DNA from: Pseudomonadota bacterium
GTDB lineage: Bacteria; Bdellovibrionota; FAC87; UBA2466
DNA: 56,033 nt
Assembly (NCBI GenBank): GCA_009927165.1
Contig: RFNO01000104.1
Span: 1-56,033 of the forward strand
Direction of reading: 5' to 3'
Numbering within the stretch: position 1 is the first letter of the stretch; every line of letters begins with the position of its first letter. A program made the position numbers and the translations under genes. Below are positions 1 to 56,033 of this stretch, one piece after another. The notes beneath the pieces were generated by a model. It was not told the origin of the DNA and did no database searches. It was given only the letters and a program-made list of their open reading frames with translations.

Positions 1-1089
1 TGTTTGCCCCGAAGAGGATTTTAGCGCTGCTGTAACTACAGCTTGCTGCTCTCTGGAGAGGCTCAAAAAAAGTTCGTCATGCATATGATTAACCCCACTC
101 TGAAGAAATCCAGCTACTGCCACCCCTGGCGGTCCAGCCAAAGCCACTAGGTTGGTTGCAGCGGGAAGTGCATGTTTCCCTGCTCCTATCAAAAAGCCAG
201 CTACCACTCCTGGGTGAGCCTGTTTTAAATCCTCGTCAGAAAAGGAATGCTGAATATCGGCTACTTGAGCAGAGGCCTTTTTTGATTTTCGTATTTCTTT
301 CAATTTTCCGTCGGCAGTTACTTCATACTCTGTAAATCGTAAGCTGGGATCTTCTACGGCTTTTCCATCATTCCCCATTGTCCCGCCCAAAACCAACAAC
401 TTTTTAAATTTTGTCGGATCTAACTGGAGTCCTCTGCCTTGCATGAGCGGTTTCACCATTTCCTCAGGGGTCATATCCACACTGGCAAGTCCTTGAACTT
501 CGGACGTATCCCAAAGTGCCGCCACAGGATTTGTTGCTCCGGGATTTTTCAAAAAAGCTTGAAGACGATCGACTTCTTTTTCATTTTGGTTCAACTTTCT
601 TTGATAAATTTTTGAGACCTCATCTTTAAAAGATTTTTCTTTTCTATTTTTTAAGGCTGTTTTTTCGAGCTTTTCCAAAAGAAGAGAGAGATCTCGGAAG
701 CTAGCGGCTTCCAAGTAACTAACTAGCTCTTTTCGCTCTTGCGAATTTTCCGGGTCGGCAAACCCTGGCCGCTGTGAAAACGTTTCTAACCAAGCACTGA
801 ATTTTTTTCTATCTACTGGAACTTCTTCATTTTCCGGAAGATCAAAATAGATTTGAGAAAATAAACTATCGTCTGTCTTTTCCTTTCCAAACAGGCGACT
901 ATCTCGCTCCTTTTTATGGACGGATTGGTCCGTTTTAACGGGTTCCGTTCCAAGCGAATCATAATGAGAGGAAGAAGCAGAATGAGACGGTGCTAAGTCT
1001 ACGAGCGTCCCAGCTGATACAGATGCTGCCCACACATACGCTGCCCACCAAAGAAAGTTCAACCCTTGAGAAGAAATCATTGAGTCCAT
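1..1089 (-). CDS. Secreted or membrane-anchored protein of unknown function, C-terminus cut by window edge
   Basis: An uninterrupted reading frame runs from an ATG at 1089 to the first base of the window (363 codons), so the 3' end is missing. A second in-frame ATG three codons later is an equally good start. The N-terminus has a hydrophobic stretch (FLWWAAYVWAASVSAG) resembling a signal peptide or anchor. A charged, Lys/Glu-rich, probably helical middle follows, then small hydrophobic Gly/Ala segments about 290-340 residues in. I recognise no family. It diverges from the peroxiredoxin gene across a 365-base gap. Coding status rests on the long open frame and consistent composition. Confidence 0.75.
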   Translation of the reverse strand, partial: MDSMISSQGLNFLWWAAYVWAASVSAGTLVDLAPSHSASSSHYDSLGTEPVKTDQSVHKKERDSRLFGKEKTDDSLFSQIYFDLPENEEVPVDRKKFSAWLETFSQRPGFADPENSQERKELVSYLEAASFRDLSLLLEKLEKTALKNRKEKSFKDEVSKIYQRKLNQNEKEVDRLQAFLKNPGATNPVAALWDTSEVQGLASVDMTPEEMVKPLMQGRGLQLDPTKFKKLLVLGGTMGNDGKAVEDPSLRFTEYEVTADGKLKEIRKSKKASAQVADIQHSFSDEDLKQAHPGVVAGFLIGAGKHALPAATNLVALAGPPGVAVAGFLQSGVNHMHDELFLSLSREQQAVVTAALKSSSGQT

Positions 1090-1454
1090 GCGCTACAAAA
1101 GCAGTACCAATCAAAAAGAAAAACCGTCTGACTCTCTGTCGCGCTAACGACTTGATTCATTAGGGTTTTACCCCTAGCACTTTTGGTTTCCTTAAGCCAA
1201 GAACGCCCAAGAGCTGGACAGTGAAGCTCAGCCTGTTTCTTTGTCTTTACATATTAAGTACTTGGCACTGTATTCTTCCCGTACACAAAAACAAACTGAG
1301 TGATTTGATGAGCCAAATCGCCTTAAAACGCCGTTCTAGCTTGGTTTACCGGCATCTTTGGCAACTGGTTCATCACTCTTTGAGGCACCCCAGTTTGACA
1401 CCCACTACGCCCGACGCTTACCATTTGATTCATTTTTCTTAGAAAGGAAACATT
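1090..1454. other. Intergenic region between divergent genes, no supported gene
   Basis: This 365-base gap separates the leftward orphan gene from the peroxiredoxin gene. It contains a small inverted repeat (TAGGG at 1161-1165, CCCTA at 1172-1176). I could not pick a convincing -35/-10 pair. A 73-codon GTG-initiated frame at 1221-1442 has no family signature and no good ribosome site, so I do not call it a gene. The peroxiredoxin has a purine-rich stretch (AGAAAGGAAA) before its ATG at 1455. Confidence 0.5.
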
Positions 1455-2051
<597 letters not shown>

Positions 2052-2061
2052 TCATTCAAAT

Positions 2062-2093
2062 AAAAAGGGCACTCGGAAGAGTGCCCTTTTTTT
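2062..2093. terminator. Bidirectional intrinsic terminator
   Basis: A perfect 8-bp stem (GGGCACTC at 2067-2074, GAGTGCCC at 2079-2086) with a GGAA tetraloop is flanked by five A on the left and seven T on the right. It can terminate both the rightward peroxiredoxin gene and the leftward gene ending at 2121. Confidence 0.9.
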
Positions 2094-2120
2094 ATTGTCT
2101 GTGGAGGTTCCGCTCAACCG

Positions 2121-2918
2121 CTATTTTTTCCAGCGATTTCCGCCCTTCTCTAAATTCCGTACGTACTCCATAAAATTCTCTCGACTGTCTAGGTTACCCT
2201 GAGAGTGTCGATTTCTGCCGTGACCTCCGCCATGACGATTTCCATGGTGTTGATGTCTGGGTTGCTGACCTGAGTTGGGCTGAGCATGTTTTTGCCCCCC
2301 CTTGCCGCTTTCAAGTCTTCGATCAGCGGCTGAAGCAAGCAATTCCACAACGAGGTGATCGAGAGCTACTTTTTCCATCCGTGATAATAAATCCAATTTT
2401 CTGTAGACAGATTGAGACACCGTAACACTTAATTTTTCGGGATATTGCTTCGAAAAAATAGGTTCAGGGAGATGCCCTTGAACGCGATGGTCTTCAATAA
2501 AATCTTCCAGTTTTATTTTTAGGTCTTTCAACACTTCTTCGCGACTCATTCCCGAGCTTTTGCATTCAGGAATTTCGGCAACGGAGCCGACAAAAATTCT
2601 CAAGCCTTTGTCATATCTCACCATGAAGGAATAATCGTCTCCTTCTCGAAAAGGTGCCACTGGCCTTTGATCCTGAACTTTTGGTTCTGGTCTCGCAACT
2701 CCGTCTTGGGGAGAGCGAGGTGCGATAGAAACTCGCTCTTCTGCAGATTCCATTTCTCTATCGTGTCGAGTCTCCTTGGCGGGATCCATTTCAGAATGAG
2801 GTGGAGTGGTGGCCACTGGCTCTTCCACTTTTTTTTCTTTGGTTTTTGGAGCTGCCTTAGCAACTGGGGCTTTAACTGTTTTCTTTTTAGCTGACTGAGG
2901 AGACTTTTCCGGAACCAT
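2121..2918 (-). CDS. HicB-like / ribbon-helix-helix protein with long disordered tails
   Basis: This 265-residue protein has four visible parts. Residues 1 to about 90 are a Lys/Ala/Pro/Glu-rich disordered arm. Residues about 95-155 resemble the HicB antitoxin fold (YDKGLRIFVGSVAEIPECKS followed by an amphipathic helix). Residues about 160-197 look like a ribbon-helix-helix DNA-binding segment (EKLSVTVSQSVYRKLDLL). Residues 205-265 are a Gly/His/Asn/Arg-rich tail that could bind RNA, DNA or metal. HicB antitoxins normally sit next to a HicA toxin; none is encoded on either side here. I infer a stand-alone nucleic-acid-binding regulator rather than a toxin-antitoxin partner. ATG 2918 is preferred over TTG 2924 because AGGAAG lies 6 bases upstream. 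Confidence 0.75.
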   Translation of the reverse strand: MVPEKSPQSAKKKTVKAPVAKAAPKTKEKKVEEPVATTPPHSEMDPAKETRHDREMESAEERVSIAPRSPQDGVARPEPKVQDQRPVAPFREGDDYSFMVRYDKGLRIFVGSVAEIPECKSSGMSREEVLKDLKIKLEDFIEDHRVQGHLPEPIFSKQYPEKLSVTVSQSVYRKLDLLSRMEKVALDHLVVELLASAADRRLESGKGGQKHAQPNSGQQPRHQHHGNRHGGGHGRNRHSQGNLDSRENFMEYVRNLEKGGNRWKK

Positions 2919-3143
2919 CCGCAACTTCCTTTTTTTATTCCTAAATTATTGAAATTCCCTGGAAAGGGTCATTCAACTGAGAAAGGTTAAGGCTGTCTTA
3001 TAAAGGGAAATAGCGAATAGCACAAGTCCAAAGAGCAGCGTGCTATTCTCCGCTAATTGTCCCTCGCTAACTAATATTATTAAATAATAAATTCATATGG
3101 TTAGCTATTCCCCTAGCTTCTTGGAGTATTTTAGTCTTATTTC

Positions 3144-3172
3144 TTGACTTAATTTTCTGAAATTCTCATAAT
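3144..3172 (+). promoter_or_regulatory. Sigma-70-type promoter of the isc operon
   Basis: TTGACT (3144-3149) and CATAAT (3167-3172) are separated by 17 bases, each one mismatch from consensus. Transcription would start near 3179, just before the IscR-type operator. Confidence 0.7.
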
Positions 3173-3183
3173 GAAGTCAGCAG

Positions 3184-3209
3184 CTATCCGGACTAAATTA
3201 GTCTAATAG
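3184..3209 (+). promoter_or_regulatory. IscR/Rrf2-type operator
   Basis: A 26-base near-perfect palindrome reads CTAT, two bases, GACTAA, then TTAGTC, two bases, ATAG. It matches the general layout of type 1 (cluster-loaded) IscR sites. It lies at about +5 to +31 of the predicted transcript and 36 bases before the iscR ATG. Bound IscR would therefore block its own operon, as in classical negative autoregulation. The match is read directly; binding is inferred. Confidence 0.75.
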
Positions 3210-3245
3210 GTGTTGTTTGGTCTGAATTATGGCTTGAGGTTGAGC

Positions 3246-3683
3246 ATGATTCGCGTAAATAAAAAAATTGAGTACGGCGTGCTAGCGCTTCTGTATTTAG
3301 CAGACAAAGAAGATAAAGCAGCGAGCGTTAGAGAGATGGCGTCTAATTGTGGCGTTCCCGAGACCCTTCTTTCTAAAATCATGCAGTCGATTAAAAATGT
3401 GGGTTACGTTAGCGCCGTTTACGGTAACCAAGGCGGTTACAAATTAACCAAAGAGCTTTCTGAAATCACTCTGTTGGGACTGACCGAAGCACTAGATGGT
3501 CCCATTCAAGTTGCTGAATGCCTGGAAGAAGGGACCCGGACTTGCCCAGCTAAAGCTTCCTGTCGAATTGTTGCTCCCATGAATGTACTTAATCAAAAAA
3601 TTGTAGAGCTTTTTCACGCAACATCGTTGGATACGTTGTATGTGACGACCGAAGAAGCATCTGAAAAGGTGGCCGTGTCATGA
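3246..3683 (+). CDS. iscR: IscR, Rrf2-family [2Fe-2S] transcriptional regulator
   Basis: Cluster-sensing repressor of the isc operon. The 145-residue protein has an N-terminal winged helix (residues 1-70, with NQGGYKL in the wing). Three candidate cluster cysteines follow at C92, C100 and C106, slightly wider spacing than in E. coli IscR. The usual ligand histidine shortly after the third cysteine is not obvious (CRIVAPM), so the fourth ligand may differ. I chose ATG 3246, with GAGGT 5 bases upstream, because the earlier GTG lies against the operator. The stop overlaps the iscS start (ATGA), indicating translational coupling. Its position at the head of a full isc operon makes the call firm. 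Confidence 0.92.
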
Positions 3684-4894
3684 GATTACCTATTTACCTT
3701 GATAACAACTCAACCACTCCGATTGACCTCAGAGTAGTGGAAGCCATGATGCCGTACTTAACAGAAAAGTTCGGAAATGCAGCAAGCCGCTCTCACGCTT
3801 ACGGATGGGAATGTGAAGAAGCCGTGGAAAAAGCTCGTGCACAAATTGGAAAACTGATTGGTGCCCAAGCAAAAGAAATCGCTTTCACGAGCGGAGCAAC
3901 AGAAAGCATCAACATTGCCATAAAAGGCGCTTTTGAAATGTATGGAGAGAAAGGCAACCATGTCATCACTTGTGTTACAGAACACAAAGCAACGCTTGAT
4001 TCCGCAAAGTATATCGAAAAACATGGCGCGAACGTTACTTACCTTCCCGTAAACTCTCTCGGACAGATTAATCTCGAAGAGTTAAAGAAAGCTATTACTC
4101 CTCAAACGATTTTAATTTCGCTAATGCACGCAAACAATGAAATGGGAACAATTCATCCCATTGAGGAAATCGGGAAAATTGCCAAGGAAAAAGGCATTCT
4201 ATTCCATGTCGATGCTGCACAAACAGCTGGCAAAGTTCCAGTTGATGTTGCTAAAATGGGAATTGATATTCTCTCTCTTTCAGGACACAAGCTTTACGGG
4301 CCCAAAGGCATTGGGGCTCTCTATGTCCGTCGGAATAATCCCCGAGTAAGACTAGCTCCAGTTATTCATGGAGGTGGGCACGAGCGAGGCCTTCGCTCAG
4401 GAACGCTCAATGTTCCAGCTATCGTAGGACTAGGAAAAGCTGCTGAGATTGCCATGATGGAAATGGAAACGGAATTCAAGCGGGTGCGAGAATTACGAAA
4501 CCGCTTGTACCGAGGGATTACCAAAGAATTGGATGAAGTTTACCTTAACGGTCACCCTGAAGACCGTCTCCCCAACAATTTGAACTTGAGTTTTGCTTAT
4601 GTAGAAGGCGAAGCCTTGATGATGGGCTTTAAAGAGTTAGCAGTTTCTTCTGGCTCAGCATGCACTTCTGCCTCACTGGAGCCCTCCTATGTTCTGAAAG
4701 CAATGGGAGTAGGCGAAGAACTCGCTCACACTTCGATCCGGTTCGGATTAGGACGGTTTACGACTCCAGAAGAAGTCGATTTTGCAGTTGAAAAAGTAGT
4801 AGCCACTGTTAAGCGGCTGAGAGACCTGTCTCCTCTTTATGAAATGGCTAAAGAGGGTATCGATCTCAAACAAGTGCAGTGGAACCCACACTAA
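3680..4894 (+). CDS. iscS: Cysteine desulfurase IscS
   Basis: PLP-dependent enzyme that removes sulfur from L-cysteine and hands a persulfide to IscU. The 404-residue length matches E. coli IscS. The PLP lysine is K204 in [12 protein letters not shown]. The persulfide-carrying cysteine is C328 in [10 protein letters not shown], the same residue number as in E. coli. The N-terminal YLDNNSTTP and the EHKATLD segment are also characteristic of the IscS/Nfs1 branch. It overlaps iscR by 4 bases and precedes iscU by 17 bases. No residue appears missing. Confidence 0.97.
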
Positions 4895-4911
4895 CATTTA
4901 AGGAGAACACC

Positions 4912-5319
4912 ATGGCATACGGACCAAAAGTTATCGATCACTTTAACAACCCGAGAAATGTTGGAGCTTTGGACAAAAATGATCCCACAGTTGGAACAGG
5001 TGTTGTAGGCGCACCCGAGTGTGGTGACGTGATGAAACTTCAACTAAAAATAAACGACGCTAATGTCGTTGAAGACGCCAAATTCAAGACTTTTGGTTGT
5101 GGAAGTGCAATTGCGAGCTCCTCGTTAGCAACTGAATGGGTTAAGGGCAAAACTGTCGATGAAGTTTTGAAAATCAAAAACACCGACATTGTAAATGAAT
5201 TGGCTTTGCCCCCAGTTAAGATCCATTGCTCAGTACTCGCAGAAGATGCGATTCGAGCCGCCATTGCTGATTACAAAAAGAAGCAAGAACAGAATCTAGA
5301 CGCAAACGAAGCTAAATAA
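4912..5319 (+). CDS. iscU: Iron-sulfur scaffold IscU
   Basis: Scaffold on which [2Fe-2S] clusters are assembled. All ligands are present in the 135-residue protein: C37 and D39 (ECGD), C63 (FGCGSA), and H105-C106 (IHCS). The HscA chaperone recognition motif LPPVK is intact at 99-103, which agrees with hscB and hscA downstream. ATG 4912 is chosen because AAGGAG lies 6 bases upstream (4900-4905) and MAYGPKVIDHF is the typical N-terminus. An upstream in-frame start at 4879 would run into the end of iscS. Confidence 0.97.
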   Translation: MAYGPKVIDHFNNPRNVGALDKNDPTVGTGVVGAPECGDVMKLQLKINDANVVEDAKFKTFGCGSAIASSSLATEWVKGKTVDEVLKIKNTDIVNELALPPVKIHCSVLAEDAIRAAIADYKKKQEQNLDANEAK

Positions 5320-5337
5320 TTAGCTAGGAGTGCAATC

Positions 5338-5661
5338 ATGATTCAGCTCACGGAAAATGCGGTAAAACAGATTAAACGATTTCGAGAAGACGAAAGCATG
5401 CCCGAAGGAGGGCTTCGCATTGCAGTAGTGGGCGGTGGATGTAGTGGCCTTTCTTACAAGTTAGAATTTCAAAAAGAACCCGCTGCTACGGATAAAGTCT
5501 TTGAACAACAAGGCGTCAAAATTTTTATTGATCCGAAGAGCTTTTTATACGTAAAAGGACTCACTTTGGACTTTAGCGGAGGACTGAACGGCACTGGTTT
5601 CACTTTCTCCAATCCAAATGCGTCCAAAAGTTGTGGTTGTGGCACTTCTTTCTCCGTCTAA
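5338..5661 (+). CDS. iscA: A-type Fe-S carrier IscA
   Basis: Small (107-residue) carrier that takes clusters or iron to target apoproteins. The three invariant cysteines are C35 (GGGCSGLSY), C99 and C101 (SCGCG). The gene follows iscU by 18 bases with AGGAG before its ATG. Its 3' end overlaps the hscB start by 44 bases in another frame. ErpA-type carriers have the same motifs, so the IscA name rests on operon position. Confidence 0.93.
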   Translation: MIQLTENAVKQIKRFREDESMPEGGLRIAVVGGGCSGLSYKLEFQKEPAATDKVFEQQGVKIFIDPKSFLYVKGLTLDFSGGLNGTGFTFSNPNASKSCGCGTSFSV

Positions 5662-6265
5662 AACTTGTGCTTCGTGTGGTCAAACCCAGAACGCTTACGT
5701 GGTATCTTGTCCAAACTGCCATTCGCTGCAACCTTTTCCGGCAGTAACTCCTAGTTATTTTGAAATTTTCAACATTCCCCGCCAATTAAAAGTAGACCTC
5801 GAATTGCTTCGTCGACGATTCTATGAATTGGCACAGAACACTCACCCCGATAAGCACTCCCAATTAAATACCTACCAAGGATCTTTGGCGGCTCGCTGGA
5901 GTACATTGATTAATAAAGCTTATCAAACCCTTCGCGACCCACGCGCAACTAGCTTTTATCTTCTGGAACTCTATTCCCTCCCTGAAAAAGAAACTCGCTC
6001 TCTTCCTAACGATCTGGCTGAAGCTTATTTCGAATTACAGGACTTGCTGGCTGAGAGTCCTAATCAAGATGCCGTACATGCTTTTAAAAACCGATTGGCA
6101 GAACAGAAACTTGCCATCGAGAAAGACTGGGATGAAATCGCTAAAGATTGGCCAAATGAAGCGGACAAAATCCCACTCCTTTTAAGATTGAGAGAGCAGT
6201 TAAATAAAGACAAATATTTGTCTTCGATGTTGGCAGACTTAAAGAACAAATGGGAGCAATCATGA
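5618..6265 (+). CDS. hscB: Co-chaperone HscB with N-terminal tetracysteine (zinc-type) domain
   Basis: J-domain protein that targets IscU to HscA. The J-domain starts near residue 46 ([11 protein letters not shown]) and carries the essential HPDK at 76-79; the C-terminal three-helix IscU-binding region follows. Unlike the 171-residue E. coli protein, this 215-residue version begins with two CxxC knuckles (C17/C20 and C31/C34). Such an N-terminal tetracysteine module is known from mitochondrial HSCB. The start at 5618 lies inside iscA. In-frame GTG codons at 5633 and 5639 would also keep the cysteines, so the domain is real whichever start is used. The stop overlaps the hscA start. Confidence 0.9.
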
Positions 6266-8070
6266 TTGTAGGCATCGATCTTGGAACCACAAACAGTTTG
6301 ATCGGAATCATAGAAAAAGGGAGACCTCGTCTTTTTCAAACATCAGAAGGAACTTCGTTGTTACCCTCTGTCGTCTACTTTCCCGGCGATCCCGCGCAAA
6401 GTCCCGTTGTGGGAACTCCCGCCGTTGAGATGAAAGTGAGCTTCCCCGAACGGGTTATTTACAGTGCAAAGCGATTTATCGGTCGAGGAATCAGCGACGT
6501 TAAAGATTGGCAGAAGCTATTGCCCTATGATTTTTCTGGCAGTTCTGAGCAGATGGTCCGTTTTACAGTGGGTGACAAATCTTACACTCCCATGGAAATT
6601 GGAGCCCTAGTCCTTAAGCACTTAAAAACCCTAGCGGAACAGGAACTAGGAACCGAAGTAAAAAAAGCCGTCATCACTGTACCTGCTTATTTCAATGATG
6701 CTCAAAGGCAGGCCACTAAGTTTGCAGGAGAGTTGGCCGGCCTCGAGGTAGCTAGAATCGTCAATGAGCCTACAGCAGCGTGTCTTGCCTATGGTCTTGA
6801 TAAAAAGACCGAAGGTGTCGTTGCAGTTTTCGATTTGGGCGGTGGCACTTTTGACATTTCTATTCTCAGAGTATCGGGCGGAGTATTTGAAGTGCTCGCT
6901 ACAAACGGAGACACCGCTTTAGGTGGGGATGATTTTGATCATGCTTTGGCTTCTCATCTTGCTCCTCTGATTCACCAAGCCACTGGCTTTGATCCCATGC
7001 AATCTGCTTCTAGCAAAGCATCGTTTCTCTCAGCTTGTGAAAAAGCGAAACGTGAGCTTTCTGATCAAACTGAAATTGTTTTTTCTTGGAATCACGACGC
7101 TATCGTTTTTGAACACCGATTGACTCGCGGCGATTTCGACGAAGCCATTTATCCTTTTCTCAAACGGGCTTTGTTACCCTGCGTACAATGTCTTGAAGAC
7201 AGTAAAGTTTCCACAAGCACTATTACCGACGTTATCCTCGTGGGAGGGAGCACTCGAGTTCCCAGAGTAAGGGCATTTGTGAAAGAGATTTTTGGTCGTG
7301 AACCCATTTGCACGCTCAATCCAGATGAAGTTGTGGCGATTGGCGCAGCGGTACAAGCCAACATTCTTTCCGGACACACTCAAGGAATGCTCCTACTCGA
7401 TGTGATCCCACTCTCATTAGGAATTAAAACGATGGGCGGTGTGGTAAGCAAAATCATTCATCGAAATTCCACATTGCCGATTTCTGCCACCGAACACTAC
7501 TCCACTTACTTAGATGGGCAAGTAGCGGTTGATATTCATGTTCTTCAAGGAGAACGAGAGCTCTCAAAAGACAACCGCAGCCTTGCTCGCTTTCAGTTAA
7601 AGATCCCTCCCCTCCCAGCTGGGGTTCCAAAAATTGAAGTAGAATTTATCGTAGATGCCAACGGCATACTCAGTATTCGAGCCATGGAGCTGAGAACGGG
7701 GCAAACTGCAAGCGTAACCGTAAATCCCAGCTACGGGCTCACGGATACGGAAGTTGAGTCGATGCTCATGGCATCGTTTGAAAATGCGGAAACCGACTTT
7801 AATCAAAGGTTCCTGATCGAAGCTCAAATGGAAGCTGAAAGTCTAGTACGAGCTACACAAAAATCTTTGCTTCAAGGAAGTCACTTACTGGACCCTGATC
7901 AGAAAGCAGAAATTGAGAGCGCAATCCGTCGAATCGAAAAGGTGCTTCCGACCCAGGAACGAGAAGAGATTAAAAAGGCCTGCGAGCGATTATCTCAGGC
8001 CACCGAAAAATTTGCTCAAGACTTGCTGAATCATGCCGTGAAAGAAGCCCTTTCCAATAGGGAGATTTAA
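6262..8070 (+). CDS. hscA: Hsp70-type chaperone HscA
   Basis: Specialised Hsp70 that drives cluster transfer from IscU. The 602-residue protein has the ATPase signatures GIDLGTTNS (N-terminus), DLGGGTFD (about residue 190) and [10 protein letters not shown], then the interdomain and substrate-binding beta region and a helical lid. ATG 6262 overlaps the hscB stop (ATGA) and has GGGAG upstream; the in-frame ATG at 6250 lacks a ribosome site. The lid is short, as usual for HscA compared with DnaK. Assignment over DnaK is supported by the operon and by LPPVK in IscU. Confidence 0.95.
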
Positions 8071-8071
8071 A

Positions 8072-8266
8072 ATGAAGTGGACTGATATCAATGAAATTGC
8101 GATCAAACTCTGGGAAACTCATCCTGATACCGATCCCCTCACTCTGCGTTTTACGGATCTTCATCGATGGGTTACTGAACTGCCCGGATTTGACGATGAT
8201 CCCAAACGTTCCAATGAAAAAATTTTGGAAGCTATCCAAATGCGCTGGTTAGACGAAAGAGATTAG
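8072..8266 (+). CDS. iscX: IscX, small isc accessory protein
   Basis: Small acidic protein that modulates IscS activity and iron delivery in E. coli. The 64-residue product begins MKWTDINEIA and contains RFTDLHRW, a DDDP motif and SNEKILEAI, all characteristic of the IscX (YfhJ) family. It starts one base after the hscA stop and ends the operon. In E. coli the ferredoxin gene fdx sits between hscA and iscX; here it is absent. Confidence 0.95.
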   Translation: MKWTDINEIAIKLWETHPDTDPLTLRFTDLHRWVTELPGFDDDPKRSNEKILEAIQMRWLDERD

Positions 8267-8390
8267 TGCTTTCTGCGATGTGCCACTTTTTGTTTGAATC
8301 AATGTGAAGTGGTAACAAAAATTAATAATTAAATTTAGTTAACTGAGGGAACAATCCTTGCTCATGTTAACATAAGGGCTAGTTCGCGTT

Positions 8391-8411
8391 CCGCCGTTCG
8401 AGCGGATTCTT
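8391..8411 (+). terminator. Weak candidate terminator
   Basis: CCGC (8391-8394) and GCGG (8402-8405) form a short stem followed by ATTCTTTTTT. It could end isc transcription before the peptidase gene. The 4-bp stem is short, so confidence is low. Confidence 0.3.
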
Positions 8412-8456
8412 TTTTAAACAAAAAAATCAGTAGCCACGCCACCAAGGAGGCCTTGT

Positions 8457-10181
8457 ATGACCGGAATGGGCAGGATGTTGGTCGTTCTTAGTCTTGTAAC
8501 CGCAGCGCAATTGGCTTTTGCTGCACAGGTTCAATTTTCAGGAACTCAGAGCAGAGCGGTAATCAGCTCGAACACAGTTCCTTCGCGAACCTCTGCGGTT
8601 CCCTCAGTTGAAATCAATCTCTCCATTGCGGCCATGGACATTGACCGCGAGACAAATGGCTTTGATAAATTGAGCGTAACTCGATTACACCCGTCTCAAG
8701 ATTGGGGAAACCCTGAGGTTTTGGTTACTGGCTCTTTGATTGCGGTCCCTCAAGGACACGAACCCGAGCTGGAAATCGTGAGTATTACCGAAAAACAACT
8801 CCAAAACGTAAGAGTTCGCCCTGCTCAACAAGAGTGGCGGTGTTCCGGGCCGAAAGGCACTTTTGCTTTTAACTCCGCTCTCTATGCAAGCCAATCCCTT
8901 TACCCCGCTCAACCCGTTAAATTGGAAGAAGTCGGCAGAATGGGGAATGTCCGGTTAGTCAGAGTCGCTCTCAATCCGATCCGCATGGAAATGGCTAACC
9001 AAACTTTATGGATTGCACCCGAAGTAAAAGTAAGAGTCAACTTCGTGCAAACAGACCGAAGTGCTACTGCGGTTACTGTACCCAAAGCCATTTTGGAGAC
9101 TATTCAAGCTAGCACTGCGAATGGAAAATCCTTAAATGCATGGCTCAGAGCAGATGCTCGAGCCGAGAGAATGGTTATTCTCACAGGTGATACCTATAAA
9201 AGTGCTTTGGAGCCTTACATTGCTTGGAAACAGCAAAAAGGAATTCAAGTTGACGTAGTGACGCTCACCCAAGGGGGCGGCGACAAAGAAAATCTTTTGA
9301 AATACGTACAATCAGCTTATGCCAGTGCAACGGTAAAACCCTCTTATTTCCTTTTTGTAGGAAACAAGACCACTATGCCCGCATTTAAAGAATCGACTGG
9401 TTCGGGTTCCGCTGCATCTGATTACCGTATGACCTTACTTGCTGGCGATGACAAAATTCCCGACGTTTTCTACGGGCGGTTCTTAGCCGACAATGAACAA
9501 GAGCTGAAAGCTCAAATCAACCGAACCATCGAATACGAAAGAACATCGGGCGGAGCTCCCTGGCTCAGCAAAGCAATGACCATTGCAAGTGACGAAGGAA
9601 GCAACCCGAGCGATGCAGAATATGCAGAACAAGTGGGCGAAGCTCTCCAAAAAGGAACTTACAAGCAAGTGGACCATTTCCTCCAGGGAAATATGTCGGC
9701 CACTGCTGAAAACATCATGGGTGCCCTCAATGATGGCAGAAGCTGGATTTCTTACTTCGGACATGGCAGTGGAACCAGTTGGGGGTCGACCAATGACAGT
9801 TTCTCTGTTTCCACAGTGGAAACACTTGAAAACACGGGAAAGCTTCCTGTCATCATCGATGTCGCTTGTTTAAACGCCAGCTGGATGAATATCTCCAAAT
9901 GCTTCGGTAAAGCTTGGGTCACACAAACCGCCAATAGCGGCCATGCTGGAGCAGTTGCTTATTACGGAGGTTCCGTAAGCATTAGCTGGCATCCTCCCGC
10001 CGTCATGAGCGTGGGTATTGCGAAACGTAGGTTTGAGAACTCTCTCACCTCTATGGGTTCAACGGTTTTGGCTGGTCAGCTCTACTTGATTGAACAAATG
10101 GGGGATTCTTCCGCTACGAATGATAATTTGAAATGGTATAACCTGTTTGGGGATCCTTCTCTGACAGTAAAGACTCAGTAA
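8457..10181 (+). CDS. Secreted gingipain-like cysteine peptidase (family C25)
   Basis: The 574-residue protein has a signal peptide ending near AFAAQ, a beta-rich pro or N-terminal region (about 25-230), and a C25 catalytic region from about residue 240 to the end. The catalytic pair is visible: H436 in SYFGHGSG and C471 in DVACLNASW. The end (NLFGDPSL) is also typical of C25 catalytic domains. Gingipains of Bacteroidetes carry a C-terminal type IX sorting domain; here the protein stops right after the catalytic domain, so export is probably Sec plus another route. AAGGAGG lies 6 bases before the ATG. Substrate specificity cannot be read from sequence. The gene stands alone and has its own terminator. 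Confidence 0.85.
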   Translation: MTGMGRMLVVLSLVTAAQLAFAAQVQFSGTQSRAVISSNTVPSRTSAVPSVEINLSIAAMDIDRETNGFDKLSVTRLHPSQDWGNPEVLVTGSLIAVPQGHEPELEIVSITEKQLQNVRVRPAQQEWRCSGPKGTFAFNSALYASQSLYPAQPVKLEEVGRMGNVRLVRVALNPIRMEMANQTLWIAPEVKVRVNFVQTDRSATAVTVPKAILETIQASTANGKSLNAWLRADARAERMVILTGDTYKSALEPYIAWKQQKGIQVDVVTLTQGGGDKENLLKYVQSAYASATVKPSYFLFVGNKTTMPAFKESTGSGSAASDYRMTLLAGDDKIPDVFYGRFLADNEQELKAQINRTIEYERTSGGAPWLSKAMTIASDEGSNPSDAEYAEQVGEALQKGTYKQVDHFLQGNMSATAENIMGALNDGRSWISYFGHGSGTSWGSTNDSFSVSTVETLENTGKLPVIIDVACLNASWMNISKCFGKAWVTQTANSGHAGAVAYYGGSVSISWHPPAVMSVGIAKRRFENSLTSMGSTVLAGQLYLIEQMGDSSATNDNLKWYNLFGDPSLTVKTQ

Positions 10182-10209
10182 ACCATTTCTGAAGCTACAC
10201 AATGAAGAT

Positions 10210-10236
10210 CCCGGAGCTTCGGCTTCGGGGTTTTTT
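10210..10236 (+). terminator. Intrinsic terminator
   Basis: An 8-bp stem (CCCGGAGC at 10210-10217, GCTTCGGG at 10222-10229, one G-U pair) closed by a TTCG tetraloop is followed by six T. It ends the C25 peptidase gene. Confidence 0.92.
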
Positions 10237-10244
10237 ATTTCTTA

Positions 10245-11006
10245 TTACTTTTTAGGATTTTTAGAAGAAAGGGATCGGGTAGAGGGGATTTTGACTCGGT
10301 AAATCGAAGGGCATTCTTTCCCAGTAATCCAAAGGCTGTTACCATCAAAAGCTATCCCGTCAATGACTGGACACTGATCGGCATCTGGTAATTGCCAAAT
10401 CTCATCTACTTTCCCGCTCTTAAGATTAATAGAAAAAATTTTTCCAGATTGGGTAGTATAACTCGACGTCCATAAACGACGACCGTCCCAAGCCAAGTCC
10501 TCCAAGTCTACGCCCTCGGTGGCCAAAGTTTTTTTGAGTTTTAGATTCCCGAGATCATAAAAATAAAGTTTATTACTGAAATTTCCCGTCACGATCAATT
10601 CACTTCCTACTTTCTCTATTCCCCATCCGTGAGCTTCAGAGAGTGACAATCCTTTTTCAAACTGAAAACCACTCTTCGTTAATTTGCCACGATAAAGACC
10701 ATTGTCAGAAAAGCTCAAATTCCAAAGAACCCCAGCAATCCATTTAATGCTTTCACTATAATCACTAGCGGGCGAGTAACGTTGAACTATTGTTCCATCT
10801 TGAGGATCAATTTTTAAAATCTGCTGCGGTAAGGCATTCCAGAGAAACCCCTCGTAAAAATCCAACCCCTCTGAATAACCACTGTGCGGAATTTTTCCTA
10901 AGAGCTCTAGCGTATTCCCTAAGGATACCACTGAAGCAGTTGAGATGAGTAGGCCAGTGACCAGTACAGCCCTCTTACGGCACTCTCGCCAGACTGAATT
11001 TGTCAC
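10245..11006 (-). CDS. Secreted glutaminyl-peptide cyclotransferase-like beta-propeller protein
   Basis: The protein resembles the plant/bacterial-type glutaminyl cyclase family, a five-bladed propeller that forms N-terminal pyroglutamate. Family-like landmarks in order are SEGLDFYEGFLW, GWGIEKVGSELIVT followed by KLYFYD, LEDLAWDGRRLW, and near the end DGIAFDGNSLWITGK. A signal peptide (RKRAVLVTGLLISTASVVSL) precedes them. I place the start at GTG 11006, after GAAAGGGTGATATT, because it puts the signal peptide at the N-terminus. In-frame alternatives are ATG 11060, ATG 11087 and TTG 11117, which would add up to 37 residues. The similarity is moderate, so another propeller function is possible. 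It converges on the C25 peptidase gene. Confidence 0.6.
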   Translation of the reverse strand: MTNSVWRECRKRAVLVTGLLISTASVVSLGNTLELLGKIPHSGYSEGLDFYEGFLWNALPQQILKIDPQDGTIVQRYSPASDYSESIKWIAGVLWNLSFSDNGLYRGKLTKSGFQFEKGLSLSEAHGWGIEKVGSELIVTGNFSNKLYFYDLGNLKLKKTLATEGVDLEDLAWDGRRLWTSSYTTQSGKIFSINLKSGKVDEIWQLPDADQCPVIDGIAFDGNSLWITGKECPSIYRVKIPSTRSLSSKNPKK

Positions 11007-11305
11007 AATATCACCCTTTCCCAATCCCTTTTTGTATTTCCTGAATGATTCCCAAACCATCTTCTCATGTCTCTGGAAGGAATCCATGGCACAGTGCTTG
11101 CTCCTCTCCCTCAACAAATCGGTTCGTTAGTGGAATAGAACCCTAAGAAAGTCTAAAAAGTGGAGAGGTACGTTAGCGAATTTGAAACAGTCTTATCATA
11201 GACCCTTTATACAGGGTCGCATAAACAGAGCCTTTTCGGCGGTCCCAACCCTGGTACCCTATTACCCTGAACGAAAAGCTTTCCTAACCGTCGTCGTTCG
11301 CTCTG

Positions 11306-11347
11306 GGATTGAGGGAGGCGATTCCTCTTAATCGCTTTCCTCAATCC
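11306..11347. repeat. Long imperfect inverted repeat (hairpin) after the Flp-like gene
   Basis: The 18-base arms 11306-11323 and 11330-11347 pair with only two adjacent mismatched positions and one more, around a 6-base loop (CCTCTT). The hairpin starts 4 bases beyond the stop of the leftward gene ending at 11352. There is no T tract on the minus-strand side, so it is not a standard terminator. It could protect the mRNA 3' end or be a mobile repeat unit. Confidence 0.7.
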
Positions 11348-11351
11348 AATT

Positions 11352-12203
11352 TTAATTGCTGCTTCGACGAGTATTTCCAAGCAGAATAAGAAAAAGCAGT
11401 GCAATAATTAGGACGGCAATCACGATTTTAATCAAAAACCACCAATCAAAGGCTTTTTGCCGACGTCTCTCTTCGTCTTCAAGTTCCGCAGCTACCATTG
11501 ACCGGCTCTTCTTATTGACCGAAGTCGCTCCTCCATCTTTCTTTGCATCGGCGCCTTTTCTATCGCCCATGAGACTTCCTGAGGATCCATAATCATCGCC
11601 CGAATTGCGATTGGTTCTAGTACCAGAGCTTTCTCCTCCTCCGCGATTTCTTTCCTCTTCATCTTTGGATTCGCCCTTTCCGCTTCCTCCACTTCGGCCT
11701 GAATTAGCGCCCGAAGAAAAGAAGTCATCTCCTCCTGAAAAGCCCTGACTCCCCGACCCTGCAGCAGCACCCGAGTTAAGATTTCCGGGCCCATTTACAT
11801 TACCGGCATTTAAAGTTCCGGGTTCTTTCAGCTCTCCAACTTCTTTCAAATCTCCTGTTTTTAAGTCCCCCGGTGAACTGAGGCCAGACGGACCGCTGAG
11901 TTCAGCGCCGGGAGGCAAATCACCCGCTTCTTTCAGATCCCCCACTTGCGGCTTTGCCGAGCGTTCTCGACTGAACCATGCCACAGGAACTGGGGGCTTT
12001 CGCCGGTTTTTTGGAGTCTGTCCAATGAACTCTACTAATTTAGTTTTATTGTTAGCTAACGTTGCGAGGAAAGGACCTCCAAAATAATTCATGAAAACCG
12101 GAACAATAATTCCTACAATAGCAACGGTAATCATTAAATAATCGACTAGCGTGCTTCCCCGTCGATTTTTTAACCGGCTTCTATTTTGCGAGCCCCTGAC
12201 CAT
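11352..12203 (-). CDS. Flp-prepilin-like protein with long disordered middle and C-terminal membrane segment
   Basis: The N-terminus of this 283-residue protein (RRG, then STLVDYLMITVAIVGII) resembles a type IVb/Flp prepilin. Cleavage would follow G16, with D at +5 and Y at +6 where Flp pilins have E-Y. Residues about 85-145 contain loose repeats built on GDLKE, GELKE and GNLNSG. A Gly/Ser/Asp/Arg-rich disordered stretch follows (145-235). A charged segment (EDEERRRQKAFDWW) precedes a strong C-terminal transmembrane helix (about 258-276). Known Flp pilins are about 60 residues, so this layout is unusual. The start has GAGG 5 bases upstream. The gene lies 22 bases after mpl and is probably co-transcribed. 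Function unknown. Confidence 0.65.
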   Translation of the reverse strand: MVRGSQNRSRLKNRRGSTLVDYLMITVAIVGIIVPVFMNYFGGPFLATLANNKTKLVEFIGQTPKNRRKPPVPVAWFSRERSAKPQVGDLKEAGDLPPGAELSGPSGLSSPGDLKTGDLKEVGELKEPGTLNAGNVNGPGNLNSGAAAGSGSQGFSGGDDFFSSGANSGRSGGSGKGESKDEEERNRGGGESSGTRTNRNSGDDYGSSGSLMGDRKGADAKKDGGATSVNKKSRSMVAAELEDEERRRQKAFDWWFLIKIVIAVLIIALLFLILLGNTRRSSN

Positions 12204-12224
12204 CAGGACCTCATGGACTGGAGT

Positions 12225-13628
12225 TTAAGAAAATGAGTCAAGAATCTTTTTCTGTATTTTATCAAATTCTCCATTAGACATCACTAAGACAACATCGCCA
12301 GGACGAACTTCTTTTTGCAGTACAGCCAAGATGCTGTCGGCATTGGGAAATTCACGCGCAGACTTCCCCATTTTTACGAGTTCGGAAGTGAGATCGGTTG
12401 TGGAAAGTCTCTCTCCCTGCGCAAGATCCGTTGCTTTAAAAGGCGAACACAAAAGCACTTCGTCCGCTCTGTCAAAACTTTTTACATAAGCATCCTGGTG
12501 AACATTTCTTCTGGCAGTTGCAGATCTCGGCTCAAAAACAGCCCAAATTTTTTGAGATCCAAAACGTCCCCGGACTGCTCCAATGGTGGCCGATACTTCA
12601 GTAGGATGGTGAGCAAAATCGTCAATGAGAGTGATGGGAGCCGTCGACAAAACTTCTTGTCTTCTTTTTGCTCCATGAAACTTTTCTACAATGGGTCTTA
12701 TTTTTTCTATTGAAATCCCCAAATTTACTGCTGAGACAATCCCAGAAAGAATATTCATGAGGTTGTGGTGTCCAAAGAGTGATGTTTTAAACTGTCCGAC
12801 ACTTCTCCCTTTATAAATCACTTCAAAACTAAATCCCGCAGAAGTTTCAACCACATTAGCTAATCGCCACATGGCCCCTTCACTGGTTCCGAATGTTTGC
12901 ACTGGACAGAGTGCTTTTTGGGCGACTTCCATTGCATGCTGATCGTGATAGTTAACAACCAACACCCCGTCACCAGGCAGCAAACCCGCAAATTTTTCAA
13001 AACTTTCTTTCACGTGAGCGAGATCTCGATAAATATCCGCGTGATCAAACTCAATATTCGCAATGATGCCAATAGAAGGATTGTAGTGAAGAAATTTTGG
13101 GCCTTTATCGAAAAAAGCAGAATCGTATTCGTCCCCTTCTCCAACAACTATTTTACCCTCGGAAATAAAACTACCAGTAGGCAGATCAGCTGGAACTCCA
13201 CCAATTAAATAACTCGGATCCTGGCCGAGTTCCCTCATCAAAAAAGAAATCCAAGTAGTCGTGGTCGTCTTTCCATGGGTCCCCGTACAGACGATAGATA
13301 TCTTATCCTGAATCACAAAACGTCGAACTGCCTCTGGAAAAGAACAAAATTTAACACCAGATTGAATCCAAGCCTGCGCTTCAGGATTCTCCTTCCGGAT
13401 AACATTACCGATAATCACCCAATCAGGCTGGACTTTGGCAAGGTGATCAGGGGTATATCCCTCAAACAGCTTGATGTTTGCCCGGCTAAGAACAGACTTC
13501 ATGGGATCATAGAGCTTCCCATCACTGCCAGTAATCTCGTGACCGAATTCTGATAGTGAAACAGCAAGACTCCCCATTCCTACCCCGCCGATTCCCACCA
13601 AATGGATTTTAAGTTTGTGGTCCTTCAT
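12225..13628 (-). CDS. mpl: Mpl, UDP-MurNAc:L-Ala-gamma-D-Glu-meso-Dap ligase
   Basis: Cytoplasmic Mur-ligase-family enzyme that reattaches recycled murein tripeptide to UDP-MurNAc. The 467-residue protein has the N-terminal nucleotide-binding loop HLVGIGGVGMG, the ATP P-loop GTHGKTTT (about 116-123), and the C-terminal DDFAHHPTEV and FEPRSATARR segments. These last segments distinguish Mpl from MurC. ATG 13628 begins 2 bases after the upstream stop with TTGGAG in front; the in-frame TTG at 13643 is less likely. Its presence implies meso-Dap peptidoglycan and a recycling pathway. Confidence 0.92.
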   Translation of the reverse strand: MKDHKLKIHLVGIGGVGMGSLAVSLSEFGHEITGSDGKLYDPMKSVLSRANIKLFEGYTPDHLAKVQPDWVIIGNVIRKENPEAQAWIQSGVKFCSFPEAVRRFVIQDKISIVCTGTHGKTTTTTWISFLMRELGQDPSYLIGGVPADLPTGSFISEGKIVVGEGDEYDSAFFDKGPKFLHYNPSIGIIANIEFDHADIYRDLAHVKESFEKFAGLLPGDGVLVVNYHDQHAMEVAQKALCPVQTFGTSEGAMWRLANVVETSAGFSFEVIYKGRSVGQFKTSLFGHHNLMNILSGIVSAVNLGISIEKIRPIVEKFHGAKRRQEVLSTAPITLIDDFAHHPTEVSATIGAVRGRFGSQKIWAVFEPRSATARRNVHQDAYVKSFDRADEVLLCSPFKATDLAQGERLSTTDLTSELVKMGKSAREFPNADSILAVLQKEVRPGDVVLVMSNGEFDKIQKKILDSFS

Positions 13629-13630
13629 GC

Positions 13631-14677
13631 TCAATTTCTCCAAAATTCAAATACCTCATCGTGGATCCTGGGACGTAGTCTTCGAATTCTTTCATCAATG
13701 CGACTCGGATGAACACGGTTCGTTAAAAAAATGCAAAATGCCCGCGCCTCCGGATCAATCCAAAGTGAAGTGCCGGTGTATCCGAGGTGACCAAAACTCT
13801 GCTGTGAAAACAAAGAACCTGCTGATGACCCCTGGAACGAACGGGTATCCCAACCTAAAGCCCAAGAGCTGTCGTTAATAAATTGAGTTCGGCGAGTAAA
13901 TAATTGCGCGGTTTTTTTAGATAGCCAACTGGACTGTCCCCACCACGCTTTAAGCCACTCCCGACAGAATCCCCGGAGTGTTTCAGCCGACGAGAAGAGG
14001 CCTGCATGCGGAGCAATCCCCCCCAAACTGTCGGCATTTTCATCAAATACTCGACCCTGCATCAGCTCGTTGCGTAAGACACTCCATTCTGTAGCGACTG
14101 TTTTTTGCTCTCCAACTGGGCCAAACTGAATCCCATCAAGTGAAAGAGGCATTTTCACTTCTTTTTGAAAAACTTCCTCAAGAGGACCTGCGACACTCTC
14201 AATAACGGTTCCCAGCAGAAGAAAGCCCACATCACTATATTTGGTTTTGATTCTGGGCGCAGAAACGATAAATTTCTCTGGATGTTTTAATAGCATCTCT
14301 TTCCAACTTTTACTTTCGTAAAACGGAAACCAATCCAAGAGGCCAGAAGAATGATTCAATAAGTCTGACATCATCAGTGAACCAAAGGGCGTATTTTTCC
14401 ATTCGCTGCTTAATTCACCCAATTTCTGGTCTAACTTGAATTTATTTTGATCAAAGAGACGTGCCAGTAGGCTCACTGTGCAAATAACTTTTGTCAGACT
14501 GGCTAGATCGAAAAGGAAGTGTGCATCGATAGCTTGCTGGGACTTCCAGTAAGAGGATTTGCCTCGAGCTAGTGACAGAGATTTGCCAGGGCACTCAGAT
14601 ACTAATTGATAGGCGGAAAACTGAAATTCTAGTCGCGCCTGTTCAAGAATCTTTTCTATCGTCGATGGATTTGCCAA
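13631..14677 (-). CDS. Serine hydrolase of the class C beta-lactamase / esterase family
   Basis: The 348-residue protein shows the three active-site boxes of the beta-lactamase family. These are S60-LTK63 in DLASLTK, Y147-SD where penicillin-binding proteins have YxN, and HLGYTGTS near residue 290 in place of KTG. No signal peptide is seen, so it is probably cytoplasmic. It lies directly before mpl with 2 bases between them. I infer a role on peptidoglycan fragments, for example trimming or de-esterifying muropeptides before Mpl uses them. It could equally be an unrelated esterase. The TTG start at 14677 overlaps the upstream gene by 35 bases and lacks a strong ribosome site, so the start is uncertain. 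Confidence 0.8.
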   Translation of the reverse strand: MANPSTIEKILEQARLEFQFSAYQLVSECPGKSLSLARGKSSYWKSQQAIDAHFLFDLASLTKVICTVSLLARLFDQNKFKLDQKLGELSSEWKNTPFGSLMMSDLLNHSSGLLDWFPFYESKSWKEMLLKHPEKFIVSAPRIKTKYSDVGFLLLGTVIESVAGPLEEVFQKEVKMPLSLDGIQFGPVGEQKTVATEWSVLRNELMQGRVFDENADSLGGIAPHAGLFSSAETLRGFCREWLKAWWGQSSWLSKKTAQLFTRRTQFINDSSWALGWDTRSFQGSSAGSLFSQQSFGHLGYTGTSLWIDPEARAFCIFLTNRVHPSRIDERIRRLRPRIHDEVFEFWRN

Positions 14678-15836
14678 GGTTTCGGGTCACCGCTGTAGGA
14701 CTTAAGACAGTCTCAAGTCCTCTTTTTTGATTGATTTCAATGATTCGATAGCTCGTTAAATTATTATAATTCGATAAACAATAGAACCACCCATCCAAAC
14801 TTCCTGCTGCCGATGCTAAAGTGCCAGCTCCAAGAGCTCCTTGAAAAGCTGTCTTTCCATTTTTAGGATTCAAAACAACAAAAGGATCAGACGAAGTGGT
14901 CACTACCAAATGTTCGCCCACTCTCGCAGGACTTAGGCCCACGCCTGCAATGGCATCTGATTTCCAAAGCACAGCACTGGTTTGGCGATCAAGCGCGTAA
15001 ATGATTCCATCTAATCCCGCTAAATAGAGTCGATTGTCTTCAATCAATGGGCTCGAATAGGAACCAGCAGGAAAAGTCCACTGGATATTGCCGGTCTCGT
15101 TATCCAAACTGTAAACTTTTCCATCGAAAGAAGCAGCTACCACTCCTTGGGCATCTGCATAAGGAGTTGTGTCGACATCGTAAAATCGATCTCTACTTTT
15201 CAAACGCTTAATCCAAATCTGTTTTCCATCTTGAAGCGACAATGCAATAAGATTTCCATCAGAAAATCCCATGAAGACTTTGTCGCCCCAAACCGTCGGT
15301 GAAGCTGTCCCTCGCACGGTCATTTTCTCATCTCCACGATGAGCATAATGCCAAATCTCCGATCCACGAGCTTCACTCAGGGCATAGATTTCATCGTTGC
15401 TTGTGGCTACGAACACTTTGTCCCTATAAACAGTAGGAGGAGAAAGCCACTCAGATTGAATTTTTAAGCGCCAACTCTCAGAACCATCTCTTGAGTTTAG
15501 GGCGTACAAATTGCCTTTAATATCTCCAACAAACACTTTAGAACGTCCATAGGCGAGTGCCCCATCCACTCCTGCTTCTAGTTTTTTTTGCCAAAGAAGA
15601 TAACCGTGAATCCGATGGTAAGCGTAAACATTACCCGCAATATCAGCTGTAAAAAGTAAGTCCCCTACAATCACAGGTCGAGTGCTTTGCTGAGGAGTAT
15701 CAAAACTGATCTTAATATGGGGAGTGATGACCCAATCTGAAACCAATTGAGACTGAGCTATAGACAAATTGCCCAAGCACCATCCGGCTAACGCAATTAA
15801 TGGGGTTAACTTAACCATATTCTTTAGCGGTCTCAT
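14643..15836 (-). CDS. BamB-like PQQ-repeat beta-propeller envelope protein
   Basis: The protein has a signal peptide (about residues 1-27, ending SIAQS) and then repeated beta-propeller blades with the pattern GxVYAYxxxxGxxLW: GNVYAYHRIHGYLLW, GNLYALNSRDGSESW, GKVYSLDNETGNIQW and GIIYALDRQTSAVLW. BamB is the propeller lipoprotein of the outer-membrane assembly machine. Here the expected lipobox is not clean (LAGWC), so periplasmic location is firmer than lipidation. The gene follows a yfgM-like gene with a TAATG overlap, the same order as yfgM-bamB in E. coli, which supports the BamB-like assignment. It is 397 residues, close to BamB length. Confidence 0.82.
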   Translation of the reverse strand: MRPLKNMVKLTPLIALAGWCLGNLSIAQSQLVSDWVITPHIKISFDTPQQSTRPVIVGDLLFTADIAGNVYAYHRIHGYLLWQKKLEAGVDGALAYGRSKVFVGDIKGNLYALNSRDGSESWRLKIQSEWLSPPTVYRDKVFVATSNDEIYALSEARGSEIWHYAHRGDEKMTVRGTASPTVWGDKVFMGFSDGNLIALSLQDGKQIWIKRLKSRDRFYDVDTTPYADAQGVVAASFDGKVYSLDNETGNIQWTFPAGSYSSPLIEDNRLYLAGLDGIIYALDRQTSAVLWKSDAIAGVGLSPARVGEHLVVTTSSDPFVVLNPKNGKTAFQGALGAGTLASAAGSLDGWFYCLSNYNNLTSYRIIEINQKRGLETVLSPTAVTRNLGKSIDDRKDS

Positions 15837-16555
15837 TAAGATTTCTTCACACTAAAAAGAGGACTTTTTAATCGACGAATGTGGTTCTTAGCTAACTTTC
15901 CATACTCAGTCGATGCAAATTCCGTTGCCGTTTTTTGGTAAACTTCGATCGCTTTGTCGGTGCTCCCTTTGGCCTCGTAAATTCGAGCTTCCCCTAAAAG
16001 GGCTAAGCCTTTGGCTTGAGCAGAAGTATTTTCTGCTAACTGATAGTCCGCTAAGCTTTGCTCCCACTTCGATTGAAGTTCCCAAGCATTCGCGCGGTTA
16101 ATCAATAAAAGCTGCTTTTCCAGCGGAACCAAGTGTTTGGATTGAAGGGCCTTAGAGTACCACTCTACCGCTGAATCTGAATCTTTACTTACTTTGGCCA
16201 AATCTTTTCCCACTTCTTTTTTGGAAGAGTCAAAATAATGGTCTCCGAGCTCTACTGCTGAGAGCATCCCAGCTCGACTAGAAGGCCACTGTTGGTGAAC
16301 TTTTTCTAATTTTTGCCACTTTTCTTCTTCTTTTACTTTCGTAGCGCCGTAATATTCGGTCCAAGCCTTCTGTTCTTTTGAATTATCCCACTGGTCATAC
16401 GCATAAAAAGCAACGACTACGACTCCTACTGCTATTAAGAGAGGAGTTAATCCCATTCGACTGCTTGATAACTTTCCTAAAAACTGGGTTCCTTTCTGAA
16501 CAAACTCATCGGGGGTTCTTAGGATTTTTCGATCGATTTTTGGCGGCTTACTCAC
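15836..16555 (-). CDS. YfgM-like membrane-anchored TPR protein
   Basis: The 239-residue protein has a cytoplasmic N-terminus, one transmembrane helix (about 36-52, LTPLLIAVGVVVVAFYAYDQW) and a periplasmic region of helical TPR-like repeats (AVEWYSKAL, SLADYQLAEN, AIEVYQKTA). This is the layout of YfgM, an ancillary SecYEG subunit that passes proteins to periplasmic chaperones. Synteny with the BamB-like gene supports the call. The start is GTG 16555 with GGAGAG 6 bases upstream. It heads a five-gene leftward run. Confidence 0.75.
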   Translation of the reverse strand: MSKPPKIDRKILRTPDEFVQKGTQFLGKLSSSRMGLTPLLIAVGVVVVAFYAYDQWDNSKEQKAWTEYYGATKVKEEEKWQKLEKVHQQWPSSRAGMLSAVELGDHYFDSSKKEVGKDLAKVSKDSDSAVEWYSKALQSKHLVPLEKQLLLINRANAWELQSKWEQSLADYQLAENTSAQAKGLALLGEARIYEAKGSTDKAIEVYQKTATEFASTEYGKLAKNHIRRLKSPLFSVKKS

Positions 16556-16613
16556 AAAGTCTCTCCGTGTGTGGGTTCATCCTTAAGACTGTTTATTTAC
16601 CAGAATCTTACTG

Positions 16614-16641
16614 ACGGTAACAAAAAGCCCTGGAATGTCAA
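16614..16641 (-). promoter_or_regulatory. Candidate promoter for the yfgM-bamB-mpl operon
   Basis: On the minus strand a perfect TTGACA (plus 16636-16641) is followed 16 bases later by TACCGT (plus 16614-16619). The -10 is weak, so the call rests on the consensus -35 and its position about 60 bases before the GTG start. Confidence 0.4.
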
Positions 16642-16703
16642 AGATTAACGCCCCCATGACTCGGTGCGTATTCTCAGCGAATACAGTGTCTAATTGTTCT
16701 CAA

Positions 16704-16732
16704 TCGACGCCTATTTTTAAAGGCCTTATAAT
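16704..16732 (+). promoter_or_regulatory. Promoter of the beta-barrel gene
   Basis: TCGACG (16704-16709) and a perfect TATAAT (16727-16732) are separated by 17 bases. The ATG follows 38 bases after the -10, with AAGGAAG as ribosome site. Confidence 0.6.
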
Positions 16733-16770
16733 AATGGATAGCCCCGCCAACTTAGGAACAAGGAAGATCC

Positions 16771-17493
16771 ATGACGCACTTCATTTTAAAGAAACGCGTT
16801 TTTCTCGCAATTTTCTTAAATTTATGGGTTCTAGCTTTTTCTCTCTCTCCAACAGCACGAGCTGAGAGTCAGGGAGCAGACTACAAAGGTATTACCGACC
16901 CGTTCGGGGATCCGACTGCTTATGAGTTCGCTGAAGATGAAAAAGCGGACAAAGAATTCTTTCATTTAGGTCGTTACTTGATGCTGGGACTTGATTTTGG
17001 GTTAGGAAGTTTTACGGGGGGCTTGGGCCAAACCAATGAGGTTGCTTTTTATGCGGGAGGCCACATTATTTATTTCTTTGATAAATCGTTGGCATTCGAA
17101 GTACGCGGCGGATATGCACGTCACCAAGATTCATTTCTCAATGTAGGAACGTCGGTAGTGAATGCAGTCATCCCGATTACTGCGGGTTTTCGTTTTTATC
17201 CGGATGTCCGAAACGCTCCTCGAGCAGTTGCTATTTCCAATCCGTACTTGGCTTTAGGGGGAGGCTTATACATTCGGAAAACAGCCGATGCCAGCGGTCT
17301 TGAGGGAGATCCTACCAACAACACAGGAGCCTATGCCGGCGGAGGGCTCGAGTTTCCTATTTATCGTCGACACATTTTTTTTGGAGCTGATCTCCGCTAT
17401 CACTTCGTTCAATTTGATGACGAAAGTGACCCCTCCGGCAATCGAGCCGGAAATTACTTCACTACGAACTTGTCGTTTACTTACAACTATTAA
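16771..17493 (+). CDS. Outer-membrane beta-barrel protein (OmpW/OmpA-like size)
   Basis: The 240-residue protein has a signal peptide ending near ARAES. Alternating amphipathic strands rich in Gly, Tyr and Phe follow (YLMLGLDFGLGSFTGG, LAFEVRGGYARH, YLALGGGLYIRK, IFFGADLRYHFVQF). It ends with FTYNY, an aromatic C-terminus that suits insertion by the BAM complex. About eight strands fit the length. No family-specific motif lets me name the ligand. The ATG has AAGGAAG 5 bases upstream. It converges on uppP with only 3 bases between stop codons. Confidence 0.75.
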   Translation: MTHFILKKRVFLAIFLNLWVLAFSLSPTARAESQGADYKGITDPFGDPTAYEFAEDEKADKEFFHLGRYLMLGLDFGLGSFTGGLGQTNEVAFYAGGHIIYFFDKSLAFEVRGGYARHQDSFLNVGTSVVNAVIPITAGFRFYPDVRNAPRAVAISNPYLALGGGLYIRKTADASGLEGDPTNNTGAYAGGGLEFPIYRRHIFFGADLRYHFVQFDDESDPSGNRAGNYFTTNLSFTYNY

Positions 17494-17496
17494 TTC

Positions 17497-18315
17497 TTAT
17501 TTTCCAATAATCAAGCTGACTGCGATGATCGCTGCTGCAACTAAAAGGCGGTACCACGCAAATACTTTCAGAGATGCGTGCTTAAGAAATTGCAAAAAAA
17601 GATGAATGCATATCAGCCCCGAGAAAAACGACGCCAATAATCCCGTCATCAAATAGCCCCATCCCAGCTCGCTCCCTGCCCGTCCTAGTAAATGCCGGCT
17701 TTCAAGAACCAGAGCACCGACAATGATGGGTACACTGAGCAGAAAAGAAAAACGGGCAGCTGCATGTCGACTAAAGCCGAGTCTTCGAGCCATAGCAATA
17801 GTGCTCCCCGACCTAGAAACACCGGGAATGAGAGCACAAGCTTGCGCTAATCCAATTAAAAAGGATTCCGCACGGGTCATTTCTTCCAACTGACGATTAG
17901 CAGGAAATCGCAGATCGATCCAAAAAATTAAAAAGCCCACCGCCGCTAAGAAAAAAGCGACTAAGAGCGGACTTCTCAAGTGCGCTTCGATCCAATCTCC
18001 AAAACTCAGCCCTGCTACCACAGCCGGTAAGGTCCCCCAAAAAATCCACCAAAAGAGCATGCGCTCCATGTCGTACCCTACTCGACGCTCAATGATACTC
18101 TTCAGTCCAGCGATAAAAATCCCCCAAAGATCTCCGAAAAAATAAATCAAAAGGGCTAACGTCGTACCCAAATGCAGAAACACAGAAAATGAAAGCCCAG
18201 GATCTCCCCAATTGAGGAGCCACGGGACCAAAATAAGATGCCCAGAACTACTAATGGGAAGGAACTCCGAAACGCCTTGAACACAACCTAGCACCAATGC
18301 TTCAATCCAACTCAT
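17497..18315 (-). CDS. uppP: Undecaprenyl-diphosphate phosphatase UppP (BacA)
   Basis: Polytopic inner-membrane enzyme that dephosphorylates undecaprenyl diphosphate so that the lipid carrier can be reused for cell-wall and polysaccharide export. The 272-residue protein has both signature regions: QGVSEFLPISSSGHL (E17, S23-S25) and PGVSRSGSTIAMARR with the catalytic arginine. The number of hydrophobic helices is as expected. Its ATG directly follows the stop of the P1 peptidase gene, so it is the last gene of a four-gene operon and is translationally coupled. Confidence 0.95.
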   Translation of the reverse strand: MSWIEALVLGCVQGVSEFLPISSSGHLILVPWLLNWGDPGLSFSVFLHLGTTLALLIYFFGDLWGIFIAGLKSIIERRVGYDMERMLFWWIFWGTLPAVVAGLSFGDWIEAHLRSPLLVAFFLAAVGFLIFWIDLRFPANRQLEEMTRAESFLIGLAQACALIPGVSRSGSTIAMARRLGFSRHAAARFSFLLSVPIIVGALVLESRHLLGRAGSELGWGYLMTGLLASFFSGLICIHLFLQFLKHASLKVFAWYRLLVAAAIIAVSLIIGK

Positions 18316-19470
18316 TTAGAGACTCCGATTCTGTACTTTCACATTAGAATAACTCTGAAGAAGGTCTTTCAAAGGCACTAATCCCAAAGCAGGAATGCGG
18401 TTTCCATTAACTCCTTCCATTTCAACTGCTGCAGTTAAGGAGTTTAAAATGGATTCCTCAGTTGCTTCAATGACGGCCTTGTAAGCTCCATCCAAAAATG
18501 TATCCAAGATCATAGTCATTTGGACCAAGGGCTGCTGTGAATTCCGTGGAACTGAATTTGTGGTTGAAAATCCAATAATGATTTCACCACTTGAATGAGC
18601 TCCATAGCTCCCTACTCGGCCAATTCCCAATGCAGCTCGCTTGCAAAGTCGATTAATTTGACTAGCAACGAGTGGCATATCGGTCGCAATTACTGTGATG
18701 ATAGAACCGTAATTATTCACTCGACGTGAATATCCTCCCTGCTCCTTTGCCAACACTCTTCCGACAGGATAACCATCAATTCGCAAATGTTCCATCACAC
18801 CAAAGTTGCTCAAAACAAGGACACCAATGGTGTACTTTTTATCCCCGACCGGCACAATTCGGCTAGAAGTCCCAATCCCTGCTTTGAAATCACAACAAAT
18901 CATTCCGGTTCCAGCACCCACTGCCCCCTCTAAAGGGAGTTGGTCAGACACGGTATCAAGAGCGGAAAAAACGTGATTGGGTTTGATGTGAAGACCGACA
19001 GCATCATTTAAAAAACTATCGTCGCACTCACCCACCACGGGAATAATCACTTCTACGTTATTTTGTATAGCTGGATGTTTTTCAGCCATCCACTTAACAA
19101 TGCAATCAGAAACTCGGCCCACTGAGAGAGTGTTTGTCAGCGCAATAGGAGTTTCAATGAGCCCCCATTCCATCACTTGAGTCATTCCGGAAACTTCACC
19201 AGCTCCATTCAGAACAAATCCTCCTGCAACAACTTTCTGATTATAGGGATCTTCGTTGGGCTGAATGACAGTGACTCCAGTCCGAACCGGGCCATTTCCT
19301 GGCTTTCTTCGCCCCGACCCCTCAATGAGAGTACTGTGTCCTACTTTTACACCTTTCACATCCGTAATTGAATTCAACGGCCCCGTGGGATACTCCCCAA
19401 TGGAAATACCTAATTCTCGGATCCGACTCCGCTTTCGACCTTCCTCTTGATATTTTTCAAATAAGTTCAA
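18316..19470 (-). CDS. P1-family (S58, DmpA-like) aminopeptidase
   Basis: Self-cleaving N-terminal-nucleophile hydrolase related to D-aminopeptidase/beta-peptidyl aminopeptidase DmpA. The 384-residue protein carries the processing site NNYGSIITV, where cleavage between G255 and S256 would expose the catalytic serine. It also has the N-terminal ITDVKGVKVGH and the TGVTVI segments of the family. Members release N-terminal D-residues or beta-amino acids from small peptides. The TTG start at 19470 has GAGG 6 bases upstream, overlapping the stop of the ATP-grasp gene. No signal peptide is visible, so it acts in the cytoplasm. Confidence 0.87.
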   Translation of the reverse strand: MNLFEKYQEEGRKRSRIRELGISIGEYPTGPLNSITDVKGVKVGHSTLIEGSGRRKPGNGPVRTGVTVIQPNEDPYNQKVVAGGFVLNGAGEVSGMTQVMEWGLIETPIALTNTLSVGRVSDCIVKWMAEKHPAIQNNVEVIIPVVGECDDSFLNDAVGLHIKPNHVFSALDTVSDQLPLEGAVGAGTGMICCDFKAGIGTSSRIVPVGDKKYTIGVLVLSNFGVMEHLRIDGYPVGRVLAKEQGGYSRRVNNYGSIITVIATDMPLVASQINRLCKRAALGIGRVGSYGAHSSGEIIIGFSTTNSVPRNSQQPLVQMTMILDTFLDGAYKAVIEATEESILNSLTAAVEMEGVNGNRIPALGLVPLKDLLQSYSNVKVQNRSL

Positions 19471-19477
19471 AATCGCC

Positions 19478-21517
19478 TCACCAAGTTCGACCGCTTCGCC
19501 AACGTTGCATTGCAGGTGTCAGAATTCGTTTAATAAGCGACTCATAGGAAATACCACAACGTTCAGCCATCACCACGAGATCACTAAATCCAGGAGACAG
19601 ACCTGGCAGTGGATTAATTTCGATAAAATAAATATTTCCTTTCGCATCAATGCGAAAATCAATCCGGGCAATGTCACGACACCCTAATAATTTAAAAACC
19701 TTCTTTGCAAACGTGGCTATTTTGCGATCCCATTCCCTTCCCATCGAAACCGGACAATTCAATTCAAAAATAGGATTATTAAAAGGATCGCTCTGCTTCG
19801 CTTCAAAAGTATAAACAGGATACTTTCCCGCTGACTCTTTAAACCGAACTTGCATAGGCCCTATGAGCTTGAGAGTGGAATTTCCGATAACTCCAATCGT
19901 GTACTCCTCCCCTTCAATGTATTCTTCACACAAAACCGGAGAACGAAACTTCTGCCAGAGCTCTTGGTTTACTTGATGGAGTTGCTCGGGTGAGTGAACT
20001 ACCGATTTCTCCCCAATCCCCTTGGAAGTTCCCTCCTGATTGGGTTTAGCAATCACCGGGAATCTGAGTCCAGGCTCAACAGGTTTGGTGCCACCTTGGT
20101 ACAGACGGTAATGCGGAGTCAGAACTCCGTCCTGACTCAATAGTTTTTTAGTAAGAGCCTTGTCGAGAGTAATAGCGAGACAAGTGGCATCACTCCCCGT
20201 ATGTTCAATGTCTAACAAATCACACACTGCCGGTACTTGGGCTTCTCGAGCGCGTTTTTTCGACCCTTCGGCGATATTAAAAACAACATCTACTTTCTTT
20301 TCTCTTAAATCCTCGGCCAAAGTCTTGGTCGCTTCAATGGGAACAACTCGAAGTCCAAATTTTTCAATGGCAGAACAAATGGAATCGACAGTTCCCTGAG
20401 AATCAAATTCCGCTTCTTCCTCATAACCTACATCTCCCGGCTTTTTCCGTTTTAGGTTATAGACGACGCCAATACTTGCCACTTTGGTAGTGCGTAATCT
20501 CCGGGGCGATTTCGGACTTTTGCCACTTAATTTGAGCCGAGAAGTAGCAGCATCAAGGATCTTTAAGATGGTCTGTTCATAAGTCAGCCCTAGTAACTGA
20601 GTAGCGGCAAAAATTCCAGCTCCTGCTTGAAGACTCGGCAATGCATTAATCTCTAAAAAGTAAGCTTCTCCGTCCGGAGTGACACGGAAATCGGCACGGG
20701 CAAAATCTACAACCCCCAGAGCGGGAATAATCCGCTTCATCATACTGATGATCTGAGATCGAGTGGTTTCTTCCATTTGAGCAGGACAGCGTACAGAGAC
20801 GAAGTCATCCATTTCATTTTTCAAAGCATAATCGTAGATCCCTGTTTCACTCACTTTTGTCTGGCTGCTGAAGACGTACTCAAGGGGTTCAAGAACTCCC
20901 CCATCTCCTAGACCAGCTAGGAAGGGCACGGTGATGTCTTTTCCGGGAATAAAACGCTCGATCAAAATTCCCTGAGGAAATGTTTTGAGAAGTTCAGTGC
21001 CGTAGGCCACTAAACTTTCAGCGTCTTTGCAAAAAGATTTCTCTGTAATCCCTTTACTCGAGCCTTCGTAGTTAGGCTTCACAAAAGCGGGATAAGCCGA
21101 TTCAGCCGCTACGAGGCCCAGCTCTTCTTGAGAAGTGACAAAATAACCTTCCGCCACAGGAACTTTTTTGCTGGCCACCATTTGTTTGGTCAGAAACTTA
21201 TCTAACGTGAGAAAGCAGCCATAGGGTCCCGACCCTACGTAAGGTATTTGAAGTTGCTCAAAAACGGTTGGCCCCAAACTCTCCCGGCCAATCCCGTGAT
21301 ACCCTTCTGCAGTGTTAAAAACGATATCAGGTCTTTCTTGAGATAGCTTTGCCATCCAGCCTGACGGCGATTGTTGGAGATTCATCTCCACTTCAATCAC
21401 TTCATGGCCTCCTGATTTTAAAGCCTTCACAATAGAAGCAATGGTTTCTGGGGTATCAAACTCAGCTTGTTCAAGCGATTCGTTTGTTTTTTTATTAAAT
21501 ACGAAAGCAATTTTCAA
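19478..21517 (-). CDS. Tandem-duplicated ATP-grasp ligase (D-Ala-D-Ala ligase-like double domain)
   Basis: The 679-residue protein consists of two consecutive D-alanine-D-alanine-ligase-like units (about 1-335 and 355-679). Each unit has an N-terminal Rossmann part (DIVFNTAEGYHGIGRES; DVVFNIAEGSKKRAREA), an entry site (LTLDKFLTKQMV; ITLDKALTKKLL), a lysine-bearing nucleotide loop (FVKPNYEGSSKG; IAKPNQEGTSKG) and metal-binding end motifs (FLEINALPSL; FIEINPLPGL). Both halves therefore look catalytically competent. Ordinary Ddl has a single unit of about 310-360 residues. The fusion suggests two successive or alternative amino-acid ligations, or a double-active enzyme. The substrate is unknown. 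The start is TTG 21517, with AGGAAAGG somewhat distant upstream. Confidence 0.85.
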   Translation of the reverse strand: MKIAFVFNKKTNESLEQAEFDTPETIASIVKALKSGGHEVIEVEMNLQQSPSGWMAKLSQERPDIVFNTAEGYHGIGRESLGPTVFEQLQIPYVGSGPYGCFLTLDKFLTKQMVASKKVPVAEGYFVTSQEELGLVAAESAYPAFVKPNYEGSSKGITEKSFCKDAESLVAYGTELLKTFPQGILIERFIPGKDITVPFLAGLGDGGVLEPLEYVFSSQTKVSETGIYDYALKNEMDDFVSVRCPAQMEETTRSQIISMMKRIIPALGVVDFARADFRVTPDGEAYFLEINALPSLQAGAGIFAATQLLGLTYEQTILKILDAATSRLKLSGKSPKSPRRLRTTKVASIGVVYNLKRKKPGDVGYEEEAEFDSQGTVDSICSAIEKFGLRVVPIEATKTLAEDLREKKVDVVFNIAEGSKKRAREAQVPAVCDLLDIEHTGSDATCLAITLDKALTKKLLSQDGVLTPHYRLYQGGTKPVEPGLRFPVIAKPNQEGTSKGIGEKSVVHSPEQLHQVNQELWQKFRSPVLCEEYIEGEEYTIGVIGNSTLKLIGPMQVRFKESAGKYPVYTFEAKQSDPFNNPIFELNCPVSMGREWDRKIATFAKKVFKLLGCRDIARIDFRIDAKGNIYFIEINPLPGLSPGFSDLVVMAERCGISYESLIKRILTPAMQRWRSGRTW

Positions 21518-21537
21518 AGCGGTATTGCCTTTCCTAA

Positions 21538-22611
21538 TTATTGAATCAGTTCATGAAGGTACTGTGCGCCTAAACGGCAAGTAGCTTCTTCTTTAAATTC
21601 CTTCTTTCCAGACAGCGGAGGCGCAACTTCCACAACGTCTCCCCCAAAGACAGAGAACCTCGACTTTACTTCCGAAATAAGCTCCTTCACAAATTCAGAT
21701 TTTAGCCCTGCCGGTTCGGGAGTTCCCGTAGCGCTTGCTTCGGAGCTATCGGTTCCATCGATGTCGTTAGAAATATAGATGGACTTTATCCCTTTTTCGG
21801 AAAAATGCTGGCAGACTTTTTGGATAATTTGGGCTTCATGACCGAGCACTTCGGGAGCCCAAAACTGAGTGACTGGGTGGAGTTCGGCCCACTGAGCCTT
21901 GGTTTTTGCTGACGAACGAATTCCCACTTGAACCAAATGGTGCGGCTTCAAAAATTTCAGTGCTTGATAAGCCCAAGTGGCAAAGCAGTAGTCTACTCCC
22001 AACCGGCTCGTCATGAGATCCGTATGGGCATCAAAATGCAAAACGCCGAAGTCTTTTCCAAAGCGTGAATGGCAATAGACCATGGACGGCCAGGATACGC
22101 TGTGATCCCCCCCAATTAAATAGACCCGCGCCTGAGGATTCAATTCAAAGACAGCTTTTAATACACCCTCGGCAATGGAGAGAGGACTCACTGGCAACGG
22201 TTCCTCCTGCCCGGGATAAAGTTCCTTACGAGTAGCGGTTAGCTGGTAGGGACTCAACATTTCATCGTGAAGAAAGTGCGGAACACAAATCACATCCCCC
22301 AAATCGATTATATTCTTGGGATAAGCTTGAAATTGATCGAAATAGGCTTCTCTCACCCCCAAAGGCCCAAAATTAGCGCCTTTCATAATGCCTGCTCCTG
22401 TATCGGACGGAACCCCTAAAATAAAACCTTCCGCGCGGCGAATTTTTTGGAAGGTTTCTTCCCAGAGATTTTGAACCTGTTTCGGATCAGCGGAACCATA
22501 CATCGTTTCGTGAAGTCTCTGAGCGTATCCGCCCCCCGTTGAGGGCGTGTAAATGCCCTTACCAGGCGGCCTCAGAAACAGTCTCAATTTGTCCAGTGCA
22601 GTCAGCGCCAT
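21538..22611 (-). CDS. Ureohydrolase (arginase/agmatinase/formiminoglutamase superfamily)
   Basis: Binuclear-metal hydrolase of the arginase fold. Metal ligands are visible in order in the 357-residue form: D169-H170 in GGDHSVSW, D194/H196/D198 in HFDAHTDL, and D283/D285/D288 in SNDIDGTDSS, with TGTPEP following. The usual alanine and proline residues after the last aspartates are replaced (SSEASATGTPEP), so substrate choice may differ from agmatinase. ATG 22611 gives the N-terminus MALTALDKLRLF; an earlier ATG at 22665 is possible, and neither has a strong ribosome site. It heads the operon with the double ATP-grasp, P1 peptidase and uppP genes. Confidence 0.82.
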   Translation of the reverse strand: MALTALDKLRLFLRPPGKGIYTPSTGGGYAQRLHETMYGSADPKQVQNLWEETFQKIRRAEGFILGVPSDTGAGIMKGANFGPLGVREAYFDQFQAYPKNIIDLGDVICVPHFLHDEMLSPYQLTATRKELYPGQEEPLPVSPLSIAEGVLKAVFELNPQARVYLIGGDHSVSWPSMVYCHSRFGKDFGVLHFDAHTDLMTSRLGVDYCFATWAYQALKFLKPHHLVQVGIRSSAKTKAQWAELHPVTQFWAPEVLGHEAQIIQKVCQHFSEKGIKSIYISNDIDGTDSSEASATGTPEPAGLKSEFVKELISEVKSRFSVFGGDVVEVAPPLSGKKEFKEEATCRLGAQYLHELIQ

Positions 22612-22715
22612 AAACTTGAAGTATAGGCGCTGCAAAAGAATTTTGCGACGATGAACCCTCAACATTTTGAGATTTTTCGTATTGCAAGGCGCTAACTTAT
22701 GCTAATTTTCGGGTC

Positions 22716-23714
22716 ATGATAAAGGCTAAATTTCTTTTTGTTCTCGGTTTAATTGCTCTTAATGTTTTGGGGGCCCCTATTAGCTCGGAAGAACTTGAGA
22801 AGGAACTCAAAGGGAAAGGGCTCAGTGGTTGGATTCACGGGGCATCGGACCCCATGGGATTATTCGTTTTTACTTACCGAGAACCTGGAAACTTTTTCAA
22901 CCATCAGGAGTTCCCGCTGGTTGCTTCCCACGCAGGAATTGAAAAAACATTAAAAACCCTGAACCGCCACGATGAAGTCCTCATTAAAGGCTACTTTTTA
23001 GAAAATGGGGCCCCTATCCGACATATTTTTGTGGAGGACTTATCACTCATAAAAAAATATGAATCTCCGGTTCCCGCTCCAGCTCCTTATCCGTACAAAG
23101 CTAACCTGCCGCAAGATCTCGATAACCAAGAGGAAATACTGGCAAAAGTTCATGCGATTGCCGAAAACGGAAAAATTTTAGTAGTTGAATACAAAGATGC
23201 CATTGTGCCCGTCGTAGTAGGAAACCCCACCTGGGTTAAGGACCTTTATCGAAATGATCAAGTTAAATTAAAGATTCAAGTTAGAAATTATCCGTCGCAA
23301 CCGACGCACGTCTCCCTCGACACTAAAAGCACTCATCCCGTAACGGTAGTAGACAGAATGGTGGCTTGGCATGGTCGGAAAGGCTCCGTGGAAGGAAACT
23401 TAGTTCTTTTCCCCAAAAGTCCTCAAGTGAATTTCAACGTTTTTGCTATCCAAGTCGTAGATTCAAATGGGTTGGTCCGAGAATTCACGTTAGTAAACTT
23501 TGAAGACGATAAAGTATTCGAGCAAATTCGAATAAAACTCCAAAGTTTTTGGGATAACAGTCCCGGGGGAGTAGAAAACGGTAGAAATAAGCTCATCAAC
23601 CGTAGCATTAAATTGAAAGCGACTGGAACTTTTAATGTGGTCGATCCTGGACAAGCAAATCCCCAGGTTCTGTTGGAAGGGCCCCAAGCGGTCGATTTAG
23701 TTTTTGCCAAATAA
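22716..23714 (+). CDS. Secreted protein of unknown function, possible two OB-like repeats
   Basis: The 332-residue protein starts with a signal peptide (MIKAKFLFVLGLIALNVLGAP). Two stretches look related: one around residues 75-112 (RHDEVLIKGYFLENGAPIRH) and one around 170-200 (RNDQVKLKIQVRNYPSQPTH). Each has a charged turn, two strands and a His-bearing strand, suggesting repeated small beta-barrels. A proline-rich linker (PVPAPAPYPYK) separates them. I do not recognise the family. It is transcribed divergently from the ureohydrolase and sits 39 bases before potA, so it could be co-expressed with the transporter. Confidence 0.7.
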   Translation: MIKAKFLFVLGLIALNVLGAPISSEELEKELKGKGLSGWIHGASDPMGLFVFTYREPGNFFNHQEFPLVASHAGIEKTLKTLNRHDEVLIKGYFLENGAPIRHIFVEDLSLIKKYESPVPAPAPYPYKANLPQDLDNQEEILAKVHAIAENGKILVVEYKDAIVPVVVGNPTWVKDLYRNDQVKLKIQVRNYPSQPTHVSLDTKSTHPVTVVDRMVAWHGRKGSVEGNLVLFPKSPQVNFNVFAIQVVDSNGLVREFTLVNFEDDKVFEQIRIKLQSFWDNSPGGVENGRNKLINRSIKLKATGTFNVVDPGQANPQVLLEGPQAVDLVFAK

Positions 23715-23753
23715 CTTCTTGAGTGTCTCCACACTTTCCTTTATTTATTCGAC

Positions 23754-24839
23754 ATGCTTCTAAACCTGGAGGCCGTCACAAAAAATTTTGGGGGATTTCA
23801 GTTACACCCCCTCACTCTATCCATTGAACGGGGAGAGTTTTTTTCCCTTTTGGGGCCTAGCGGCTGTGGGAAAACAACCGTATTGCGTTTAATTGGTGGA
23901 TTTGAAAGCCCCACTTCGGGGCGGATTATCTTGAACGGCCAAGACATTACTTCGCTGCCTCCCCATCGGCGGAATATTCACACCGTTTTTCAGCGCTATG
24001 CACTGTTTCCTCATCTTACGGTTTTTGAAAACATTGCTTTCCCCCTTCGATTGAAAAAAATGGCGGCGTCGGAAATTTGTTCCAGGGTCACAGAATGTTT
24101 AAAACTGGTCGAAATTGAGGACCTGAAAGATCGCCGAACTCATCAAATCAGCGGCGGCCAAGCTCAGAGAACGGCTCTTGCACGAGCTCTGGTGGCTAAA
24201 CCTGATTTGCTCCTGCTTGATGAACCCCTTTCTGCTTTAGATCCTGAATTGCGGATGAAAATGCGCGAAGAACTCAAAACCATCTGCAAAAAAGTGGGCA
24301 TTACTTTTCTTTTGGTCACCCACGACCAGGAAGAGGCTCTTCAGCTTTCAGACCGCATCGCGGTCTTTAAAGCCGGTCAATGCCTACAAGTCGGAACCCC
24401 AAAAGCTATTTACGAGGATCCAGTGGATACGTTTGTGGCCCGATTCATTGGTTCGGTGAACGAAATCGCTGGGGAACTTCAAGGGGAACCGTCTCCCGAA
24501 ACTGGGGAGCTGGCTCTGGCCTCCAACGCCGGTAATTTTAAAATTAAGAAAAATGGGCACCCCCTCCCTCGCCAAGTATCGGTAATTCTTCGTCCAGAAA
24601 AGATGCGCCTTTTAAGAAGTAAGTCGACTACCCAGGAAAACTTAATGGAAGGGGAAATCCAGGATCAAACATATCTGGGATCCAGAACAGAATACTCAGT
24701 AAAAATCGGGAACTCTACCTTTAAAGTCTTCGAACAGGAGCTAGAAAGACTAAAAAAACGTCGTCTTAACACGGGAGACCGGGTATTCCTTGCTTGGCGA
24801 AGTGATGACGCCATTGTTCTTCCTCAGCAAACCGTATGA
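23754..24839 (+). CDS. potA: Spermidine/putrescine ABC transporter ATP-binding protein PotA
   Basis: Cytoplasmic ATPase of a polyamine importer. The 361-residue protein has Walker A GPSGCGKTT, Q-loop FQRYALFPHL, signature ISGGQAQR, Walker B LLLLDEPLSALDP and switch VTHDQ. A C-terminal TOBE-type regulatory domain follows (about 240-361, VSVILRPEKMRLL). No Shine-Dalgarno is visible before ATG 23754. TTGAGT (23719-23724) and TATTTA (23742-23747) with 17-base spacing would place the transcript start at or next to the ATG, so a leaderless message is possible. Its stop overlaps the potB start (ATGA). The complete potABCD order supports polyamine specificity over sugar transporters. Confidence 0.92.
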   Translation: MLLNLEAVTKNFGGFQLHPLTLSIERGEFFSLLGPSGCGKTTVLRLIGGFESPTSGRIILNGQDITSLPPHRRNIHTVFQRYALFPHLTVFENIAFPLRLKKMAASEICSRVTECLKLVEIEDLKDRRTHQISGGQAQRTALARALVAKPDLLLLDEPLSALDPELRMKMREELKTICKKVGITFLLVTHDQEEALQLSDRIAVFKAGQCLQVGTPKAIYEDPVDTFVARFIGSVNEIAGELQGEPSPETGELALASNAGNFKIKKNGHPLPRQVSVILRPEKMRLLRSKSTTQENLMEGEIQDQTYLGSRTEYSVKIGNSTFKVFEQELERLKKRRLNTGDRVFLAWRSDDAIVLPQQTV

Positions 24840-25678
24840 AAACGACTCAGTACCTCCCTTCTAGTGCTTGGGCTTTTCTGATTTGGCTCATCACTATGAC
24901 CCTTCTTCCCTTTACGATTATTTTAGGGATGAGTTTTCTGGAGCGAACCGAGCTGGGAACTATCCTTTTTTCATTTAGCCTTCGAAATTATCAGCAACTG
25001 TTGGATTGGGTTTATTTGAAAGTCTTGGTCAAAACAGTTTGGCTAGCCCTTATGGCTACCCTGTCCTGTTTAGCTATCGGCTTCCCGGTTGCTTATTATT
25101 TGGCAAGAGTTCAGGGAACCATGAAAAGCTTAGGACTGATTCTTCTCTTCATCCCCTTTTGGACCAACTTTATTCTTCGGATTTACGGGATTGTCTCTCT
25201 TTTTGGGAGTAATGGAATTTTAAATCAATTATTGATGTTTTTAGGACTTCCCAAAGCCTCTATTCTTTATACCCGTTGGGGTGTCTACTTTGGCTTAGTT
25301 TATAATTATTTGCCTTTTTTGGTGGTCCCTATTTACTCGTCCTTGGAAAAGCTAGACCCTTTTCTGAGGGAGGCTGCCTTTGATCTCGGAGCAACCCGGT
25401 TTCAAACATTCCGCAAAGTGATTTTGCCCAACATCAAAGAAGGGCTTTTTATTGGAAGCATTTTTGTTTTTATTCCCATGTTGGGCGAATATGTGATTCC
25501 CGACCTGTTGGGAGGAGCAAAGGAAGCATTCCTCGGAAAAGTCATGGTGGAACAATTCTTCATTTTACAGGATTGGCCTTTGGGCTCAGCCATTGCCACT
25601 ATGCTTTCAGTTCTTCTGTTAGCCGCTCTTTGGCTTCAAAACCGTTGGACTTCAAAGGGCCTTGCCCATGCGATTTAG
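24836..25678 (+). CDS. potB: Polyamine ABC transporter permease PotB
   Basis: Inner-membrane permease half of the polyamine importer. The 280-residue protein has about six hydrophobic helices and the EAA coupling loop EAAFDLGATRFQTFRKVILP (about residues 178-197) that contacts PotA. LGMSFLERTELGTI in the first periplasmic loop is typical of the PotB/PotH group. It overlaps potA by 4 bases and potC by 11. Confidence 0.92.
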   Translation: MKTTQYLPSSAWAFLIWLITMTLLPFTIILGMSFLERTELGTILFSFSLRNYQQLLDWVYLKVLVKTVWLALMATLSCLAIGFPVAYYLARVQGTMKSLGLILLFIPFWTNFILRIYGIVSLFGSNGILNQLLMFLGLPKASILYTRWGVYFGLVYNYLPFLVVPIYSSLEKLDPFLREAAFDLGATRFQTFRKVILPNIKEGLFIGSIFVFIPMLGEYVIPDLLGGAKEAFLGKVMVEQFFILQDWPLGSAIATMLSVLLLAALWLQNRWTSKGLAHAI

Positions 25679-26453
25679 AAACCCACTTGTTTCTTTTATG
25701 TTTTGGACAGCCATTGGGCTTCTTTATTTGCCCCTTGTGTATTTGGTATTCCAGGCCTTTCTGGAAAACCCAAACGATTGGCGCGGGGGCTTTACTCTCA
25801 AATGGCTGATCAAGTTATTCGATAGCCCAGCTTTGTGGGAACCTTTGCTTAATAGTGTTGAGATTGGAGTGTTGTCCGCTACTTTGGCTATTTCCTTAGG
25901 GACTTTGGGGGCTGTCGGTTTGAGCAACATTTCGGCTTTTCTCCCGCCCGTCATCCAAACGTTGATTATTCTTCCCATTTTGGTGCCGGAAGTTATTACC
26001 GGTCTTTCTTTGTTATTGTTTTTCCTACTCTGCCGGTTCGATTTAGGCTTTCTGACAGTGGTAGTTGCCCATGCAAGTTTCAGTGCGAGTTTCGTTTATT
26101 TTATAATGGTAGAACAATTACGAAAGCTGGATCCTCAAATGGGTGAAGCAGCTCAGGACTTGGGGGCTAAGCCGAGTGAAGTGTTCTGGAAAGTTACTCT
26201 TCCGAATATCATTCCTGGCATTATGGGGGGTTGGCTACTTGCTTTCACTCTTTCCTTTGATGACTTTTTGATTTCTTTTTTCACAAGTGGAGCTGGACTT
26301 ACGACACTTCCTTTGAAAATATACTCGCTCATGAGAATCGGGATTTCGCCCGAACTCAATGGATTGTCATTTGTCATGATATGTATATCAACTTGCTTGG
26401 TCTTATTACTCATATCCAAGGAGCAGAGTAGGAAATGGGTACTCAAAGGATAG
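25668..26453 (+). CDS. potC: Polyamine ABC transporter permease PotC
   Basis: Second permease of the importer, 261 residues with about six membrane helices. The EAA loop reads EAAQDLGAKPSEVFWKVTLP, and the downstream FTLSFDDFLISFFTSG motif is characteristic of PotC/PotI. I use ATG 25668, which overlaps the end of potB; a TTG two codons earlier is less likely. The 3' end overlaps potD by 19 bases. Confidence 0.92.
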   Translation: MRFRNPLVSFMFWTAIGLLYLPLVYLVFQAFLENPNDWRGGFTLKWLIKLFDSPALWEPLLNSVEIGVLSATLAISLGTLGAVGLSNISAFLPPVIQTLIILPILVPEVITGLSLLLFFLLCRFDLGFLTVVVAHASFSASFVYFIMVEQLRKLDPQMGEAAQDLGAKPSEVFWKVTLPNIIPGIMGGWLLAFTLSFDDFLISFFTSGAGLTTLPLKIYSLMRIGISPELNGLSFVMICISTCLVLLLISKEQSRKWVLKG

Positions 26454-27484
26454 CGATCCTTTTCTTAGGCTTGGCCCTGGTTATTGGCGGGATCCTTTTT
26501 CTTCGGGGAAAAGTGGCGCATACCAACACGCTAAGAATTTGCACTTGGAGCAACTACTTTCCAGAAGAGTCCTTAAGAGACTTTACTGATAAAACTGGGA
26601 TCCGGGTTGAATTAACCTATATCTCAAGTAATGAGGAGCTTTTTGCCAAACTCAAAGCGGGTGCCACAGGTTTTGATATTATTCAGCCGTCGGATTACAT
26701 CAGCAGTCGGTTGATTGCTTTATCTATGTTGGCCCCCATCGACCCTCGCCTCTTACCGAATCTCCACCATTTGGATCCTTACTATTTCTCATTGCCCTAT
26801 GATCCCGGACTTAAGTACACCGTGCCCTTCACGTTTGGCACAACGGGTATAGCTGTTAACACATCTAAAGTATCAGTACCCGAAGGACAGCTCTCCTGGA
26901 GCTTTCTTCTAGATTCTCCCGATGCAGGACACACTTCTTTATTGGATGATATGAGAGAAGTATTTTCGGCAGTGCTCTTTTTCAAAGGGCTGTCCCCTAA
27001 CAGTCGAGATTTGGCTTCTCTTCAAAACGTGAAGTCGGATATTTCCAAAGTACGAGATCGAGTTTTAATGTTTACTTCAGAGCCCAAGCCTCTGCTTTTA
27101 AAACAAGAACTCACTGTGGCTCACATATTTTCTGTCGATGCGATTCAAGCCCATCGGGAGAATCCAGACATCAAATTTTTTATTCCCAAAGAAGGAGGAA
27201 TCATTTGGACGGATAACTTTGCTATTCCATCAACCAGTACCCGGATTGAGCAAGCTCACCAATTTATTAATTTCTTTTTAGAGCCTCAAAATAATTTAAC
27301 AGTGGTTGAAGCTAATTTATTAGCCACTCCCAACAAATCGACTCGCCAGCTTTTACCTGAAGCCCTCCAAAAGGATCCCAGTATGTACCCTTCACAGGAA
27401 ACTCTCGCAAAACTCAAATTCCTGGAAGATTTGGGGGATGCCCTTCCCCGACTCAGTCGCATGTGGACCGAGCTAAAAAGTTAG
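26435..27484 (+). CDS. potD: Polyamine-binding periplasmic protein PotD
   Basis: Substrate-binding protein of the importer. The 349-residue product starts with an uncleaved-looking hydrophobic segment (IAILFLGLALVIGGILFL), so it may be membrane-tethered rather than freely periplasmic. The mature part opens with LRICTWSNYFPEESLRDF, the PotD/PotF hallmark. GFDIIQPSDYISSRL, PFTFGTTGIAVN and WTDNFAIPSTS follow along the binding cleft. AGTAGGAA precedes the ATG. Whether it prefers spermidine or putrescine cannot be read from sequence. Confidence 0.92.
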   Translation: MGTQRIAILFLGLALVIGGILFLRGKVAHTNTLRICTWSNYFPEESLRDFTDKTGIRVELTYISSNEELFAKLKAGATGFDIIQPSDYISSRLIALSMLAPIDPRLLPNLHHLDPYYFSLPYDPGLKYTVPFTFGTTGIAVNTSKVSVPEGQLSWSFLLDSPDAGHTSLLDDMREVFSAVLFFKGLSPNSRDLASLQNVKSDISKVRDRVLMFTSEPKPLLLKQELTVAHIFSVDAIQAHRENPDIKFFIPKEGGIIWTDNFAIPSTSTRIEQAHQFINFFLEPQNNLTVVEANLLATPNKSTRQLLPEALQKDPSMYPSQETLAKLKFLEDLGDALPRLSRMWTELKS

Positions 27485-27690
27485 CTCATTTCATGCCTAA
27501 CTCTTGATCATCTGTCAGAATGCCTTCACTTGTTTTTTCTAATTAATTCAATTGTTTACTTGCGTCCCTTCGAGAAAACAGCCTCTGAGAAACCTTTAAA
27601 TAATTCTTTGATATTCAATACTTGAGACACCTCTGTTGGCACTCGGTTTGCTTTTTTTACCCAGTGAAACCTAAACCAGTGGAGCACATC

Positions 27691-27975
27691 ATGAACCCTT
27701 CTCATCGCATCTTTGTAGTTTTTTTATTCCTGATGATTACCCAACCCAGTTTGGGATGCGGATTCTGTTCCTCTAAAAAAGCACCTCTAAGCGGGGGCAA
27801 TATGGCTGCAGAACCAGGGCAAGCGAACCGAGCGCTTAACCCCATGCCGAGCGTGATTGTAAATAATTCCCCCGAAGCTCGTCCTGCTAATAGTTTTTCC
27901 TATGACTTAAGAAACTATCAGCCCACAGGACAGCGCTCTGAGGATCCCAATTGGACGAGCGAAATCAACAAATGA
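27691..27975 (+). CDS. Small secreted protein, possible lipoprotein
   Basis: The 94-residue product has a signal peptide (MNPSHRIFVVFLFLMITQPSLG) followed by C-G-F-C-S-S. The SLGC sequence is a poor lipobox (serine at -3), so lipidation is uncertain. The CxxC-like start might instead bind metal. The remainder is Asn/Pro/Ala-rich and probably disordered. ATG 27691 is chosen because GTGGAG lies 6 bases upstream. It overlaps the next gene by 4 bases (ATGA). No family recognised. Confidence 0.6.
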   Translation: MNPSHRIFVVFLFLMITQPSLGCGFCSSKKAPLSGGNMAAEPGQANRALNPMPSVIVNNSPEARPANSFSYDLRNYQPTGQRSEDPNWTSEINK

Positions 27976-28499
27976 AAATATCTTCGCTCCTCACTGTCGC
28001 AAGTCTTGTCTGGCTGGGGAGCTCCCTTTTTGCGGAGTCTCGACAAGACAATCGTTTTACTCCACACATCGACGTTCTTCAAAAGGCATTGGATAAAAAA
28101 GAACCTGACTTGTTACTGTCGCAAATGATTGAACAAGAACATCGTGCTCATCTTTTTTCATTGGAAGCACTACTAAGGGTTTATGGCAATAAATACCCTG
28201 AAGAGCTCGAGTCTTTTTTATCGAGCTCCATAAAACCTTTCGAGGATGAATTGGGACGTTGGGTTGATTCGAAAGAAGCAGTCGATTTTGCGCAGAACAT
28301 TGGAGCTTCTCAGAAAGTTATTTCCTACCTTCAGGGTCGGGAAGAAAATGAACGCCAAGCTTTTCTTCGATTTCTGGATAACAACCATTTCAGAGGGAGG
28401 GATGCTTCTCGATCTCCTTTGAGGAAACTTTCGGAAGCTTTAGAAGAAGTTGATTGGCAGGGGAAAGGTGCCGACCGCAGAGGATTCCCATTTACTTAA
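27972..28499 (+). CDS. Secreted alpha-helical protein, probably the N-terminal part of a broken gene
   Basis: This frame encodes 175 residues with a signal peptide (MKISSLLTVASLVWLGSSLFAES) and a charged, mostly helical body (LLLSQMIEQEHRAHLFSLEALLRVYG). I recognise no family. The frame ends at 28497 (TAA), but a coding-like sequence continues immediately in another frame. Adding one T to the TTT run at 28491-28493 would join them as RRGFPFYLRSFNDLFK. I therefore read this as the front of a longer protein of about 330 residues. It is coupled to the preceding small secreted gene by an ATGA overlap. Confidence 0.6.
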   Translation: MKISSLLTVASLVWLGSSLFAESRQDNRFTPHIDVLQKALDKKEPDLLLSQMIEQEHRAHLFSLEALLRVYGNKYPEELESFLSSSIKPFEDELGRWVDSKEAVDFAQNIGASQKVISYLQGREENERQAFLRFLDNNHFRGRDASRSPLRKLSEALEEVDWQGKGADRRGFPFT

Positions 28500-28963
28500 G
28501 AAGCTTTAATGATTTGTTCAAACTCGATGAGCGCCGTCTTTAGGAAGCCAACCTTTCACCAAATGATCCTGTTTTTCAAAGTCCTTATTCAAACATTAAG
28601 ACTTCTCACGATCCTGTCTCTTTCCCTATTCTATTTCCCGGGCTCGCTTTGCTTGCTATCAACAAACAAGTCTACGAACTAGGCAAAGCTAAAGACATGG
28701 GTAAAATGGCGGAACTCCTCGCTAGAGCTTTGGAAGCCACAGGGGAAGTTCCCAGTAAAACAAAAGCCAGAAGCCAAGCGAAAGAATGGATTAAAAAACA
28801 TCCCGACTATACCCCAACTGTTCAAACCGCTTCTCGAATTTATCGATCTCTAACTCATCCAGAGCATGGGCTTATTGCAGCGCTTCGTCCGCTTCTTAAA
28901 GAGCAGAAGCACTGGGATAAACATGACTGCAAAAGTTTTCTGAGAACTTTGAATCACCCCTAA
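28493..28963 (+). pseudogene. C-terminal remnant of the preceding secreted protein gene
   Basis: This frame reads YLRSFNDLFKLDERRL, then a TAG stop at 28541-28543, then EANLSPNDPVFQSPYSN and onward without interruption to 28963 (about 140 residues). The part after the TAG has no plausible start: the first candidates are TTG 28649 and ATG 28697, both with poor ribosome sites and both well inside the coding-like region. The tail (LLARALEATGEVPSKTKARS to FLRTLNHP) is helical and basic. The simplest explanation is a one-base deletion near 28492 plus a nonsense codon. Assembly error is an alternative for the frameshift, less so for both lesions. Confidence 0.6.
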
Positions 28964-29063
28964 CAATTGTTAATTGTTTCCGCTCTTCCCGGGCGAGCTC
29001 CCCCTCATTTTAGTGCACACTGAATCTATCAATCCTAATTTTCAATAAAAAATGGGGGTCTTC

Positions 29064-29570
29064 ATGCGAAACTTTATTTTCGCTGTTAGTCTGTTTTTCA
29101 TCAATACAGTCAGCACTCCAGTATGGGCAGTGAGTGCTTTCGAACTGCCCTGGATGAATGCGAGCTCACAAGGTTCTATCAATTATAAAAGTGCTGATTA
29201 TCAGGGGGCCGTTTGGGTGGTAGAAGCTTTTTTCTTGGGATGTCCTTACTGCAACGACAATGCTCCTCGAGTAAATGACTTGCAGAACTATTTTGGAAAT
29301 GACGAACGAGTTCAGATATTAGATGTGGGGATCGACAAAGGGGATTCTTCGTACGCAGAATGGATTCAACGACATCAACCGAATCATCCTGTTCTCAAAG
29401 ATGCTTCGCGCATGCTGATTCGCCAACTGGGAACCAGTACTTATCCATCCACTTATGTGATTGATCACAAACTTAATGTGGTCTTTAAATCGTCAGGAGT
29501 TTGGTCCGCCAAAACGGAGCAAGCTATTAAAGATGCAGTAGAAAAGGCTCTCTTAAAAATTAAGAATTAG
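29064..29570 (+). CDS. Secreted thioredoxin-fold protein with CPYC motif (TlpA-like)
   Basis: The 168-residue protein has a signal peptide (ending PVWAVS) and a redox-like domain with C60-P-Y-C63 in FLGCPYCNDN and a cis-proline in TSTYPSTYVID. The layout fits TlpA/ResA-type thioredoxin-fold proteins that reduce or isomerise thiols in the periplasm. CPYC is more common in glutaredoxins, so the redox potential may be unusual. ATG 29064 is preferred over ATG 29052 because the GGGGG between them can serve as ribosome site and gives a proper signal peptide. It converges with the HNH gene; the two ends overlap by 11 bases. Confidence 0.8.
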   Translation: MRNFIFAVSLFFINTVSTPVWAVSAFELPWMNASSQGSINYKSADYQGAVWVVEAFFLGCPYCNDNAPRVNDLQNYFGNDERVQILDVGIDKGDSSYAEWIQRHQPNHPVLKDASRMLIRQLGTSTYPSTYVIDHKLNVVFKSSGVWSAKTEQAIKDAVEKALLKIKN

Positions 29571-30039
29571 GCAGACGAGTTTCCAAGAAGGTTTTCCAGT
29601 TCTTCACTCGCTCAATCGCTTGTTCTTGGGTAATTTCTCCTCGAACGACTTCTAAATGAACCCGTCCTTCTAACTCGCACTTAGCACGAGCAACGGGGAC
29701 AGGAAGTGGCCACAGGTTCTCTGGAGCATTACTGCCACCAATCGAGAGCGGGATATAGTGATCAATTTCATAATTATGGAAATTATCGTGAATGCCAAAA
29801 TTATTGGCGACAAACCGTTTCATTTCGTGGCTAACAGCGCGCCGGCAGTGAGGGATATGCTGGCCATATCGGAAGCCATCAAAGTCTCGGTCCGAAGTGT
29901 CGCACAAATCACCATGGACTTTATTTTCAGCTGATCTCCAGTCATACCCATTGGCATCCTCTGAAGACCATCCAGAAACACTGAGGACAAGAAAGCCTGT
30001 CATTAGAAAAAGCTTAAGAACGTTTAATTTGACGATCAA
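29560..30039 (-). CDS. Exported HNH endonuclease-like protein
   Basis: The 159-residue product has a signal peptide (LKLFLMTGFLVLSVSGWS) and a compact HNH nuclease core. The core shows the pattern ExDHYIPLSxGGSNAPENLWPLP, with the DH pair, the GG turn and the central Asn. Two further cysteines (about 46 and 65) could form a disulfide in the periplasm. A secreted HNH nuclease without a DNA-binding domain suggests degradation of foreign or prey DNA rather than restriction. No immunity gene is evident next to it. Confidence 0.75.
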   Translation of the reverse strand: MIVKLNVLKLFLMTGFLVLSVSGWSSEDANGYDWRSAENKVHGDLCDTSDRDFDGFRYGQHIPHCRRAVSHEMKRFVANNFGIHDNFHNYEIDHYIPLSIGGSNAPENLWPLPVPVARAKCELEGRVHLEVVRGEITQEQAIERVKNWKTFLETRLPNS

Positions 30040-30203
30040 AGAGCCCCCTTTTGCTTAACTTGTGCCCTCTTCCTACCCCGAACGAAAGGTTTGATGCAAC
30101 CCTGAATTTTCGCGTCGCGCCAACCCCACTTCTGCAGTACGCTCTTTATCTTGTTATTTCAGTCACTTAAACAAGAGTGCTTAAAATAAGAAATTTCTTT
30201 GAT

Positions 30204-30227
30204 CCCACAAATAAGTTATCCTGTGGG
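30204..30227 (+). promoter_or_regulatory. Small hairpin before proline dehydrogenase
   Basis: CCCACA (30204-30209) pairs with TGTGGG (30222-30227) around a 12-base loop, 18 bases before the proposed ATG at 30246. There is no T tract. It could influence translation; significance is unproven. Confidence 0.3.
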
Positions 30228-30245
30228 CCACTTGGGCTAAATAAG

Positions 30246-31418
30246 ATGTCGCTTTCATTTAACAACACGGAAATAGCTTTTCGCTCCAAATCCACTCGCG
30301 ACCTTTATCAAGCTTATCTCCTTTTTAAGCTGGTCGGCTCGTCACAATTTGTTTCGATGACATCCGGGGCACTTCATTGGCTACTCAAAACGCCTATTCC
30401 CTTTGATCCCCTTGTAAAAGCCACACTTTTTCATCAGTTCTGTGGAGGCGAAAACGCGAAAGAATGTGCCAACACTGTATCCCAACTCGGGCAATGGAAT
30501 GTAGGAACGATTTTGGATTATTCGATTGAAGGAGCCCAAGATGAAACGGTTTTTGATGCCACGGAAAAAGAACTGGTCAGTACTCTGACACTGGCAGCTC
30601 AATCTTCCCATATTCCTTTCTCAGTTTTCAAAATAACGGGGCTTGCGCGGTTTACGTTATTAGAAAAAATTCAAAGACAGAGTGAATTGAATTCTTCTGA
30701 AAAAGAGGAGTGGCGGCGAGCGGTTGCAAGAGTGCGCCGAATTGTCGAACAAGCGGCACTCTTAAAAGTAAAACTACTGATCGATGCCGAAGAAAGCTGG
30801 ATCCAAGATCCACTCGACAAACTTGTCGAAGAGCTCATGGCTGAATTTAACACTACTGAAGCTAGAGTTTTTCATACGGTTCAACTCTACCGAGTAGGAA
30901 AACTCGATTACTTGAAAAAGCTTATCCAGAAAGCACAGTCCAATAACTACATTCTAGGCGTAAAGATCGTCCGCGGCGCTTATATGGAAAAAGAAAGAAA
31001 AAGAGCTAGCGAACAAGGACTTCCCTCTCCTATTCTTCCTTCAAAGAAAGCCACTGACAAAGCTTATGATGAAGCCGTAGAGCTTTGCCTAAAGCACTTT
31101 CAGTACGTGGCGACTTGTGCTGGTACCCATAATGAAGCATCGACGCAGTTACTGGTTAATTTAATGACAAAAGTGGGGCTTGCGGCAAATCATCGTCACA
31201 TTCATTTTGCCCAACTCTTGGGGATGAGTGATAACCTCACTTTTAACTTAGCAGCATCCGGCTTTAACGCGGCCAAGTACGTCCCCTATGGTCCGGTAAG
31301 ATCACTTACCCCTTATCTCGTTCGCCGCGCTCAAGAAAATACTGCGATCGCTGGGCAAACATCGCGGGAGTTGGAGCTTATTACTAAAGAATTGAATCGA
31401 CGACGAAACACAAAATAG
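30246..31418 (+). CDS. Proline dehydrogenase (monofunctional PRODH)
   Basis: FAD enzyme that oxidises proline to pyrroline-5-carboxylate and passes electrons to the quinone pool. The 390-residue single-domain form resembles eukaryotic and Bacteroidetes PRODH rather than PutA. Conserved segments are DAEESWIQ, KIVRGAYMEKER, HFAQLLGMSDNL and YGPVRSLTPYLVRRAQENTA, the last holding the substrate-binding arginine pair. ATG 30246 (MSLSFNNTEIAF) matches the usual family N-terminus; a GTG at 30177 would add 23 residues. The pyrroline-5-carboxylate dehydrogenase partner is not in this window. The end overlaps the chromate transporter gene convergently by 35 bases. Confidence 0.92.
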   Translation: MSLSFNNTEIAFRSKSTRDLYQAYLLFKLVGSSQFVSMTSGALHWLLKTPIPFDPLVKATLFHQFCGGENAKECANTVSQLGQWNVGTILDYSIEGAQDETVFDATEKELVSTLTLAAQSSHIPFSVFKITGLARFTLLEKIQRQSELNSSEKEEWRRAVARVRRIVEQAALLKVKLLIDAEESWIQDPLDKLVEELMAEFNTTEARVFHTVQLYRVGKLDYLKKLIQKAQSNNYILGVKIVRGAYMEKERKRASEQGLPSPILPSKKATDKAYDEAVELCLKHFQYVATCAGTHNEASTQLLVNLMTKVGLAANHRHIHFAQLLGMSDNLTFNLAASGFNAAKYVPYGPVRSLTPYLVRRAQENTAIAGQTSRELELITKELNRRRNTK

Positions 31419-32481
31419 GCTGAAGACAACTTCCGAGCAAAATCACAAGCCATGCGGGAAAAACCCACACAATCTGGATAAGTAACAGGACAAAAAAAGT
31501 CGCCCGTAAAACTGGATCTACCAAAACTCCCGATAAAAGTCCGAAAGAAGCAGCCATGAGACACCCAATGACTGTGGGTACAGCTCCGCGCTGAAAATCC
31601 ACCAGCCAAGACTTGTTTTCAATTGAGCTTCTAATTCTGGGTAAAAACAAAAGGATCATCAGAGCTCCCGGAAGATACATTCCGAAAGTAGCAATCAAAC
31701 TTCCGAAACCTTCAGCAACTTGATACCCAATAAATGAAGAAAGCGTCGTCACAGGACCAGGCGTAATCTGTCCGAACACTAAAGCATCTAGGAACTCTTT
31801 CTGAGTTAACCAATGGTACTTCGTCACCACTTCTCTTTCTAGGATGGGCACAATCGCAAGGCCGGTTCCAAAAACCAGAGCACCCGCTTTGAAATGAGTC
31901 CAGAAAAGAGCCAATAAGACGGATACGGACTGAAGCTTAAGACGAAAGTCAGGATACTTTTTTAGGAGAAGGACACTCAGGATTCCTCCCCCCAAAATAA
32001 TGAGCGGTTCCCACCGTGGAAGCAACGTTAGAAGTAAAGCTCCCGAGAGAGCATAAAGCCACCCAGTGACTTTTTTCCGATACGGAGAAAAGAGTGAGCC
32101 AACACTTTGTAGAATGATGACCATAGCACCAATGCGCATTCCATCTAAAATCCAGCTAGAAGCAGACAGCCCTTGAATGAACTGATAATATTTTGCAAAA
32201 AGAAATAAAAGCGTTGCTGCGGGTAAGACAAAACACACTCCAGCAATAAGTCCTCCCCCAACCCCCCTTAACTCATGTCCCACCCAAAGAGCCATTTGAT
32301 AAGCCAAAGGACCAGGCAGCATTTTGCAAAATACAAAGCTTTCCTCAAATCGCTCTCTTTTTACCCACTTTTTTCGAGTGACACATTCTTGTTCCATCAA
32401 AGCTACTAACGCAAGAGGCCCGCCAAATCCCAGAGAACCAATCCGCAAAAAAAGCAAAGCGATTTCCGACCATTTGACCAT
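31384..32481 (-). CDS. ChrA-family (chromate transporter-like) membrane protein
   Basis: The 365-residue protein is a long-chain ChrA with two homologous halves. The N-terminal half has LRIGSLGFGGPLALVALME and MLPGPLAYQMALWVG. The C-terminal half has HFKAGALVFGTGLAIVPILE and GQITPGPVTTLSSFIGY. About ten hydrophobic helices are visible. ChrA exports chromate or related oxyanions, but many homologues have no proven substrate. ATG 32481 is the family-typical start; an ATG at 32553 would add 24 unlike residues. Neither has a clear ribosome site. Confidence 0.87.
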   Translation of the reverse strand: MVKWSEIALLFLRIGSLGFGGPLALVALMEQECVTRKKWVKRERFEESFVFCKMLPGPLAYQMALWVGHELRGVGGGLIAGVCFVLPAATLLFLFAKYYQFIQGLSASSWILDGMRIGAMVIILQSVGSLFSPYRKKVTGWLYALSGALLLTLLPRWEPLIILGGGILSVLLLKKYPDFRLKLQSVSVLLALFWTHFKAGALVFGTGLAIVPILEREVVTKYHWLTQKEFLDALVFGQITPGPVTTLSSFIGYQVAEGFGSLIATFGMYLPGALMILLFLPRIRSSIENKSWLVDFQRGAVPTVIGCLMAASFGLLSGVLVDPVLRATFFVLLLIQIVWVFPAWLVILLGSCLQPILCFVVDSIL

Positions 32482-32605
32482 GATCAAAGAATACCATGGA
32501 ATGAAGTGACAAAATATGGCGGGTTGTCGATTGCCCACGCAGCCTCTTTTCATTGATTGCTATTAAAAAACTCAGCACAGCTCTTGCACTCCCTTCGTTT
32601 CGAAT

Positions 32606-33583
32606 ATGGTGATTCGTCTTTTTACGAAATGGAATGTGTTTTTCGCGATCATGCTATTGGGAGGATGGTGCCAATTTGCTTCTGCTGAAAGCCGTGCCCA
32701 CTCACAGTCTTCACTTCCCCATTCTCATCGGCCCCTTCTAATTGATAAAACCCCGAGTGCGTCTATTTGGGATTGGGGAGGCCTCAAACAAAGGGTGTGG
32801 GGTGCTTATGAAGACACTATTACCTGGAATGTCGATCTTGTTTTCGGAAAAAAATCAGTCGATGGGCTCTGTAAAGCACTCCTCGCTTTTTTTTATAGCC
32901 CAGAAGGAAGACGCTTTGTCTTTGAAAACAAGAGAACTTTTCTGGTGAGTCAGCTTGAAGACACAAAAGCTTTTGAAGAATCTTTCTGGAAGTCATTTGA
33001 GGCTTGGATTAGCCAAAATGGCTATCAAGACACATTCGAAAACAATATCGTAAACGCGATCAATCTTATCCCGCTCAAACCTACTCTCACAATTCACGCT
33101 TATTACCCTCAAACCCCGTTGCGGCAGTCCATCGTACGGGGTGTTGACCATATTCAATATCTTTTGGCAGACGATATCGCGCGAACTATGCCAGGCGGTG
33201 GTCTTGCTCCTGGAATCATCGCAAACGGCATTCGTCGTGCTGCTCGAGGGGAAGCAATCTTGAGTGCCGTTCAAACCAGTTATAATCAGTCTCGAAATGC
33301 TCTCACCGATCGCATTGTGAATCTAGTTGGAGTAGTGGCGAAGAGACTTCTGGAACAGGGGATTAAAAAACACTCACTCGATGTCAAAGCCACTTTGACG
33401 GTAACTCCTTGGGAGAAAACAGAAGGCTTTCGAAAAAACCCTACTTTTCCCATTCGTTCTTATTACTATGCTGCCAATGAAAAGAAAGCGATTATCCCCT
33501 CTCAAGTAACAGGATTTTTAGATTCGGTGGATGAATTTGATTTTCAAGATATCGTCAATGAGCTGCGGCCTCAACGCCGTTAA
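32606..33583 (+). CDS. Secreted protein of unknown function
   Basis: The 325-residue product has a signal peptide (VFFAIMLLGGWCQFASAES) and a His/Ser-rich N-terminal segment (HSQSSLPHSHRP). The body is mixed helical, with a Gly/Pro loop MPGGGLAPGIIANGIRRAARG in the middle, and no recognisable catalytic motif. It is flanked by a divergent chrA-like gene and a convergent barrel gene 9 bases away. Coding is supported by length, signal peptide and codon pattern only. Confidence 0.7.
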   Translation: MVIRLFTKWNVFFAIMLLGGWCQFASAESRAHSQSSLPHSHRPLLIDKTPSASIWDWGGLKQRVWGAYEDTITWNVDLVFGKKSVDGLCKALLAFFYSPEGRRFVFENKRTFLVSQLEDTKAFEESFWKSFEAWISQNGYQDTFENNIVNAINLIPLKPTLTIHAYYPQTPLRQSIVRGVDHIQYLLADDIARTMPGGGLAPGIIANGIRRAARGEAILSAVQTSYNQSRNALTDRIVNLVGVVAKRLLEQGIKKHSLDVKATLTVTPWEKTEGFRKNPTFPIRSYYYAANEKKAIIPSQVTGFLDSVDEFDFQDIVNELRPQRR

Positions 33584-33592
33584 GAGACAGGA

Positions 33593-34405
33593 CTAAAAAG
33601 CCATTCCAACTTCAGCTCGGAAGTAAGGGAAAAATCCAGAAAAGTTGAGATAGCTAGCATCTTGCGTGTTGTGCACGTACTGAGTACCTGCGCTACCACG
33701 ATAGAAAAACTGGTCGCTCAAATAGCCTTTCCAACCAACGAGCGCTGCTCCCACAATAGAAGTAATTTGCTCGGATGCAGTGCCAATCTGAATGTCTGAG
33801 GAGTAAACGCCTGTTAAGAACTCAAAGTTGAGTCCTAAAGTCGGTTGAGGAGTGTAATACGTCACACTTAACAGCCCACCGTAAGTTTTATTCCGATTAT
33901 TGTTCGATTGAGAGTCCCCATAAATACCGACAACTCCAATCGTCACTGCCGGGCTCACTTCGAATTCAGCATGCACACTGGGAAAGAAATAATTCAAACC
34001 AAAACTCATTCCAGCTGCAATGCCTGAGCGAGCTGGCGTTTCACCGGTTGTGGTATCGTAATAAGAAGCAATCATGCGATCAGCTGAAGCCACTTTGTTT
34101 TCGGTAAGAATAGAAACAAACTCTCCTAACTGAAAACTCATTCCACCTTTAGAAATTTCCACTAACGCTTTGTCTTTGTACATCGCGAGCACTTTTCCAC
34201 ACTTAAGATCCATGACACCTTTTGTTTCTGTCGTGCCTTGCAAACAAATTTTTCCGCCGACCGTCAGCAAGCGATAAGCAGGCACAGTCAATTCCACGTG
34301 CTTTGCCGAAAAATCAACAAGCATCACTTTGCCCTTCACGGTCAAAATTTCACCCGCTTGAGCAACTCCCATGAACATGCTGATAAGGAATAAAAATTTT
34401 TGCAT
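33593..34405 (-). CDS. Outer-membrane beta-barrel protein with N-terminal beta domain
   Basis: The 270-residue protein has a short signal peptide (ending VAQAG). A globular, beta-rich N-terminal domain (about 20-105) follows, with two cysteines in KICLQG and DLKCGK that may pair. A C-terminal barrel of roughly eight strands occupies about 125-270 (SGIAAGMSFGLNYFF, AVTIGVVGIYGD, GLNFEFLTGVYS) and ends with FRAEVGMAF, a Phe terminus typical for BAM substrates. No named family recognised. Confidence 0.7.
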   Translation of the reverse strand: MQKFLFLISMFMGVAQAGEILTVKGKVMLVDFSAKHVELTVPAYRLLTVGGKICLQGTTETKGVMDLKCGKVLAMYKDKALVEISKGGMSFQLGEFVSILTENKVASADRMIASYYDTTTGETPARSGIAAGMSFGLNYFFPSVHAEFEVSPAVTIGVVGIYGDSQSNNNRNKTYGGLLSVTYYTPQPTLGLNFEFLTGVYSSDIQIGTASEQITSIVGAALVGWKGYLSDQFFYRGSAGTQYVHNTQDASYLNFSGFFPYFRAEVGMAF

Positions 34406-34610
34406 ATCAGTTCTCTTTTATACTTTTCGGAACTCGGTGAAGTTTTCTTAACATTTGCATGGGTTAAAAATTTATTCACTTTTTTTAATTAACCTCCTGT
34501 GTTTGTTGGTCAAATCAGCATTTTGAGGAAAACTTCACAATTCGTTCACAATCTTAACGCAATGTATCTTTAAGATGGAAGTGTAGTGGAATCGTGTGTT
34601 GGGGGGGAGT

Positions 34611-35561
34611 ATGACTCACTATGGAATTTTGAGCGGCTTAGCGGCCGTGCTAGTTTTGGCTGGTTGCGGACTTTCTGCCATTCCCAGTAAAGACTTATCA
34701 GGCAGTGCCAACGATCCAGTTGCAGCTGCTCAACGCGATTCGCTTGGGCTGGGTAACATGGCCCTCTACAATTCAACGAACTTACCGGCACTGACACTCT
34801 CTGGAGCTTCGAGCCATTTGAGCGTAGGGGGTACTTTGGCTGTGACAGGAACTTCTATTTTTACAGGGGCCATCACGGCTAGTGGAGGAGTTCTGGGAAA
34901 TGCCACCAGTGCAACAAACTTGGCCAGTGGAGCAGCTGGACAAATTCCTTACCAATCCGCGCTGAACACCACCCTCTTCTCAGCTGCTGGGGCACTAAAT
35001 CAAGTGCTTCTTAGCGGAGGTGCCGGAGCACCAACCTGGAGCAATCAATCGAGTTTATCAGTGGGAACAGCTACACATATTGCAAGCGGGACCGCCGGAC
35101 AAATTCCCTATCAAACAGGTCCAGGGGCTACCGCATTCTCTGCGGCAGGAACTGCAAGTCAGGTCCTTCTCAGCGGAGGTGCCGGAGCACCAACCTGGAG
35201 CAATCAATCGAGTTTATCAGTGGGAACAGCTACCCATCTTTCAGGCGGATCAGCTGGTGTTATTCCTTACCAAAACGGCGCCGGTTCGACGGTTTTTTTA
35301 AATGCAGGCAACAATGGAGACATACTTACGTTTGGAGCCTCTTCAGCACCTAGTTGGGTGGCACCCTCTTCGATTACTGTTGGAACTGCAACTTCAGCCA
35401 CTTCTGCAACTACCGCACAACGAGTTTCTTTTCAGGCCGTTCCATCAAGCTCGGGGGACTCTTGCACCACGGGGCAAACAGCCCAAGACTCCACTTATTT
35501 TTACGTTTGTGTGGGCACCAATAGCTGGAAAAGAATTCTCTGGGATACGATAGGTTGGTAA
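34611..35561 (+). CDS. Repeat-containing lipoprotein resembling phage tail fibre stalks
   Basis: The 316-residue product has a lipoprotein signal with lipobox LAGC (C19). The body is made of about 53-residue repeats built around AGQIPYQ, LFSAAG/AFSAAG, VLLSGGAGAPTW and SLSVGTATH. There are two close copies plus degenerate ones before and after. Similar repeats occur in phage tail fibres and Bdellovibrio-type surface proteins and tend to form trimeric stalks. A distinct C-terminal domain (about 280-316) carries a cysteine pair (GDSCTTG, FYVCVG) and NSWKRILWD, and may be a binding tip. ATG 34611 is chosen because a G-rich ribosome site (GGGGGGGAG) precedes it. Confidence 0.75.
   Translation: MTHYGILSGLAAVLVLAGCGLSAIPSKDLSGSANDPVAAAQRDSLGLGNMALYNSTNLPALTLSGASSHLSVGGTLAVTGTSIFTGAITASGGVLGNATSATNLASGAAGQIPYQSALNTTLFSAAGALNQVLLSGGAGAPTWSNQSSLSVGTATHIASGTAGQIPYQTGPGATAFSAAGTASQVLLSGGAGAPTWSNQSSLSVGTATHLSGGSAGVIPYQNGAGSTVFLNAGNNGDILTFGASSAPSWVAPSSITVGTATSATSATTAQRVSFQAVPSSSGDSCTTGQTAQDSTYFYVCVGTNSWKRILWDTIGW
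35013..35074 (+). repeat. 62-base perfect direct repeat, copy 1
   Basis: This stretch is identical to 35172-35233, offset by 159 bases (53 codons), inside the repeat lipoprotein gene. Identity at synonymous sites implies a recent duplication or gene conversion. Confidence 0.9.
35172..35233 (+). repeat. 62-base perfect direct repeat, copy 2
   Basis: Second copy of the 62-base identical segment; see copy 1. Slippage or recombination between copies would add or remove exactly one 53-residue unit in frame. Confidence 0.9.
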
Positions 35562-35608
35562 CCCACTTCCCCCTCGCTTTCTCTTCAGTCATTCGTTAAT
35601 CTATTTTC

Positions 35609-36409
35609 ATGGATCTCACCAACCCTCGAGCGAGTTTCACTGCCGACGACTGGGGCATGAGTCCCGGGGTCAACGCGGCCATTCTAGAAATGGCCCAAAA
35701 AGGCATTATTAAGCGAGTATCGATTCTCGCTGGTAGTCCGTTTGTGAAACACGGACTCGATGAACTTCTCAAAGTTCCTCATCTCCAATTTGGCCTTCAC
35801 TTTAATCTCACTCTCTTTCCTCCCCTTTTTGAAGAACAACAGGATGCTTTTTCCCCTTTCATGGATCCGCAGAATTTTCACTATAAGCCTTTGCGAAAAC
35901 TGCTTCCCATTTGGTTCATGCCGTTTAACCAACAAACCAAACTCCAACTTGCAGCTGATGCTTTCAAAGGCCAATTAGAAAAACTGAGAACACTCAAAGT
36001 ACCGGTCACTTATTTTGATGGTCATCAACACGTGCACTTACTCCCGGGCATTCTCGAAGCCATTGCCCCTGAGATTGAAAAACAAAGCATTAAAGAAACA
36101 CGCCTTCCCTTAGACTGGGGCCTTTTTTTCTCAAGGCGTTTTCTCATCGCATGGCTAGCTCTCAGAGCCAGAGGTGTTCTTAACAAACTAGGGCTTCGCT
36201 ACCGTCCTTTCTGGTATCCGACCCAATCCGAACTTGCTTCTTTGTCTAAGATCCAGCAAAAACTTCGTCGTTGTTCTGACGAATTGGAAATCATCGTCCA
36301 CCCCGCAGCCGATGACGATCTAGAAAGCTATGGTATTCGAGATACTTATCGAAAAGGCCGAGTTCTTGAGTATCGAGCTCTACAAAACCTGCTGGCTAAT
36401 CAGCCATAG
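35609..36409 (+). CDS. YdjC/ChbG-family carbohydrate deacetylase
   Basis: Metal-dependent deacetylase of the YdjC/ChbG/HpnK family. The 266-residue protein shows the metal and catalytic motifs in order: TADDWGMSPGVN (the DD pair), GLHFNLT, YFDGHQHVHLLPGI (His cluster) and EIIVHPA near the end. Family members remove acetyl groups from N-acetylated sugars such as diacetylchitobiose or polysaccharide intermediates. No sugar operon surrounds it, so the substrate is open. No signal peptide, so cytoplasmic. Confidence 0.87.
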   Translation: MDLTNPRASFTADDWGMSPGVNAAILEMAQKGIIKRVSILAGSPFVKHGLDELLKVPHLQFGLHFNLTLFPPLFEEQQDAFSPFMDPQNFHYKPLRKLLPIWFMPFNQQTKLQLAADAFKGQLEKLRTLKVPVTYFDGHQHVHLLPGILEAIAPEIEKQSIKETRLPLDWGLFFSRRFLIAWLALRARGVLNKLGLRYRPFWYPTQSELASLSKIQQKLRRCSDELEIIVHPAADDDLESYGIRDTYRKGRVLEYRALQNLLANQP

Positions 36410-36454
36410 ACCCATTTTTTTTAATTTAAATCCAACTAGGGTATCATCTGGGTA

Positions 36455-37849
36455 ATGGAACCCTTGCTTAAATCTTACCGAAAGCTTCCCGTTTTTTCCG
36501 TCTACTTGGTGATGCTGCTAGTAGCGGGGATCGCTTTTTATTTTATTAATCTCAAAGGGCAGCTCCTGATTAGTCCCACCCAAAACCTTCCCTCCGTCGT
36601 GAGCGATCAAGCTCATGCCCAAATGAACAGTCTCATTCAAATACTGTTGGCCCTTTCTGTAGTTATCATCACTGCACAAGCCATGGGGGCTTTCTTCCAT
36701 TTATTGGGTCAACCTTTAGTCATTGGAGAAGTAGTAGGCGGAATCGTTCTGGGCCCTTCGCTTTTGGGAAAATACTTTCCCCAGATTCAAGAGACTGTTC
36801 TTCCTGTGTCTTCTCTTCCTTTTTTGGGGATTATTGCTCAGCTTGGTGTTGTATTTTACATGTTTGTCGTAGGATTGGAGCTGGATCTCAAAATCCTGAA
36901 AAAAAGTGGTCACACTACACTCGCCATTTCTCACGCCAGCATTATTTTCCCTTTTGTTTTAGGAACTTTTTTAGCTCTTCATATTTATAAAGAACTCTCT
37001 CTTCCCGAAGTTTCTTTCACTAACTTTGCTCTTTTCTTAGGAGTTTCACTTTCCGTTACGGCTTTTCCCGTTTTGGCTCGAATTCTGTCTGATAAAAAAA
37101 TCAACAAAACTCGCATGGGGACTCTTGCGCTTACTTGCGCGGCCATCGACGACGTCACGGCTTGGTGTTTGCTCGCTATGGTCGTAAGTGTTTCACAAAA
37201 TGCCTTTGGTGGAGCTATCAAGACGATTACGCTTACTTTTCTTTATATAGCGGGCATGTTTCTCATTGGCGGTCCACTCGTTAAGCGGCTGATTCCTTGG
37301 CTTGAAAAGTTCGATCGTATTACTGAAGGTGGTATTGCAGCCTTTTTTATTGCTCTTCTCCTCTCGGCTTTAGCCACCGAATTGATTGGGATTCACGCTA
37401 TCTTTGGTGCTTTTCTTTTAGGGGCTATTACACCTCATGACAGCCGGATTGCGAAAGAACTGACAGACCGAATGGAGGATCTGGTTCGAATTGTTTTCTT
37501 ACCTGCTTTTTTTGCCTTTACCGGAATGCGAACCGAAATCAATTTACTGTCTTCTACTTCTGATTGGCAGCTCTGCGGGCTCATTATTGCGGTGGCAACA
37601 TTGGGGAAGTTCGGCGGCACCTTTTTAGCTGCAAGAATAAATGGGCTTTCTTGGCGAGATTCCTCGGCTCTGGGCATCCTCATGAATACTCGAGGCCTCG
37701 TAGAACTCATCGTATTGAATTTGGGCCTAGATTTGAGAATTATTTCGCCTCGGCTTTTTACCATGCTTGTCATGATGGCCCTGATTACGACCTTCGCCAC
37801 CTCCCCCATTTTTTCATTCCTTACCCGCAAAGCCCCTTGGAAGGACTAA
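36455..37849 (+). CDS. CPA2-family Na+/H+ or K+/H+ antiporter (KefB-type membrane domain)
   Basis: Inner-membrane cation:proton antiporter of 464 residues. The core starts with GQPLVIGEVVGGIVLGPSLLG and contains the CPA2 signatures FMFVVGLELD-like (YMFVVGLELD), SLSVTAFPVLARIL and AAIDDVTAW, the last with the paired aspartates used for ion binding. Twelve or so helices are visible plus an extra N-terminal helix. It lacks the cytoplasmic TrkA-N domain found in KefB/KefC, so it is a membrane-only form. Ion specificity is not certain. Confidence 0.88.
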   Translation: MEPLLKSYRKLPVFSVYLVMLLVAGIAFYFINLKGQLLISPTQNLPSVVSDQAHAQMNSLIQILLALSVVIITAQAMGAFFHLLGQPLVIGEVVGGIVLGPSLLGKYFPQIQETVLPVSSLPFLGIIAQLGVVFYMFVVGLELDLKILKKSGHTTLAISHASIIFPFVLGTFLALHIYKELSLPEVSFTNFALFLGVSLSVTAFPVLARILSDKKINKTRMGTLALTCAAIDDVTAWCLLAMVVSVSQNAFGGAIKTITLTFLYIAGMFLIGGPLVKRLIPWLEKFDRITEGGIAAFFIALLLSALATELIGIHAIFGAFLLGAITPHDSRIAKELTDRMEDLVRIVFLPAFFAFTGMRTEINLLSSTSDWQLCGLIIAVATLGKFGGTFLAARINGLSWRDSSALGILMNTRGLVELIVLNLGLDLRIISPRLFTMLVMMALITTFATSPIFSFLTRKAPWKD

Positions 37850-37950
37850 AACCAGTTCCCATTTTTGTTCTCTAAAGGAGTTTGACCGATTTCTCGCTAG
37901 CCACCTTAAATACTTGTTATTGTTTGCATTTTATTCTCGCCTGCGTTACC

Positions 37951-37988
37951 CCCCTCAACTTGTTTACAGTTTGAGGGGAATCCCTCAA
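37951..37988 (+). promoter_or_regulatory. Alternative-hairpin element in the leader of the trypsin-like gene
   Basis: Three complementary blocks lie in a row. CCCCTCAA (37951-37958) can pair with TTGAGGGG (37971-37978); the same block TTGAGGG (37971-37977) can instead pair with CCCTCAA (37982-37988). The two hairpins exclude each other, as in attenuators or switches. No promoter was confidently identified, so its presence in the transcript is inferred. Confidence 0.45.
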
Positions 37989-38034
37989 TCCCAACAGGCA
38001 CTCCCCTGCGTTGGCCCTATCCCTGCTAACTCTC

Positions 38035-38052
38035 CCCCCGGCGACCGGAGGG
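38035..38052 (+). promoter_or_regulatory. Hairpin covering the ribosome binding site of the trypsin-like gene
   Basis: CCCCCGG (38035-38041) pairs with CCGG-A-GGG (38045-38052, one bulged A) around a 3-base loop. The right arm contains the whole Shine-Dalgarno GGAGGG (38047-38052), 8 bases before the GTG start at 38061. Folding would hide the ribosome site. Confidence 0.45.
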
Positions 38053-38060
38053 CGTGGTCT

Positions 38061-39263
38061 GTGAAACGATTTCTTTTTTTGAGTTTACTCACGTTAGCGA
38101 GCTGTCAAAAACACTCTGGATATACTTCTGAAGGTTCTCTTCCCAAAGGCCGGGGAATCTTAAATGGAACAGTAATCAGTAAATCCGAATACCCCAGTGT
38201 CGGTTTGGTTAAGGGCCCTACTTGGATTTGCACGGGAACCCTAATTAGCAATGATGTGGTATTAACGGCTCACCACTGCGTAACTAATGAGAATGGCACT
38301 CTTGCCACGATAAAATTCACTCTCGACACTCCTTACTCTTCCTCCACAAACAATTGGATTACAGCATCGTCGATTAAGCCTTACAAAACTGGAGACCTCG
38401 CTCTTGTGAAATTAAGCACTCCAATTCTCAATGTAGCTCCCAGTGAACTATCAGTCACGGCAGCCACTAATTCGAATTTGTATCAAATGGTAGATATTGT
38501 TGGCTACGGCGATAGTCAAACTACTACGTCCGGAACCAGAAAAACAGACAGTGGCGCTGGAACCAAACGCCGAGGACAGTCTCAGTTAGTTCGCTTTGAT
38601 GATTCGAATGCGACTCTTGTTTCGAAACCTTCAGTCAGTAACCAAGTGATTTGTCCTGGCGACAGTGGTGGCCCGCTGTTTATAAGTGTAAATGGACGCA
38701 AACAGCTATCTGGTGTCGCCAGTAGCGTTCTTTGGCGAGGCTACTGCAATACAGTTTCAGAGAGTTACCATGGACATGTTGCTTATCAACGCAATAGAAC
38801 TTGGATTCTACAGAATCTCGCCGAGTGGGCTCAAAGAACCAGTATTTTTCGTGGTGTAAACCCTAGCAAAAACTATTTATTCTCAACTTCAAGCACTGAA
38901 GGATCCCCAGCTTACAATTATGGAAATCCTCCTCGTGCCGTTTTTAAACTACTCAATGTTCCGGCTCAATTTTCTAATTGTGATGCTTCAATTAATCTCA
39001 TGAGGTGTCGAACTGCGCGAGGTACCCATTACTTAAGCGCTGCCTCTTGCGGATCTAACACGTTCGATAAACTTCTGGGATACGCTTGCAATGGCTCCAA
39101 AAATTCTCAGTCACCTGCCAATTCGTTTGATCTTTATCGTTTAGATAACTCCCTGACTGGAGCTAGTATTTCCACGAGCCTTGCTGAAGCCAATACTTTA
39201 GTCAGACAAGACCCGACCTGGAGAATCATTGGGTTTCATGGGGTTCACGTTCTGCCCCCTTGA
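38061..39263 (+). CDS. Trypsin-like serine protease lipoprotein with extra C-terminal domain
   Basis: The 400-residue product is a lipoprotein (LTLASC, C15) with an S1 chymotrypsin-fold domain (about 33-290). The triad is visible: H72 in TAHHC, D112 in GDLALVK and S202 in CPGDSGGP; C57-C73 probably form the usual disulfide. After about residue 300 a second domain follows with four more cysteines and a segment resembling small repeat lectin-like modules (SFDLYRLDN, SLAEANTLVR, WRIIGFHG, compare DUF5648). The GTG start at 38061 with GGAGGG 8 bases upstream gives a proper lipoprotein signal; an upstream in-frame start at 37914 would bury it. Likely an exoprotease held on the outer membrane. Confidence 0.85.
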   Translation: MKRFLFLSLLTLASCQKHSGYTSEGSLPKGRGILNGTVISKSEYPSVGLVKGPTWICTGTLISNDVVLTAHHCVTNENGTLATIKFTLDTPYSSSTNNWITASSIKPYKTGDLALVKLSTPILNVAPSELSVTAATNSNLYQMVDIVGYGDSQTTTSGTRKTDSGAGTKRRGQSQLVRFDDSNATLVSKPSVSNQVICPGDSGGPLFISVNGRKQLSGVASSVLWRGYCNTVSESYHGHVAYQRNRTWILQNLAEWAQRTSIFRGVNPSKNYLFSTSSTEGSPAYNYGNPPRAVFKLLNVPAQFSNCDASINLMRCRTARGTHYLSAASCGSNTFDKLLGYACNGSKNSQSPANSFDLYRLDNSLTGASISTSLAEANTLVRQDPTWRIIGFHGVHVLPP

Positions 39264-39277
39264 CGAATTTCTGGGAT

Positions 39278-39673
39278 TTAGTCGCTCAGTAAGCTTACGC
39301 AACGTTTACTGAAAGTGCCATTAATGCTCATTCCACTGCTCCCGCTGCAGAAACCACTTGAGCAGTCCGAATTAAGCGAGCAACTCTCTCCATGGCTCTT
39401 CACTCCGTAAACTATTCCAGGAGATAACGAATTAGCAGCAAACGCATGTCTTTCTTTTAGGTGAGAAGGCCCTAAAAATATTCCGTAAACTAATAAGAGC
39501 TGTGCCAGCACTGCCAAAACGAGTTCCGTAGTATCACTGACTGTATCAACCGCTTTATCCGTTGGGGTTTCGGGAGGGGATTCTGTATTTCTGACGATTA
39601 ACCGGAGACGAGGCCGGTGGTTAGTGGAAATATCTGGGGAGGGCTGATTCGCCCAATTCCGCTGTGCCTTCAT
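39278..39673 (-). CDS. Small membrane-anchored cysteine-motif protein, unknown function
   Basis: The 131-residue protein has a basic, Pro/Thr-rich N-terminus and a central hydrophobic helix (about 52-69, LVLAVLAQLLLVYGIFLG). The C-terminal part carries a cysteine pattern GESCSLNSDCSSGFC and KRC reminiscent of small disulfide-rich modules. That places the C-terminus outside the cytoplasm. GAGG precedes the ATG. It converges on the serine protease gene. I recognise no family. Confidence 0.6.
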   Translation of the reverse strand: MKAQRNWANQPSPDISTNHRPRLRLIVRNTESPPETPTDKAVDTVSDTTELVLAVLAQLLLVYGIFLGPSHLKERHAFAANSLSPGIVYGVKSHGESCSLNSDCSSGFCSGSSGMSINGTFSKRCVSLLSD

Positions 39674-39837
39674 ACGTACCTCACTCTATTCCTACCAGTA
39701 GACCACACAATTGTTTCAGAAATATGAAGGCATGAACTTTTTTTCGCAGACCCTTCAACTCAAAAAACCGAAAAAGGACCAGGTTTCAGAACACATTCAA
39801 ACATAACATAAACACTTGTTTTTATTTGATTTTTGGA

Positions 39838-39921
39838 TGGTGCCGCAGGAGGGACTTGAACCCCCACGCCCAAGGGCACTGGCTTCTAAGACCAGCGTGT
39901 CTGCCATTTCACCACTGCGGC
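39838..39921 (-). tRNA. tRNA-Leu, anticodon UAG
   Basis: On the minus strand the molecule starts GCCGCAG and closes with CTGCGGC, then A and an encoded CCA (plus 39838-39840). The anticodon arm is CTGGT, loop CTTAGAA, GCCAG, giving anticodon UAG (leucine, CUA/CUN codons). The long variable arm (TGCCCTTGGGCGT region) is typical of class II tRNAs. The T loop GTTCAAG is intact. Length is 84 bases including CCA. Confidence 0.95.
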
Positions 39922-39930
39922 TCAGGCGTA

Positions 39931-39959
39931 ACCCTATTTTTTTTTTCAACTCCTGGCAA
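39931..39959 (-). promoter_or_regulatory. Candidate tRNA-Leu promoter
   Basis: On the minus strand TTGCCA (plus 39954-39959) and TAGGGT (plus 39931-39936) are 17 bases apart, with a run of ten A in the spacer. Transcription would start a few bases before the tRNA 5' end at 39921. Confidence 0.5.
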
Positions 39960-39989
39960 CCACCTTTACAGATTTTCCCAACCCTCCTA

Positions 39990-40661
39990 ATGTCCCACTC
40001 CATGTCGCCTCTTTCAAAGCGCCAAAAAGTAAAACCACCCACCGAAAAAGCCCTAAACGTATTTTCCATTCTCGAAAAAGATTATCCTGATCCACGAACT
40101 GAGCTCTTTTTTGAAGATCCCTTTCAACTCCTCATCGCAGTAATCCTCTCAGCACAATGCACTGATGCCCGAGTCAATTCTGTCACCCCTCACTTGTTTC
40201 GCGAGTTTCCTGATGCTCAACGATTGGCCAAGGCCTCTCCCACGAAAGTGGAACAAATCATTCATTCCTGTGGCTTTTATAAAAACAAAACCAAGGCGAT
40301 TATCAATACTGCCCAATCCATCGTTGATCAATTTCAGGGGCAAGTCCCAGACACTATGGAGCAACTCATTACTCTTTCTGGGGTGGGAAGAAAGACTGCA
40401 AGCGTGATTCTGAATCAAGCCTTTGATAAGCCGGCCATCGCCGTAGATACTCATGTCGCTCGAGTGAGCTTTCGATTGGGTTGGACACAATCAAAAAACC
40501 CAGAAATCATTGAACGAGAGCTAAAAGCGTTGTTGCCAGAACGGCTTTGGGCGAAAGTAAATGGTACCTTGATTCTCCACGGACGTAGAATTTGTAAAGC
40601 GAGAAAACCTCTTTGCCAAAGCTGTCAGATTGCTGCGCTTTGCCCTTCCTCAACTTACTAA
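39990..40661 (+). CDS. nth: Endonuclease III (Nth)
   Basis: DNA glycosylase/AP lyase that removes oxidised pyrimidines. The protein (about 223 residues) has the helix-hairpin-helix LSGVGRKTASVILNQAF with the catalytic lysine, the catalytic aspartate in AVDTHVAR, and the C-terminal [4Fe-4S] ligands in CKARKPLCQSCQIAALC (C-x6-C-x2-C-x5-C). Starts at ATG 39990 or ATG 40002 are both possible and neither has a clear Shine-Dalgarno. A longer frame reaching 39816 runs through the tRNA and is not real. It converges on pilS; the two genes overlap by 4 bases at their ends. Confidence 0.93.
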   Translation: MSHSMSPLSKRQKVKPPTEKALNVFSILEKDYPDPRTELFFEDPFQLLIAVILSAQCTDARVNSVTPHLFREFPDAQRLAKASPTKVEQIIHSCGFYKNKTKAIINTAQSIVDQFQGQVPDTMEQLITLSGVGRKTASVILNQAFDKPAIAVDTHVARVSFRLGWTQSKNPEIIERELKALLPERLWAKVNGTLILHGRRICKARKPLCQSCQIAALCPSSTY

Positions 40662-42238
40662 CCACGATGAAGATGAATTTCAAAACGAGTGCCCTGACCC
40701 ACTTTGGACTGAACTCGAATCTCTCCTTGATGACCTTCTACAATTTTGTAGACAGTCGCAAGTCCTAAACCCGTCCCTTTGTCTTTTGTCGTGAAAAAGG
40801 GTTCATACAAGTGCTGAAGCACTTCATCGGACATGCCTTCTCCTTCATCTTGCACCCAAAAACAGACCCAGTGAGGACTAACAGTCTCGCAACCCACTTC
40901 CACTAATCCTGGTTTCTTCATTGCTTGAAGGGCATTATTAAGCAGGTTCCAAACAATCTGCCGAATTTTCTCGTGATTTCCATAAGCCGGCAGACCAGGC
41001 TCAAATTTCATTTCGATTCTTGCTTTTGAAATAAACTCTTTTGTTTGGGAAGCTTGATCCACTACTTCTGCGAGCAACTTATCTAGCAACACTGTTTCCA
41101 GTTTCATTTGCTCGGGTTTTACAAATCCCAAAAATTCAGTAATCAGCTTATTCAAACGATCGATTTCCTTACCCACAATTTCCATCAGTCTTTTGTCTTC
41201 AGTTCCCAAATGGCTTTGGGCGGGACCCGTTTGAAGCATTTCAATACTTGCAGACATCGACGCCAGTGGATTTCGAATCTCGTGGGCAATCCCAGCTGCC
41301 AGCTGCCCAACAGCTGCGAGTTTCTCATGCTGTTTGAGCTTGTCTTCCAAATGAACTAACTTGGTAACATCTTGAAACAGGAGCACTCTTGCTTTTCCCT
41401 CGCTTTGACCGAATAAATTTTCCACACTGGGACTAACGTCAATCTCGGCAACATCGCCCCGCAGCAAGCGACGATTTTTGCCAGTTCCTATTTCAACTGT
41501 CTGCTGCAATCTGGCCTGTCTCTTATGCAATCGCGCTTTAAGGAAAACAGAGCGGTGCCAATCGGTTCCCGTAGCTGTTAACTCCGTTTCAATTCCACTC
41601 TGCTCAGCATCGTCTGATTCATCTTCAATTTTTTGACTTTCAATTTGGTCAAAAAACGGCATCAGATCGGCCACTACTTCATGGAGTGGCCTGCCAAGCA
41701 GATTTGCTCGGTTTTTTCCCAAAATCTGTTCAGCGCCTGGGTTGACAAATCCCACTCGTTTTTCCTGATCCAACGTCAAAAGCCCAGTAGGCATTCCTTC
41801 AACAATTTGCTCGTAGAGCTCAGTTAGTTTCTCAATTTCCTGATTCTTTTGGCGCAACCCTTCTGCAGTTTTTCTCAGTTGCTCACTTAAGTAGCCCCCG
41901 ACAGCTCCCACCAACAGAAAAATTCCAGAATACACACTCCAGGAGAGCCAGGAAAATGAAGAACCAGCACTTGCCACATTTGAGACGATAAAAAAACAAG
42001 CGGAGGCTGATAGAAACGCAAGGAATGCGCCTCGCTGATAAAAGGCCAATGAGGCAGCTAGTACTAAAATCAGATAGAGGAGAACAATAGGATGAGCTGG
42101 AGAATAATTAAGATAAAACCAAATACTTACTCCCAGCATATCCAAAAGAAGATGGGCAAATCCCAATTCCCATCGGTTGGGGAGCCAATTTAAACTCAAC
42201 GACTCTAAGAAGTTGATCCCGAAAAAGATGGAAACCAA
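40658..42238 (-). CDS. pilS: PilS-like sensor histidine kinase, 5' end apparently frameshifted
   Basis: Membrane sensor with several N-terminal helices, a coiled linker, a PAS domain (about 140-300, with a charged insert) and a HisKA/HATPase core: AGIAHEIRNPLASM, WNLLNNALQAM, DEGEGMSDE and GTGLGLATVYKIVEGH. The first usable start in frame is TTG 42238. The frame stays open to 42367, however, and encodes what looks like the true first helix (RLDWLLLGRLVFLFLFLGII). An ATG at 42368 is one base out of frame: skipping one C in GAGCCGT gives M-E-R-L-D-W. It follows pilB-pilT-pilC, supporting PilS. No pilR response-regulator gene is next to it. Confidence 0.82.
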   Translation of the reverse strand: MVSIFFGINFLESLSLNWLPNRWELGFAHLLLDMLGVSIWFYLNYSPAHPIVLLYLILVLAASLAFYQRGAFLAFLSASACFFIVSNVASAGSSFSWLSWSVYSGIFLLVGAVGGYLSEQLRKTAEGLRQKNQEIEKLTELYEQIVEGMPTGLLTLDQEKRVGFVNPGAEQILGKNRANLLGRPLHEVVADLMPFFDQIESQKIEDESDDAEQSGIETELTATGTDWHRSVFLKARLHKRQARLQQTVEIGTGKNRRLLRGDVAEIDVSPSVENLFGQSEGKARVLLFQDVTKLVHLEDKLKQHEKLAAVGQLAAGIAHEIRNPLASMSASIEMLQTGPAQSHLGTEDKRLMEIVGKEIDRLNKLITEFLGFVKPEQMKLETVLLDKLLAEVVDQASQTKEFISKARIEMKFEPGLPAYGNHEKIRQIVWNLLNNALQAMKKPGLVEVGCETVSPHWVCFWVQDEGEGMSDEVLQHLYEPFFTTKDKGTGLGLATVYKIVEGHQGEIRVQSKVGQGTRFEIHLHRG

Positions 42239-42428
42239 ACAGAGTGACTGAATAACAGAGTCGATCGGGGTAACAGTTGCTCGTACAATTTGATTCGCTA
42301 CAATAATGCCCAGAAATAAAAAGAGGAAAACTAATCTGCCTAGCAGGAGCCAATCAAGACGGCTCCATCAATACTTTGAGATTGATAATTGAAGTACTGA
42401 GGAGCTTTTTTCCAAAGCGATTCCAGCA

Positions 42429-43643
42429 TTAATGTCCGCCAATTTTATCAACCATTCCGAAGATCGGCATATACATCGCCAGCATCAAGGTCATCACAAT
42501 AGCACCCACCACGACAATCAACGCAGGTTGCAATAATGTGGTCATGAGCCCTACCGCATCGTCCACTTCATCATCGAAAATATCGGAAATCTTAAGGAGC
42601 AATTCATCCAGCCTTCCCGTCATTTCGCCAATCCCAATCATGTGAATAACCATTCCAGGCATTAAACCACTTTTGCCCAGCCCATGGGAGATGCTTTGGC
42701 CCTCAGAAACCGCCGAAGCAGCGTCCCGAATACATTTCTTTATGGCGTAATTAGAAGACACTTTCTCGCAAATGCTAAAAGCCGTTAAGAGCGGAACACC
42801 GCTTGAAAGAAGAGTGGCCAATGTTCGAGTAAAAATCGCTACTCCCGATCGAAGAATCAAAAGCCCAATTACTGGGACCCGAATCAATAAAGGATCCACT
42901 GCCGTTTTCACCGGAGGCAAAGAATAAAGCCAACGGATCAATACCACGAAAGTCACAATCCCACTGAACAACTTTCCAATGTTAGCTTGTAGCCATTCTG
43001 ACAATTGAAGTACGGACTGGGTAAGCCAGGGCAGATTTTTAACGTCCCCATACATTTTTACAATTTCGGGGAAGACTTTATAAAGTAGAAAAGTAACCAC
43101 GCCTGCAGCTACTACGAGAGTGATCAATGGATAAGTCATCGCCCCAATTACTTTTCGGCGAATTGCAGCTAATTTATCTAGTTGCTGACCAATTCGGATC
43201 AAAGACTTATCGAGCGAACCCGACACTTCCCCTGCTTCCACCACTCGAATGAAAAACTCTGAAAACACTTTAGGGTATCGGGCTAACCCTTCTGAGAAAC
43301 CACCCCCCGCCTCAAGATTATCCTTAACTGCTACAAGGATCTTCTTAAAAGCCGGACGTCTTTCCTGTTGAGCCAAAATTTGGAGAGCCACAACCACACT
43401 GACGCCAGAGTTAATTAGAGAAGAAAGCTGTCTTGTAAAAATGATAAGCCCTTTGAGGTTTATTGGAGTTCCTAAGCTTAAATCCAAACTCTTTAAGTCA
43501 ATATTGGTCCGGATTTTCTCGACGTTCAGGGCACGGATTTGCTTTTGAAAAAGTATTTTCTTGGCTTCGTCGACATTGGGAGCTTCAATTTCTCCTGAAA
43601 CGGTATCCCGATTTCGAGTCATTCCTTTGTAACGATATTTCAT
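42429..43643 (-). CDS. pilC: Type IV pilus inner-membrane platform protein PilC
   Basis: Polytopic platform (GspF family) that couples the assembly motor to the pilus base. The 404-residue protein has two homologous GspF domains, each with the FTRQLSSLINSGV / FTRTLATLLSSGV pattern followed by a GxVSGSLD / GEMTGRLDE turn. Three hydrophobic helices fit the family. The N-terminal YRYKGMTRNRDTVSGEIEA is typical. It lies 14 bases after pilT with GGAAC before the ATG. Confidence 0.95.
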   Translation of the reverse strand: MKYRYKGMTRNRDTVSGEIEAPNVDEAKKILFQKQIRALNVEKIRTNIDLKSLDLSLGTPINLKGLIIFTRQLSSLINSGVSVVVALQILAQQERRPAFKKILVAVKDNLEAGGGFSEGLARYPKVFSEFFIRVVEAGEVSGSLDKSLIRIGQQLDKLAAIRRKVIGAMTYPLITLVVAAGVVTFLLYKVFPEIVKMYGDVKNLPWLTQSVLQLSEWLQANIGKLFSGIVTFVVLIRWLYSLPPVKTAVDPLLIRVPVIGLLILRSGVAIFTRTLATLLSSGVPLLTAFSICEKVSSNYAIKKCIRDAASAVSEGQSISHGLGKSGLMPGMVIHMIGIGEMTGRLDELLLKISDIFDDEVDDAVGLMTTLLQPALIVVVGAIVMTLMLAMYMPIFGMVDKIGGH

Positions 43644-43657
43644 GTTCCATCATCCTA

Positions 43658-44737
43658 TTAGGAAGCTTTTCGGTCGATGTCTTTCAACATTTTTAAAAGT
43701 TCAGTGGGGTCGGCACTATTAGAAATTGCTTCCCCTTGGGAAATTAAATCCCGATAAACGAGAGTTGCCAGGCTTTGATTCATGGTTATCATTCCTGTCT
43801 GCTCTTGACCAATCAACATGGCCGAAGGGACTTGGTGGAGTTTGTTTTCCCGAATCAAACTGCGGATAGAAGTGTTGGGGATCATGATCTCAACTGCAGC
43901 TACACGCCCTTTCATATCTTTTTTAGGAATCAAATTTTGTGACACCACTCCTTCTAGTGTTAGAGAAAGCTGAATTCGGATATGGTCTTGTTGGTCCGGA
44001 GGAAAACTTTGCACAATTCGAGTTATTGTTTGATAAGCCCCACTCGTGTGAAGCGTTGAAAAAACAAGATGCCCAGTTTCTGCCAGTGTTAACGCTGTTT
44101 CAATGGTCTCTTGGTCTCTCATTTCTCCCACAAGCACAATATCTGGATCTTCTCGTAAGGATGCTTTTAGAGCCCCTCCGAAAGTCAGAGCATCCGAACC
44201 AAGCTCTCTTTGGTTAATCACACAGCGGCGATGAGAATGAATATATTCGATGGGATCTTCAATCGTGAGAATATGTAAATTTTCTTGGTCATTTAAATAG
44301 TCAATCATGGAGGAAAGTGTAGTTGTCTTTCCGGATCCCGTTGCTCCAGTAATGAGAACCAATCCTTTGGGTTTATGCGACAGCTCACGAATTACTTCAG
44401 GGAGACCCAAAGTGGATAGTTTGGGAATATCAAAGGGAATATGACGAAAGGCTCCGGCAATAGCCCCACGCTGAAAGAAAATATTGGCACGAAACCGAGC
44501 CAGGTCTTTTATCCCAAATGACAAGTCGATTTGCCGTTCATTTTCCAGTTTCGCTTTTTGTTTTTCGGTAAGAATTGAATAGCAAAGCTCTTTTACATCC
44601 AAAGGCTTCAAAGAATCCAGTTTCGTTCGAACAAGCCTCCCGTTTACTCGAAACGATGGAGAGCACCCTGTTGTCAAATGCAAATCAGATGCTTTATTTT
44701 GTAACATTGCTTTTAATAATCGATTCAGGCTTATCAT
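43658..44737 (-). CDS. pilT: Type IV pilus retraction ATPase PilT
   Basis: Hexameric ATPase that powers pilus disassembly and twitching. The 359-residue protein has Walker A GATGSGKTTT (131-140), the Asp box ILTIEDPIEYIH, Walker B GGALKASLREDPDIVLVGEMRD and the His box TGHLVFSTLHT. The PilT-specific C-terminal AIRNLIRE motif appears as SIRSLIRE. It overlaps pilB by 4 bases (ATGA). Confidence 0.95.
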   Translation of the reverse strand: MISLNRLLKAMLQNKASDLHLTTGCSPSFRVNGRLVRTKLDSLKPLDVKELCYSILTEKQKAKLENERQIDLSFGIKDLARFRANIFFQRGAIAGAFRHIPFDIPKLSTLGLPEVIRELSHKPKGLVLITGATGSGKTTTLSSMIDYLNDQENLHILTIEDPIEYIHSHRRCVINQRELGSDALTFGGALKASLREDPDIVLVGEMRDQETIETALTLAETGHLVFSTLHTSGAYQTITRIVQSFPPDQQDHIRIQLSLTLEGVVSQNLIPKKDMKGRVAAVEIMIPNTSIRSLIRENKLHQVPSAMLIGQEQTGMITMNQSLATLVYRDLISQGEAISNSADPTELLKMLKDIDRKAS

Positions 44738-46449
44738 TTTTTTGTGAGATCTCCATCTGGCCTTGAGTTATTCAGAACTTCCTGCAACGTCGTCTCGCCG
44801 CGAGAAAGTTTAAGCAATCCGCTTTGTCTTAAAGTGAGCATTCCGCTGGCCATAGCTACTTTTTTAAGATCGTCCGAAGAAGCCCCGCGAATCACTCGGT
44901 CACGAATCTCTTCGTTCATTGCCATTACTTCAAAAATTCCCTTTCTTCCTTTGTAACCCGTCTTCGCGCACTTATCACAGCCTTTGGGTTTCATGATCGT
45001 TGCTGTATCTAGCCAATCCTCGGGCATTTCAGCCTCAACCAGGAGTTTTTTGTCAAAAGAAGTGTCCTCTTCTTTGCAATTTGGGCAAAGCATACGCACC
45101 AAGCGCTGGGCCTCAATGCAAGTTACAGCTGCCGTAATCAAAAAAGGCTCAAGACCCATGTGCCTCAAACGACTGATAGTGCTGGGAGCATCATTGGTGT
45201 GCAAAGTGGAAAACACCATGTGACCTGTAAGAGCTGCTTTCACCGAAATTTCTGCGGTCTCATGGTCTCGAATTTCCCCCACCATGATGATATCCGGATC
45301 TTGTCGAAGGAAGGACCGCAAGGCTCCTGCAAAACTCATCCCAATAGATTCCTTCACATGGACTTGGTTGATACCGAGTAAAGTATATTCAACGGGATCT
45401 TCAGCAGTAGAAATGTTCACATCAATCGTGTTGAGGCCCGAGAGTGCGGAATAAAGAGTGGTTGTTTTTCCACTCCCTGTCGGTCCCGTAACCAAAATCA
45501 TGCCGTAGGGTTGTTCTGCGGCTTTTTTGAAAACCTCGAGTTGCTGAGGCTCCATGCCCATTTTTTCAATATCTGGAGTGGTTCCCCCTCTATCCAAAAT
45601 ACGCATCACGATTTTTTCGCCGTATAGAGTTGGAACTAAAGAAACGCGGATATCCACAGCTTTTTCTTTAGTCCGGATTTGAATACGACCATCCTGAGGC
45701 AGTCGTTTTTCGGCAATATCTAAATTAGACATCACTTTAATTCTGGCGGGAACTGGGGTCCGAAAAGTATTGGGAAGTTTCATCACTTCATGAAGCGAGC
45801 CATCGATACGAAAACGAACACGCATCAATGTTTCATAGGGCTCAATGTGAATATCGCTGACCTTTCGGCGAATTGCTTCCAAAAAGATTTTATTGATTAG
45901 CTTGATAACAGGCTTGCTGTCAGCTTTATCGTTGTCATCAATGGATTCCTGACCGTTCGCTACTATTCCCGTCTGTGTTTTGTCCCGAGCAAACTCTTCA
46001 AGATCACTGAGCCCATTTTCTGATTCCTGGTAGGCGATATCGATAGCATTTTGAATACCGGACTCAGTTGCTAAGACAACAGAAACTTCCAAATTGCTCA
46101 TGAAACGCACATCGTCGATAGCTGAAACGTTTGTTGGGTCTGATAAAGCAAGCGTAATTCGATTGTTTTCAACCGAAATGGGAACCATCATGTGTTTTAA
46201 ACAAAGTGCTTTGGGTACCAAGCGCGAAACTTCTTTGGGAACTTTGGTTCCCTCGAGGGAAACAGCAGCTATCCCGTATTGGGTACTCAAAAAACTGACC
46301 AGTACGTTCTCGTTCACATGTCCTAACTTAACCAATGAGCTGCCCAAGCGAGTTTTTTCCTGAGCTTGAAGAGCCACTGCCGAGCTCAACTGTTCATTTG
46401 TGATGAGGCCTTTTGATACTAACAAGGCACCCAGTTTACCAGCTGACAT
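44734..46449 (-). CDS. pilB: Type IV pilus assembly ATPase PilB
   Basis: Extension motor of the type IV pilus. The 571-residue protein has an N-terminal MshEN/GspE-N domain (about 1-150), which in relatives can bind cyclic-di-GMP. The ATPase core has Walker A GPTGSGKTTT, Walker B LRQDPDIIMVGEIRD and TGHMVFSTLHTND. A zinc-binding tetracysteine (CPNC and CDKC, 46 residues apart) follows near the C-terminus. It is the first gene of the leftward pilB-pilT-pilC-pilS run. The pilin and secretin genes are not in the window. Confidence 0.95.
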   Translation of the reverse strand: MSAGKLGALLVSKGLITNEQLSSAVALQAQEKTRLGSSLVKLGHVNENVLVSFLSTQYGIAAVSLEGTKVPKEVSRLVPKALCLKHMMVPISVENNRITLALSDPTNVSAIDDVRFMSNLEVSVVLATESGIQNAIDIAYQESENGLSDLEEFARDKTQTGIVANGQESIDDNDKADSKPVIKLINKIFLEAIRRKVSDIHIEPYETLMRVRFRIDGSLHEVMKLPNTFRTPVPARIKVMSNLDIAEKRLPQDGRIQIRTKEKAVDIRVSLVPTLYGEKIVMRILDRGGTTPDIEKMGMEPQQLEVFKKAAEQPYGMILVTGPTGSGKTTTLYSALSGLNTIDVNISTAEDPVEYTLLGINQVHVKESIGMSFAGALRSFLRQDPDIIMVGEIRDHETAEISVKAALTGHMVFSTLHTNDAPSTISRLRHMGLEPFLITAAVTCIEAQRLVRMLCPNCKEEDTSFDKKLLVEAEMPEDWLDTATIMKPKGCDKCAKTGYKGRKGIFEVMAMNEEIRDRVIRGASSDDLKKVAMASGMLTLRQSGLLKLSRGETTLQEVLNNSRPDGDLTKK

Positions 46450-46563
46450 GGGTTGAACCTTTTTGAATTAAGTACTGAATAAAGATGGCAAAACGCCACG
46501 GAAAGACAACTCCCCCCTATTATACCTGAAAAGAGTTAAATTCCCTTGCCTGTTTTCGAAAGC

Positions 46564-48123
46564 TTAACGCGAATGGACAATAAGACTTTGACCCGACATT
46601 TCCTGAGGTTTGGATAGGCCCCACAGTTCCAAAAAAGTAGGGGCAATATCTGAAAGTTTTCCAGAGGATGCAAGCTTTTGAAAAGAATGACTCGGATCGA
46701 TGAGAATAAAGGGAACCGGTAAAAGGGTATGAGAAGTTAAAGGATGCCCCTGGTCATCTACCATTTTTTCGCAATTGCCATGATCGGCCGTTAGTACTCC
46801 GAAAGATCCCGTTTTTTTAATCCATTCAACAATTTTTCCCAAACACTCGTCCACGGTCTCCACTGCACGAATGGCAGCACTCAAACTTCCCGTATGTCCC
46901 ACCATATCTGGGTTGGCAAAATTAATAACGGCAAAACGATAATCACCACTGTTCAATTCGTCTAATAATGCTTGTGTGACTGCTTGAGCGCTCATCTCGG
47001 GTTTTAGATCATAAGTTTTCACATCTCTCGGAGAAGGAACCAAAATTCTCTTTTCCCCAGGAAACACTCTATCCTCTCCCCCATTGAAAAAGTAAGTCAC
47101 GTGGGCATATTTCTCAGTTTCCGCAACTCGCAGCTGATTCCAATGCTGAACACTTACTACTTCTCCCAAAGTTAATGGAACTTTGGTTTTTTGATACGCA
47201 GTCGGAAGAGAAAACCGAGAATCGTAGGGAGTCATACAAACGAAACCACTTAATGTAATTTTTTTTGCTCTCGGAAAACCCTCAAATTTTTCTTCGCAAA
47301 AGGCCCGAGTCAACTGACGAGCTCGATCAGCTCGAAAATTGAAAAAAATAATACCATCTCCTGATTTGACGCCCGAATAATTCTCAGAAATTCCGGGCAA
47401 AATGAACTCGTCAGTTTGTCCTTCTTGGTAACTCTCTAAGACAAATTGCTCTGGATTTTTAAATTTTCGATCGCATTGCCCGCTTGAAATAGCATCATAG
47501 GCCTGTTTGGTTCTATCCCAGCGAGTGTCTCGATCCATCGCATAGAAACGTCCCATAACACTCACAATTCGGCCCACCTGCAGCTGATTTAAAAACTTCT
47601 CTACTTCTCGAATAAACTCAATCCCCGATTGAGGCCCTGTATCCCTTCCATCGGTAAAACAATGAATATTAATCGAGTGAACAGCATTCTGTTTGGCCAA
47701 CTCGATCAAAGCAAACAAATGACTTAAATGGCTGTGAACTCCTCCGTCGGAGACCAACCCCATCAAATGAAGAGTGGCTGAAGTTCCCACCGTTTTCATT
47801 TTTTGAAACAAGTCCAAGAAACTTGGGTTTTTAAAAAAACTCCCTGCTTCAATGGCCTGACTGATCAGTGAAAAGTCTTGATAGACAACTCTTCCGGCAC
47901 CAATATTCAAATGGCCTACTTCTGAATTCCCCATAAACCCCTGTGGCAACCCCACGTATTTTTCTGAAGCTTCAATTTGCGTATGAGGAAAGTCTTTGAG
48001 CAGGGCCTGATAAACCGGCGCTTTGGCCTGGGCTACCGCGTTATTTTCTTTCGAAGGGTTTATTCCAAAACCATCTAAAATAATCAGAATCCCAGTGCTG
48101 TCGGATAACTTCGTTTTTCTCAT
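46564..48123 (-). CDS. gpmI: 2,3-bisphosphoglycerate-independent phosphoglycerate mutase
   Basis: Glycolytic enzyme that interconverts 3- and 2-phosphoglycerate with two manganese ions. The 519-residue form matches the family length. The metal aspartate is D17 (IILDGFG), the phosphoserine nucleophile is S67 (GNSEVGHLNIGAG), and later ligand motifs include HCFTDGRDT, NFRADRARQL and NFANPDMVGHTG then TADHGNCE. I choose ATG 48123; in-frame starts up to 48291 would add 56 unlike residues and overlap the divergent dehydrogenase gene. Confidence 0.95.
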   Translation of the reverse strand: MRKTKLSDSTGILIILDGFGINPSKENNAVAQAKAPVYQALLKDFPHTQIEASEKYVGLPQGFMGNSEVGHLNIGAGRVVYQDFSLISQAIEAGSFFKNPSFLDLFQKMKTVGTSATLHLMGLVSDGGVHSHLSHLFALIELAKQNAVHSINIHCFTDGRDTGPQSGIEFIREVEKFLNQLQVGRIVSVMGRFYAMDRDTRWDRTKQAYDAISSGQCDRKFKNPEQFVLESYQEGQTDEFILPGISENYSGVKSGDGIIFFNFRADRARQLTRAFCEEKFEGFPRAKKITLSGFVCMTPYDSRFSLPTAYQKTKVPLTLGEVVSVQHWNQLRVAETEKYAHVTYFFNGGEDRVFPGEKRILVPSPRDVKTYDLKPEMSAQAVTQALLDELNSGDYRFAVINFANPDMVGHTGSLSAAIRAVETVDECLGKIVEWIKKTGSFGVLTADHGNCEKMVDDQGHPLTSHTLLPVPFILIDPSHSFQKLASSGKLSDIAPTFLELWGLSKPQEMSGQSLIVHSR

Positions 48124-48157
48124 AGCTTTATTGGTAACATGAAAGACAATCAGCGGG

Positions 48158-48180
48158 GAGAGAAAAGCTTGAATTCTCTC
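48158..48180. promoter_or_regulatory. Operator-like palindrome between gpmI and the acyl-CoA dehydrogenase gene
   Basis: GAGAGAA (48158-48164) and TTCTCTC (48174-48180) are perfect inverted 7-mers with a 9-base centre. The site lies 35 bases upstream of the gpmI ATG and about 80 bases upstream of the dehydrogenase ATG, where a repressor could act on either gene. Regulator unknown. Confidence 0.4.
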
Positions 48181-48261
48181 ATTATTCCGCATACCTTTTG
48201 AAAGTTCTTTATGAAACTGCGAAAGTAGTTTCCATAAGAAAAACAATCCTGGAGACTCATC

Positions 48262-49410
48262 ATGATAGATTTTAAACTCACCGAAGAACAAGTTGCTTTA
48301 AAAGAAACAGTCCGAAAATTTGTTCAATCTGAAATCATTCCTAACGCACATCGATTTGATGCTACCAGTGAATTTCCTCACGAAATCATTCGAAAGGCTT
48401 GGGAGAATGGTTTGATGAATCCAGCAGTTCCCGAAAAAATTGGAGGTTTGGGTCTGGGAATCCTAGAAGATGTCATCATGAATGAGGAGATGGGGGCTGG
48501 TTGCCTCGGAATGACTACTAGTATTGCGGTCAACACACTTGCTCTATACCCCATTCTCATTGGGGGAACTGACGAACAAATCAAACATTGGATAACCCCG
48601 TTCCTTAATGAACCCAAATTAGCCTCATTCTGTCTCACTGAGCCTGGGGCAGGATCAGATGCTGGGGGATTATCTCTTCACGCAAAAGATGAAGGCAGTC
48701 ACTTTATCTTAAACGGTTCTAAAATGTGGATCACCAATGCAGGTCATGCTGAACTGTTTACTGTCTTTGCCACAACCAACAAAGAATTACGCTCCAAAGG
48801 AACCGTTTGCTTAGCCGTTCCCGCTAAGACTCCTGGCATTTCCCTAGGCAAACATGAAGACAAAATGGGCCAGCGTTGTTCGGATACACGAGCCATCACT
48901 TTCGAGAACGTTAAGATTCCAAAAGAGAACATGATCGGAAACATTGGGGACGGTTTTAAGATTGCTCTAAAAACTTTAGATAAAACCAGAACTCCCATTG
49001 CAGCCGGAGCAGTTGGTGCTGCTCGAGCTGCTCTAGAATATTCAACCAAATACTCAAAAGAGCGAAAGCAGTTTAATCAGTCCATTTCAAATTTTCAGGG
49101 AATCCAATTCATGTTGGCGGACATGGCTACTAAAGTAGAAGCAGGCAGATTGCTCTGTTACCAAGCGGCTTGGGCTCTCGATAGTGACCAACATAAACTA
49201 GGAAGCTATTACGCTTCGTTAGCAAAGCGGTTTTCTGCGGATATGGCCATGGAAGTAGCCACCGATGCCGTGCAGATTTACGGAGGTTATGGCTACACTA
49301 AGGAATACCCTGTTGAAAAAATCATGCGTGATGTGAAACTGGTTCAAATTTATGAAGGCACGAGCCAAATTCAACGAGTGGTTATCGCTCGACATTTACT
49401 GGAAGATTAA
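48262..49410 (+). CDS. Acyl-CoA dehydrogenase (short/medium or branched-chain type)
   Basis: FAD enzyme that introduces the alpha-beta double bond into acyl-CoA. The 382-residue length is typical. FAD/substrate motifs CLTEPGAGSDAG and KMWITNAGHAELF are present, and the catalytic base is E365 in QIYEGTSQIQR, the position used by short- and medium-chain enzymes. GGAG lies about 8 bases before the ATG. The etfB and etfA genes follow directly, so electrons are passed to ETF and then to the quinone pool. Chain-length preference cannot be set from sequence. Confidence 0.93.
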   Translation: MIDFKLTEEQVALKETVRKFVQSEIIPNAHRFDATSEFPHEIIRKAWENGLMNPAVPEKIGGLGLGILEDVIMNEEMGAGCLGMTTSIAVNTLALYPILIGGTDEQIKHWITPFLNEPKLASFCLTEPGAGSDAGGLSLHAKDEGSHFILNGSKMWITNAGHAELFTVFATTNKELRSKGTVCLAVPAKTPGISLGKHEDKMGQRCSDTRAITFENVKIPKENMIGNIGDGFKIALKTLDKTRTPIAAGAVGAARAALEYSTKYSKERKQFNQSISNFQGIQFMLADMATKVEAGRLLCYQAAWALDSDQHKLGSYYASLAKRFSADMAMEVATDAVQIYGGYGYTKEYPVEKIMRDVKLVQIYEGTSQIQRVVIARHLLED

Positions 49411-49437
49411 TCTGACGGAGAACGTGAGGTCACCTTT

Positions 49438-50208
49438 ATGAACATTATTGTTTTAGTAAAACAGGTCCCAGATACCGAAACAAAAATCAAAATTTCCGGC
49501 GATAAAAAAAGTATCGAGAAAACGGATGTGAAGTGGGTAATCAACCCCTACGATGAATTTGCGATTGAACAAGCACTCAAAACCAAAGAGCAACTGAAAG
49601 CTGGCTCAGTGACGGTAGTTTCAATGGGGCCCGATCGCGTAGTGGAATCCCTTCGAACTGCAATAGCCATGGGAGCCGATAATGCCGTGCATGTAAAAAC
49701 AGACCAACCTCTTGATAGTTACTTGGTGGGAAAAACTTTGGCGGAAGTTGTAAAAAAGGAAAGCGGTCAGCTAGTTTTTACTGGTAAACAAGGGATTGAC
49801 GATGATCAGGCCGCTACTTTTGGATTTGTAGCGGAATTTTTGAACTGGCCTTCAGCTTCAATGGTCGTAAAGTGCGAAATTGCTGCAGATAAAATTACGG
49901 TTCAAAGAGAAGTAGAAGGGGGAACTCGATTTGTCCTCCAAATGCCTGCTCCCGCAGTCATCGCAGTGGACAAAGGAATCAATACCCCCCGTTATGCAAG
50001 TCTGCCCGGGATCATGAAAGCTAAGAAGAAAGAAATCAAAACTTACTCCATGAGTGATTTAGGCATGGCTTCAGAAGCCATTAAAACGGTCTCTGCCGAC
50101 TATGCCCTTCCTCCCGAGAGACAGGCTGGAAAAAAACTGAGTGGTGATGCCGCTTCTCAAGCAAAAGAACTGGTTCGCTTGCTCAGAGAAGAAGCCAAAG
50201 TAATTTAA
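49438..50208 (+). CDS. etfB: Electron transfer flavoprotein beta subunit
   Basis: Small ETF subunit that holds AMP and docks to acyl-CoA dehydrogenases. The 256-residue protein starts MNIIVLVKQVPDTETKIKI, contains NPYDEFAIEQAL, and has the LPGIMKAKKKEIK recognition-loop region used for partner docking. It is 27 bases after the dehydrogenase gene and 27 bases before etfA. Confidence 0.95.
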   Translation: MNIIVLVKQVPDTETKIKISGDKKSIEKTDVKWVINPYDEFAIEQALKTKEQLKAGSVTVVSMGPDRVVESLRTAIAMGADNAVHVKTDQPLDSYLVGKTLAEVVKKESGQLVFTGKQGIDDDQAATFGFVAEFLNWPSASMVVKCEIAADKITVQREVEGGTRFVLQMPAPAVIAVDKGINTPRYASLPGIMKAKKKEIKTYSMSDLGMASEAIKTVSADYALPPERQAGKKLSGDAASQAKELVRLLREEAKVI

Positions 50209-50235
50209 CCGTTACCCGTAACCGAAGGAACGAAC

Positions 50236-51201
50236 ATGTCGACTTACTTAATCGCTGAACACAAAGACGGACAATTAAAAAAGGCAAGTTTGGAAATGCT
50301 GAGCGAATGCTTGCGACAAGGTACCCAGCCCACCTGTATTCTACTGGGCCATGGGGCGCTTGAAGCCGCTGCAGGCGAATTAGGAAAAGCAGGAGCCAGT
50401 AAAGTAGTGATTTTAGAGCACGCTGAATTAGCTTCCTATTCCAGCGAAGGATTTGCAAATGCCCTTTACGGTTACCTTTCGAAACAATCCCCCAGCGTTA
50501 TCATGGCTGGAGCTAGCTGGCAGGGTAAAGACTACCTTCCTAGACTGTCTGCAAAGTTCAATGCGGGATTAGCCTCTGACTGTACGGAATTTAAATTGTC
50601 AGGGAATTCGGCCACAGTTCGTCGGCCCGTTTTTGCGGGAAAATGCAGCCAAGCAGTTTCTTTTTCATCGGGACCCGCCATTTTTAGCGTCCGCCCCAAT
50701 GTTTTGGCGGTTGGCGGAGACCAGAGCACAACTCCTCAAATTGAGAAAGTTGCTGCCGATGTTGGCCAAATCCGAGCGAAAGTGACGGAAGTCCTCAGCA
50801 GTGGCCAGAAAAAAGTAGATCTGACGGAAGCCGATATCATTGTTTCTGGAGGCCGTTCTCTTAAAAGTGCTGATAATTTCAAGCTACTTTTTGATTGCGC
50901 TTCTGTAGTAGGGGCTGCTGTCGGCGCAAGTCGTGCAGCGGTTGATGCTGGCTATGCCCCCCATGACATGCAAGTGGGCCAAACTGGAAAAACTGTCAGC
51001 CCAAAACTCTACGTAGCTTGCGGAATCAGCGGCGCTATTCAGCACTTAGCTGGTATGCGAACTTCGAAAGTGATCGTGGCTATCAACAAAGATCCAGAAG
51101 CCCCCATTTTTCAAAAGGCCGATTACGGGATTGTTGGAGATTTGTTCGAAGTGGTTCCTCATCTCACTGAAGAACTCAAAAAGTTGAAAGCTAATTCCTA
51201 A
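50236..51201 (+). CDS. etfA: Electron transfer flavoprotein alpha subunit
   Basis: FAD-carrying ETF subunit of 321 residues. The C-terminal FAD domain shows IVSGGRSLKSADNF, VGASRAAVDAGY, VGQTGKTVSPKLYVACGISGAIQHLAGM and AINKDPEAPIF, all hallmark segments. AAGGAA lies before the ATG. Its end overlaps the convergent unknown gene by 11 bases. Confidence 0.95.
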   Translation: MSTYLIAEHKDGQLKKASLEMLSECLRQGTQPTCILLGHGALEAAAGELGKAGASKVVILEHAELASYSSEGFANALYGYLSKQSPSVIMAGASWQGKDYLPRLSAKFNAGLASDCTEFKLSGNSATVRRPVFAGKCSQAVSFSSGPAIFSVRPNVLAVGGDQSTTPQIEKVAADVGQIRAKVTEVLSSGQKKVDLTEADIIVSGGRSLKSADNFKLLFDCASVVGAAVGASRAAVDAGYAPHDMQVGQTGKTVSPKLYVACGISGAIQHLAGMRTSKVIVAINKDPEAPIFQKADYGIVGDLFEVVPHLTEELKKLKANS

Positions 51202-51712
51202 AAAAGAATCGTTTCTTTGGGGAAAGCGATTGGGAGCCCCCTTTTTCGATAACGACTTCTCTCGGCGGAAGAGCAGCTTCTCCAACAGCTCGGGATAGCT
51301 CCTCCAAGGGACCGGATTGATTGCCCTCAGTATAAATCGCAAGGCTCGTTGTGGCTTTTTCCCTTTGTTCCCACACTAGATACCCCAAAAACCGATGCTT
51401 CCGCATGACAGTAATACTTGAGAACCACCTCCCCTCATGGGGCTCGTCTGCTCTAAACCACTCCAAATAACTATCCCAATCCTCAAAGAGATCCCGACTT
51501 CGACCTCTTTGAACTTCAATTTCCATTTGTTCAAAAGGAAAAAGTTTCAAGATTCGTCGGATAAAGCCCAAGACAAAATGATTTTCCTGCGGCATCTTTG
51601 ATAACTCCACGGCAAAACGAGAAACCAACCGGTGCTTCTTACAGACAACGGGTAGGTCACACTGTCTCTCTGGAAATCCTGAAAACACTTTTATGATGGG
51701 CAAATCAGACAT
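51191..51712 (-). CDS. Cytoplasmic protein of unknown function
   Basis: The 173-residue product has no signal peptide or membrane helix. It contains a basic/aromatic middle (FVLGFIRRILKLFPFEQMEIEV) and a later strand pattern HRFLGYLVWEQREKATTSLAIY, suggesting a mixed alpha/beta domain. It ends with a basic tail (SPKKRFFFRN). AGGGTCT before ATG 51712 supports the start. No family recognised. It diverges from the SpeD-like gene. Confidence 0.65.
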   Translation of the reverse strand: MSDLPIIKVFSGFPERQCDLPVVCKKHRLVSRFAVELSKMPQENHFVLGFIRRILKLFPFEQMEIEVQRGRSRDLFEDWDSYLEWFRADEPHEGRWFSSITVMRKHRFLGYLVWEQREKATTSLAIYTEGNQSGPLEELSRAVGEAALPPREVVIEKGGSQSLSPKKRFFFRN

Positions 51713-51844
51713 AGACCCTGTTTTATACGGTTCTTCTTTACGACACTACACTTTTATCTAAAAAAACTTTGTGCATTTTTGTCTAAGCTGTTAGAGAATT
51801 TTCTTGGTAGCTTTTTAATTTTTCTCCCAATAAGGAGGTCCTAA

Positions 51845-52303
51845 ATGGCAGCAAGTGACGATTACCGAGGTTGGCCTCATCTGATGTGTTCAGGTTTCGA
51901 TGCGGATAAACGAGCATTGATGTCTTACGACAATATTTACAACTTTCTCAAGACACTCCCGGAAAAGATTGGCATGCAGAAAATGGGACTTCCGATTGTT
52001 TATAAAGTAACTCGGGAAGATCACCCAGATGTCGGGATCACTGGGGTTACCATCATTGCAACTTCCCATATCAGCATCCACACTTTTCCTCGCGGTCAAA
52101 AAGATGGAAAAAAGAAGCCCAGAGGAGTGGAAAGAAGAATTTTTCGACCGTTCTTCACCTTTGATTGTTACAGTTGCAAGGGTTTCAACCCTGATATCGT
52201 GTACGATGAGCTGAAAAAGTATTTTCGTCCCAAGACCATCGAAACGGCGTTGGTCTACCGATTACGGGAAGAAGAAGAACTGATTGAAGTTGAGAATTAT
52301 TAA
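51845..52303 (+). CDS. S-adenosylmethionine decarboxylase (SpeD) family protein with altered cleavage site
   Basis: SpeD-type pyruvoyl enzymes self-cleave before a serine. The 152-residue protein keeps the serine (S74), H75, the catalytic His five residues on (H79, SIHTFP) and the later cysteine (C111 in DCYSCKG). The residue before the serine, normally glutamate (ESH), is threonine here (ATSHISIH). There is also an extra basic loop of about 15 residues (GQKDGKKKPRGVER) between the His and Cys sites. It may be an active but divergent AdoMet decarboxylase or one of the SpeD relatives with another substrate. AAGGAGG lies 6 bases before the ATG. No spermidine synthase gene is adjacent. A 6-bp hairpin (52303-52308 with 52320-52325) overlaps its stop. 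Confidence 0.8.
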   Translation: MAASDDYRGWPHLMCSGFDADKRALMSYDNIYNFLKTLPEKIGMQKMGLPIVYKVTREDHPDVGITGVTIIATSHISIHTFPRGQKDGKKKPRGVERRIFRPFFTFDCYSCKGFNPDIVYDELKKYFRPKTIETALVYRLREEEELIEVENY

Positions 52304-52309
52304 TACGGC

Positions 52310-53191
52310 TCAATAAAATCCGTATCGAACGTTCAATGACGCTGTTCGAGTAATGGGTTGGTTGATGCCAAAGCCATCCCATGGCACGGAACACTCGACT
52401 CCGGCTCCTACAGAGGTAAATTGTGAAATAAAGTAATTTGCCGAAGTAAACACAGCGAGTCCCCGACTAGCTGAGCCGGGAATAATATGGCCTTCCATTT
52501 CTTTTTCAAATCCCCATGTCTGAGAACTTCCAAGTCCCCAGTTGAACCGCCGGCTAAAGGCATAGCTAAGCGATTCTGTTAGACTAAGCTGGTTTTCTCT
52601 TTCAGAGCGTCCTTTGGAGCCGCCGATCTGAGGACTCCAAGTAGCATCAATATTGCCGAGCCATCCAAAATAATCCTTCCTAAAGCTTAACCCCACCAGT
52701 GGCTCCCACATTCCATTGCCAGTTCCAGGTTTGAAGACTCCATTTTCTTTTATTTCCGAAAGTCCAGTAGGTAACTTGGAGCCAAGAACCAAGCTTACGG
52801 TTGGAAAAGGATCTTCCACAAAAAGACTCCTTAGGAGCGTCCAACGCAGGCCCAAGGTAATATCCCCTAAACTAGACCGACTTTGAGTAATCGCTCCGTA
52901 ATCCGTGGTTCGATAGATTATCGGGAACCGACCGAATGCTTCCCAGTTGGGGGAAAGTCGCCCTACCGTTGAGGCTTGAAGGGTTATATCGATTGGCCCT
53001 TTTCGACTAAAAGCCTCTCCTCTCGCATTATGCCATCCATAGCTCTCTTGAAAAGATGACACGAGTGAAAAGTCAAAGTTTTGTAATTCTTGGAGTGCTA
53101 AAAACGATTTTGGTCCTCCGCCACCACAACAAGCAGCCCCCCAAACCGAAAGGTCCAATAGAACGGCAATAAAAAATATAAACTTGCTCAT
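52310..53191 (-). CDS. Outer-membrane beta-barrel-like protein with N-terminal CCGGGG
   Basis: The 293-residue protein has a hydrophobic signal (FIFFIAVLLDLSVWGAA) directly followed by C21-C22-GGGG. The preceding residues (GAA-C) are not a good lipobox, so the vicinal cysteines may be a mature N-terminal metal site rather than a lipid anchor. The rest alternates amphipathic strands (GDITLGLRWTLL, TVSLVLGSKLPTG, TASLNVRYGFY) and ends in Y, as outer-membrane barrels do. It is the last gene of the NosL/lipoprotein/barrel operon, 3 bases after the lipoprotein stop. Transporter or copper-related pore is an inference from context. Confidence 0.65.
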   Translation of the reverse strand: MSKFIFFIAVLLDLSVWGAACCGGGGPKSFLALQELQNFDFSLVSSFQESYGWHNARGEAFSRKGPIDITLQASTVGRLSPNWEAFGRFPIIYRTTDYGAITQSRSSLGDITLGLRWTLLRSLFVEDPFPTVSLVLGSKLPTGLSEIKENGVFKPGTGNGMWEPLVGLSFRKDYFGWLGNIDATWSPQIGGSKGRSERENQLSLTESLSYAFSRRFNWGLGSSQTWGFEKEMEGHIIPGSASRGLAVFTSANYFISQFTSVGAGVECSVPWDGFGINQPITRTASLNVRYGFY

Positions 53192-53194
53192 GAC

Positions 53195-53629
53195 TTATTC
53201 CGCTACTTGATAATCAAAAGTAATTTCATCCACCGGCTTACCCGGTTCCTCGATTAGGATTTTTACTTCCCACCATCCGCCATGGACGATATCCAAATCG
53301 CCCTTCAATACTTTTCCATCAAACTCAACGGCCGATTCAAAAACCCCCATTTCAGGCATTTCTGGCATTCGATACTCAAACTTAAACGTTCTCGGACTGT
53401 TCTCTACCTCGGTAAGGTCAATCGAAAGCAAACGGTACTGAACCGTATTAGCTTCACCAGGAGAAAGTTCAGTTCTTAAGGACCTTGCTACAAATCTCTC
53501 GTTTAAAGAAACACGCACCAACTTGGACAGGGGCTCTTGGGCCTTCATTTCGTTTGAAGCTGCAGGTTGAGGCTTCAAGCTGCATCCGACCAATGTCCCC
53601 AGCAAAATCAAGACCATTCCTGCTTTCAT
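53195..53629 (-). CDS. Lipoprotein with methionine-rich MPxMPxM motif (YtkA/FixH/CopC-like domain)
   Basis: The 144-residue product has a clean lipobox (LVGC, C16) and a small beta-sandwich-like domain. The domain contains MPEMPEMG at 88-95, then GDLDIVHGGWWEVKILI, the usual plan of YtkA-like domains. Such Met clusters bind Cu(I) in periplasmic copper proteins. The ATG overlaps the NosL-like stop by 4 bases, so the two are coupled. I infer a periplasm-facing metal-binding lipoprotein. Confidence 0.7.
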   Translation of the reverse strand: MKAGMVLILLGTLVGCSLKPQPAASNEMKAQEPLSKLVRVSLNERFVARSLRTELSPGEANTVQYRLLSIDLTEVENSPRTFKFEYRMPEMPEMGVFESAVEFDGKVLKGDLDIVHGGWWEVKILIEEPGKPVDEITFDYQVAE

Positions 53630-54048
53630 CGAAATTCCTTTCTCAGAGCTTCGAATCCCTGAATTAGTTTTCCATCGCCTAAACGCTTTTGGTGTTTTTC
53701 CGCATCTTCTTTATTCGTAAAACCAATCACTGTGGGAGGCATTTCAAACTCTAGCTCTTTTAAGAGTTTTTCACTGCGAGCAATAAAAACGGCATCCGAA
53801 GCTGGAATCTTTTCTCCTGAACCATAATCAAAAACATAAACTTCACGCGTAGGTTTTCGTTTTAAGTACGAGTCAACACAAGCTAACGAGCAAAAGCGTC
53901 GCTCTTCTTGAGACTCCACCACCGTAAATTGGGTTTTTGACCCGGGCTTTACGTCCATACCACAAATAACACAGCGAACTCCGGCAAAGCTGAGCGCAGT
54001 CAACAATGCAAAGAAAAGCAGCCCCGATTTCTCGATCATTTTAAGCAT
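53626..54048 (-). CDS. NosL-like copper-binding protein
   Basis: The 140-residue product resembles NosL, the Cu(I)-binding lipoprotein of nitrous-oxide reductase maturation. It has CVICGM (C26, C29, M31), FCSLAC (C53, C57), GEKIPASDAVFIA and MPPTVIGFTNKEDAEK. The N-terminal hydrophobic segment (LLFFALLTALSFAGV) looks like a signal sequence; C26 could be lipidated but the lipobox is weak (GVRC). No nosZ is present, so it probably acts as a general copper chaperone together with the two downstream genes. Confidence 0.8.
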   Translation of the reverse strand: MLKMIEKSGLLFFALLTALSFAGVRCVICGMDVKPGSKTQFTVVESQEERRFCSLACVDSYLKRKPTREVYVFDYGSGEKIPASDAVFIARSEKLLKELEFEMPPTVIGFTNKEDAEKHQKRLGDGKLIQGFEALRKEFR

Positions 54049-54111
54049 GACAATTTAGGTTTGTTGTAAAGTAAGCCAGTTATAACAGAGGGGGCTAAAA
54101 GCCGAAAGACC

Positions 54112-54720
54112 TTAGTTCTGCTGAAGAAAGCGAGTTCGAAAAACGGGCCAAGTACTTATTTTCTTTACTAATAACAAAACCAACCAGCCCAGAGAAGATC
54201 CCACCATAAATCCCACCAAGATATCTGCTGGAAAATGAACACCCAGGTAAATTCGGCTCAATCCTACTAAAAGAGCCAGGATTCCCCCCGCCCATAAATA
54301 AAACAAACCAAAAACTGCAGCGGTTACGGCAAGAACAGCTGCTGCATTCGCAGCGTGGCTTGAGGGCATTCCATATTGGCTTCCACATTTGATTGTTCGG
54401 ACATTTACTTCTAACTGATAACAAGGCCTGTATCGCTTGATGGTAGGTTTGAGCAATCGGGCGCTCACCACATCCGAAACAATCAAGGCAAAAACGCAAA
54501 CCAGCAGAGTCTTCAGGAGCCTGGTTTTTCTAAAAAACACAGCACCCATCAGGAATGCGCCAAAAACCAACCACCACATCCAAGAACTCGATAACAACAA
54601 GGCGAGGTCCTCTAACCAAGCAGGTCCGGAGATTGAGTTTACCGCCCGGAATATCATTAAGTCTAAGTTCTGTGCTGCGCTCACACCGGTAAGTATTCCA
54701 CAGCTTTTAAGATAAATCAT
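54112..54720 (-). CDS. PAP2-family membrane phosphatase
   Basis: The 202-residue protein carries the three acid-phosphatase motifs: KPTIKRYRP, MPSSHAANA and SRIYLGVHFPADI, set between hydrophobic helices. PAP2 enzymes at this size act on lipid phosphates such as phosphatidylglycerol phosphate, undecaprenyl diphosphate or lipid A phosphates. ATG 54720 is chosen; the in-frame start at 54789 would overlap the divergent MFS gene, and ATG 54657 is also possible. Confidence 0.85.
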   Translation of the reverse strand: MIYLKSCGILTGVSAAQNLDLMIFRAVNSISGPAWLEDLALLLSSSWMWWLVFGAFLMGAVFFRKTRLLKTLLVCVFALIVSDVVSARLLKPTIKRYRPCYQLEVNVRTIKCGSQYGMPSSHAANAAAVLAVTAAVFGLFYLWAGGILALLVGLSRIYLGVHFPADILVGFMVGSSLGWLVLLLVKKISTWPVFRTRFLQQN

Positions 54721-54767
54721 GCAGTTAAACTTTTCAGGAGCCTGAATCCCTTTTATTCTTTTGATCG

Positions 54768-55979
54768 ATGGATAAAAAAACTTTTTCATTAGTTATGGTA
54801 GCTGCACTCGGCTATTTCGTTGATATTTTTGATCTTGCTCTATTTGGAATTGTCCGCGTAACCAGTCTCAAAGATATCGGTTTGCCAGATGAGGAACTCT
54901 TATCTGTCGGAGTAACACTGCTCAATGCTCAAATGCTGGGACTCCTGCTGGGAGGGATAATCTGGGGTGTTCTCGGAGACAAGATTGGTCGAATCAAAGT
55001 CCTCTTTGGTTCCATTCTTCTCTATTCCTTGGCTAACTTAGCGAATGCTTTCGTCCAAACCGCTTCAGCTTATGCGGCGTTACGGGCTATCGCGGGCATT
55101 GGTTTAGCAGGAGAACTGGGAGCAGCCATCACGCTAGTTTCTGAGTCTCTTTCCAGAGATAAACGAGGCTACGGAACTGCTATCGTTGCAGGAGTGGGAC
55201 TCTCAGGAGCTGTGGCGGCCGGTGTTCTTGCAGAGTTTGTTTCTTGGCGGACCACTTACGTCGTTGGTGGAGTGCTCGGATTCCTGCTCTTATTTCTCAG
55301 ACTGAGCATTTCTGAATCCTCACTCTTCACAAAAATCAAAAACGCCCCCTCACTCAATCGCGGGAACATTTTTTTCATTTTTTCATCGCGCGAACGATTG
55401 CTCAAATATGTTTGTTGTATTTTAATTGCTGTTCCCATTTGGTACTGCGCGGGCATTTTAATGACTTTTGCGCCTGAACTAGGAGCAGCACTTTCCACCA
55501 CACAAGCTCTGAGTGCTGGCCGCGCTATTCTTTTTTCGTATGTAGGAGTGGCGGTTGGCGATGTTTTGTCGGGCCTAATAAGCCAGTGGGTAAAAAGCAG
55601 AAAAAAAGTGGTTGCTGGTTCCCTGTTAATCGAAGCAGGATTGGTGGCACTCACTCTAACTCAAAGAGGTATTTCGCCAGCTACTTTTTATTTCTTTTCG
55701 TTCCTGCTGGGACTTGCCACGGGGTACTGGGCCGTATTCGTTACTCTCACGAGCGAGCAGTTCGGTACAAATCTTCGGTCCACAGTAACCACAAGTATCC
55801 CTAATTTAGTCAGAGCGTCCGTTGTTCCCATGACCCTGACTTTAACGGCTCTGCGAAATCACTGGAGCTTTCTTCCCAGTATCACTTTCATCGGCGCGAC
55901 TGTTTTTGTAATAGCCGGAATTGCTCTTTATTTCCTCGATGAAACCTTTGCTAGAGATTTGGATTTCCTTGAAAACTAA
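54768..55979 (+). CDS. MFS transporter (sugar/metabolite:H+ symporter-like)
   Basis: The 403-residue protein has about twelve membrane helices. It carries the MFS loop 2-3 signature GVLGDKIGRIKVLFGS, the YFVDIFDLALFG start typical of the metabolite:H+ symporter (MHS) and aromatic-acid groups, and RAIAGIGLAGELGAAITLVSE in helix 4-5. The substrate is unknown. It is the last gene before the right edge; only 54 noncoding bases follow. Confidence 0.85.
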   Translation: MDKKTFSLVMVAALGYFVDIFDLALFGIVRVTSLKDIGLPDEELLSVGVTLLNAQMLGLLLGGIIWGVLGDKIGRIKVLFGSILLYSLANLANAFVQTASAYAALRAIAGIGLAGELGAAITLVSESLSRDKRGYGTAIVAGVGLSGAVAAGVLAEFVSWRTTYVVGGVLGFLLLFLRLSISESSLFTKIKNAPSLNRGNIFFIFSSRERLLKYVCCILIAVPIWYCAGILMTFAPELGAALSTTQALSAGRAILFSYVGVAVGDVLSGLISQWVKSRKKVVAGSLLIEAGLVALTLTQRGISPATFYFFSFLLGLATGYWAVFVTLTSEQFGTNLRSTVTTSIPNLVRASVVPMTLTLTALRNHWSFLPSITFIGATVFVIAGIALYFLDETFARDLDFLEN

Positions 55980-56033
55980 ACTCGGGTTCCATACTCAAAA
56001 ACTTTTTTGTTTTTTGAATGTTCGCAAGCAAAA

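Follow-up and report, generated by a model that had tools for sequence, protein, structure and literature searches.

Three adjoining genes in a 56,033-nucleotide stretch of contig RFNO01000104.1 (the whole of which is referred to as the window) encode a NosL-like protein, a lipoprotein with a methionine motif, and an outer-membrane barrel, and we favor, with moderate confidence, the reading that they form a periplasm-to-outer-membrane Cu(I) relay with a cysteine-plugged channel at its end, most likely serving copper tolerance. That the trio handles copper in some way is the firmer part of this reading and is considered likely, while we infer the identity of the metal, its binding, the order of hand-over, and the direction of export. 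The trio is probably an undescribed copper-handling system, because the set recurs across the phylum, often beside known copper genes; no description of the trio or of such a module was found in the open-access literature searched. The original prediction had proposed a copper unit with a route from the periplasm to the outer membrane, and its copper-handling part gained support from gene co-occurrence, copper-gene neighbors, likeness to CrdA, and a conserved Cys-Cys or Cys-His pair, while the route itself may plausibly be drawn from the architecture of the three proteins.

The three coupled genes occupy positions 54048-52310 of the minus strand, as had been claimed, in the order NosL-like protein, lipoprotein, barrel. 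There is a 4-bp overlap between the stop of the NosL-like gene and the start of the lipoprotein gene, and 3 bp separate the latter from the barrel gene, so the three are probably co-transcribed. A PAP2 phosphatase gene lies 63 bp upstream on the same strand, and an AdoMet decarboxylase gene is located downstream in convergent orientation. Scans of the region around the trio yielded promoter-like matches that did not exceed those in shuffled sequence and terminator-like matches that fell mostly within genes. Elsewhere in the window, and unlinked to the trio, positions 29052-29570 encode a periplasmic thioredoxin-like protein (CPYC) with a weak score (22 bits) against the profile of the redoxins described below.

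The first gene (53626..54048, minus strand) encodes a NosL-like periplasmic protein of 140 aa, an assignment that held up: the Pfam NosL model PF05573 matched with 36.6 bits against a curated cut-off of 24, and the predicted CVICGM and FCSLAC motifs are present. The potential ligands comprise a CXXCXM motif (C26, C29, M31), a C-x3-C pair (C53, C57), and M103 in an M-P-P motif; C26, C29, M31, C53, C57, and the MPP motif with M103 were invariant among 10 homologues from units that include NosL. The N-terminus is a signal peptide lacking a clear lipobox, with no lipobox cysteine visible by eye (the region reads ...LSFAGVRC, and C26 belongs to CXXCXM). When the NosL profile was compared with the PDB, only sub-threshold ribosomal L24e/zinc-finger matches were returned. 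NosL has been reported to bind Cu(I) via its CXM motif (PMC6530538).

The second gene (53195..53629, minus strand) encodes a CrdA/YtkA-like lipoprotein of 144 aa with a lipobox (LVGC, Cys16) and the methionine motif MPEMPEMG at residues 88-95 in a predicted beta-sandwich domain, in agreement with the original description of a lipoprotein carrying this motif in a small beta domain. Against the YtkA model PF13115 the window protein alone scored 13.3 bits, below the cut-off of 25.9, but YtkA was matched by all 13 of 13 aligned relatives (E <= 1, best 9.5e-11) and was the sole family common to them. The lipoprotein profile matched Helicobacter pylori CrdA with an E value of 6e-13, Met motif aligned on Met motif (MPEMP), whereas a phmmer search of the PDB with the single window protein returned nothing, so that CrdA was recovered by the profile only. 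The AlphaFold model (pLDDT 80.6) had silver-bound H. pylori CrdA (9ll4, E 2.4e-4) as its first Foldseek match, and a sub-nanomolar affinity for Cu(I) is reported for the Met-rich site of CrdA (PMC9182242).

The third gene (52310..53191, minus strand) encodes a 293-aa protein containing SVWGAACCGGGG and ending in YGFY, for which no Pfam or NCBIfam match was obtained; PF13557, unmatched by the window barrel, was matched by only 2 of 70 homologues, and a tblastn search for the barrel on plasmids returned no match. The barrel-like character that had been proposed was confirmed at the level of a confident AlphaFold model (pLDDT 89.7) with 12 long strands, strand 1 beginning at residue 39, whose best PDB matches by Foldseek were FapF (5o67/5o68, E 5e-14) and the COG4313 channel 4rl8 (E 4e-11); by sequence, the barrel profile matched FapF with an E value of 2e-15. 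The predicted mature N-terminus lies 0-2 residues ahead of C21-C22-GGGG, and C21-C22 with the first part of the glycine run are encoded at approximately 53120..53131 on the minus strand, in what would be an N-terminal plug region. The segment carrying this motif (residues 21-38) is the counterpart of the N-terminal segment of COG4313 channels, whose structure shows the first ~14 residues folded inside the lumen at its periplasmic end and plugging it (PMC4493636). Residues 12-28 of the model had pLDDT values below 50, and because of this low confidence the position of the segment was taken by analogy.

Judged on sequence, no feature of the barrel family is better conserved than the N-terminal CC (rarely CH), and conservation of the CC motif is far beyond chance. 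Among the 71 barrels with a readable N-terminus, the pair directly following the signal peptide was CC in 67 and CH in four, with Gly nearly always next; in an alignment of 70 homologues (15-46% identity; alignment A4), C21 was one of two invariant columns and C22 was at least 90% conserved. The vicinal cysteines originally noticed in the window protein, where four glycines follow, correspond to this motif. Because the 71-barrel set had been collected with a profile that contains the motif, weaker homologues were examined separately. Those in operons with Met-motif lipoproteins kept either CC (for example SCCVSN and SCCGQS) or, in the distant homologues from G006, G010, and G013, CASC, so that every intact barrel read beside a Met-motif lipoprotein carried CC, CH, or CASC, and the barrels without the motif that would have spoken against the prediction did not appear in this context. 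Three weak matches outside such operons had no N-terminal CC, and a truncated barrel in G013 (L044/L177) had no Cys and adjoins a copper-type P-ATPase at a contig end, where the onward context is out of view. The possibility that the barrel cysteine serves as a lipoprotein anchor was rejected, since Pro, Ser, or Ala often precedes it with no Leu at -3, a pattern that does not make a lipobox.

Co-occurrence of the trio, which the original prediction had suggested examining, was strict. In a set of 59 relatives, 18 genomes contained the barrel and seven contained NosL; across 369 genomes of the phylum, which to judge from gene content and genome shapes is probably Bdellovibrionota-like, the profile of the NosL subgroup matched 11 genomes at E <= 3e-47 (next match, 8e-8), and in 10 of these 11 NosL lies within the three-gene unit. 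The remaining genome (G004) has the lipoprotein and barrel together with NosL on another contig. The order NosL, lipoprotein, barrel was read in G003, G016, G031, G050, G058, G093, G094, G359, and G365. The barrel profile itself matched 184 of the 369 genomes, and its usual partner, among approximately 60 loci retrieved, was not NosL but a redoxin/AhpC-type protein with an invariant CPC and a C-terminal GC. We refer to units with NosL, as in the window, as form B and to those with a redoxin-fold protein in its place as form A. The NosL of the original prediction is thus the partner in form B but a minority partner overall, a redoxin replacing it in most genomes. The lipoprotein motif of form A is MPxMGHGS or MxCCG instead of MPxMPxM, and a maximum-likelihood tree of 70 barrels separated a NosL clade (11 rows, 100/99) from a redoxin clade (59 rows, 100/99). 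Genomes with a complete form B show no additional barrel and hence no form A, the two matches in G050 being contig-end fragments; the two forms thus seem to be alternatives, as would be expected of equivalent solutions. Common to both would be Cu(I)-type ligands in three proteins of one operon, with the chaperone swapped for another thiol protein.

Two genomes of the window's own genus depart from this pattern. G001 and G002 have a lone NosL-clade CC barrel at the syntenic site, with neither NosL nor lipoprotein; there the distance between the PAP2 gene and the barrel gene is 46-47 bp, with nothing of the trio between them (L030:7687-9103, L002:1401-2872). Loss of NosL and the lipoprotein is the simplest reading, because the barrel lineage otherwise accompanies NosL, and the retention of the barrel with its CC in both genomes suggests that it can function without these partners. 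A complete redoxin operon is present elsewhere in G001 (L088), and G002 has a truncated second barrel of that kind at a contig end (L163); these might serve the lone barrel.

The fold and the redoxin partner also bear on whether copper is the substrate at all. The barrel is closest in fold to FapF and COG4313, so it could conduct hydrophobic molecules as COG4313-type channels do or export proteins in the manner of FapF, with its cysteines engaged in thiol-redox chemistry with the redoxin or NosL; the form-A redoxin has an invariant CPC, and the vicinal cysteines could form disulfides with it. We consider a non-copper substrate very unlikely, for the CH variant retains a metal ligand and not a dithiol, and such a function would leave unexplained both the MPxMPxM/MPxMGHG lipoproteins and the copper-gene neighbors.

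These neighbors, namely CsoR, CusABC, CopA, or CopC-CopD genes, adjoin the units of close relatives of the window's own. CsoR adjoins the unit in G016, G050, and G058 and lies 3.6 kb away in G003, where a copper-type ATPase is found 5 kb from the unit; CusC/CusB adjoin it in G050, G058, and G365, and CusA in G050 and G058. In G094 (L205:895-2558) the form-B operon continues on the same strand with a second YtkA-like gene, CopC (PF04234, 61.3 bits), and CopD (PF05425, 57.1 bits). Copper genes were present within 2.5 kb at 4 of 9 NosL loci versus 2 of 70 redoxin loci (Fisher p 0.001), a comparison biased by copper-gene models that were seeded from form-B loci and did not include CopC/CopD and by the inclusion of two loci of one genus. 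No copper gene adjoins the window unit itself, and searches of the window's genome for CsoR and HMA domains gave no match; a copper-type P-ATPase (TIGR01511, above cut-off) is encoded on another contig, which also carries oxidase genes. This ATPase (L202:1586-3640) has a CPC motif, no HMA match, and a CC (SEISCCTAP) near its N-terminus. A further set of genes recurs beside form B (L034:4281-7454, L037:11266-13648, L089:4789-7175, L205:4404-6833) and encodes a lipoprotein of ~220-235 aa, a TolC-like protein of ~400-435 aa (no Pfam match in the one tested), and a small lipoprotein of ~155 aa ('NEEEEIQ/KEDA'). Downstream of form B in G093, L089:1241-2455 encodes a Met-rich protein of 404 aa (MPLPMEGMHMKMLM) with no Pfam match.

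The direction of transport could also be inward. The barrel might import copper, for instance for a bacterium feeding on other cells, with the lipoprotein and chaperone carrying the metal onward into the cell; an uptake role has been suggested for relatives in COG4313 (PMC4493636), and incoming metal could be received by a CC at the periplasmic mouth. The CopC-CopD pair of G094 is compatible with either import or export, whereas the presence of CsoR and Cus efflux genes next to the unit speaks for copper excess, and we judge import to be quite unlikely.

The main rival is metallation of a cuproenzyme, for example at the CuA/CuB sites of cytochrome c oxidase, in place of export: the enzyme would be loaded by the YtkA-like lipoprotein together with NosL or, acting like Sco, the redoxin, and copper or small chelates would enter through the barrel. 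As had been predicted, neither nosZ nor an oxidase gene lies near the trio; a search of the window's genome gave no nosZ propeller match, and its one COX1 gene is on another contig. That genome does encode a heme-copper oxidase with a CuA subunit, and precedents exist in the YtkA-type protein CtaK, which works with Sco in CuA assembly in Bacillus subtilis (PMC13344008), and in canonical NosL, the Cu(I) chaperone that loads CuZ of nitrous oxide reductase (PMC6530538). In G183 (L129:1967-10751), a form-A operon is immediately followed by genes for an HMA-domain protein and a cytochrome c and by a nosZ-nosL-nosD-F-Y cluster, an adjacency in keeping with metallation. However, COX1 was present in all form-B genomes searched and adjoined the unit in none of the stretches read, form B was found instead with CsoR, Cus, and CopCD, and an outer-membrane channel would be unusual in oxidase assembly; metallation is accordingly regarded as unlikely.

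In the relay that we favor, the NosL-like protein would capture periplasmic Cu(I) via the thiols of CXXCXM and C-x3-C and its conserved Met, and the membrane-tethered CrdA-like lipoprotein would receive or store the metal in its MPxMPxM loop. The next acceptor of the copper would be the Cys-Cys (or Cys-His) pair, carried by the short, glycine-rich stretch that precedes barrel strand 1. By analogy with COG4313 channels, this stretch may lie at or in the periplasmic mouth, which would put a conserved thiol or thiol-imidazole where the outer-membrane channel opens; the metal would exit through the channel, or its binding would gate it. A broader proposal, which we put forward only tentatively, is that these FapF/COG4313-like barrels, with a conserved CC/CH metal site in the plug, represent a new class of metal channel in the outer membrane, one that is loaded by a dedicated lipoprotein and an interchangeable NosL or CPC redoxin and would provide a widespread, RND-independent copper exit in a predator-related phylum.

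To our knowledge, the passage of Cu(I) across the outer membrane by routes other than TolC-type tunnels is ill defined. With a Cu(I) chaperone, a Met-rich lipoprotein, and a channel whose plug bears metal ligands all encoded in one operon across a phylum, this outer-membrane step would become testable by point mutants; in addition, a barrel family lacking annotation gains a probable function, and two chaperone types, NosL and redoxin, are found to share one operon position.

Each component resembles part of a known system and differs from it. The window NosL shares with canonical NosL the PF05573 match, the CXXCXM motif of clade II NosL, and a second conserved Met (PMC6530538), but differs in the absence of nosZ from its genome, the lack of a clear lipobox, the extra C-x3-C pair, and MPP in place of the nos-type MG; window-type NosL is also clearly separate from the NosL of the nos cluster in G183. 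H. pylori CrdA, of the CrdAB-CzcBA copper resistance system, is the nearest solved fold and profile match of the lipoprotein, and Cus/Czc-type genes occur at some form-B loci, yet CrdA itself is without His or Cys (PMC9182242) and the window protein is a lipoprotein whose gene stands with those of NosL and a barrel, not with that of CrdB. The barrel has in common with the COG4313/PF13557 channels (Pput2725, 4RL8) and with FapF 12 strands, a similar length, and a short segment before strand 1; unlike the former it does not match PF13557, and the invariant N-terminal CC/CH-G of its family is not mentioned for Pput2725, while in contrast to FapF no amyloid subunit or fap genes came to notice when the ORFs surrounding the window unit and those of its relatives were read. 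Compared with the Cop/Pco and Cus systems, finally, the window unit lacks a CopA multicopper oxidase and CopB/PcoB, and its barrel is of another family, but the pairing of a periplasmic Met-rich protein with an outer-membrane protein for copper is shared, and CopC-CopD or CusABC adjoin some form-B units.
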